From NCBI GenBank assembly GCA_019309115.1, contig JAFDGW010000033.1, forward strand, positions 1 through 35,227: DNA of 35,227 nt, written 5' to 3'. The translations under genes and the position numbers were made by a program. Below, piece after piece: positions 1 through 35,227 of the stretch; within the stretch, counting starts at the first letter, position 1; every line of letters starts with the position of its first letter. This DNA is from Deltaproteobacteria bacterium (lineage in GTDB: Bacteria > Desulfobacterota > Syntrophobacteria > Syntrophobacterales > Thermodesulforhabdaceae). Below the pieces are notes generated by a model. It was not told the origin of the DNA, made no database searches, and saw only the letters and a program-made list of their open reading frames with translations.

Positions 1-1
1 A

Positions 2-274
2 GGGTTGTTCTACTCACCGATTGAGGGATACATCAATGCAGATGTTAATGGAGCGAGGAATATCTTAAGGAAATTCAAAAGGAAGTGGTTTGACCTTGTA
101 ACGGGACTCAAAAAGGTGGTCAGGATAAGAATCTACAAGTTGGGTAAAGGTATCTCCAAGTCCCTGCTTTTTGCGGGGATAGGAGTAGAGGGTGGTGTGA
201 ACCCGCCCGGAGGGATAAGGGTAGAAGTGACCTATCAAACTCCCTTAGAAACTCCATCCGTAAGGACGGAGTAG
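2..274 (+). CDS. tnpB: TnpB (IS200/IS605-type RNA-guided nuclease), C-terminal fragment
   Basis: This frame is open from the window edge, so only the C-terminal 90 or so residues are visible. The motif ADVNGARNIL near the start matches the last RuvC segment of TnpB (consensus D-x-N-A-A-x-N), where the Asp is catalytic. The remainder is the basic, low-complexity tail usual after that motif, ending in a TPLETPSVRTE-like stretch seen in many family members. TnpB is the transposon-encoded, omegaRNA-guided nuclease ancestral to Cas12. No tnpA is visible. Whether the copy is intact cannot be judged because its N-terminus lies outside the window. The gene ends 78 bases before selA, in the same direction. 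Confidence 0.82.
   Translation, partial: GLFYSPIEGYINADVNGARNILRKFKRKWFDLVTGLKKVVRIRIYKLGKGISKSLLFAGIGVEGGVNPPGGIRVEVTYQTPLETPSVRTE
251..272 (+). other. Hairpin at tnpB 3' end, candidate omegaRNA scaffold / IS right-end stem
   Basis: The bases ACTCC-A-TCC and GGA-C-GGAGT form an 8-pair stem with one A.C mismatch around a GTAA loop (a GNRA-type tetraloop), covering the last tnpB codons up to the stop. In IS200/IS605 elements the omegaRNA spans the end of tnpB and the right end of the element, and a terminal hairpin precedes the cleavage site. The position fits that, and the sequence just after it (TAGTTCACGG) could hold the element boundary. The exact end and guide start are inferred, not shown. 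Confidence 0.45.
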
Positions 275-352
275 TTCACGGTGGATTAGTGGGCATTTCT
301 TATAAAGAACAAACGTGGGTTTGAGAAGTAAAGAGGTTAGGGTGTTTCGATT

Positions 353-1786
353 ATGACATGCCACAGCAGCAAAGATATGCTAAGAAAGCTTCCCGCTGTT
401 GACAAGCTGCTTCGCCATGAAAAGGTTGCCCGTTTGAAGGAACGCTATCCGAAGAACATACTTCTTCGAGCGACAAGGGAAGTGATTGACGTCAGGAGAA
501 GGTGCATTCTCAATGGCGAAGTTGTATCGGAAAATGATCTCACAGTTGAAGCACTGGCTGACGAAGTGCAGATGCTGGTTAGCAAGAAGATGGGCTGGAC
601 TCTCAAGCCTGTCGTAAACGCCACTGGCGTCATCGTGCACACGAACCTTGGACGGTCGTTACTTCCAGATAGCGCTGTGGAAAGAATAGTCGCCATTGTT
701 AGGCGCTACAATAATTTGGAGTATGACCTGGAGAAGGGTACAAGGGGATCTAGATATGTCCATGCCGAGGGTTTGCTTAGAGATCTTACAGGCGCGGAAG
801 CAGCGCTGGTAGTGAACAACAATGCAGGAGCAGTTTTACTGGTTCTCAATACGGTGGCGAAGCAAAGAGAAGTAATTGTATCCCGAGGTGAACTTGTGGA
901 AATAGGCGGCTCTTTTCGCATTCCTGAAGTTATGGCTGCAAGTGGGGCAATTCTGCGAGAAGTAGGTTGCACGAACAGAACTCACCTCAGTGATTACGCC
1001 AATGCTATCTCTAGGGATACGATCGCTTTGCTGAAGGTTCACAAGAGCAACTATCGTATCGTTGGATTTTCAAAAGAGGTATCATCAGCCGAGCTGGCAG
1101 AGCTGGCTCACTTAAGGGGACTTTATTGTCTGGAAGATATGGGAAGTGGCAGCTTTGTTGACCTTTCTCCTTACGGAATAAAGAACGAACCCATCGTAAA
1201 AGCTGAGCTTGCAGCGGGTGTTGATGTTCTTACCTTTAGTGGCGACAAACTGCTTGGTGGGCCTCAAGCTGGAATCATCATTGGTCGAAAAGAAATTGTC
1301 GAGCGATGTAAAAAAAATCCTCTTACGCGAGCACTCAGGGTGGACAAATTGACCCTAGCGGCTCTTGAAGCCACCTTGAAGCTTTATCTGGAAGAGCCGG
1401 TGGCTTTGGAGCAGGTTCCAACTCTTAGCATGATTGCCAGAACTTCGGACAGCCTTAAAAGGGATGCCGAGGAGCTAGCTTCCAGAATTAGGGCTATCCT
1501 ACCCGGACCTTATGGGCAGGATATTAACGTAGATGTGGAAAGGTGCATCTCCCGTGTGGGCGGTGGGGCTTCGCCAGATGCAGAACTCCCCTCCTGGGCA
1601 GTATCGCTGAGACTTGCGAACGGTTCGGTCGTTGAGCTGGAAGAATTCCTGAGAAATTGCAATCCCCCGATCATCGTAAGAATTGACAACGACAGGATTC
1701 TTATGGACCTTCGTACCATTCTTCCTGGAGATGATAAATACATTGCCGAAGCAATACAACGATTTGTCCGGTCAAAAAAGTTGTAG
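353..1786 (+). CDS. selA: L-seryl-tRNA(Sec) selenium transferase (selenocysteine synthase)
   Basis: SelA converts seryl-tRNA(Sec) to selenocysteinyl-tRNA(Sec) with selenophosphate, using pyridoxal phosphate, as a cytoplasmic ring-shaped decamer. At 477 residues the protein has the normal length. The N-terminal tRNA-binding part includes INATGVIVHTNLG-like residues near 88-100 (here VNATGVIVHTNLGR). The PLP lysine is K299 in FSGDKLLGGPQAG. The ATG at 353 is preceded by a weak purine-rich ribosome site (TTAGGG). It stands alone on its strand between tnpB and two palindromes. No selB, selD or selC tRNA is in the window, so the rest of the selenocysteine machinery must be elsewhere if the system works. 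Identification is secure. Confidence 0.96.
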   Translation: MTCHSSKDMLRKLPAVDKLLRHEKVARLKERYPKNILLRATREVIDVRRRCILNGEVVSENDLTVEALADEVQMLVSKKMGWTLKPVVNATGVIVHTNLGRSLLPDSAVERIVAIVRRYNNLEYDLEKGTRGSRYVHAEGLLRDLTGAEAALVVNNNAGAVLLVLNTVAKQREVIVSRGELVEIGGSFRIPEVMAASGAILREVGCTNRTHLSDYANAISRDTIALLKVHKSNYRIVGFSKEVSSAELAELAHLRGLYCLEDMGSGSFVDLSPYGIKNEPIVKAELAAGVDVLTFSGDKLLGGPQAGIIIGRKEIVERCKKNPLTRALRVDKLTLAALEATLKLYLEEPVALEQVPTLSMIARTSDSLKRDAEELASRIRAILPGPYGQDINVDVERCISRVGGGASPDAELPSWAVSLRLANGSVVELEEFLRNCNPPIIVRIDNDRILMDLRTILPGDDKYIAEAIQRFVRSKKL

Positions 1787-1821
1787 TGGCGACGCATGCG
1801 TTGTCCCTGCCCGGAGGGCGA

Positions 1822-1845
1822 AGGGGCGCGGCATGCCGTGCCCCT
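1822..1845. repeat. GTAGGGGC-type palindrome, copy 1
   Basis: AGGGGC and GCCCCT flank a G/T step and the perfect inner palindrome CGGCATGCCG, giving a nearly perfect 24-base inverted repeat followed by TACA. It resembles the second copy at 1972 in its outer arms but differs in its core, as in dispersed intergenic palindromic repeat families (REP/BIME-like). It lies 35 bases after the selA stop and may fold in the transcript. Confidence 0.7.
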
Positions 1846-1971
1846 ACATCATGTAACGTCCGGGGAAATTGAACAATTTGGTCTGTTGGGGATGATTTGG
1901 AATGGGAATCGTGGGTGTAAATACGCACGGATTAACCGAAAACGCCGTCGAACGGATGGCTCTGGAACACA

Positions 1972-1999
1972 GTAGGGGCGTACGGCCGTGCGCCCCTAC
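1972..1999. repeat. GTAGGGGCG-type palindrome, copy 2, overlapping the dnaJ-like stop codon
   Basis: GTAGGGGCG and CGCCCCTAC form a perfect 9-base arm pair, then a T.G step, then the inner palindrome ACGGCCGT. On the minus strand the TAG inside GTAGGGGCG is the stop codon of the dnaJ-like gene. The copy sits between two convergent genes, where it could protect 3' ends or block read-through in both directions, but it lacks the T-run of a standard intrinsic terminator. Confidence 0.75.
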
Positions 2000-2895
2000 A
2001 CTCTGATTATCCTCACTTTCAAATAAAGGTTTCCCCTTACATTGTTGCTGATTTGATAACCCATGTTCTTGAGTCTTATTCTGGTTCCTTCCCGTACTCC
2101 CGGCGGAATTTTGACCGATACAATTTTTTTGACTTCAAAATGAGGCAACATGACTGTGATTTCACCTCCGCTTTCAGCAACCGCAGAGGGTATGGCCAGT
2201 TCCAGAGTAAGTGCTCCCTGTTCCTCGGCAGATTCTTCTATTTTTCTTTGTGTTTTTGAAACAGGTGCCGGGAGTGCGATTCCGGCTTTCTCAGCTATGG
2301 CCTTGCCTGCTTTTTTTGCCAGCTTGCCTATAGCTTTCAGTCCCTTTTTTAGAATTCCCTCGTCGCCAAGAGATTTTTCCCATTGATCCAGGTCGATCCT
2401 CTCGTACTGATTCGCTGTCGAGTTTCCCCTGTTGCGCGCGGAACCATAGCCGAAGGGACCAAAAATGAACCCGCCGAAAAGAATCGTGCGTCCTCCGAAA
2501 AAGATACGGTTAAAGAACTCTTCATCGAACCTTATGCCCATACGAGCCAGCTCTTTCTGTAACTCCCTGAACATATCAACGGTTTCCTGATTCCGGAACA
2601 TTGTGCGAAACAGCTCTTCCTGATTGTAGTAAAATCTACCACCGTAGGTTCCATTGGCGGTTTTTGTGCTTCCGTACATACGGTAGCGATCATATTGTGC
2701 ACGCTTTTCCGGATCTATCAGGACAGCGTAGGCTTCACTGATTTTTTTGAACATTTCTTCGGCTTGGGGATCGCCAGGGTTACGGTCGGGGTGATATTGT
2801 AAGGCAAGGCGTCTGTAAGCTTTTTTTATTTCGTCTTTCGTGGCATCAGGACGAACGCCCAGAATTTTGTAGTAATCTGTGTCTGATGCAAACAT
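1996..2895 (-). CDS. DnaJ-like co-chaperone without zinc finger
   Basis: The J domain fills residues 5-75, with the Hsp70-stimulating HPD at 35-37 and the usual flanking helices. A middle part of about 130 residues rich in Phe/Gly and then Lys/Ala follows. The last 80 residues look like a DnaJ C-terminal substrate-binding unit ([17 protein letters not shown]). The four CxxCxGxG repeats of DnaJ are absent and only one C-terminal beta unit is obvious, so this is a type II/III J-protein, 299 residues, not the canonical DnaJ. The open frame continues upstream to a TTG at 2928, but ATG 2895 has a GAGGGGGG ribosome site and begins at the family's usual distance from the J domain. It follows the radical SAM gene by 41 bases, so the two are probably cotranscribed. 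The stop lies inside a palindromic repeat. Confidence 0.88.
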
Positions 2896-2936
2896 GTAGG
2901 CTATCCCCCCTCTTTGACAGAATTGCAAATTTCAAT

Positions 2937-4721
2937 TTAATCATTTTCGGTGATCGTGCCCAGCAGATCTGAATATTTCTGACATACCCCGCACAGGATA
3001 CATCCATTTTTTGCAGGACAGCCGGGCGTTTCTATTGCATCAAGAGCAGCATTTAACTCAGACCACAGGAAAGTCTTTTTTATGCCGTGATCAATAATTT
3101 CCCATGGGAAAAGCTCATCAGGTTTGCGCTGTCGATAAACCCAGAAATCCGCATTCCATGGTACCTCTTTCATTACGGTGAACCAACCTTTTTGTTCCAG
3201 AACCACTTTTTCTAAGAACCGTCCAACACGCCTATCCCCTCTGGCCAGGAGTGCCTGGACATAGCTCCACTTCGGGACGTCGGCGTAAAATCGAACGTTG
3301 GAAACCCCGGAGAAGCTTCTTTTAAGAAAACGGATTTTGCTTTTGAGACTTTCCACTTCGTCAAAAGGCACCCATTGAAACGGGGTGAACGGCTTGGGCA
3401 CAAAGGAATTTACATTTACAATAATTTCTCCCAAATTACCCAGTCCCTTGGCAACTTTTACCATTTCGTGCTTTAATTGTTTTACCAGAGTAACTATCGC
3501 TTTTATGTCATCATCTGTTTCGGTGGGAAGACCCACCATGAAGTAGAGTTTTAGGTGTTTAATACCATGTTTTGTTAGTTCTGCTACGGCTTCACAGAGC
3601 TGAGCTTCGGTTAGGTGTTTGTTGATGACACGGCGCAGCCGTTCGGATCCTGCTTCTGGGGCTATGGCGACGGCCTGATGGTTTCCGGCCATTAATGCTT
3701 CCATGACCGAGCTTTTCAGGGTGTCTGCTCTGAGGGAAGAAAAGGAAACCTCGCAGGAATGTTCACTAAGGGTTCGGCAAATAGTATCTATTTGAGGGTG
3801 ATCTCCGACAGCAGCACTGACCAGCCCCCATCGCCCCTTGTCATCATCTTCGATTGCACGGGTTTCCAGTATCTTTTTTGCGTCGTGAAATCGAGGTGGC
3901 CGATATATGTAACCCGCCGCGCAAAAACGGCAACCTCTAGCACATCCCCGGCCTATTTCTACAAGATGAAAGTCGCTGAACTCTGTGTCGCCGGTTCGTA
4001 TTACCGAATGTGGTGGATTACAGGATCTAAAATCTGCTTTCTGCACAACTATCTTTTCAGGCAAATCAGCAAAAACAGGTTCTACAGACCTAAGCGTTCC
4101 ATCATCATAGTAAGAATCACGATAGAAGGAGGGAACATAAATTCCCGGAATGGTTTTAGCCAAGGCCTTCAACCATTTCGCTCTATCCCCGTAGGGTGGA
4201 TACTCCTTCACGAAATCCCAGAAAGAGTCCCAAAAATTTTCACCTTCTCCAACAAAGACGAAGTCCATAAAAGGGGCGAGTACTTCAGGGTTCAAAAAGG
4301 ACGTAACCCCCCCAAAGGCCACCAGCGGATGGCTGTGGTCCCGTTGATCGGATCGAAGCGGAATATTGGCCATCTGCATGATTTCCAGCACGTTTGTGTA
4401 ATCAGACTCGAATGGCACAGAGAAAAACAAAAAATCGAAATCTCTCACCGGTCGCTGGCTTTCCAGAGACAGCAGTGATCCTGGCCTTTTGTGGATCAAA
4501 AGCTTCTCATCGGGATCAGGATAAAAAACCCTTTCGCAAACTACATCACTTCTGCGGTTGAACATTCCGTAAACTGATAGGAAACCTAAGTTGGACATCG
4601 CCAGATGGTAACGATTGGGGAAAGCCAAGGCGACGCAGGTCTTTCCGCCCCAATCTTTAACGATGCTCCCTTTTTCCTTGGCTAATCTCTTTTGCAGTCT
4701 TTTTTTGATCTTCCAGCTCAT
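2937..4721 (-). CDS. B12-binding-domain-type radical SAM protein of unknown substrate (TIGR03960-like)
   Basis: The radical SAM [4Fe-4S] motif is C260-x3-C264-x2-C267 (CARGCRFC), followed by AAGYIYRPPR. The first 200 residues have the layout of a cobalamin-binding-like Rossmann domain (VALAFPNRYHLAMSNLG, then FGGVTSFLNPE and FVGEGE), as in uncharacterised proteins that resemble the first half of a fused radical SAM family. The C-terminus ends in a four-cysteine cluster CPAKNGCILCGVC (C568, C574, C577, C580) that could bind a second Fe-S cluster. Such proteins often sit by genes for rRNA or tRNA processing, but the substrate is unknown. The ATG at 4721 lacks a clear Shine-Dalgarno sequence, and TATA-rich DNA lies directly upstream. 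It is first in a pair with the DnaJ-like gene. Confidence 0.85.
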   Translation of the reverse strand: MSWKIKKRLQKRLAKEKGSIVKDWGGKTCVALAFPNRYHLAMSNLGFLSVYGMFNRRSDVVCERVFYPDPDEKLLIHKRPGSLLSLESQRPVRDFDFLFFSVPFESDYTNVLEIMQMANIPLRSDQRDHSHPLVAFGGVTSFLNPEVLAPFMDFVFVGEGENFWDSFWDFVKEYPPYGDRAKWLKALAKTIPGIYVPSFYRDSYYDDGTLRSVEPVFADLPEKIVVQKADFRSCNPPHSVIRTGDTEFSDFHLVEIGRGCARGCRFCAAGYIYRPPRFHDAKKILETRAIEDDDKGRWGLVSAAVGDHPQIDTICRTLSEHSCEVSFSSLRADTLKSSVMEALMAGNHQAVAIAPEAGSERLRRVINKHLTEAQLCEAVAELTKHGIKHLKLYFMVGLPTETDDDIKAIVTLVKQLKHEMVKVAKGLGNLGEIIVNVNSFVPKPFTPFQWVPFDEVESLKSKIRFLKRSFSGVSNVRFYADVPKWSYVQALLARGDRRVGRFLEKVVLEQKGWFTVMKEVPWNADFWVYRQRKPDELFPWEIIDHGIKKTFLWSELNAALDAIETPGCPAKNGCILCGVCQKYSDLLGTITEND

Positions 4722-4855
4722 TTTATATAGTGTTTAAAATATGAACTCGGAGATTGTTTTAGCAAATATAGTGGCCGTGGGAAAATGGTTTGTTTAAACG
4801 ATATGTGGAAAGATGTGAGAGTTAACTTTTTAAAGGTTTGGAGGGAGAATACGCG

Positions 4856-5611
4856 ATGGTTGAAACTTTTATGAGCATGTCTTTAGATGAGGTGATGGAT
4901 CGTATTGAAAGCAAGTACAGGGTAGAAATTGAGCCAGTGAAGATAAACGGCAAAAAATTGAAGCTTTTGCAAATTAAGAACCTTGAAGAGTATGTTGTGT
5001 CACAGATTGAAAAAGAGCATGATCAGAAGAACGATTCGGGGAATGGCTCAGAGCAGGATGTGCTGTATCATTTAATGCACCTTCCATGGTGGGCAAAACT
5101 CTGGGAACCCAGCTTTGTTCTGGCTTACTTCATGGGAAAGCAGCCAGTGATTCCTGGTCAGAGAATACTTGAAATTGGTGCGGGCCTGGGATTTGTTGGC
5201 GTTTTCGCAGCCATGTGCGGTCATGATGTTACGATAAGTGATATCGAAGAAGATGCTCTACTTTTTTGCCGTGCCAATGCGCTACTAAACGGCTGCAGGA
5301 ATGTTCCTGTCATTCGTATCGACTGGAGAATGCCTTTTGCGGGTGAACCCTACGACATGATAATTGGTTCTGAAGTCGTTTATGACCGCAAGACTTACGG
5401 TATTCTTGTCGATTTTCTAGATAATGCCCTCGCACCTAATGGAACTGTGATTCTGGCTAAAAACAAAGATCTTAAGACTCCCCTTTTCTTTCAGGAACTG
5501 GTCAAAAAATTCAAATTCAAGGAAAAAGCCGTAAGACTTTCAGGACCGGAAGGTACTCTGGAAGTGATGCTATACGCGATAAAGAGAAAGGTTGAAAATG
5601 TCCTCTGTTGA
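4856..5611 (+). CDS. Class I SAM methyltransferase, METTL21/FAM86-like (Methyltransf_16)
   Basis: This soluble 251-residue protein has SAM-binding motif I at 105-112 (E-IGAGLG), an acidic motif II residue in ISDIEEDAL, and the GSEVVYD segment that corresponds to the D/E-x-x-Y post-I motif of the METTL21/FAM86 seven-beta-strand protein-lysine methyltransferases. The WWAKLWEPS stretch just before motif I is also typical of that group. A protein lysine or small-molecule target is therefore likely, but which one cannot be told. The start is ATG 4856 with GGAGGGAG seven bases upstream; an in-frame TTG at 4838 precedes that site and is rejected. It is first in a plus-strand operon and overlaps the next gene by 14 bases. 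Confidence 0.75.
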   Translation: MVETFMSMSLDEVMDRIESKYRVEIEPVKINGKKLKLLQIKNLEEYVVSQIEKEHDQKNDSGNGSEQDVLYHLMHLPWWAKLWEPSFVLAYFMGKQPVIPGQRILEIGAGLGFVGVFAAMCGHDVTISDIEEDALLFCRANALLNGCRNVPVIRIDWRMPFAGEPYDMIIGSEVVYDRKTYGILVDFLDNALAPNGTVILAKNKDLKTPLFFQELVKKFKFKEKAVRLSGPEGTLEVMLYAIKRKVENVLC

Positions 5612-6329
5612 TATGTTATGGCTTGACAGTGTAATTCCCGTTGAAATTCATCGACCGGAAGCGCATGAGCCGAAAGGAATTGTTGTTACGCTTCACGGGC
5701 TTTTGAGCTACAGAGGGTCTGAAAAGTTTTTGTTACTGGCTGATCTTCTTTCTTCCGCCGGATTCATCGCCGTAAGATTTGATCAGTTCGGGGCTGGGGA
5801 AAATCTGGAGAGATCTGCACCCACGCTCATAGATGGACGTTTGCAAGACCTTCGAAGCGTAGCTGAGTTTCTAAAAGAAAAATTTGTGGATCGTATTTCT
5901 TCATTGCTTCCTATTTGTCTTCTCGGTTCCAGCTTTGGCGGGTACATCGCATACCTTTATGCTGCAACTTATGGAAATATACAGGCGATTGTTTCCTGGG
6001 CTACACCTTTTGATGTTTCCATGGTTCGGCGCTTTCTTACCGAAGAAAATCCTTTTAGCGGTATACAGAATAAGCGGGATCCTCTGGGACAGCCAGACAG
6101 ACTGTCGATCCTGACATCTTTATCGAATGTAAAAAATGTCCTCGTCTTGCACGGAGTTGACGATGAAATCGTCCCATGGACCGAAGCGCAGATGGTCTAT
6201 GATGCTGTGAGTGATCCAAAAGAGCTCATACTTTTTGATGGTGTGGATCACAGGTTTTCCGACGAAGAGGCAAGACGTAAGGCAGCGGAATTGAGCGTCG
6301 GCTGGTTGGTAAATTGCTGTTCAAAATAG
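5598..6329 (+). CDS. Alpha/beta-fold hydrolase (serine esterase/peptidase type)
   Basis: The 243-residue protein shows a full alpha/beta hydrolase set: oxyanion-hole segment LHGLLSYRGS near 32-41, nucleophile elbow G-S-S112-F-G-G, acid D189 in HGVDDEIVP, and H218 in GVDHRFS. It lacks a signal peptide, so it is cytoplasmic. This arrangement resembles the YqiA/prolyl-oligopeptidase-like esterases (Hydrolase_4); the substrate is unknown. ATG 5598 overlaps the preceding methyltransferase stop, implying translational coupling. The in-frame TTG two codons earlier is less likely. It sits upstream of a serine hydrolase and mpl, so a link to cell-wall turnover is possible but unproven. Confidence 0.82.
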   Translation: MSSVDMLWLDSVIPVEIHRPEAHEPKGIVVTLHGLLSYRGSEKFLLLADLLSSAGFIAVRFDQFGAGENLERSAPTLIDGRLQDLRSVAEFLKEKFVDRISSLLPICLLGSSFGGYIAYLYAATYGNIQAIVSWATPFDVSMVRRFLTEENPFSGIQNKRDPLGQPDRLSILTSLSNVKNVLVLHGVDDEIVPWTEAQMVYDAVSDPKELILFDGVDHRFSDEEARRKAAELSVGWLVNCCSK

Positions 6330-6347
6330 GAACTTCCTGGCTATTCC

Positions 6348-7415
6348 ATGAGCCTGGATGCTTTTATCAAGGAAGCATTGCGGAAAAAAATGTGCACGGC
6401 CGTTGCCGCTGTAATCTTGCGTGGTGGTGAAATTCTGTACGAGCGTTACTCTGGGAATCTGTGGCATAACGGTCCCCGTCTTGAACAGCATCACTTCTTT
6501 GATCTCGCATCGCTAACAAAGCCTGTTGCCACGAGCTCACTGTTTATGTACGCCTATGAGAAAGGAATAATCTCTTTGAATGAAAAACTTTCTGCTTTTT
6601 TCCCTCGTAATTGGCTTAGGCGGGGACACCGTGATATTTCCATTGAAGATCTTTTAAGACACAGATCCGGGTTGCCCGCCTACCGAGCTTACTACGAAAA
6701 ATTTGAAAACATTCGGTGGAAAAGACGCAGAGAAAAATTGGTCAGGGAAATCCTTGATACACCGATTTCACCTGAGAAAAACGAAGTTTACAGCGACCTG
6801 GGCTTCATCCTTCTTGGTTTCATAGCTGAATGCATATATGGAAAGCCGCTGGATGTTGCGTTTGCAGAAGTTTGTAAAGAGTGGGATGTTTTAAATGGCT
6901 TACATTTCGTTTCGCTTAGAGACGGCCGAAATACTTTTCCTAAGGGGAATTACGTGGCTACTTCATTTTGCTCATGGCGTGGGCGACGTCTCATAGGCGA
7001 GGTGGACGATGCAAACTGTTTCAGCCTCGGTGGAGTGGCCGGTCATGCGGGATTGTTTGGAACTGCCCGAAGTATTCAAAAGTGGTTAGCTGACTTGTGG
7101 CGAATATTTAACGGAGAAACCCGATCTTGGTGCTCAAAGAGGACCCTTGATCGATTCTGGTACCAGGAAAAGAAAGGGTCATGGCTGTGTGGTTTTGACA
7201 CACCTTCCGTTGGCACTTCGCTGATTATACCTTATTTTTCACGGCGTAGCGTCGGTCATTATGGATTTACCGGAACATCGTTCTGGATGGATCTTACCGA
7301 TGGGTTTGCGGTTGTCCTACTTACAAATAGGGTTTATTACTTCGGCACCGGGGACGTGATCCGTGAGTTTCGAAAGGAATTTCATAAAAGAGCCAGAGAA
7401 TCCTATGGGAAATAA
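6348..7415 (+). CDS. Serine hydrolase of the beta-lactamase/class C family, no signal peptide
   Basis: The penicillin-binding-fold active site is visible: S55-L-T-K58 (SxxK), Y148-S-D150 at the YxN position, and a late GHYGFTGTSFW segment in place of the K/H-T-G strand. At 355 residues it matches the Beta-lactamase (PF00144) family, which includes esterases, D-aminopeptidases and EstB-like enzymes. The N-terminus (MSLDAFIKEALRKK) is amphipathic and not a secretion signal, so the enzyme should be cytoplasmic, unlike true beta-lactamases and penicillin-binding proteins. It overlaps the start of mpl by 11 bases, which ties it to the muropeptide recycling step. Possible roles are an amidase or esterase on recycled muropeptides; this is inference. 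Confidence 0.82.
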   Translation: MSLDAFIKEALRKKMCTAVAAVILRGGEILYERYSGNLWHNGPRLEQHHFFDLASLTKPVATSSLFMYAYEKGIISLNEKLSAFFPRNWLRRGHRDISIEDLLRHRSGLPAYRAYYEKFENIRWKRRREKLVREILDTPISPEKNEVYSDLGFILLGFIAECIYGKPLDVAFAEVCKEWDVLNGLHFVSLRDGRNTFPKGNYVATSFCSWRGRRLIGEVDDANCFSLGGVAGHAGLFGTARSIQKWLADLWRIFNGETRSWCSKRTLDRFWYQEKKGSWLCGFDTPSVGTSLIIPYFSRRSVGHYGFTGTSFWMDLTDGFAVVLLTNRVYYFGTGDVIREFRKEFHKRARESYGK

Positions 7416-8829
7416 GGTTTACTTCATGGGCGTGGGTGGCATCGCCATGGGGAATCTGGCGATGATGTTTCATGAGATGGGATACGATGTAGTTGGTTCC
7501 GATTCGGCCTTGTATCCTCCGATGAGTAATTATCTTGCAAAAGCGGCCATACGGGTGCACATGCCTTACAGTGAAACTAATATTTCCAGTGAAAAGATGA
7601 ATATGGTGGTGGTTGGAAATGTAATACGCGCCACCAATCCCGAGGCGATATGGCTTATGGATAACGGTGGAAAGATACCTTATGTTAGCATGGCCGAAGC
7701 GGTTAAAAAATTTGTCATACGTGATCGAAAATCTCTGGTAGTTGCGGGAACACACGGTAAGAGCACCACTGCTGCGCTACTTGGCTGGTTATTGGAAAAA
7801 CTGGGTGAGGATCCTACTGTGTTTATCGGAGCTATAATGCGTACCTGGGACAGGGGTTATCGCTTGGGCAACGGAGATTTTGCCGTTTTGGAAGGGGATG
7901 AGTACGACACGGCGTTTTTCGATAAGATACCAAAATTTTTGCATTACTCGCCTTTTGGAACAATAATCACCGGCATCGAATTTGATCACGCGGATATTTA
8001 CCGAAACATAGACGAAATCCGATCTGCTTTTGAAAAATTCGTTGCCCTTATTCCTCCAAATGGAATTATGGTCGTCTTTGACAAGGAACCTCATCGTTAC
8101 CGTTTGGCGGAAATTTGTCGTGGGATCGTTGTAACCTACGGTTTTGGCAATGATGCAGACTGGAAACTTCTGGAATATTCACCTCATGGCGGAAAGAGTA
8201 AGTGTGTCATTCAAAAGAAGGGATGCGGAGATTTCAAGATCATTCTCAACACAATGGGAAAACATAATGCATTAAACACCTTGGGGGTTATTGCCCTGCT
8301 AGATGCCCTGGGAATACTTCAAAAATGTGGATTTTCCCGGTTGCAGGAGGCTTTAGGTAGCTTTCCCGGTCTTAAAAGGCGGCAGGAGGTGCTTTTCACA
8401 AACGGGCAGTACGTCGTAATTGACGACTTTGCCCATCATCCAACGGCGGTCAGGGAAACGATAAGTGCTGTTCGGTATCATTTTCCACACCAACGGATAA
8501 TCGCTATTTTTGAACCCAGAACGAATACGAGTAAACGAAAAATCTTTCAGGAAGATTATGTTCGGGCACTGTCTGGTGCTGACAATGTGCTTCTTAAAAC
8601 ACCACCCGGTTACACAGATCTGCCATCACAGGATCGTATAGATCTCAACAAGCTTGCTGCTGATCTAGACGCTCGTGGCATCCCTTCGCATTGTTTTTTC
8701 GACACTGACGATCTTTTTCAGCAAATTGTAAAAAGCAAAGGCGAGAAAGTTTTGCTTTTTATGAGCAATGGGGCTATGGACAAATTGCCATGGCGAGTAG
8801 CTGATTACTTTAAATCTCTGAAGGATTAA
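7405..8829 (+). CDS. mpl: UDP-N-acetylmuramate:L-alanyl-gamma-D-glutamyl-meso-diaminopimelate ligase
   Basis: Mpl re-attaches the tripeptide released from old peptidoglycan to UDP-MurNAc, in the cytoplasm with ATP, in cell-wall recycling. The protein begins at once with the nucleotide-sugar motif FMGVGGIAMG, has the Mur-ligase ATP loop GTHGKSTT at 115-122, and carries the Mpl-typical EGDEYDTAFFDK at 163-172, which separates it from MurC. The late segment IDDFAHHPTAV is also family-typical. Length is 474 residues. An upstream in-frame GTG at 7363 would add 14 residues lying fully within the previous gene; ATG 7405 fits the family start. Coupled to the serine hydrolase before it; queH follows after two bases. 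Confidence 0.93.
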   Translation: MGNKVYFMGVGGIAMGNLAMMFHEMGYDVVGSDSALYPPMSNYLAKAAIRVHMPYSETNISSEKMNMVVVGNVIRATNPEAIWLMDNGGKIPYVSMAEAVKKFVIRDRKSLVVAGTHGKSTTAALLGWLLEKLGEDPTVFIGAIMRTWDRGYRLGNGDFAVLEGDEYDTAFFDKIPKFLHYSPFGTIITGIEFDHADIYRNIDEIRSAFEKFVALIPPNGIMVVFDKEPHRYRLAEICRGIVVTYGFGNDADWKLLEYSPHGGKSKCVIQKKGCGDFKIILNTMGKHNALNTLGVIALLDALGILQKCGFSRLQEALGSFPGLKRRQEVLFTNGQYVVIDDFAHHPTAVRETISAVRYHFPHQRIIAIFEPRTNTSKRKIFQEDYVRALSGADNVLLKTPPGYTDLPSQDRIDLNKLAADLDARGIPSHCFFDTDDLFQQIVKSKGEKVLLFMSNGAMDKLPWRVADYFKSLKD

Positions 8830-8831
8830 CA

Positions 8832-9374
8832 ATGGCGAGGATTCTTTTACACACGTGTTGTGGTCCGTGCACTTTTTACCCACTGATGAGGTTGCGCGAA
8901 CAGGGCCATGAAGTAATTGGCTTTTTTTACAATCCGAACATTCATCCTTACATGGAATTTGCTAGAAGGCTTGAAGCTCTCCAAGAAATGGCGTCGGCCA
9001 ATGACTTGAGGTTAATTGTACGGGAAGATTATCCACTGGAAGATTTCATAAGGAATGTGGCGTTCAGGGAGCAAAATAGATGTATTTACTGTTATACGGT
9101 ACGGCTGGAAGCAGCGGCTCGGCTGGCAAAAAAGAGCAAATTTGACGCCTTCACGACCACCTTACTTTACAGCAAGCGTCAGAAGCACGATCTGATACGA
9201 TCCGTCGCCGAAAGCGCAGCAAAGAAGGCTAGGATTTCGTTTTATTATGAGGACTTTCGGGAAGGATGGAAGATCGGACAACAGATGGCAATAGAATCAG
9301 GTATTTATCGCCAGCAATACTGCGGCTGCATCTGGAGTGAAAAAGAACGATTTTATAAAAAACGTCGGCACTGA
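8832..9374 (+). CDS. queH: Epoxyqueuosine reductase QueH
   Basis: QueH (formerly DUF208) performs the last step of queuosine synthesis in tRNA, reducing epoxyqueuosine to queuosine without the cobalamin enzyme QueG. The 180 residues contain the diagnostic cysteines: C9-C10-G-P-C13, the RC84-I-Y-C87-Y pair and a late QYCGC. These bind an Fe-S cluster and a second metal in characterised members. The start ATG lies two bases after the mpl stop. The functional link to mpl is not obvious, so this is probably an operon of convenience. The gene ends eight bases from the convergent zinc-ribbon gene with no visible terminator between them. Confidence 0.95.
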   Translation: MARILLHTCCGPCTFYPLMRLREQGHEVIGFFYNPNIHPYMEFARRLEALQEMASANDLRLIVREDYPLEDFIRNVAFREQNRCIYCYTVRLEAAARLAKKSKFDAFTTTLLYSKRQKHDLIRSVAESAAKKARISFYYEDFREGWKIGQQMAIESGIYRQQYCGCIWSEKERFYKKRRH

Positions 9375-9382
9375 CCGTTTTT

Positions 9383-10156
9383 CTAATCCTGTTTTTCTTT
9401 TTCCGTATCTTCACCTTCTTCGTCTGAACTAAATTCCGAAAAAGCTTTTTCCAGCTCTTCCAGCAACTTTGTATCTTCTTCTATTTCCTCGCTTTCCGAC
9501 AAATCATCAGTGAGCTTCTGTTCATCAATTGCTTCTTTTGTTTCATCTTCGCTGTCGAGATTCAGTATCAAAGTAAGTTCCTCATCAGTTTCCTTCTTTT
9601 CAGTGACCTCCTGCGTGTCATCTTCGGCCTGTGTTGATTCTTCTTCGTAAACCTTTTCAAGATCTTTCAAAAGATCGTTGATTTCTTCATCGGATTCTAT
9701 TGCCAATTCTTCTTCGTGCGAAGGTTCCTCAACAGACTCCGCGGTTTCTGTTAGTTCTTCGATTTTTCCATTTTCGTATGAAATTTCTGTTTCCAGCTCT
9801 TTTATTTTCAGTCCATCCTCTTCGGCTACGACCTCCTCAACTTCCTCCGTGGCTTCTATTGTTTCTTCTGTTTTGATTGTTTCTGATGTTTCCTCCGCTT
9901 CTTCGATGGGAATTTCGAGCTCGTAATCCTCGGTGAGGTCTAGCGTTAACTCTTTTCCAGATTCTTCGTAAGATTCTTCATAATCTTGCATTCCTCTGTC
10001 TGTTTCCTCCACTTTACTTATCCATTTCCAGATAGAGAACTCTCTGTTCCAGCCGTACAGCAGCAATTGCCGTTTCAATTCAGTGAGATCTGCACCGCAT
10101 TTCTTGCACTTGTCCAAATAATCAAAGGAAATGTAATGGCATTTAGGGCATCTCAT
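9383..10156 (-). CDS. Acidic protein with N-terminal zinc ribbon, function unknown
   Basis: The first 24 residues form a zinc ribbon with C3-x2-C6 and C17-x2-C20 (MRCPKC ... CKKCGADL). After about 50 residues the rest of the 257-residue chain is extremely rich in Glu and Asp, with Thr, Ser and Leu, and very few aromatic residues, so it is likely disordered or forms scattered coiled coil. No enzyme motif is visible. ATG 10156 has an AAGGAGG ribosome site; the longer frame to 10204 lies inside rsmE and is rejected. The start overlaps the rsmE stop by 14 bases, so it is last in the dprA-topA-pilD-rsmE operon. It could be a nucleic-acid or ribosome-associated adaptor, but that is a guess. Confidence 0.75.
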   Translation of the reverse strand: MRCPKCHYISFDYLDKCKKCGADLTELKRQLLLYGWNREFSIWKWISKVEETDRGMQDYEESYEESGKELTLDLTEDYELEIPIEEAEETSETIKTEETIEATEEVEEVVAEEDGLKIKELETEISYENGKIEELTETAESVEEPSHEEELAIESDEEINDLLKDLEKVYEEESTQAEDDTQEVTEKKETDEELTLILNLDSEDETKEAIDEQKLTDDLSESEEIEEDTKLLEELEKAFSEFSSDEEGEDTEKEKQD

Positions 10157-10925
10157 GGTTGTCTTCCTCCTTGCATACTCCGAATCCCAGATCACCCCAC
10201 ACAAACTGACATATTGCTGTAAGGCTTACTACGGCTGTTTCGTATCTCAGAACTCTCGTTCCAAACCTCACTGCCACAAAACCAGCTGCTCGGAAGGTCT
10301 CAATTTCTTCCTTCGTCCATCCACTTTCCGGCCCCACGGAAAAGCACAGCCTGCGAACTCTGGAACACTTTCGCGACTTTATCAAATCGATCAACGAAGC
10401 TGTAGCCTTTTCATAGGCTACCAGTTTAACATCGTAAAATTCATCATGAGTAACCAGATTCTGGTCGTATTTTATGTCCGGCAATTTGGTTCTGCCACAC
10501 TGACATACCGCATCGGCAGCGATCCTTCTCCACCTTTCGATTTTGCGTTCTATTTGTTCACCCTTAAGTGAGTATTTGCTCCGCCTGGCCGGAAAAACCA
10601 CAATTTTATTCACGCCCAATTCAGTCGCCTGCCTTATAACTTTTTCCAATTTTTCTGAAGGCGCTAGTGCACACATCAGGGTGATGTGAAGAGGTGATTC
10701 ACCTCGAGGCTCGTTGATCCGGTGGACTTCAGTAACGGTGACGTTCTGTCCGGACACTTTCTGAATCCTGGCCTTGTAAGCTCGACCCCGTTCGTCTCTC
10801 AACTCAATAAGCGTCCCCGGCTTATATTTAAGCACACGGGCAATGTGATGGGACACATCCACCGGTAAAGAAAGACATGACGTCCCCTCTGGGACGAAAG
10901 GCACGAAAAAGATTCTTCTGGTCAT
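10143..10925 (-). CDS. rsmE: 16S rRNA (uracil1498-N3)-methyltransferase
   Basis: RsmE methylates U1498 of 16S rRNA with SAM on assembled 30S subunits. The 260-residue protein has the N-terminal PUA-like domain (LPVDVSHHIARVLKYKPG) and the C-terminal SPOUT knot: ATELGVNKIVVFPARRS, then SVGPESGWTKEE, then FGTRVLRYETA. The second conserved glycine of the usual GPEGG motif is serine here (GPESG). The ATG follows the pilD stop by four bases and has only a weak ribosome site, so translation is likely coupled to pilD. The 3' end overlaps the zinc-ribbon gene. Confidence 0.93.
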   Translation of the reverse strand: MTRRIFFVPFVPEGTSCLSLPVDVSHHIARVLKYKPGTLIELRDERGRAYKARIQKVSGQNVTVTEVHRINEPRGESPLHITLMCALAPSEKLEKVIRQATELGVNKIVVFPARRSKYSLKGEQIERKIERWRRIAADAVCQCGRTKLPDIKYDQNLVTHDEFYDVKLVAYEKATASLIDLIKSRKCSRVRRLCFSVGPESGWTKEEIETFRAAGFVAVRFGTRVLRYETAVVSLTAICQFVWGDLGFGVCKEEDNHEMP

Positions 10926-10929
10926 CTTT

Positions 10930-11691
10930 TCAAGTGCTTAGACTTCGGATGTACCAATCCATAATCCTGTTGCCCCAGATATAGGCTATAAATCCCCCGG
11001 TGGCAAGAAAGGGACCGTAAGGAATCATCGTTTGAAGACCTTTTTTGCTTTTCCAAATGGCTATGAATCCTGCCAGAAGACCGGTTACTGCGGAGATAAA
11101 AATTGTTATAATAATTCCTTTGCATCCTGTGAAAGCGCCTATCATTGCCAGAAGCTTGATGTCTCCGCCTCCAAGGCCTTCCTGCTTCCTGATCCTTGCA
11201 TAGGCATAGGCTATTCCTGCGAAAATACTCCCACCTAGTATAACTCCGACGACTGCTCCTTTCCAGGATACAAGAGGATTAGGTCCGCTCAACGCCAACC
11301 CGGCAAAAATTCCTCCAATAGAATACACATCGGGTATGAGATAGGTTTCCAGGTCGGTGAAGGCAATCAGAATAAGCAATGAGAAGAAGATCAAATCAAC
11401 CAGATAGAGTGGGCTTAACCCGCTTCGCCAGTAGGCATAAGCATAGGCCGCAGAAGTGATGATTTCCACGACGAGGTATCTAAAGGGAATACGCTTCCCG
11501 CAGTTTTTGCACCTGCCCTTGAGGAGCAAATAGCTCACCACGGGAATATTTTCCGTCCACGTTAGCCTATGCCCACATGCCGGGCACATTGACCTCGGTT
11601 TTATTATGGAAAGTCCACGGGGTAGCCGATAAATGAGCATATTGAAAAAACTACCCATAATTGCTCCCAAAAGAGCACTGACCCAGATCAC
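10930..11691 (-). CDS. pilD: Type IV prepilin peptidase / N-methyltransferase
   Basis: PilD (GspO) is an inner-membrane aspartic protease that cleaves the leader of type IV pilins and type II secretion pseudopilins and methylates the new N-terminus. The 253 residues include the cytoplasmic zinc motif C36-x2-C39 and C61-x2-C64, and the two catalytic aspartates D113 (FTDLETYLIPD) and D177 (GGGDIKL). Six to eight membrane segments are evident. The GTG start overlaps the topA stop as GTGA. Its targets (pilins) are not in the window; cotranscription with dprA fits a DNA-uptake theme, because natural transformation needs both, but topA and rsmE in between argue for a looser grouping. Confidence 0.94.
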   Translation of the reverse strand: MIWVSALLGAIMGSFFNMLIYRLPRGLSIIKPRSMCPACGHRLTWTENIPVVSYLLLKGRCKNCGKRIPFRYLVVEIITSAAYAYAYWRSGLSPLYLVDLIFFSLLILIAFTDLETYLIPDVYSIGGIFAGLALSGPNPLVSWKGAVVGVILGGSIFAGIAYAYARIRKQEGLGGGDIKLLAMIGAFTGCKGIIITIFISAVTGLLAGFIAIWKSKKGLQTMIPYGPFLATGGFIAYIWGNRIMDWYIRSLST

Positions 11692-13958
11692 GATTCCCTC
11701 AGCGGCATGGAGTATTTACATTCCTTGTTGGCGCAAACCAATTGTTCACCTCTAGATTTGGTCTTTTTCATGAGCATAATCGGATAGCCACATTGAGGGC
11801 AGCTTTGACTCACTGGCTTCTGGTTAAATACCACGGAACAGTTGGGGTAGCGCGAACAGCCGTAAAAAACCTTTCCGCGCCGTGATCGCCTTTCCACAAT
11901 TTCACCCGAACAATCAGGTGCTGGGCACGGAATTCCCAGCCCAAGAGGTTTTGTGGTTTTGCAGTCTGGGTAGCCAGAACAAGCCAGGAATGGACCGAAT
12001 CGCCCGTGCTTTACGATCATTGGTTTTCCACATTTCGGGCAGGTTTCATTAACTTCTTGAGGCTGGAGAAGTTCTATTTCACCCTTTTCGTTTCGTTTGT
12101 AATTGCTAGTGAATCTACAATTAGGACAGGCTAGGAATGGGTCGCCGTTCTGACCCCACCTAATGGTCAACTCAGTGGAGCACTCAGGACAGCAGATCCC
12201 GGAAGGCACCCCGCTGGTTCTGAAGTTTTCCATATTTTTTTGTGCTGCTTCCAGCATGGGCTTAAAATGCCGATAAAATTCATGAAGCAAGACGACAAAG
12301 GAGTAGTTCCCTCGTTCCACTTCATCAAGTTTCCTTTCCATATCGGCGGTGAAAGAGACGTTTATTATTTCGGGGAAGTGCTTAGTAAGAACATCGTTAA
12401 CGACAAAACCAAGTTCTGTTGGACGAAGCGTTCGATCTTCCAGAACTACATACTTTCTGTCCTGTATGGTCGAAAGGATGGTCGCATAAGTGCTTGGGCG
12501 TCCCACGCCGTTCTGCTCTAGTTCTTTTATCAAGCTTGCTTCGGTAAACCTGGGCGGAGGCTGAGTGAAATGCTGTTTACCTTCGATAGATATCATTGTA
12601 AGTATTTCTTCTTCTTTCACCGAAGGGATTACGGCCGAATCTGGTTCGCCATTTTCGTCGCCGGCTTCTTCGTAGAGAATCATAAAGCCGGGAAATTCCA
12701 CGACAGAACCGGTTGCGCGAAAAACAGTAGTGATCTCGGCGTCGATAGGTATTATGTCAATGCCGGTTCTCGCTATGGACGCTTGCTTCATTTGGCAAGC
12801 AACAAACCTTTTCCATATTAGCTCGTACAGGGCAAACTGATCGGGCGTAAGGTGTGGTTTTACGGCTTCAGGTGTTCTGAAGACATCGGTCGGTCTTATG
12901 GCTTCGTGGGCATCCTGCGCCGCGGCTTTTACTTTGAACTGCCGAGGTTTAGACGGCAGGAAGTCTTGACCCCACTTTTGAGATATGAACTTTCTCGCCG
13001 CCTTGATAGATTCTTCAGAGAGACGCGTTGAATCGGTTCGCATATAGGTGATAAGTCCCACCATGCCTTCGTCGGGCAGGGAAACGCCTTCGTAAAGCTG
13101 CTGAGCCAATGTCATCGTTTTCTTGGGTGAAAACCTCAGCTTGCGCGAAGCATCCTGTTGAAGCGTGCTGGTTATAAAAGGCGCCGGCGGATTTTTCCTT
13201 TGACGTTTCCGTTCTATAGAAGAAACAATGAACCGCTTCGCTTTTTTGACAGCTTCTATTACCTTATTAGCGTCTTCCCGGCTGTTAAGATTGGTCTTTT
13301 TGCCGTTAACCTTTTGTAGCTTTGCGTTTATTAGAGCAGATTCACCTTTCTTTTTGAAAGTTGCTTCTACAGTCCAGTATTCCCTGGGCTCGAACCTGTG
13401 GATTTCCCGTTCCCGTTCGCAGATTAGCCTGAGTGCGACTGACTGAACCCTGCCGGCACTGAGCCCGCGTTTAATTTTCTGCCACAGCAGAGGGGAGATC
13501 ATGTATCCGACGAGGCGGTCCAGAATCCGTCGGGCCTGCTGAGCCTCGTACAGGGATCGATTAAGATGGCCCGGATTTTTCAATGCCTGCTCAATACCCG
13601 AATGTGTAAGTTCGTAAAACAAAACACGGTAAACATTCTCGGGTTTACGATCTCCATTCCGTGAAATTTCTTCGGCTACGTGCCAGGCAATTGCTTCGCC
13701 TTCTCTGTCTGGGTCCGGGCCTAAGTAAACGGTTTCGGCCTTCTTAGCAGCCTCGCGTAATTCGCGGACAATCTTTTCCTTGCCCCGGATTATTCTGTAT
13801 TCCGGCCGAAAATCGTGTTCTATGTCCACCCCCAATTTGTTTTCAGGCAAATCTTTTACATGTCCCTTGGATGCTTTGACAATAAATTCTTTGCCCAGAT
13901 ACCGGTTAAGAGTTCTGGCTTTCGTTGGGGATTCAACAATAAGAAGAGATTTTTTCAT
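11688..13958 (-). CDS. topA: DNA topoisomerase I
   Basis: This type IA topoisomerase relaxes negative supercoils through a 5'-phosphotyrosine intermediate. The 756-residue protein begins MKKSLLIVESPTKA with the Toprim domain (E9; DPDREGEA near 82-89), and the active-site tyrosine is Y305 in GLITYMRTDS. The C-terminus holds four zinc-ribbon modules with Cys pairs (CPEC, CPKCGKP, CPAPDC, CPQCGYP). ATG 13958 has AAGGA six bases upstream; the longer frame to 14015 lacks such a site. It lies 118 bases downstream of dprA, the dprA-topA order common in many bacteria, and overlaps pilD. Confidence 0.97.
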   Translation of the reverse strand: MKKSLLIVESPTKARTLNRYLGKEFIVKASKGHVKDLPENKLGVDIEHDFRPEYRIIRGKEKIVRELREAAKKAETVYLGPDPDREGEAIAWHVAEEISRNGDRKPENVYRVLFYELTHSGIEQALKNPGHLNRSLYEAQQARRILDRLVGYMISPLLWQKIKRGLSAGRVQSVALRLICEREREIHRFEPREYWTVEATFKKKGESALINAKLQKVNGKKTNLNSREDANKVIEAVKKAKRFIVSSIERKRQRKNPPAPFITSTLQQDASRKLRFSPKKTMTLAQQLYEGVSLPDEGMVGLITYMRTDSTRLSEESIKAARKFISQKWGQDFLPSKPRQFKVKAAAQDAHEAIRPTDVFRTPEAVKPHLTPDQFALYELIWKRFVACQMKQASIARTGIDIIPIDAEITTVFRATGSVVEFPGFMILYEEAGDENGEPDSAVIPSVKEEEILTMISIEGKQHFTQPPPRFTEASLIKELEQNGVGRPSTYATILSTIQDRKYVVLEDRTLRPTELGFVVNDVLTKHFPEIINVSFTADMERKLDEVERGNYSFVVLLHEFYRHFKPMLEAAQKNMENFRTSGVPSGICCPECSTELTIRWGQNGDPFLACPNCRFTSNYKRNEKGEIELLQPQEVNETCPKCGKPMIVKHGRFGPFLACSGYPDCKTTKPLGLGIPCPAPDCSGEIVERRSRRGKVFYGCSRYPNCSVVFNQKPVSQSCPQCGYPIMLMKKTKSRGEQLVCANKECKYSMPLRES

Positions 13959-14076
13959 GGTATCCTTCATCAATAACGCAATTTTGTGCCCCCTCAAAGG
14001 GCATTTTTTCCTCATCGTTTAACGAAGTTCCTTATATGGTTTGTAAGAGATACCTCGTCAAGTTTTTAAGAATACT

Positions 14077-15198
14077 TTATTGAATAACTCGCTTTTCCAG
14101 AATGAAGTGCTTTCCCGGTAGCTGACGCACCAGGCCTTTCATTTCAAGAGCGCTCAGCGCAACAAGCAATTCCTTCATTGAGCAATCAATTTTTCGGCAC
14201 AGTATGTCCACATGTTGAGGCTTATCCGTTAGATTGTTCATGATGGATTTTTCCAGTTCGGTGAAATTTTGAGTCAAAACACTATGTCTATGGCTCGAGG
14301 CTTGGTTGCGAATGTTTTTGAATGCTTCGATTTCCTCGATGATGTCATCTACTTTTTCTACCAATTTCGCACCTGCCTTTAGGAGTGAGTTAGTGCCGGC
14401 CGTTCTGTAATCCATGGCGGATCCGGGCACGGCAAATACTTCTCGACCCTGGTCTGCGGCCAAGCGAGCTGTGATCAAAGCTCCACTTTTAAGCCCTGCC
14501 TCTACCACGACCACACCAAGTGACAATCCGCTTATGATGCGGTTTCTAAGAGGGAATCGCCATTTTTCGGGCATGGTACCCAGTGGATACTCTGTTACGA
14601 GCGCTCCTTGAGATGCTATTCGCTCCTTCAAATGAACATTCGATTTTGGATATGGCACATCAGTTCCGCATCCCAGAACGGCAATGGTGCGTCCCCCGGC
14701 CTTCAAAGCACCTCTGTGAGCCGATGTGTCTATACCGATTGCAAGACCGCTTACCACGGTTATTCCAAGCGACGCAAGATCGTAGGCGAGCCTTTCGGCA
14801 ATAAGTCGCCCCTGTGGAGTGGGGTACCTGGTTCCAACAACGGCAATAGCTAAGGTGTCCTGCTCACTGTAGTTTCCTTTTACAAAGAGAAAAAGAGGTG
14901 GATCCGGTATGTGACGAAGCAGCGGTGGATAGTTTTCATCTTCCCAGGTGATGAATTCGAGATTCTTTGATTTCAATACGTCGAACTCGGCTTCTGGATT
15001 TCGAACGGTTCTATTCCGCGTCAGGTTATAGAGAGTGCTGCGTCTAATGCCCGGTAGCTTCACAAGTTCTTCCGGCGAGGCGTTGAGTATGTTTTCAGGG
15101 GTTTTAAATCTTTTATATAGCTTCCACAGGGTTCTTGGACCAAGAGCTGGAGTTAAAGCAAGACGAAGCCACAATAGCTTTTGATCGTGATTTGTCAT
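14077..15198 (-). CDS. dprA: DNA-processing protein A (RecA loader in transformation)
   Basis: DprA binds incoming single-stranded DNA and loads RecA in natural transformation. The 373-residue protein has the full domain series: an N-terminal SAM-like helix-hairpin region (LPGIRRSTLYNLTR), the extended Rossmann fold with AVVGTRYPTPQG and VVSGLAIGIDTSAH, ALKAGGRTIAVLGCG, and RNRIISGLS, and a C-terminal winged-helix (DprA_WH) ending near KHFILE. It is first in a minus-strand operon, with AAGGGC before the ATG and a promoter-like TTGACA upstream. Whether the cell is competent is not shown. Confidence 0.96.
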   Translation of the reverse strand: MTNHDQKLLWLRLALTPALGPRTLWKLYKRFKTPENILNASPEELVKLPGIRRSTLYNLTRNRTVRNPEAEFDVLKSKNLEFITWEDENYPPLLRHIPDPPLFLFVKGNYSEQDTLAIAVVGTRYPTPQGRLIAERLAYDLASLGITVVSGLAIGIDTSAHRGALKAGGRTIAVLGCGTDVPYPKSNVHLKERIASQGALVTEYPLGTMPEKWRFPLRNRIISGLSLGVVVVEAGLKSGALITARLAADQGREVFAVPGSAMDYRTAGTNSLLKAGAKLVEKVDDIIEEIEAFKNIRNQASSHRHSVLTQNFTELEKSIMNNLTDKPQHVDILCRKIDCSMKELLVALSALEMKGLVRQLPGKHFILEKRVIQ

Positions 15199-15223
15199 GG
15201 TTCTTGCCCTTTCGTTGCAGAAG

Positions 15224-15253
15224 GTGATACCAAGAGCGCTTCAGATTTGTCAA
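15224..15253 (-). promoter_or_regulatory. Candidate sigma-70 promoter for dprA
   Basis: On the minus strand a perfect TTGACA (15248-15253) is followed after 18 bases by TATCAC (15224-15229), four of six matches to the -10 consensus. Transcription would start about 20 bases before the dprA ATG. No other comparable signal is seen in this divergent spacer of 147 bases between dprA and the U32 gene. Confidence 0.42.
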
Positions 15254-15345
15254 AGTAGCACGAAAAATTTTAAATTAGCTGCTGTGTTTTTAAATCGAAT
15301 TTTGGTTTGATTGTTCAAAAGACTTTTTAATTTAGCGGTTGAAGC

Positions 15346-16587
15346 ATGGTCAAGATACCTGAGCTTTTGGCACCTGCTGGTAGCCTCGAAAAAGGCATTG
15401 TGGCGATACTTTACGGGGCAGATGCTGTTTACGGGGGTCTTCCGCACTTTAGTTTAAGGGACAAAGCACATAACCTGAACTACGAGGAACTGGCTTATCT
15501 GGCTTTCTTTGCCAGAAGCAGAGGCAAGCGCTTTTATGTTACATTAAATATTTTTGCCAGAAACGAGCATATTAAAAAGCTTCCAGCTATTCTGGAATAC
15601 CTCGAAGATCTGAAAGTGGATGCGATAATCGTAAGTGATCCCGGGGTTATCAGACTCGCTCACAAGCATGCACCTTCCATCCCGATTCACCTTAGCACTC
15701 AGGCCAACACCACTAATCTGGAAAGTCTTTGGTTTTGGAAGGAGCAAGGGGTACAGCGGGTTAACCTAGCTAGAGAATTAACTTACGGCGAGCTTCGGGA
15801 GATATGCGCCAATGCCCCTATTGAGGTGGAAGTTTTCGTTCACGGGGCTATGTGTGTTTCATACAGTGGCAGGTGCCTTTTGAGTGCGATGATGACGGGG
15901 CGGAGTGCAAATCTTGGTCTGTGTACTCATCCATGCAGATGGTCTTACGGCCTGGTGGAGACATCGCGTCCCGGTGAAGTTTTTACAATCACGGAAGAAG
16001 GCGGAGAGACCTTTATTTTAAACTCGAAGGATTTATGCCTTCTTGAAAGACTGGGGGACATCCTGTTGCTACCAGTGGATTCACTAAAAATCGAGGGTCG
16101 AATGAAAAGTTTTCTTTATGTCGCCACTACCACAATGGTGTACCGAAATGCAATTGATGCATGGGCGACCGGAAATGTAACTTCCGAGCGGATTACTTCG
16201 TGGATGGAGGAATTGAGCTGTGTCAGCCACAGACCATATACTTGGGGAATGCTTTTTCCCGGTGGTGGTGGAACTGAAAGCCCCGTGCAGTATGAGAGAA
16301 ATTATGCTCTGGCGGCCCTTGTGATGAATCCGCCGGAAGTCAGGCTGGATTTGCCAGTCGTTGAAGATATGGTTTATTTAAGGGTCAGAAGACAAATAAG
16401 GGTAGGGGATGAGTTAACCTTTTTATACCCTGATGAGCATCGGATTAGGTTAATTGTGGAAAAGATGGAACGACCGGATGGAACCTGCATTGATACGGCC
16501 AACCCAGGTATGGTCATACGATTGCCTGTGAGTTTTGAAACTTTCTCTTATCAGGTTGTGCGAGTCAGGGTTAGGGAGGATCGTTGA
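15346..16587 (+). CDS. trhP: U32 family protein, TrhP/YegQ type (tRNA uridine-34 hydroxylation)
   Basis: TrhP (YegQ) uses prephenate to make 5-hydroxyuridine at position 34 of tRNA. The 413-residue protein starts with PELLAPAGSLE and keeps the U32 signature EVFVHGAMCVSYSGRC. Four cysteines C170, C177, C193 and C197 correspond to the iron-sulfur ligands of the family, and LKIEGRMKS is present. The length and the short C-terminal beta domain suit TrhP better than the larger RlhA (YdcP/RlhA) proteins, but the choice between the two is not certain. The ATG at 15346 has only a weak ribosome site. proC follows after one base, so the two are cotranscribed. Confidence 0.85.
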   Translation: MVKIPELLAPAGSLEKGIVAILYGADAVYGGLPHFSLRDKAHNLNYEELAYLAFFARSRGKRFYVTLNIFARNEHIKKLPAILEYLEDLKVDAIIVSDPGVIRLAHKHAPSIPIHLSTQANTTNLESLWFWKEQGVQRVNLARELTYGELREICANAPIEVEVFVHGAMCVSYSGRCLLSAMMTGRSANLGLCTHPCRWSYGLVETSRPGEVFTITEEGGETFILNSKDLCLLERLGDILLLPVDSLKIEGRMKSFLYVATTTMVYRNAIDAWATGNVTSERITSWMEELSCVSHRPYTWGMLFPGGGGTESPVQYERNYALAALVMNPPEVRLDLPVVEDMVYLRVRRQIRVGDELTFLYPDEHRIRLIVEKMERPDGTCIDTANPGMVIRLPVSFETFSYQVVRVRVREDR

Positions 16588-16588
16588 A

Positions 16589-17422
16589 ATGAGACTAAAA
16601 GAAAAGGTGGGCTTTATCGGTGTTGGTAATATGGGGAGTGCTCTTGTTAAGGGGTTAGTGGAGGCGAAGACCATAGATTCAGACGGTATCGGAGTTTTTG
16701 ATGTCGTAAGCGCCAAAGCAAAGGAATTGACAGAAAAATTTGGCGTGCGACCTTTCAACACCATTTCCGAGCTTATAGGCTTTTCTGACATAATATTGAT
16801 AGCCGTTAAGCCTCAGAATATTACCGAGGTTCTCGATGAACTCAGAGGTGCTCTAAAAAGCGATCAGCTCATAATTTCAATTGCTGCCGGTATTTCCATT
16901 GAGTTTATAGAGGAACGGCTTGGGAGTAAGGTACCAATAGTTAGGGTGATGCCTAACACGCCGGCACTGATTGGAGAAGGAGCATCTGCTCTTTCTCGAA
17001 ACGACCGTGTTGACGATGCCACTATGGAAAAAGCGTTGACGCTTTTCCGTTCTGTGGGCATTGCTGTTGAAGTTGATGAGAAGTTAATGGACGCAATAAC
17101 AGGGCTTAGTGGAAGTGGTCCTGCATACGTTATGCTTTTCTTGGAAGCTCTTACGGATGCCGGGGTTTTCGTGGGATTGCCCAGGGATGTTGCAAGGACA
17201 CTGGTTCTTCAAACTGTCTTGGGAAGCGTGCGAATGGTGCTTGAAACAGAAAACCATTTTGCGCAGTTGAAGGACATGGTAACGTCCCCTGGAGGAACCA
17301 CAATTTATGGCCTGAAAGCTCTTGAGGAAGCTGGATTTCGTAGTGCCGTAATAGAGGCGGTGAAAAGAGCTACGGATCGTTCTAACGAATTGCAAAAAAT
17401 CGCAAGCATTGGCAAAAAATAG
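16589..17422 (+). CDS. proC: Pyrroline-5-carboxylate reductase
   Basis: ProC reduces pyrroline-5-carboxylate to proline with NAD(P)H, the last step of proline synthesis. The 277 residues open with the dinucleotide fold FIGVGNMG (G11-x-G13-x2-G16), continue with VRVMPNTPALIGEGA, and carry the C-terminal signature LSGSGPAYVMLF and VTSPGGTT. ATG 16589 is preceded by AGGGAGGA inside the end of the U32 gene; the longer frame back to 16535 lies in that gene and is rejected. No other proline gene is adjacent. Confidence 0.96.
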   Translation: MRLKEKVGFIGVGNMGSALVKGLVEAKTIDSDGIGVFDVVSAKAKELTEKFGVRPFNTISELIGFSDIILIAVKPQNITEVLDELRGALKSDQLIISIAAGISIEFIEERLGSKVPIVRVMPNTPALIGEGASALSRNDRVDDATMEKALTLFRSVGIAVEVDEKLMDAITGLSGSGPAYVMLFLEALTDAGVFVGLPRDVARTLVLQTVLGSVRMVLETENHFAQLKDMVTSPGGTTIYGLKALEEAGFRSAVIEAVKRATDRSNELQKIASIGKK

Positions 17423-17467
17423 CTTGAATAAAAGTAGCCAAGTTAATCTGACGGCGGGGGATTTGCT

Positions 17468-17815
17468 ATGAACATTGAAGATCTTTACAGTATGATTCCG
17501 TCCGTACCGTGTCCACCGGGGTGCACAACTTGCTGTCGAAATTTTGGTGTTCCATCCAGAACAAGAATCGAGGACGAACGGATAAAAAAGTATTTGAGAG
17601 AACATGGAATGGAGGTAGGCAAAGCGTCGGGGACAACATGTCCTTATGTTACCGACGAGGGTTGTAGCATATATCCGGTAAGGCCTTTTATTTGCCGAAT
17701 ATACGGAACATCGCCAAATTTTTTGTGTGTAGAAAACTATCGACCTGCCAGATTGCTGGAACCGGAGGAGGAAGAAGAGCTTTTTTATCTGTACCGAAAG
17801 CACTTCAGTGGTTAA
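17468..17815 (+). CDS. YkgJ-family cysteine-cluster protein
   Basis: This 115-residue protein has the CxxxCxxCC motif of the YkgJ/Fe-S-cluster-like (CxxCxxCC) family: C15, C19, C22 and C23, then TTCPYV, GCSIYPVRPFICRIYG. Eight cysteines suggest a bound zinc or iron-sulfur cluster. The family role is unsettled. The ATG has GGGGGA upstream. The gene probably continues the trhP-proC transcript after 45 bases and overlaps the convergent nth gene by 11 bases at its 3' end. Confidence 0.8.
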   Translation: MNIEDLYSMIPSVPCPPGCTTCCRNFGVPSRTRIEDERIKKYLREHGMEVGKASGTTCPYVTDEGCSIYPVRPFICRIYGTSPNFLCVENYRPARLLEPEEEEELFYLYRKHFSG

Positions 17816-18434
17816 ATTGACACAGGTCGGCGATTGGGCAACGGTCGCAATATGGTCGGTTGGGCTTACAAAGGGTCTGACCGTGCTTGACAAAGAGGTC
17901 ATTGACGAAAGGGATCCAGTCGGGGGTGATAATCTTCTTCAAGGCCTGTTCCGTTTCTTCGGGGGTTTTCGTTTTTATCCATCCAAGGCGATTGGCTATG
18001 CGGTGCACGTGGGTGTCCACCGGAAGAACCGGTTTACCAAATCCGTAAAGCAGAACACAGTTTGCCGTTTTCCTGCCCACGCCAGGGAGGGACATAAGAA
18101 GCTTAATGTCTTGAGGAACTTTTCCGTTGAACCGTTCGGCAATGATCTTTGCGATCTCCCGGATCCGCTTGGCTTTCGTCTTATGGTAATTTACGTTTCT
18201 TATCAACTTTTCTATCTCTTTCAATGGCGCATTCGCAAGTTCATCAGGAGTGGCGAATCTTTCGAAAAGGTTCTGTGCCGCCGCGTCTGTTTGGGGATCT
18301 CTGGTTCGCTGCGAAAGTATGGTACCTACAAGCACGTGAAAGGGCTTTTTTTGTCGAGTGTGCCAGTTCCAGGGTTTTGTGCCATATCTTTGCCGAAGCC
18401 TGTTCAAAGTGGTTACAATCTTTTCGTTTTTCAT
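17805..18434 (-). CDS. nth: Endonuclease III (DNA glycosylase/AP lyase)
   Basis: Nth removes oxidised pyrimidines and cuts the abasic strand. The 209-residue protein has the helix-hairpin-helix LPGVGRKTAN with catalytic Lys122, the catalytic Asp140 in VDTHVHRIANRLG, and the [4Fe-4S] spacing C-x6-C-x2-C-x5-C near the end (CKPNRPYCDRCPIADLC). The open frame runs much further upstream through the aminotransferase region, but ATG 18434 has AAGGAAAA before it and matches the family's start. It is divergent from the aminotransferase with 69 bases between, and overlaps the YkgJ-like gene tail. Confidence 0.95.
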   Translation of the reverse strand: MKNEKIVTTLNRLRQRYGTKPWNWHTRQKKPFHVLVGTILSQRTRDPQTDAAAQNLFERFATPDELANAPLKEIEKLIRNVNYHKTKAKRIREIAKIIAERFNGKVPQDIKLLMSLPGVGRKTANCVLLYGFGKPVLPVDTHVHRIANRLGWIKTKTPEETEQALKKIITPDWIPFVNDLFVKHGQTLCKPNRPYCDRCPIADLCQFNH

Positions 18435-18503
18435 TTTTCCTTCGATTAGTTCACAATATCCGGTAATAGTTGCGTGATCATATAACATAAAAGGAGGCCC
18501 AGA

Positions 18504-19844
18504 ATGCAATGGCCAAATGATTATGTATTCTACAGGGTGCCGAAAAGGCATTATCCTGTGGTGGACCGTGGTGAAGGAATTTACATCTGGGACGATACAG
18601 GAAAACGGTACATAGACGGATCGGGTGGTGCTGCCGTTGTTACCATAGGTCACGGTGTCGGTGAGATTATGGAAGCAATGGTGCGCCAAGCCAGGCGTAT
18701 TGCTTACACGCATGGGACACATTTCACCAGTGAAGCAGCCAAAGAGTGTGCCGAAAGGTTGTGCCGTCTCGTGCCCGATCAACGTCTTAATCGAGTTTAT
18801 TTTCTTTCCGGCGGTTCCGAAGCGGTTGAAGCAGCTGTTAAGGTAGCAAGGCAGTACTGGGAGGAGATTGGGGAAAGAGACAGGTATAAGATAATTTCAC
18901 GGTGGGGTAGTTTTCACGGCAATACGGCTGGGGCTTTAGCCTTGGGAGGAAACACGGGTAAGAGAAGATTCTATCATCCCATATTGATGCATACTCCACA
19001 CATTATGCCCTGTTATTGTTACCGGTGTCCCTTCAAAAAGAAGCCCGAATTGTGCGATCTAGAGTGTGCTGATCAGCTGGAGCGAACGATAAAATACGAA
19101 GGTCCTGAGACGATTGCGGCTTTCATTGCTGAACCCGTTGTTGGTGCTACCGCCGGTGCGGTTATCCCTAGGGATGGTTACTGGGAAAGAATTCGGGAAA
19201 TATGTGATTTTTACAATGTTTTGCTGATCGCCGACGAAGTCATGACAGGAATAGGACGATGCGGTGAAAATTTTTGCGTGGACAGGTGGGGAGTAGTGCC
19301 TGACATCATCGTACTGGCCAAAGGACTCAGTTCCGGCTACACGCCACTCGGGGCTATAATTGTAAAAGATTTTATCTATCATGCCATAATATCAGGTTCC
19401 GGAAGTTTTCTACATGGGCACACTTACGGTCAAAATCCTCTGTCAACAGCAATCGGCGCAGCCGTGCTCAAGTACATAGAAAAGCATAGCCTGATAGAGC
19501 GGGCTCGTGAAATGGGCAAGGTATTTGCCGAGAGGCTTAACGAACTTAACGAATTTGATATGGTTGGTGATGTCCGATGTATAGGACTTTTTGCCGGTGT
19601 TGAATTCGTTGCCAATAAGAAGACGAAAAAAACCTTCAATCCTGCCTTGAAGGTAGCTCATCAGGTTTTCGATGAAGCATTTAAAAGGGGGTTGATTACC
19701 TATCCGGGGACTGGCGGTGCAGACGGCATAAGGGGTGACCACCTCCTACTGGCCCCCCCATATATCATAACCGAGGAACAAATCGATGAGATGGTCGGAA
19801 TTTTAAAGGATGCAATAGCAGCTGTTGAAAACGCTGTTATGTAG
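18504..19844 (+). CDS. Class III PLP-dependent aminotransferase, substrate unknown
   Basis: The 446-residue protein is a fold-type I omega/ornithine-type aminotransferase: LSGGSEAVEAAVKVAR binds the cofactor phosphate region, LIADEV carries D244, and the PLP lysine is K273 in VLAKGLSSGYTPLGA. A cysteine-rich insertion at 168-188 (PCYCYRCP ... CDLEC; C170, C172, C175, C184, C188) is seen in a subgroup annotated loosely as aspartate aminotransferase family. Its substrate cannot be assigned; amine- or beta-alanine-pyruvate-type transamination is possible. ATG 18504 has a strong AAGGAGG site. The gene stands alone and ends at a clear terminator. Confidence 0.88.
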   Translation: MQWPNDYVFYRVPKRHYPVVDRGEGIYIWDDTGKRYIDGSGGAAVVTIGHGVGEIMEAMVRQARRIAYTHGTHFTSEAAKECAERLCRLVPDQRLNRVYFLSGGSEAVEAAVKVARQYWEEIGERDRYKIISRWGSFHGNTAGALALGGNTGKRRFYHPILMHTPHIMPCYCYRCPFKKKPELCDLECADQLERTIKYEGPETIAAFIAEPVVGATAGAVIPRDGYWERIREICDFYNVLLIADEVMTGIGRCGENFCVDRWGVVPDIIVLAKGLSSGYTPLGAIIVKDFIYHAIISGSGSFLHGHTYGQNPLSTAIGAAVLKYIEKHSLIERAREMGKVFAERLNELNEFDMVGDVRCIGLFAGVEFVANKKTKKTFNPALKVAHQVFDEAFKRGLITYPGTGGADGIRGDHLLLAPPYIITEEQIDEMVGILKDAIAAVENAVM

Positions 19845-19873
19845 AGTTTTCGTAAAGAACTTTTTAACCTACG

Positions 19874-19906
19874 GGGTGCGTCATATGTGACGCACCCTTT
19901 CTTTTC
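19874..19906 (+). terminator. Intrinsic terminator after the aminotransferase gene
   Basis: GGGTGCGTCA and TGACGCACCC form a perfect 10-base-pair stem with a TATG loop, followed by TTTCTTTTC. It lies 30 bases after the stop of the aminotransferase gene and just before the convergent membrane-protein gene. It is the clearest rho-independent terminator in the window; on the minus strand the tail after the stem is poorer in T, so the other direction is less sure. Confidence 0.88.
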
Positions 19907-19913
19907 TGAAGAG

Positions 19914-20540
19914 TTAGTGATGTTCAACGGATTTTGCTGTTTTCTTTGTTTCTTTGGTTTCTGGCTTCTTGGCCGATGCTGATTCAGCCTCTTCTGAGGA
20001 TTGTTTCTCCTGTTCGGATTTCTCTGAGTGGGTTTTAATCACTTCTTGATGCTCACTGAACATCTTAAGCCACAGTTTCAACGTTTCTATTGACTCGTCA
20101 AACCCTTCCAGCCCACTTTGTTTAGCTGCTATGCATTCGCCAAGTAGCACATGATAATGTTCAAATAGTTTCTGCTCCATATTTGCTATTTCAGAGATAT
20201 GGCGGTTAACTCGTTTGACTATGTAAGGTTGTAGGGCTTCTAACGCTTCTTCCTTATTTTTGAATTTCATTTCCAAAATCTGCTGCAACTCCGCATCGGC
20301 TTTTTCTCCCAAATAAACAGGTTCAAAGGTTTTCTCTTTGCTCCCGTCGAGCCAGCCAATTCGCCCTACACAAAGGCTAAGCATTCCGTCTTTGTAAACA
20401 TAGTAATATCGCGTGGGAAGGCTCAGAAATGCAAGAACACCCGCGATCAACAGAACTGCACCAATCAAACCTCCTTTTTGTAGTAAGTTTCGATTTACTC
20501 CCGATACTCGATAGCGCTGATCTTCTACATGGTGAGGCAT
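19914..20540 (-). CDS. Membrane-anchored protein with charged coiled tail, unknown
   Basis: I do not recognise a family. The 208-residue chain has a short cytoplasmic N-terminus, one membrane segment at about 24-42 (LIGAVLLIAGVLAFLSL), a middle domain of about 110 residues with helical, Glu/Lys-rich segments, and a C-terminal 45 residues made almost wholly of Glu, Ser, Lys, Ala and Thr ending in VEHH. ATG 20540 has AAGGAGG eight bases upstream; an earlier start at 20561 is less likely. It has its own promoter-like sequence, lies downstream of the histidine kinase-regulator operon on the same strand, and converges on the aminotransferase terminator. A role in envelope sensing is possible only by context. 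Confidence 0.7.
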   Translation of the reverse strand: MPHHVEDQRYRVSGVNRNLLQKGGLIGAVLLIAGVLAFLSLPTRYYYVYKDGMLSLCVGRIGWLDGSKEKTFEPVYLGEKADAELQQILEMKFKNKEEALEALQPYIVKRVNRHISEIANMEQKLFEHYHVLLGECIAAKQSGLEGFDESIETLKLWLKMFSEHQEVIKTHSEKSEQEKQSSEEAESASAKKPETKETKKTAKSVEHH

Positions 20541-20612
20541 AATACATCCTCCTTGTTGCATTTTGTACTTTCATCTACAAGAAACCATAACCCAGGAACG
20601 AACGGATATGTT

Positions 20613-20640
20613 TTTATACGCAATTCTTTCATCCCGTCAA
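20613..20640 (-). promoter_or_regulatory. Candidate sigma-70 promoter for the membrane-anchored protein
   Basis: On the minus strand TTGACG (20635-20640) and TATAAA (20613-20618), each five of six matches to consensus, are spaced by 16 bases. The start site would give a leader of about 65 bases before ATG 20540. It is one of the best promoter matches in the window and separates this gene from the upstream two-component pair. Confidence 0.55.
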
Positions 20641-20716
20641 ATGCCTCGAGGGAATTGCACGTGGAGCCCTGTATTGAAATAAGCTTCGAGGTCCTGGAAT
20701 TTCTTAATGAACACGA

Positions 20717-21880
20717 TTATACTTTTGTGTCTTTGGAAACAAAAACTGCTATGGGTTCAACTATACCAACCGTTGACGCAAAATTCCTTAATCGCTGTAT
20801 AGAAACTTTGTTTAATTCGTGTCCTTGTTTCAGTAATAGACGTCCGTCCCTGGATAAAACGTTTGCGGCTGTTACCATTCCTTCTTGGAGCTCTTCCACC
20901 AGAACTTCCCTTTGTTCGTAATTCGTAAGAAACTCTACCACTTTTCCGCAGGCGGTGAGCACTTTCGGATCGTAAACACCCTTTCGTCCCATCATAATCG
21001 CGTAGGCTTCAGGTGCAGAGTGTCCCTTTCCAAGGAGTAGCTCCAGGTCGAGAGCTACCTTGAGAATTCTGGCTTCTAAGGGTATATCGTCGCCTTTGAT
21101 TTCATCTATGGGATGGCCTGATCCGTCGTAATGCTTTTCCTGATAAGCTATGATTTTGGCTATTTCATCCATCCTGGGTATCTTGTTTATTAACCGAGCA
21201 GTAACGGATGGGTGTATCTCCATGATTTGCTTTTCTTCGCCCTCCAAAGGTTCGCCTTTGTAAAATCTCAAGATGGTTTCCTCAGGAAGTAGCAGGCACC
21301 CTAATTGCGATAGCATACCCGCGGTTTCTACTTTCCACGGGTTCTTGATCCCTAGTTCTTGAGCTATCAAAACCGCAAATTTTGTTGCTCTATTTGCTCT
21401 TTCGGAAGCTTCCATGTTACTGAGGAAAAGTAAATCTGTTAAAAGGGCAACGCACCCTCGTAATGTTTTTTCTAGGAGTTCTCGCTCTGCAATAATCAGA
21501 TTGTACTGCCGGACTCCATCTTTCAATGCGTTAATTAGTGTTTCATTAGGACAGGGCTTGGTAAGAAATCGGAAAACGTTTCCGCAATTTACGGCCTCAA
21601 TCGCCGTGTCCAAATCTGCATAACCAGTCAGCATTATCCTAACCGTGTCCGGTGCAATTTCTTTCACTCTGGTTAAAAACTGGATGCCATCCATTATGGG
21701 CATTCTCAGGTCTGCTACCACAACGGCATAAGGACCCCGGCTCTTAATCTTTTCAAGACCCTCCTTTCCACTTTCTGCCGTATCAATGCTAAAATGTTTG
21801 TGCAAAACTCGCTTTATGGCCATTAACACTTTTGGTTCGTCGTCCACAAAAAGTATTTTGGCCTTGCTAGAAACACTCAT
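20717..21880 (-). CDS. Response regulator: receiver plus degenerate HD-GYP-like domain
   Basis: Residues 1-120 are a complete receiver, with acidic pocket D13-D14, phospho-acceptor D57 (VVADLRMP) and K108 (FLTKPC). The C-terminal part, about 150-320, has the HD-GYP layout but with key residues changed: the HD pair is S191-Q192 (LSQLGC), the paired HH is Q247-E248 (YQEKHYDGSGHP), and GYP is GHP. H223 (EIHPSV) remains. Catalysis of cyclic-di-GMP hydrolysis is therefore unlikely; it may bind ligand or act as a protein adaptor. A final domain of about 55 residues (AANVLSRDGRLLLKQGHELN) resembles a short beta module found after such HD domains. Its ATG overlaps the kinase stop as ATGA, so the kinase is the obvious partner. 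Confidence 0.88.
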   Translation of the reverse strand: MSVSSKAKILFVDDEPKVLMAIKRVLHKHFSIDTAESGKEGLEKIKSRGPYAVVVADLRMPIMDGIQFLTRVKEIAPDTVRIMLTGYADLDTAIEAVNCGNVFRFLTKPCPNETLINALKDGVRQYNLIIAERELLEKTLRGCVALLTDLLFLSNMEASERANRATKFAVLIAQELGIKNPWKVETAGMLSQLGCLLLPEETILRFYKGEPLEGEEKQIMEIHPSVTARLINKIPRMDEIAKIIAYQEKHYDGSGHPIDEIKGDDIPLEARILKVALDLELLLGKGHSAPEAYAIMMGRKGVYDPKVLTACGKVVEFLTNYEQREVLVEELQEGMVTAANVLSRDGRLLLKQGHELNKVSIQRLRNFASTVGIVEPIAVFVSKDTKV

Positions 21881-24255
21881 TTAACCTCACCATCCTCGTC
21901 TTGTTGGCTTTTTAAAGGCAGCCTTATAACGAATTCTGTTCCCTTACCTTCCTTAGAATTAAAAAATATTTGCCCGCTATGCCCACGTACCACAATAGCC
22001 TGAGCTATTGCCAGTCCCTGTCCGGTGCCCATTCCTGGATCTTTGGTGGTGAAAAAGGGTTCAAACACTTTGTCCTTTATAGTATCAGGTATTCCAACCC
22101 CGTTGTCAGATATTTTAATTTCACACCAAGGCCCGTTCAGGCTTGTTTCGAGGGTTAATCGCCCCCAGAAGTTACTATTCTTTTCCTTCTTCTCCTGAAT
22201 TGCCTGCAGGGCATTCACAACGAGGTTAAGAAGCACTTGGTTTATTTCTGTGGGAGAACAATAAAGCAGAGGCAATTTGGGGTCCAATTTCAAGCTAACT
22301 TCTGCTATGCGCTTCCATTCATTTTTCGTAAGATTAACTACACTTTGAATTGATTTGTTAATGTCCACCCACTGTCTTTTTGGAGTTAATGGATGAGAAA
22401 AATCTCTGATTGAGGATACAATCTTTTGTATCTGTGTAATACACTCTATACTCTGCTGGATTGCTTGAGGTATTTCAGTAGTCAGAAAATCAATGTCAAT
22501 TTCTTCTTCCGACTTTTTGATGTTTTTGAGAAGTTCCAACCGTCTGGGCGAAGATGGATCCAGACCGCCTAGCTCTTGGTATTGAGATATAATTTTTAAT
22601 AGCTCCGTAAAGCTTTCCTGAATAAAAGGAAGATTGGCGGCAATGCATTGAGCAGGAGAATTTATTTCATGGGCGATTCCTGCGGCCAACGTGCCTATTG
22701 CCTGTAACTTTTGAGAATGCGCAACCTGCATTTCCATATGTTTTTTTTCCGTAATATCGAAAGCGACTATTAGAATTTTGTGTTTTCCTGAGTCTGTCTT
22801 TTTGTACGGGTGAATTAGTACCTCCAAAAAGCTTATACGGCCGTTCAAGTTTTCTGTTTTTATTTCTTTGGAAACACTCTGACCCGTTTCACTTGCCGAT
22901 TTAACATACTCGGCGATAGGTAGTTCTTTAGTCAAATCTTCCAAGGATGAGCCCACAGCTACACTGGCCCTGATTCCAAAGTAATTTTCAGCTTGGCGGT
23001 TCCACCTGTAAACAATGCCATTCTCGTCTATAGCAATTACAATGGCGGATACGGCATTTATGACAGCTTGGAGTTCGCTGTACATTGCGTTCAATTCATC
23101 CTTGGCTTTTTTGAAAGCAGTAATGTCAGTGTAAGTGCAGAGAGCGCCGTTAAAGTTTCCTTCGGCGTCTTTTAGAGGGGTTACATGGTATATAAAGTGG
23201 CCTTTCAAGATTTCGTGATCAATGGTTTTGCAAATTGTTCTCCCTGCTTTGAGATCATCAGCAATGTCGCAAGGAAGCGGGTTTGCCTTGTGGCAATAAG
23301 TTTCCCAACACGGACAACCTATCAATTCTCTCGGATGTTTATTAAGACGATTGGCAAAAGGTTTATTAATGCGCCTGATGATAAAGTTTTTGTCGATAAG
23401 AGCGATTAAATTAGGCACCGTATCAAAAGTTTGCTCCCACTCCCGCTTGCCCCTTTCTATTATTTCGATAAATTGTTTTTCCGTCGTTACGTCAATTGCA
23501 ATTCCATAAAAGGACAATCTGTCTCCGGGTGGTTTGAGCATGATTTTGCCAATATCGCGAATCCAGCGTACCTCTCCGTTAGCCCTGCGAATTCGATATT
23601 CCCGAACATAGTTGCCGCCTTTTTTCAGTGCCTCAGCCACGGCCGCTTTGGCTTTTCGAAGATCTTCCGATATTATCAAGTGCTTCCATGTAATTCGTTT
23701 TTCTTCAAATTCTCTGGCTGAATATCCAGTAATTTTCTCAATTGCGGAACCGAAAAATTTTACAGACCAATCGCACTCACCTTTGTATATAATAACAGGT
23801 AGCACATTACTGATAATTTTGAGTTCTATTTCTTCCTCTACTAACTGTTCATGAAGGATGCTACATATGTGCAACAAATGACATGCCATTTGGTGGACAT
23901 CTGAAAGTGTCCCTAAGTGAAGGCACTGATCCTGTGAGTTCAATATAGATTCAACCAGTTCCTCAGGATTTGGACTGTATTTTACGGCCCACCTTGGAAG
24001 GTCCAGATCCACGGGGCAATCATATATAATTAATGACTTGGGAGGTTGAATGGCCTGCAACATATTTATAATATCCTGCACCACTATCTTAGAAGGTGGT
24101 ATGTCCAATAGAAATATGGAATCCTCGCTTACAGGAATCTGAATAACTTCGTTAGGGTTGAAGATAAAGAAAATCGAATGACCCCGCTTTTTGAACTCAT
24201 CTTTCCATTGTCTTAGCTCGCTTTTTTCTCGCGACGTAAATACGTAAAAGTGCAT
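21877..24255 (-). CDS. Cytoplasmic multi-PAS sensor histidine kinase
   Basis: The 792-residue protein has no membrane segment. In order: an N-terminal region of about 110 residues that looks like a degenerate receiver ([18 protein letters not shown]); PAS/PAC 1 at about 145-260 ([17 protein letters not shown]); PAS 2 at about 275-385 with five cysteines C314, C316, C321, C329 and C342; PAS 3 at about 390-505; then HisKA with phospho-acceptor H529 ([13 protein letters not shown]); and HATPase_c with N-box [17 protein letters not shown] and [10 protein letters not shown]. The cysteine cluster in PAS 2 suggests metal, heme or redox sensing. The signal is unknown. It follows the LOG-like gene by 15 bases and is coupled to the response regulator. 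Confidence 0.92.
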
Positions 24256-24270
24256 GACCAGCCTTCCTTT

Positions 24271-24747
24271 CTAGGAAATCTTTGAGAATAACATTTCTAC
24301 GGCCTGACTAGGTGTTTCTGCAGTCCTAAGGTTCGGCAGGTTGCAAGGAGGATTTAGAGCAACGACAGGTTTTCCCATTTTCAGTGCAAGCGCCATTTCT
24401 GAAACCGTTCCATAGCTTCCGCCCACAGCGATAAGGCCGTCCGATGCCTGCGCGATGATAGCGTTGCGAGCATGTCCCATGTTCGTGGCTATGGGGATTT
24501 TTATGTAGGGATTGGCCGAATTTTTATCGGGGCCGGGAAGAATCCCTACGGTCATACCATCTGCTTCTGTCGCTCCCTTTGCTGCGGCTTCCATAACTCC
24601 ACCAAGACCGCCACATATCAGAATTGCGCCGCGCAAAGCGATAAGTTTGCCCACTTCATAGGCCATTTTTGACTCACTTTTACCAACTCTGCCACCACCA
24701 ATTACTCCAATCACAGGCAGCCTATCCTTCATTCCTGCCACCCCCAT
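24271..24747 (-). CDS. LOG-like Rossmann protein (TIGR00725 family)
   Basis: The 158-residue protein has the SLOG/lysine-decarboxylase-like fold of TIGR00725: VIGVIGGGRVG near the start, CGGLGGVMEAAAKGA, then GHARNAIIAQASDGLIAVGGSYGTVSE. The GGxxGxxxE loop and the GGxGTxxE loop (here GGSYGTVSE) resemble the nucleotide-binding motifs of LOG cytokinin-activating phosphoribohydrolases, but this branch is less characterised. No enzyme role can be assigned with certainty. The start is either 24747 or the internal ATG 24732; both have purine-rich upstream sequence. The gene overlaps the pcm stop, so translation is coupled. Confidence 0.82.
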   Translation of the reverse strand: MGVAGMKDRLPVIGVIGGGRVGKSESKMAYEVGKLIALRGAILICGGLGGVMEAAAKGATEADGMTVGILPGPDKNSANPYIKIPIATNMGHARNAIIAQASDGLIAVGGSYGTVSEMALALKMGKPVVALNPPCNLPNLRTAETPSQAVEMLFSKIS

Positions 24748-25385
24748 TTTCCTATCAGATCAACAAACCGAACTCCTCCGAGAGATGTCTTCCGTATTCC
24801 TTCCGGCACCCGTTCGATCAGCAGAAGATCCTGTGTTATGCGGTCACCTACGGGAATTACAAACCTTGCTCCCATGGCAAGCTGATCGACGAGAGGTTGA
24901 GGAACCTTTGGTGCCGCAGCGGTTACAATAATACCATCGAAAGGGGCTTCCTCAGGCCAGCCCAAAGTGCCATCTCCAACCCGGTATTCAATATTTTTAT
25001 ACCCTAGTTTGTCCAAAGTTTCTTTGGCCCTGTACAACAATGCCGGAATGCGTTCGATCGTGTAAACCCTGTCACACAGTTCCGCCAGAATTGCCGTCTG
25101 GTAACCAGAACCTGTTCCGAGTTCCAGTACCTTTTCGCTTCCTTTAAGACGCAGGGCTTCAGTCATAAGGGCAACTATGTAAGGTTGAGAAATTGTTTGT
25201 TTTTCTCCTATGGGGAGGGGGTGATCTTCGTAGGCTTGCCCGCGCAACGATTCTTCCACAAAAAGGTGGCGAGGCACCTTTCTCATCGCTCTTAAGACCC
25301 TGCTATCCTTGATCCCCCTTCCAGCAATCTGGACATCTACCATCTTCTGCCGAGCTTTTTCGTAATCCACATCTCTTTTCCACAT
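24729..25385 (-). CDS. pcm: Protein-L-isoaspartate O-methyltransferase
   Basis: Pcm methylates isoaspartyl residues in damaged proteins with SAM, starting their repair. The 218-residue chain shows the family's ARQKMVDVQIAGRGI opening, the active-site GEKQTISQPYIVALM, motif I VLELGTGSGYQTA, and the later GVRFVDLIGKWGW end. ATG 25385 has AGGA eight bases before it and matches the family start; the longer frame to 25409 overlaps the previous gene and lacks a ribosome site. It sits inside a dense six-gene operon downstream of ahbAB. Confidence 0.94.
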   Translation of the reverse strand: MWKRDVDYEKARQKMVDVQIAGRGIKDSRVLRAMRKVPRHLFVEESLRGQAYEDHPLPIGEKQTISQPYIVALMTEALRLKGSEKVLELGTGSGYQTAILAELCDRVYTIERIPALLYRAKETLDKLGYKNIEYRVGDGTLGWPEEAPFDGIIVTAAAPKVPQPLVDQLAMGARFVIPVGDRITQDLLLIERVPEGIRKTSLGGVRFVDLIGKWGWQE

Positions 25386-25395
25386 GGCCGTTATC

Positions 25396-25764
25396 CTAAC
25401 TCTTTCCATTATTTTTACCGTCGTATTTTGTTATGTACCATCGGCAAAAAGCCATTATAACCCGTGACTTTGCGTCTCCACGGATCAACCCCCTCACAAA
25501 TTCGAATAAATCTCCGTGAAAAGACTGGGCAAGCTCTTTGATGTCGCTCGTTTCAAAAAATCTAGCGAGTATTTCCTTAGCCTGTTGTGATGGGCTGGAA
25601 AACAAGAATTCACGTGGATCCTTTGGTTCAATAAAGGGATCCCAGTTTTCATAACCCATTTTCAATATTCTCTGCTGCCCTCTCTTGGACATGGATTCAA
25701 AAATTGCCCGCTTCCGACGTTCATATTCCTCTCTATCTACCTGGTCTTTAATGGAATTTCCCAT
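25396..25764 (-). CDS. Small conserved-looking protein of unknown function
   Basis: I do not recognise this 122-residue protein. It is predicted to be soluble and helical, with a basic N-terminal part (REEYERRKRAIFESMSKRGQ), a Trp/Pro segment (ENWDPFIEPKDPREF) and an aromatic C-terminal part (VIMAFCRWYITKYDG). It has no signal peptide or membrane segment, and a single cysteine. Its ribosome site, GAGGAGG, lies within the codons for the Glu-rich tail of AhbAB, and its ATG is one base beyond the ahbAB stop, so it is surely translated with that gene. A role near heme synthesis is possible from context only. Confidence 0.7.
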   Translation of the reverse strand: MGNSIKDQVDREEYERRKRAIFESMSKRGQQRILKMGYENWDPFIEPKDPREFLFSSPSQQAKEILARFFETSDIKELAQSFHGDLFEFVRGLIRGDAKSRVIMAFCRWYITKYDGKNNGKS

Positions 25765-25765
25765 T

Positions 25766-26770
25766 TTATTCCTCCTCTTCCCAGAAAAGTTTCAGGCGGA
25801 TTTTTTTGAATTCTTTTGTGCTAAAAAGAACCTTGTGCTCCGGTATTTCTATTTTCTCTGCCAGTTTTTTTGCAAACTTACGGCATTCATCAAAGTTTCG
25901 ACCATGTATCATTGCGTACAGGTTGTAAGGCCATTCGGGATGGGATGGTCTAAAATAGCAGTGGCTTACTTCGGCATGGGCGGCAAGCTTCATACCCGCC
26001 TCGTCTATCCTGTCTTCAGGGCATAACCAGACCACCATTCCATTTGCCACAAAACCCGCCTGTCTGTGATTCAGAACCGCTGCAAATCGCCGAATCCAGC
26101 CTAGCTGAATCCAGTTCGTTAGAGTGGATATGAGACTTTCTTCTGTCATTGCCAGTTTTTCTGCCAGGAAGCGAAATGGAAACCGAGTAAGAGGGAGGTC
26201 CTCCTGGAGATGCCGCACAATCTTTATGTTTTTTTTCGTGAGGGGAAAGCTATGAGTTGATCTGGAAGGGTTTAAAGCATTATCTCCGATAGTGCCTTCT
26301 TTGACAGTGTCACCTTCATCCTCCAGCACATCAAGAACCACGGCCAGCTTGAATTTTTTGATCGCAGGCAAGATCAAAAAAGGCCAGCCTCCAGCCCGAC
26401 TTGCCAGTTTTGCAACTAAGGATTTTAGGTTTTCTCCTGGAGGAACCGCGATAGTAAACCAGATATTATACTTGCACGGGCGCAGATAATTATGGCTTAC
26501 CCCGGGATATCTGTTTATTTCCATAGCCGCTCGCTCGATTTCCCCTTCAGGAACAGCCATGGCCACCAGAGAGCTTTCATATCCCAGCGCTCCTGTATTA
26601 AATATCGCGCTTATCTGGCGCACTATGCCATTTTTCTTCAGCCTTTCTATGCGCTGCATGACTTCGCCTTCCGAAATATGCAGCCTTGCACCCAGTACCT
26701 CAAAGGGTCGCACCGTTACGGGGAAAGATTTCTGTATCAAATTTAGTAGCAGGCGATCAGTCCTATCCAT
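25766..26770 (-). CDS. ahbA-ahbB: Fused siroheme decarboxylase, AhbA-AhbB
   Basis: Siroheme decarboxylase removes two acetate carboxylates from siroheme to give didecarboxysiroheme in the alternative heme pathway of sulfate reducers and archaea. The 334-residue chain holds two Lrp/AsnC-like units. Residues 1-150 match AhbA (IVRQISAIFNTGALGY; GVSHNYLRPCKYNIWFTIAVPP). Residues about 180-330 match AhbB (GWIRRFAAVLNHRQAGF; AEVSHCYFRPSHPEWPYNLY). The acidic linker DEDEGDTV-like region lies near 150-180 (VLEDEGDTVKEG). In Desulfovibrio these are separate subunits; here one gene supplies both, like NirD-NirL fusions. No ahbC or ahbD is nearby. It heads a six-gene minus-strand operon; a regulator of the Lrp family is excluded because both halves lack a free HTH-only architecture and match decarboxylase motifs. 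Confidence 0.88.
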   Translation of the reverse strand: MDRTDRLLLNLIQKSFPVTVRPFEVLGARLHISEGEVMQRIERLKKNGIVRQISAIFNTGALGYESSLVAMAVPEGEIERAAMEINRYPGVSHNYLRPCKYNIWFTIAVPPGENLKSLVAKLASRAGGWPFLILPAIKKFKLAVVLDVLEDEGDTVKEGTIGDNALNPSRSTHSFPLTKKNIKIVRHLQEDLPLTRFPFRFLAEKLAMTEESLISTLTNWIQLGWIRRFAAVLNHRQAGFVANGMVVWLCPEDRIDEAGMKLAAHAEVSHCYFRPSHPEWPYNLYAMIHGRNFDECRKFAKKLAEKIEIPEHKVLFSTKEFKKIRLKLFWEEEE

Positions 26771-26829
26771 TTCAATAGTTCCGTTTGCCGTAAGGTGAAG
26801 CCATCAGTTGGTAAATGACCGTGTTCGTT

Positions 26830-26865
26830 TTGTAATGTTATCGGTTTTTTTGTATAGCATAACAA
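26830..26865. promoter_or_regulatory. Overlapping divergent promoter-like elements (eamA and ahbAB)
   Basis: Toward the plus strand TTGTAA (26830-26835) and TATAGC (26853-26858) are 17 bases apart. Toward the minus strand TTGTTA (26860-26865) and GATAAC (26837-26842) are also 17 bases apart. All four hexamers match consensus at only about four of six positions. They occupy the same stretch in the divergent spacer, so the two genes may compete for polymerase. Confidence 0.3.
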
Positions 26866-26899
26866 CGAAGAAAGCTACCAGCGCATTGAGGTATGTACA

Positions 26900-27805
26900 T
26901 TGAAAGAAATTAAGGGCAAAATCTGGTTTGCTGCCGTTGTCGGAATACTTGCCATATCCTGTGCGTCTTTGTTAATACGCTGGACCCAGGCTCCTGCCTT
27001 AACCATTGCGGCTTATCGAGTTTCCATAGCCAGCGGGATTTTTTCATTCTTTGCCTTTAAGGAATTCCGAAAGGCTGACACCGCTAACATTACCAAAATC
27101 CATATGTTTTGTATTGTAGCTGCCGGATTTGCTCTCGCCGCCCACTTTGGTTTTTGGATCACTTCGCTTTTCTGGACTTCCGTTGCAAGCTCGGTGACCA
27201 TAGTAAATACTGCGCCCGTCTTCGTTGCGGCTCTGTCCAAACGCATTCTGCGCGAAGCTGTGCCACCTTTTTTCTGGTTTGGAGTTGGACTAACGATAAT
27301 CGGAACCGTCGTTCTTACCGGCTTTGATTTTCAACTTTCCGGGAAATTAGCGATAGGGGACCTTCTGGCACTGTTTGGCGCTCTGGCTCTGGCTGCCTAT
27401 TTAATTATTACCAGATGGATTTTGTCGGCATTTCCCTTCTTCCTCTACATTTTTTTTGCCTACGGCATAGCTGGCCTGGTTCTCATTTGTCTTTGCGTTT
27501 ATTTGGAGATTCCTACCAGAGGTTTTTCGTTTGATACCTATGGGCTTTTATTTCTGATCGCCATTGTACCTCAGTGCATTGGACACTCTATTTTTAACTG
27601 GGTTCTGAAGTTTCTGCCCGCTTTCGTTGTTGCCCTTTTGATTTTGGGCGAACCTGTGGGAGCCACCATCCTTGCTGCCCTTTTCCTGAACGAGGTTCCC
27701 AATGTGAGGCAACTGATTGCCCTGGTCATGATTGGATCTGGAATTGTCATAGGAAGTTCGGTTAATTCCCCTCTTCGAATTGACACCATGCCCGAATCCC
27801 ATTAG
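26900..27805 (+). CDS. EamA/DMT-superfamily transporter
   Basis: This 301-residue integral membrane protein has two EamA repeats of about five helices each, with ten hydrophobic segments in all (for example FAAVVGILAISCASLLI, then GDLLALFGALALAAYLII). The WTQAPALTIAAYR stretch and LGEPVGATILAALFLNE late in the chain are typical of the DMT exporters of amino acids or metabolites. The start is TTG 26900, since the nearby ATG is out of frame and soon stops; GAGG lies eight bases before it. It is divergent from ahbAB. The substrate is not predictable. Confidence 0.88.
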   Translation: MKEIKGKIWFAAVVGILAISCASLLIRWTQAPALTIAAYRVSIASGIFSFFAFKEFRKADTANITKIHMFCIVAAGFALAAHFGFWITSLFWTSVASSVTIVNTAPVFVAALSKRILREAVPPFFWFGVGLTIIGTVVLTGFDFQLSGKLAIGDLLALFGALALAAYLIITRWILSAFPFFLYIFFAYGIAGLVLICLCVYLEIPTRGFSFDTYGLLFLIAIVPQCIGHSIFNWVLKFLPAFVVALLILGEPVGATILAALFLNEVPNVRQLIALVMIGSGIVIGSSVNSPLRIDTMPESH

Positions 27806-27863
27806 GTTGAGTTACCCGTTACACAGTTCAAGTAAGCATATGAAAGGCAGGGAGGAAGTATCT

Positions 27864-28166
27864 ATGTTCATTCTTGGCAGGCTACTCGAGGCTTTGGCTA
27901 CCGTTTTGTATTTGGTATTAAACCTTTATCTGTGGATCGTCATAATAAGAGCCCTGCTTTCGTGGGTAAATCCTGATCCGTACAATCCTATTGTTCGCTT
28001 TCTTTACTCGATAACGGATCCCGTGCTTAATGTCATACGTCGTCGTATTCCCGTTTTCTTCGGCGGAATTGATTTTTCCCCTCTTATCGTCATTCTTGTT
28101 ATCTATTTTCTCCAGATTTTTCTGGTGCAGAGCATTAGGGACATAGCATATCAGCTTTTGAGGTAA
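27864..28166 (+). CDS. yggT: YggT family membrane protein
   Basis: This 100-residue protein has two hydrophobic blocks (ATVLYLVLNLYLWIVIIRALLSW and the C-terminal LIVILVIYFLQIFLV) joined by the family signature SWVNPDPYNPIVRFLYSITDPVL. YggT proteins are associated with cell division, osmotic adaptation or membrane-linked complex assembly, with no firm reaction. ATG 27864 has GGGAGGAA upstream; the frame extends back to 27780 into the eamA end and is rejected. It starts a long plus-strand operon. Confidence 0.9.
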   Translation: MFILGRLLEALATVLYLVLNLYLWIVIIRALLSWVNPDPYNPIVRFLYSITDPVLNVIRRRIPVFFGGIDFSPLIVILVIYFLQIFLVQSIRDIAYQLLR

Positions 28167-28187
28167 ATCAGCTTGAGGAGGGGAGTT

Positions 28188-28358
28188 ATGGCCATAAGTG
28201 AAGAACTCCTAAAGATACTGGCGTGTCCTAAATGCAAGAATCCGGTTAAACTTAACGAAACTGAAGATGGCCTGATTTGCGAACACTGCAAACTCCTGTA
28301 CGAGATAAGGGACGGTATTCCCATTATGCTCATAGATGAGGCCAGGCCAATCGAATAA
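28188..28358 (+). CDS. Trm112-like small zinc-ribbon protein
   Basis: The 56-residue protein has the four-cysteine ribbon of the Trm112/YcaR family: CPKC at residues 14-17 and CEHC near 37-40, then LYEIRDGIPIMLIDEA. In yeast Trm112 is the activator of tRNA, rRNA and protein methyltransferases; bacterial members are often next to LPS genes, as here with rfaE1. The start ATG 28188 has GAGGAGGGG before it. It lies between yggT and rfaE1 with 21 and 17 bases around it. Confidence 0.88.
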   Translation: MAISEELLKILACPKCKNPVKLNETEDGLICEHCKLLYEIRDGIPIMLIDEARPIE

Positions 28359-28375
28359 CTTACCGATGTCCCGAA

Positions 28376-29389
28376 ATGTTACGACATTATATTCCGCCAA
28401 AAGCAACTTATTTCTGCAGTGCGATTGATCGTTTCCCTGATGTTTCTGCCGTCGTCGTCGGAGACATCATTCTCGACGTTTTCCTATGGGGAATCGTAAA
28501 CCGTATATCTCCGGAAGCACCGGTACCGGTCGTTGAAATTCAGCGAGAGACGCGGGCACTTGGTGGGGCGGCCAACGTGGCCAATAATATAAGAGCCCTT
28601 GGAGCCTCTGTCTATCTTATCGGCAGGATTGGTGGTGACCCTGAAGGCCAGACTGTTAAAAACTTGCTGACGGAGCGAGGAATCCAGTCAGAAGGGCTTG
28701 TGGCTTCTAACCGGTGCCCGACTACTGTCAAGACCAGGATTATTGCTCATAACCAGCAGGTCGTTCGGTTCGACAGGGAGGTTAGAAGCCACCTCACGGA
28801 TCGAGAAATGAAAAGTATCGCTTCCTTTCTTGAAGATTTGCCTGCGATAGACGTGGTAATTGTATCCGATTACGCCAAAGGAGTTGTAACTCCGGATCTC
28901 ATGGAGTGGTTAAGATCCTGGACAGCACGGCGAAATATCCCGCTTGTGGTAGATCCCAAGGTTGTGAACGCGTCCTTTTTCAGGGACGTTACCGTACTTA
29001 CTCCCAACCATGTAGAGGCATCGCAGATTGCGGGTATGACTTTTGTGCCCGAGGACGACGAACACCTTTGCGATGTCGCATCCAGGATAATGGAAAAGCT
29101 GAGGTGTCAATACCTCCTGATCACAAGGGGTCCTGGAGGAATGAGCCTGTTCAGCAGGGAAAATTCTCCTATTCATTTACCCACCATTGCCCGGCAGGTA
29201 TATGATGTAACAGGTGCGGGTGATACGGTTATTGCAACCTTGAGTGTGGCTATTTGCGCTGGCCTGCCTGTCATTCACGGTGCCTACCTGGCCAATCTTG
29301 CAGCAGGGCATGTGGTCGGAGAAGTGGGAACTGCGGTAATAACTGCCCACAGGTTGAAAGAACTGGTGCAACGGAGCTGTAATCGGTGA
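28376..29389 (+). CDS. rfaE1: D-glycero-beta-D-manno-heptose-7-phosphate kinase (RfaE1)
   Basis: RfaE1 adds phosphate to C1 of heptose-7-phosphate on the way to ADP-heptose for the LPS inner core. The 337-residue PfkB-family protein begins with VVVGDIILDVFLWG and RISPEAPVPVVEI, has GGAANVANNIRALGA, and ends with the catalytic DVTGAGDTVIATL near 283-295. E. coli HldE is a fusion with a C-terminal nucleotidyltransferase; this protein stops after the kinase, so RfaE2 must be separate and is not in the window. The ATG has a weak ribosome site. Its stop overlaps the DUF4416 start as GTGA. Confidence 0.94.
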   Translation: MLRHYIPPKATYFCSAIDRFPDVSAVVVGDIILDVFLWGIVNRISPEAPVPVVEIQRETRALGGAANVANNIRALGASVYLIGRIGGDPEGQTVKNLLTERGIQSEGLVASNRCPTTVKTRIIAHNQQVVRFDREVRSHLTDREMKSIASFLEDLPAIDVVIVSDYAKGVVTPDLMEWLRSWTARRNIPLVVDPKVVNASFFRDVTVLTPNHVEASQIAGMTFVPEDDEHLCDVASRIMEKLRCQYLLITRGPGGMSLFSRENSPIHLPTIARQVYDVTGAGDTVIATLSVAICAGLPVIHGAYLANLAAGHVVGEVGTAVITAHRLKELVQRSCNR

Positions 29390-29961
29390 GCATACCTCGT
29401 GAACCTGAAAAGGCTCTTCTTTTTTGTGGTGTTCTCTATTCTGATGAGGAAAGGTTTCGTACGGCCGTGGGCAAATTGATTGACCTATTCGGTTCCCTGA
29501 ATTTTCTAACCGAGCCGAGGCTCTTTGTGGAAACGAAGTATTACGAACCGGAAATGGGTTCTCCTATTTATCGTTGCTATCTAGGATTTGAAGACCTAGT
29601 CGATCCGGGTTGGTTGGCAGATATTAAGCTGACCACGAACAATCTGGAAAATGAACTTGCTGTTTTCGGAAACCGACGGGTAAACCTGGATCCCGGCTTG
29701 CTCTCAGAGGAGAGACTTGTTCTGGCCACAGGCAAAAACTATACTCATCGTATCTACATCGGAAAAGGCATATATGCCGAGCTTACGCTGATTTATTCCC
29801 GAGGGGCTTACAGACCGCTTCCCTGGACGTACCCAGACTATCGAAAGCGTGAACTTTTACATCTTCTCGGGGTTGTGAGGCAGGAATTGATTTTTCGCCG
29901 GACCGATAAAATCCCGTCTAAACCATATAATCTGCCGGATGATTTGGAGGGAATACTGTGA
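29386..29961 (+). CDS. DUF4416 family protein
   Basis: The 191-residue soluble protein matches DUF4416: PEKALLFCGVLYSDEERF at the start, LTEPRLFVETKYYEPEMG, GYIAELTL-like KGIYAELTLIYSRG and LPWTYPDYR. No function is known; it occurs almost only in Desulfobacterota and relatives. The GTG start overlaps rfaE1 by four bases and its stop overlaps yicC by four, so it is translated within a tightly coupled chain. A soluble cytoplasmic role in nucleotide or RNA handling would fit the neighbours, but no catalytic motif is visible. Confidence 0.85.
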   Translation: MSIPREPEKALLFCGVLYSDEERFRTAVGKLIDLFGSLNFLTEPRLFVETKYYEPEMGSPIYRCYLGFEDLVDPGWLADIKLTTNNLENELAVFGNRRVNLDPGLLSEERLVLATGKNYTHRIYIGKGIYAELTLIYSRGAYRPLPWTYPDYRKRELLHLLGVVRQELIFRRTDKIPSKPYNLPDDLEGIL

Positions 29962-30845
29962 TTTTTAGCATGACAGGGTACAGCAGGGCTCAGATTTCGG
30001 AAAGCGGCTACTCCGTAACGGTGGACATGAAGTCGCTGAACGGGCGAACACTTGACGTATTGTTCAGATTCCCCAAAGGGTTTATGTACCTTGAGATCGA
30101 AGCGCGCTCCATTGTGCGCAAACACCTCCGTAGAGGTCGTATCGAGTGTGTTGTAACCGTGGACGTGGAGGATCCCAAATTAAAAGCGCCACCCATACAA
30201 CCCGATGTATTTTTATTTTACTGGAACCAGATAACAGACTTAGCTCGATCTATTCCAAATTCTTCATTTCCTACCTTGAGCGATGTTCTTAGGATTCCCT
30301 ACATTTACGACCATTCAAAGGATGAAAAACAGCAAGAACTCTTTTCAGAGCTTTTATTACGGGCTGTAAACGAAGCCGTGGAAAAACTCGTGACCATGCG
30401 CCTTGAAGAGGGCTCAATACTGGAAAAAGCATGCAGGAATCACCTTGAGACCATCGAATCCATAGTTGAATCCATTGAAAAGCGTCGAGACGAGGTAGTG
30501 GCAGATTTGAGAACTAAAATCTTCGAACGAATGAGGGAAATTCTGAAAGAATTTTCCATCGACCCGGACGAAGAAAAAATTATTCAGGAAGTGGCTTTTC
30601 TAGCGGAAAAAAGCGACATAACGGAAGAGTTGGTCAGGTTAAAAGGGCATATTAGTCATTTTCGCAAGCTACTTAATGCTGACGAAGCCGTCGATGGAAG
30701 GCAACTTGACTTTCTGGTGCAGGAAATGCACCGTGAAGCCACCACTCTAGGCAACAAGTCGGCAGATCTGGAAATATCGGTTAAGGTGGTTGATTTGAAG
30801 GCAGAGATTGCAAGGTTGCGGGAGCAGGTTCAGAATATTGAATAA
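29958..30845 (+). CDS. yicC: YicC/YloC-family endoribonuclease
   Basis: YicC proteins are RNases that degrade certain small RNAs in E. coli and Bacillus. The 295 residues begin with [12 protein letters not shown] and [15 protein letters not shown], contain helical arms in the middle, and end with the DUF1732 region [18 protein letters not shown], which is the best-conserved stretch. The GTG start overlaps DUF4416 as GTGA. It is followed by remA and gmk, the order seen in many bacteria. Confidence 0.94.
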
Positions 30846-30874
30846 AACTGAAAACTCGGGAGGTGTGGAACTTT

Positions 30875-31141
30875 ATGGATGTGCGGGTACTTAATATAGG
30901 TTTTGGCAATGTGGTCGTGGCCAACCGTATCGTGGCGATAGTGTCTCCATCGTCAGCGCCGATGAAACGACTTAAAGAAGATGCTAAACAAGATGGGCGA
31001 CTGATTGACGCCACGATGGGCCGTAAGACCAGGGCGATTGTCATAACCGACAGCAATCATGTAATTCTGTCAGGGGTGCAAGTGGAAACGCTTGCCGAAA
31101 GGTTGACAACACTTCGGGACAAGAGCTTGCCAGCGGAATAA
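30875..31141 (+). CDS. remA: RemA/DUF370 family regulator
   Basis: This 88-residue protein has the DUF370 sequence [20 protein letters not shown], then [27 protein letters not shown] and [16 protein letters not shown]. In Bacillus RemA is a DNA-binding activator of biofilm genes; in Gram-negatives it is conserved beside gmk with unclear role. The start is ATG 30875 with GGGAGG about 11 bases upstream, rather than the GTG at 30863. It lies between yicC and gmk in the common order. Confidence 0.92.
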
Positions 31142-31149
31142 ATGCTGCA

Positions 31150-31758
31150 ATGAAAGGTAGGCTTTTTGTTTTTTCTGCTCCGTCAGGGTGCGGCAAAACC
31201 ACAATACTAAAGGGTGTGTTTGAAAGGATTGATGGATTAAAGTTTTCCATATCCTCCACTACCAGAGCCCCCAGAAAAGGTGAACGTGATGGTGTGGATT
31301 ATTTTTTTATTACCGAGCAGGAATTCAGAACAAGAGTGAGGCAAAATCGCTTTCTCGAGTGGGCTGAGGTCCACGGCAATCTTTACGGAACCGACAGAAA
31401 ACAAGTAGAAGAGGCGCTCAATTGCGGGTTGGACCTTATTATGGACATTGATGTACAGGGAGCCAGACAGGTCAAATGCGCCATGCCTGAAGCAGTTACG
31501 GTTTTCATTCTTCCCCCATCTTGGAAAGAGCTGGAACGCCGTTTAAGAGATCGAAGAACTGACGACGAAGACAGCATACGTCGGAGGCTTCAAAACGCCT
31601 ACGCCGAAGTTTCCGAAGCTTACTGGTATGATTATGCCATCGTCAACGACGCTATCGATAAGGCAATAGAGGAAGTAGTCCATATTATCACAAGCTTTCG
31701 TTTGCAAACCTCCCGTCTTGCAGGCTTTATATCCGGTTTGTTGAGTCAGAAACGATGA
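31150..31758 (+). CDS. gmk: Guanylate kinase
   Basis: Gmk phosphorylates GMP to GDP with ATP. The 202-residue protein has the P-loop APSGCGKTT with Lys16 (Cys replaces the usual Ala), the GMP-binding SISSTTRAPRKGERDGVDYFF and the DIDVQGARQVK Walker-B-like strand. Its stop overlaps the rlmB ATG as ATGA, so the two are coupled. The remA gene is eight bases upstream. Confidence 0.97.
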   Translation: MKGRLFVFSAPSGCGKTTILKGVFERIDGLKFSISSTTRAPRKGERDGVDYFFITEQEFRTRVRQNRFLEWAEVHGNLYGTDRKQVEEALNCGLDLIMDIDVQGARQVKCAMPEAVTVFILPPSWKELERRLRDRRTDDEDSIRRRLQNAYAEVSEAYWYDYAIVNDAIDKAIEEVVHIITSFRLQTSRLAGFISGLLSQKR

Positions 31759-32516
31759 AGAGGTTGTGGATTACGGGAATACATCCTGTCGAAGAAGCAC
31801 TGAAAAGAAGGCCTGAAAACGTTTGTGAGATCTGGGTTGCCAGGAAAGGTGAGGCGATTGATGAGATTATTGCCACTGCGAAGATTGCCGGTGTTCCAGT
31901 CAGACGTGTTTCCAGAGACAAACTTCATGAAAGGGTAGGGCACAAGAAGCACCAAGGTGTGGCTGCGATAATCAGAAGATTTGAGTACGTTGACCTAGAG
32001 TCATGCTTGAAAGAAGGCGTTGAAGAGCGGATATTGTTGCTCCTGGATTCCGTTGAAGACCCCCAAAATTTTGGTTCAATCCTAAGAAGCGCTGCGTTTT
32101 TTGGCGTGGACGGTGTTATCATTACCGAGCATCGTTGTGTTTCTGTTACCGATGCGGTGAGCAAGGTTTCTGCTGGGGCACTATCCCATGTGCCAGTGAT
32201 TCGAGTTAAAAACCTGGTGAAAACTATGGATAAACTTAGAGAAGCCGGGTTTATGATTGCTGGGCTGGATGTGCACGCTAATGAATCAATCTATACCGCA
32301 GATCTTTCCTTGCCTCTTGCCTTGGTTGTGGGCAACGAACACAAAGGTCTTCGCCGTCTCGTACGAGAACACTGTGATCTTCGTGTGATCATCCCACCTT
32401 GCGGTAAGATTGACTCACTCAATGCAGCCGTTTCTACCGCAGTTGCCCTTGCAGAAATGCGAAGGCGCTGGCCTATTTTGCGGGTCTCTTCCCAAAAATT
32501 GCCGTCCCAACCCTGA
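31755..32516 (+). CDS. rlmB: 23S rRNA (guanosine2251-2'-O)-methyltransferase
   Basis: RlmB methylates the ribose of G2251 in 23S rRNA. The 253-residue SpoU/TrmH protein has an N-terminal L30e-like substrate-binding domain (WITGIHPVEEALKRRP) and a C-terminal SPOUT knot: SVEDPQNFGSILRSA, VVGNEHKGLRRLV and SLNAAVSTAVAL. The last 44 bases overlap the 3' end of yggS on the other strand. It ends the plus-strand operon; no terminator is visible within the overlap. Confidence 0.93.
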   Translation: MKRLWITGIHPVEEALKRRPENVCEIWVARKGEAIDEIIATAKIAGVPVRRVSRDKLHERVGHKKHQGVAAIIRRFEYVDLESCLKEGVEERILLLLDSVEDPQNFGSILRSAAFFGVDGVIITEHRCVSVTDAVSKVSAGALSHVPVIRVKNLVKTMDKLREAGFMIAGLDVHANESIYTADLSLPLALVVGNEHKGLRRLVREHCDLRVIIPPCGKIDSLNAAVSTAVALAEMRRRWPILRVSSQKLPSQP

Positions 32517-33174
32517 CCATCGTTGCTCCTTCTTCTATGGCTACCTCAAAATCATGACTCATTCCCATCGAAAGTTCAGTCAGAAGCTCCGGAGTGGGTG
32601 AAATATCTCGAAGCCGATCCAGAAGGTTTTTCAAATTTCGAAAATAAACACGGGTAGCCTCCGGGTTTTCTTCAAAAGGAGGAATAACCATCAACCCTCG
32701 AACCTGAAGCCCATCCAGATGTATGACACTTTTGTAAAGATCAAAAAGTTCGTCTGGATGGACGCCGCTTTTTGTATCCTCAAGGCCCACATTTACCTGT
32801 ATAAGCACCGGCAGGGGCTCTGTGCGGAGCTTCTGCACTGCCGAATTAAGCTTTTTTGCGAGGCTCTGTCGATCCAACGTGTGAATCCAGTCAAAAAACT
32901 TGACTGCCTGCTTTGCCTTGTTCGATTGGAGGTGCCCTATGAAGTGCCAAGTTACTTTCAGATTATCCAGTTTTTCCTTCTTCTTTTTGGCTTCCTGGAC
33001 ATAGTTTTCGCCCACATGTTCAAGGCCAGCTTCAACACCAGCACTGATTCTTTCCGGATCAACCGTTTTGGTAACACCGACTAGGGTGACGGAATCCGGG
33101 TTTCTACCCGCCCTTGAGCAGGCTCTTTTAATCCGCTCACGGACACTTTTAAGATTTTCTGCTATCAGTCCCAT
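32473..33174 (-). CDS. yggS: YggS-family PLP homeostasis protein
   Basis: YggS (PLPBP, YlmE) is a small fold-type III alanine-racemase-like PLP-binding protein that buffers pyridoxal phosphate in the cell. The 233 residues carry the PLP lysine K36 in LVGVTKTVDPE, WHFIGHLQSNKAK, and late MGMSHDFEVAIEEGATMVRVG. ATG 33174 is used because the family begins about 35 residues before the lysine and GGGAGAGG is upstream; the longer frame to 33243 lies inside the preceding gene. It overlaps that gene by 26 bases and rlmB tail-to-tail by 44. Confidence 0.93.
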   Translation of the reverse strand: MGLIAENLKSVRERIKRACSRAGRNPDSVTLVGVTKTVDPERISAGVEAGLEHVGENYVQEAKKKKEKLDNLKVTWHFIGHLQSNKAKQAVKFFDWIHTLDRQSLAKKLNSAVQKLRTEPLPVLIQVNVGLEDTKSGVHPDELFDLYKSVIHLDGLQVRGLMVIPPFEENPEATRVYFRNLKNLLDRLRDISPTPELLTELSMGMSHDFEVAIEEGATMVRVGTAIFGKRPAK

Positions 33175-33529
33175 GTTCGGCAACCTCTCCCATTTCCTGT
33201 AGGCTCGTTGACTCTGTGAGTTGTTTATAATTGCCTTCATCAAGCAGACGATAAGTTTTGCCTCTTAAAGTGAATTCGTCCTGATAGGCAAAGGGCAGAT
33301 TGAGATCGTCCGCCGTGGACATTGATTCCAATAGCCAGTAAAGTACCGAAGCGTATTCTTGTAGATTGGCCAAAAAATCTTCAGGGGTTATAAAAATTTC
33401 CTTAACATTGAAAAGATGCCTGAGCCCTCGTGTAATAAACCGCCCCCTATCCCCGTCCCAATAAAGTTCCACAACCTGATCAGGTTTTTCCTGATTTTGT
33501 AATCTCAGAAGTGTTTTATTTTCGCTCAT
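33149..33529 (-). CDS. Small soluble protein of unknown function upstream of yggS
   Basis: I do not recognise this 126-residue protein. It is soluble, with no signal or membrane segment, and has several aromatic motifs (VVELYWDGDRGRFITRG; YASVLYWLLES). ATG 33529 has CAGGAGAA before it; the frame extends to 33634 without a comparable site, so that part is left out. The gene overlaps the yggS start by 26 bases, so they form a two-gene operon. Its role is unknown. Confidence 0.6.
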   Translation of the reverse strand: MSENKTLLRLQNQEKPDQVVELYWDGDRGRFITRGLRHLFNVKEIFITPEDFLANLQEYASVLYWLLESMSTADDLNLPFAYQDEFTLRGKTYRLLDEGNYKQLTESTSLQEMGEVAEHGTDSRKS

Positions 33530-33657
33530 TTCTTTCTCCTGTATTTCAAGATTTTTCAGTTTTTTGATTCTAACCCTTTTTCCGCTGAAGTGCGAGGGGA
33601 GTTTGTCAGTGGCAAGTAAATTGTCCGATAGCACAAGTCTCCTGAGACGAGTGAGGG

Positions 33658-34818
33658 TTAAGTTCGCTTTTCAATCCAAAGAAATACGAGCACGGCAGCC
33701 AATTGCGTTCCGACTGAGAAGGCAATGAGTATGGGCAGTGAAGTGTCGTATAAAAAACCCATAGCCATGCTGCCCAAAAACCAGGCTAGTCCGTAACCGG
33801 CGCTGAACAGGCCATAAGCCGTTCCCCGCCGATCCGGCGACACCAAGCCACCAATGGCCGCTCGCATTACCGACTCCTGAGCGCCCATGCCAATTCCCCA
33901 TAACACCATCCCTGCCAGGGCTGTGTAAAAGCTTCCCCAAAAGACCAGTGGGGCGAAAAAGGCAGACAACAAGGCGGCCAATACGAGAACAACAAGCCCT
34001 TTTTTATCAAACCAGCGCCCGAAAAATAGGGCAGCCAATGCATCTACGCCCATAGCCACCGCGTACAGTACCGGAATTCGGTGCTGAGAGATAAAAGGCA
34101 AATGCCCGAAATGGTAAGCGATTAAGGGAAAATCAGCGTAACCGGCCGCAATCAAAGCCACGCCTGTCAGGTAAAGCCAGAAGATTTTCGGAAAGCCCTT
34201 GGTTTTTATTTGAGGTATGGCAACTTCTAACTCGCGGGGATGGGGGTAGAGCAGGCGGGCTACCACTAACACTGCCAATGCCAACAGAGCCGGAACGAGC
34301 AAAACGCCAAATCCCGCCCGATACGAACCTCGAAGATACAACACGGCGGCCACGATTAGCGGTCCCAGTACGGCCCCAATCTGATCCATGGCCTCGTGCA
34401 GACCAAAGCCCCAGCCCCGTCCTATTTTTGCAGTGGCATGTGAGAGCATCGCGTCACGGGCTGGGGTGCGAATGGCTTTGCCAAACCGTTCTGTGATCAT
34501 CAATAGAGCGGCTACTTCCCAACGGCCAGCCAGGGCTAGCAGAGGCACAGCTAGGAGGTTAAGCCCGTAGCCCAACAGAGTAATGGTCCAATAGCGACCG
34601 GTACGGTCGCTGAGCCAGCCGAAAACCAGTCGTAGGCTCAGACCAATGAATTCGCCAGAGCCGGCCACAATTCCTACAACGGTGCCATTAGCGCCCAACA
34701 GGGCCAGGTAGGGACCGGTGATGCTGCGTGCGCCCTCATAAGTCATATCACCTAACAGGCTGACAATTCCCAGCAGAACTATAAGCTGCATAGCCGTTCG
34801 CTGCATACTCTTATGCAT
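33658..34818 (-). CDS. Major facilitator superfamily transporter
   Basis: The protein has about 12 hydrophobic segments. Residues near the start (LIVLLGIVSLLGDMTYEGARS) and the loop GWLSDRTGRYW match the MFS A-motif (GxLaDRxGrk), with IRTPARDAMLS in the middle and a late GLFSAGYGLAW. Such proteins are often annotated MFS_1 efflux pumps; the substrate is unknown. ATG 34818 has AAGG about eight bases upstream and gives 386 residues; earlier ATGs to 34890 would add a basic tail. The DNA is more GC-rich than its neighbours (sampled 60-base rows 57-60% against about 45% nearby), which together with the transposase beyond it hints at acquisition. Confidence 0.85.
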   Translation of the reverse strand: MHKSMQRTAMQLIVLLGIVSLLGDMTYEGARSITGPYLALLGANGTVVGIVAGSGEFIGLSLRLVFGWLSDRTGRYWTITLLGYGLNLLAVPLLALAGRWEVAALLMITERFGKAIRTPARDAMLSHATAKIGRGWGFGLHEAMDQIGAVLGPLIVAAVLYLRGSYRAGFGVLLVPALLALAVLVVARLLYPHPRELEVAIPQIKTKGFPKIFWLYLTGVALIAAGYADFPLIAYHFGHLPFISQHRIPVLYAVAMGVDALAALFFGRWFDKKGLVVLVLAALLSAFFAPLVFWGSFYTALAGMVLWGIGMGAQESVMRAAIGGLVSPDRRGTAYGLFSAGYGLAWFLGSMAMGFLYDTSLPILIAFSVGTQLAAVLVFLWIEKRT

Positions 34819-35118
34819 CTTCCGCGCCTTTTTCATCTCCAGATAAGCAAGCAACAATCTCCTGTATCGTATCCATTTCTTGGAAAACAATAAGAGAATC
34901 CATGAGATCTCACGTTAGGGTTACCAAAACCATGAGGTCCAAAAACAATAAGACCATATGATATACTTGAGAATTGCATTCCAGCCCGAGGAATTCCATA
35001 CGGGAGTTTACAACGCATTAGAGATTTCGCTTAGATCTCCGCAACCATTGAAGCCGCTAATTTCCCATCAGTCCATGCAACGGTTGTCAATACCCAGAGT
35101 GAGCCAGAAACATTATAG
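34819..35118. other. Intergenic region between the MFS gene and the IS end, no gene recognised
   Basis: No gene, RNA or clear promoter was found here. Both strands have open frames of about 60 codons, but their translations look unlike proteins and no ribosome site precedes them. The stretch contains only weak AT-rich tracts such as TATGATATACT near 34967. It may be partly remnant DNA next to the mobile element. Confidence 0.5.
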
Positions 35119-35145
35119 TGACCCCCAAGTGGACTGGACCAGCAA
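35119..35145. mobile_element. Candidate left terminal repeat of an IS3-type element
   Basis: TGACCCCCAAGTGGACTGGACC begins 64 bases before the start of a transposase-like gene. IS3-family elements commonly begin with TG and carry an inner GTGGACTGGAC-like sequence. The matching right end lies outside the window, so this is inferred from position and resemblance only. Confidence 0.4.
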
Positions 35146-35182
35146 TAAGCGATAGATTTAGTTTGTGAAAGGGGGATGAATG

Positions 35183-35227
35183 ATGGAAGGGAAGTCGGTT
35201 AAGCCAGTTCGGATGCAAAGATGGACT
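35183..35227 (+). CDS. Start of a probable IS3-family transposase OrfA (runs off window)
   Basis: Only 15 codons are visible (MEGKSVKPVRMQRWT). A basic start ending in QRWT is usual for the helix-turn-helix OrfA of IS3-family transposases, where it is followed by AKRKAEIV-type residues. GGGGG lies about eight bases upstream. The evidence is short, so the family call is tentative. Confidence 0.4.
   Translation, partial: MEGKSVKPVRMQRWT

Follow-up and report, generated by a model that had tools for sequence, protein, structure and literature searches.

A conserved response regulator with a degenerate, SQ-type HD-GYP domain predicted to lack cyclic-di-GMP phosphodiesterase activity

The window, which is the whole stretch of DNA analysed (35,227 nucleotides from a bacterium of the Thermodesulforhabdaceae), possesses on its reverse strand an intact open reading frame at 20717..21880 which encodes a response regulator of 387 aa. 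By Pfam, it is composed of a receiver domain (PF00072, residues 9-119, 21524..21856, E 2e-22) followed by an HD_5/HD-GYP domain (PF13487, residues 146-307, 20960..21445) and a C-terminal extension of about 65 aa (20720..20917) which is common to 19 aligned relatives. The HD_5 score of 120 bits (E 9.9e-35) stands so far above the cut-off of 27.2 that the HD-GYP fold is not assigned by chance, and no HDOD domain (PF08668) was found in the protein by Pfam at E 0.01. The receiver retains D13, D14, the phospho-acceptor D57, T85 and K108, the residues of a functional receiver. In the HD-GYP domain, the HD motif is replaced by S191-Q192 (21305..21310), the HH motif by Q247-E248 (21137..21142) and GYP by G255-H256-P257 (21110..21118). 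A first-pass annotation made from the letters alone had named this frame and strand, the intact receiver and the three exchanges at precisely these residues, and all of them were found as described. Alignment also placed R161 (21398..21400) at a further metal-ligand position and revealed a shortened stretch, residues 278-302 (20975..21049), at which canonical domains and the receptor DvhD carry R-x-Y-R. A single-sequence AlphaFold2 model of the regulator was discarded (pLDDT 41, pTM 0.26), and PADLOC matched nothing in the window.

The start of the regulator gene overlaps the stop of a histidine kinase gene (21877..24255, reverse strand) by 4 bases (ATGA). The kinase, recognised by Pfam and motif strings, has 792 aa with three PAS stretches, an H-box at residues 525-532, and H-, N- and G-box strings present. 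Its residues 1-130 align poorly with the receivers of the hybrid kinases at two related loci (L091 and L095); this part, seemingly without the acidic residues of a receiver, is possibly a degenerate one. Upstream of the kinase on the same strand are a SLOG/TIGR00725 gene (24271-24747) and a PCMT gene (24729-25409). L087, a locus from the same family as the window, repeats the order with both genes ahead of the kinase, and a conserved order of PCMT, SLOG, kinase and SQ regulator is possible. The same strand also carries, at 25766-26770, a fused AhbA-AhbB siroheme decarboxylase of 334 aa, in which the AhbA match (residues 5-148) and the AhbB match (residues 184-327) are both over their cut-offs.

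The metal ligands of PmGH are listed as E185, H189, H221, D222, H250, H276, H277 and D305 (PMC4159591). PmGH itself was outside the alignment, its ligand list being taken from that report, and E185 was located from the spacing, four residues before H189. By the alignment, six of the eight ligands are replaced in the window regulator: H189 by R161, H221 by S191, D222 by Q192, H276 by Q247, H277 by E248 and D305 by L277. The same letter stands at the other two positions, E157 for E185 and H223 for H250; within the 55-member SQ clade described below, the former position is E in 41/55 and the latter H in 47/55. The first annotation had left room for another intact HD in register, and none was found when the regulator was aligned to canonical HD-GYP domains. 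Single mutation of any PmGH ligand save E185 and D305 is described as abolishing activity (PMC4159591). According to the same report, RpfG is without the E185 and H189 ligands. The loss of H189 alone would therefore not settle inactivity, unlike the combined loss of HD and HH in the window regulator, which should. Compared with HD-GYP phosphodiesterases, the fold is present whereas the metal ligands and GYP are not. Judged from its sequence, the regulator is almost certainly a real and conserved protein which is inactive as a cyclic-di-GMP enzyme. The earlier prediction that it should not hydrolyse cyclic-di-GMP is well supported by the loss of HD and HH, and DvhD, another SQ-type domain, is reported to be inactive (PMC13090378).

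Homologues of at least 170 bits were found in 19 genomes among 40 relatives, the next score being 51. All 19 proteins, when aligned, share the S, Q, G and C of the LSQ(L/I)GC motif as well as the first residue of QE. A profile search gave matches of at least 200 bits in 41 of 395 sampled genomes of the window's phylum, and 55 distinct fetched proteins reach at least 200 bits against the family profile. Among these 55, S occupies the HD position in 54, the following residue is Q in 51, and the first HH position is Q in all. Proteins scoring below 200 bits possess HD/HH or are degenerate in other ways, and the group defined by motif and the group defined by score are the identical 55 proteins, hereafter the SQ clade. 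Of 182 core columns, Q247 is one of the four that are fully conserved (rank 1), while S191 ranks 9th, Q192 24th, R161 33rd and H223 37th. E248 (89th) and the GYP tyrosine position (156th, Y in 1/55) are drifting. Conservation across the clade reaches 93-100% at the S191, Q192 and Q247 positions, a sign that the pocket may still be used and be more than a scaffold.

Relatives also occur in a second phylum, taken as Pseudomonadota because the central genome of the sample came from a Pseudomonas record. In this sample 31 of 398 genomes matched with an E value no higher than 1e-35, and residues and neighbours were counted in 20 stretches of the 33 matches. The first H of HD is missing in 19/20 stretches (L225 keeps HD) and Q stands at the first HH position in 19/20, with more variation at the S (S/C/A/I) and Q (Q/E/D/P/G) positions. 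No relative was found when viral contigs were searched with the family alignment. A whole-protein query of genome contigs gave 11 loci, all of which match over the receiver only, and in the eight genomes carrying them nothing scored above 72 bits.

The PDB matches to the HD region of the window regulator at E 0.001 were V-cGAP3 and two entries of DvhD (9rbz and 9rc0). DvhD of Desulfovibrio vulgaris is reported to have SQ for HD and MN for HH, to bind cyclic-di-GMP independently of metal (about 0.1 micromolar, with a thermal shift of 14-22 degrees), and not to hydrolyse it (PMC13090378). Contacts at the canonical site are described for Y621, which is the GYP tyrosine, R650 and Y652; R653 was mutated, R650, Y652 and R653 form the R-x-Y-R stretch, and L577 clamps a base (PMC13090378). 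DvhD resembles the window regulator in its HD-GYP fold, in SQ for HD, and in the loss of HH and of the D305 position. It differs in being a membrane dCache-PAS receptor with MN at HH in which GYP and R-x-Y-R are kept, in belonging to a separate clade, and in its reported cyclic-di-GMP binding (PMC13090378).

Proteins in which S replaces the H of HD and M the first H of HH were designated DvhD-like; among 30 loci ten such proteins all have the R, Y and R of the stretch, nine of them with the GYP tyrosine. In two sisters of this group (L167 and L175) HD reads CN and HH reads KY or KN, a further degenerate type. The R650 position is R in 49 of 59 canonical domains (gap in 9, other in 1) and a gap in 54/55 SQ clade proteins, in which Y652, R653 and Y621 are not conserved either. 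The length from the D305 position to YDP has a median of 26 in the SQ clade against 32 in the 59 canonical domains, and is 30-31 in 11 DvhD-group domains. The SQ clade also carries three extra residues in the segment leading from the HD position to H223. Of the remaining DvhD contacts, all 55 SQ clade proteins share L577, and at the M646 position most (44/55) have a conservative L. K582 and E668 are conserved neither in the SQ clade nor in canonical domains, so their loss says nothing; Y523 and K520 were outside the compared fragment. By the numbering in PMC4159591, the substrate residues of PmGH (R314 and K317) follow D305 by 9 and 12 residues. R650 and R653 of DvhD have this same spacing from the D305-equivalent position, so both pairs are probably in the same stretch. 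It appears that the SQ clade has lost the metal site together with most of the nucleotide grip, and DvhD the metal site only. The window regulator probably no longer recognises cyclic-di-GMP at the old site, and the mechanism of DvhD probably does not carry over to the SQ clade.

A tree was constructed from 22 of the 55 SQ clade domains and 22 of the 59 canonical domains, both taken at random, with all 26 others; second-phylum sequences were excluded. The alignment of 142 rows was reduced to 140 by dropping domains under 120 aa or duplicates, and the SQ and HH columns were excluded. The 22 SQ clade members occupy one side of a branch with support 100/97. The DvhD group likewise forms one side of a branch (100/99), far from the SQ clade, and sits among canonical domains (97/95). 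On a quick tree, forcing the SQ clade and DvhD into one group was 30 log units worse with p-AU 0.068, which is above 0.05, and a single origin of the SQ exchange is thus marginally disfavoured. Among HD-GYP domains, SQ has probably replaced HD on two separate occasions, in one lineage that has the nucleotide-gripping stretch and in another that lacks it. It had been asked at first annotation whether such domains form a recognised inactive subgroup: one published SQ-type domain does exist, namely DvhD, but it falls in the other clade.

In the tree the SQ clade was grouped with NosR-type regulators at 93/87, and hence not firmly. This branch also holds a Pseudomonas YN-type protein and an HE-type pair from the window's phylum. 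The HD and HH motifs of the NosR-type relatives are HG/QY in Burkholderia stagnalis, HE/QD in Vibrio (a long branch), and AQ/QF and AE/QF in Pseudoalteromonas. NosR-type regulators (NF053512) share with the window regulator the succession of receiver, HD-GYP domain and C-terminal extension, several being degenerate, and in four fetched plasmid-borne ones the HH motif begins with Q as in the SQ clade. The SQ clade differs from them by the shorter loop and by the neighbouring receiver-HDOD (REC-HDOD) gene of most members. Against NF053512, with a cut-off of 400, the window regulator scored 254.3 bits and five scanned SQ proteins 233 to 264 bits, while five scanned non-SQ relatives, one of them canonical (L132), exceeded it with 467 to 588 bits. 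Because the SQ proteins miss the cut-off which non-SQ relatives pass, the SQ clade is not called NosR and appears to be a divergent sister of the NosR-type regulators. At the window, the adjoining kinase expected beside NosR is present and the FIST (NosP) sensor is absent.

Several degenerate relatives are described in the literature. NosR is described as degenerate, and its authors in B. pseudomallei hypothesise that it controls a bona fide enzyme (PMC12570481). HnoD of Shewanella oneidensis is, like the window regulator, a degenerate HD-GYP response regulator, described as having no phosphodiesterase activity (PMC6335343, PMC8846402), and is reported to suppress HnoB through direct interaction (PMC6335343). 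This likeness is by description only, and HnoD acts on an EAL enzyme, HnoB, whereas the window genome has no EAL match. PA2572 of Pseudomonas aeruginosa is an inactive receiver-HD-GYP protein with YN instead of SQ, whose receiver is reported to contact a chemoreceptor (PMC3411652, PMC3774798). Its YN-GYP domain is described as restoring a mutant phenotype when overexpressed, and as giving, on its own, no two-hybrid signal with any protein tried (PMC3411652). The latter result makes contact via the HD-GYP domain somewhat less likely in this relative. L187, the YN-type protein from a Pseudomonas genome in the 93/87 branch, appears by its motif to be the ortholog of PA2572. The HDOD response regulators (PF08668) such as DVU0330 also carry an HD-fold output on a receiver, with no activity on cyclic-di-GMP found (PMC4114195). 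They are a separate family from the window regulator, yet they are co-encoded with the SQ clade.

Gene context was analysed for 47 SQ clade genes in 46 stretches, a non-independent sample taken from search hits with near relatives included. A REC-HDOD gene lies immediately upstream on the same strand, within 200 bases, in 33/47 and within 2.5 kb in 34/47, the HDOD identity being confirmed with Pfam on three. Thirteen have no HDOD gene within 2.5 kb, at least one of which (L106) is cut by the contig end. A kinase gene lies upstream on the same strand in 34/47 and on either side within 3 kb in 35/47. In the second phylum, a full adjacent REC-HDOD was found in 13/20 stretches, with L216 and L224 split or weak. 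Among control loci of NosR-type or canonical relatives, 6/15 also have an HDOD gene nearby, none receiver-tagged, and the HDOD link may therefore be older than the SQ clade. A special role of HD ligands in the partner HDOD was considered and dropped: nearly all 34 partners have them (L118 excepted), but the 6/6 stand-alone HDODs near control genes and two in the window genome have the same ligands, which are thus ordinary.

Neither an HDOD nor a FIST neighbour was found at the window locus or at L087-L089, the three other SQ-bearing members of the window's family that were read, and the kinase alone is kept in these; a fourth family member (G001) gave no SQ match. A search for recurring neighbours gave one further cluster in at least three loci, a FIST-type ORF of L103-L106. 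In L103 it is a FIST (NosP-type) gene by Pfam (2426-3616), upstream of the kinase in a set of kinase, HDOD and SQ genes; the ORFs of L104-L106 are homologous to it, the Pfam scan covering L103 only. By this ORF, part of the SQ clade is tied to nitric-oxide signalling.

The window genome (assembly 96.4% complete, 72 contigs) has six HD_5 matches, of which the window regulator alone is degenerate, the other five retaining HD and HH. There are 7 GGDEF matches (six strong, one marginal), 6 PilZ matches and no match to the EAL domain. To judge by the GGDEF and PilZ matches, cyclic-di-GMP is probably both synthesised and sensed by this bacterium, and the five canonical HD-GYP proteins would be left to degrade it.

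The best explanation, with a probability of roughly 50%, is that the regulator is a two-component output in which a conserved pseudoenzyme HD-GYP domain makes a phosphorylation-switched protein contact. The overlapping PAS kinase would phosphorylate D57, and phosphorylation would alter how the HD-GYP-fold domain and the C-terminal extension are presented to a partner protein. Control by phosphorylation is plausible because the receiver is intact and the kinase gene overlaps by 4 bases. The HD-GYP domain itself would neither cleave nor canonically bind cyclic-di-GMP, since the residues of the di- or trinuclear metal centre and the R-x-Y-R stretch are missing; this reading of site, pocket and loop comes from the alignment. 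The ancestral partner, to go by gene order, was most likely the REC-HDOD regulator encoded alongside in most relatives. In the window's family, whose members as far as read have no such neighbour, candidates for this role are the adjoining kinase, any of the five canonical HD-GYP proteins, or an HDOD protein whose gene lies elsewhere. The first-pass annotation had proposed that the output is binding or protein contact. Binding of cyclic-di-GMP is weakened by the shortened R650/Y652 stretch and the unconserved Y621, and contact is favoured, though still by inference, because of the HDOD neighbours and the published degenerate relatives. A bolder form of this idea, which is doubtful as a whole, takes kinase, REC-HDOD and the pseudo-HD-GYP regulator as a widespread module forming a phosphorylation-gated heteromeric switch with its own ligand other than cyclic-di-GMP. 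One HD-fold output would carry HD ligands and the other the conserved polar set (R, S, Q, H, Q), and the window's family would be reduced to kinase and pseudo-HD-GYP regulator.

Protein contact could also be of the kind known from HnoD, a special case with a different partner, in which the inactive domain would pair with a canonical HD-GYP enzyme and inhibit or activate it according to phosphorylation state. The HnoD precedent (PMC6335343, PMC8846402) is consistent with it, and so is a genome that has five canonical HD-GYP proteins but lacks any EAL match. It also agrees with the 6/47 neighbourhoods where a same-strand gene for a canonical HD-GYP regulator lies no more than 1 kb away. But the other 41 have none, the window gene adjoins no canonical HD-GYP gene, and HnoB, the known target of HnoD, is an EAL enzyme, so such a modulator is regarded as unlikely. 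A receptor which, as DvhD, binds cyclic-di-GMP without metal in the old active site and thereby switches a dimer is improbable. Although the SQ-bearing DvhD entries are among the PDB matches besides V-cGAP3, L577 is retained throughout and the messenger is likely present, R650 is missing in nearly the whole clade, conservation is lacking at Y652, R653 and Y621, and the tree separates the two clades, the forced union being only marginally disfavoured. It is similarly improbable that the pocket has been re-tooled for another small ligand (an anion, nucleotide or metabolite) held by R161, S191, Q192, H223 and Q247. The conservation ranks of these residues agree with it, but could also reflect structural packing, and in the second phylum other residues occur at the S and Q positions as well. 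The loss of catalytic residues might finally mean a decaying, functionless gene or residual catalysis with other chemistry, which is very unlikely. Against decay, the frame is intact, the substitutions are conserved over many families, relatives exist in two phyla, and pS exceeds pN in 4/4 close pairs (for example 0.50 vs 0.07, HD part). Phosphorylation-switched protein contact is the reading preferred here.

No publication recognised as dealing with the window's own SQ clade was found in the literature search, nor was the pairing of REC-HDOD and SQ-type genes described in the literature searched on HDOD and HD-GYP regulators, both searches covering few subscription journals. Many bacteria keep an SQ-type regulator, usually beside a second regulator of related fold (REC-HDOD), and this recurring pairing offers a concrete candidate partner for two output domains. 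The best NCBIfam model for the window regulator is 'c-di-GMP phosphodiesterase, NosR family', below its cut-off, and the degenerate Vibrio relative is annotated 'HD domain-containing phosphohydrolase'. Automatic annotation would probably label SQ proteins as HD-domain phosphohydrolases or cyclic-di-GMP phosphodiesterases, which would inflate the tally of cyclic-di-GMP enzymes in any genome carrying a member of the SQ clade.

In several relatives, short receiver proteins follow the SQ gene (for example 6681-7343 in L090 and 8371-8922 in L091); they carry about 80 extra residues, and in the three scanned Pfam recognises the receiver only. One locus, L120, has two SQ-type regulators (5422-6645 and 9328-10632) about 2.7 kb apart with a kinase between them.
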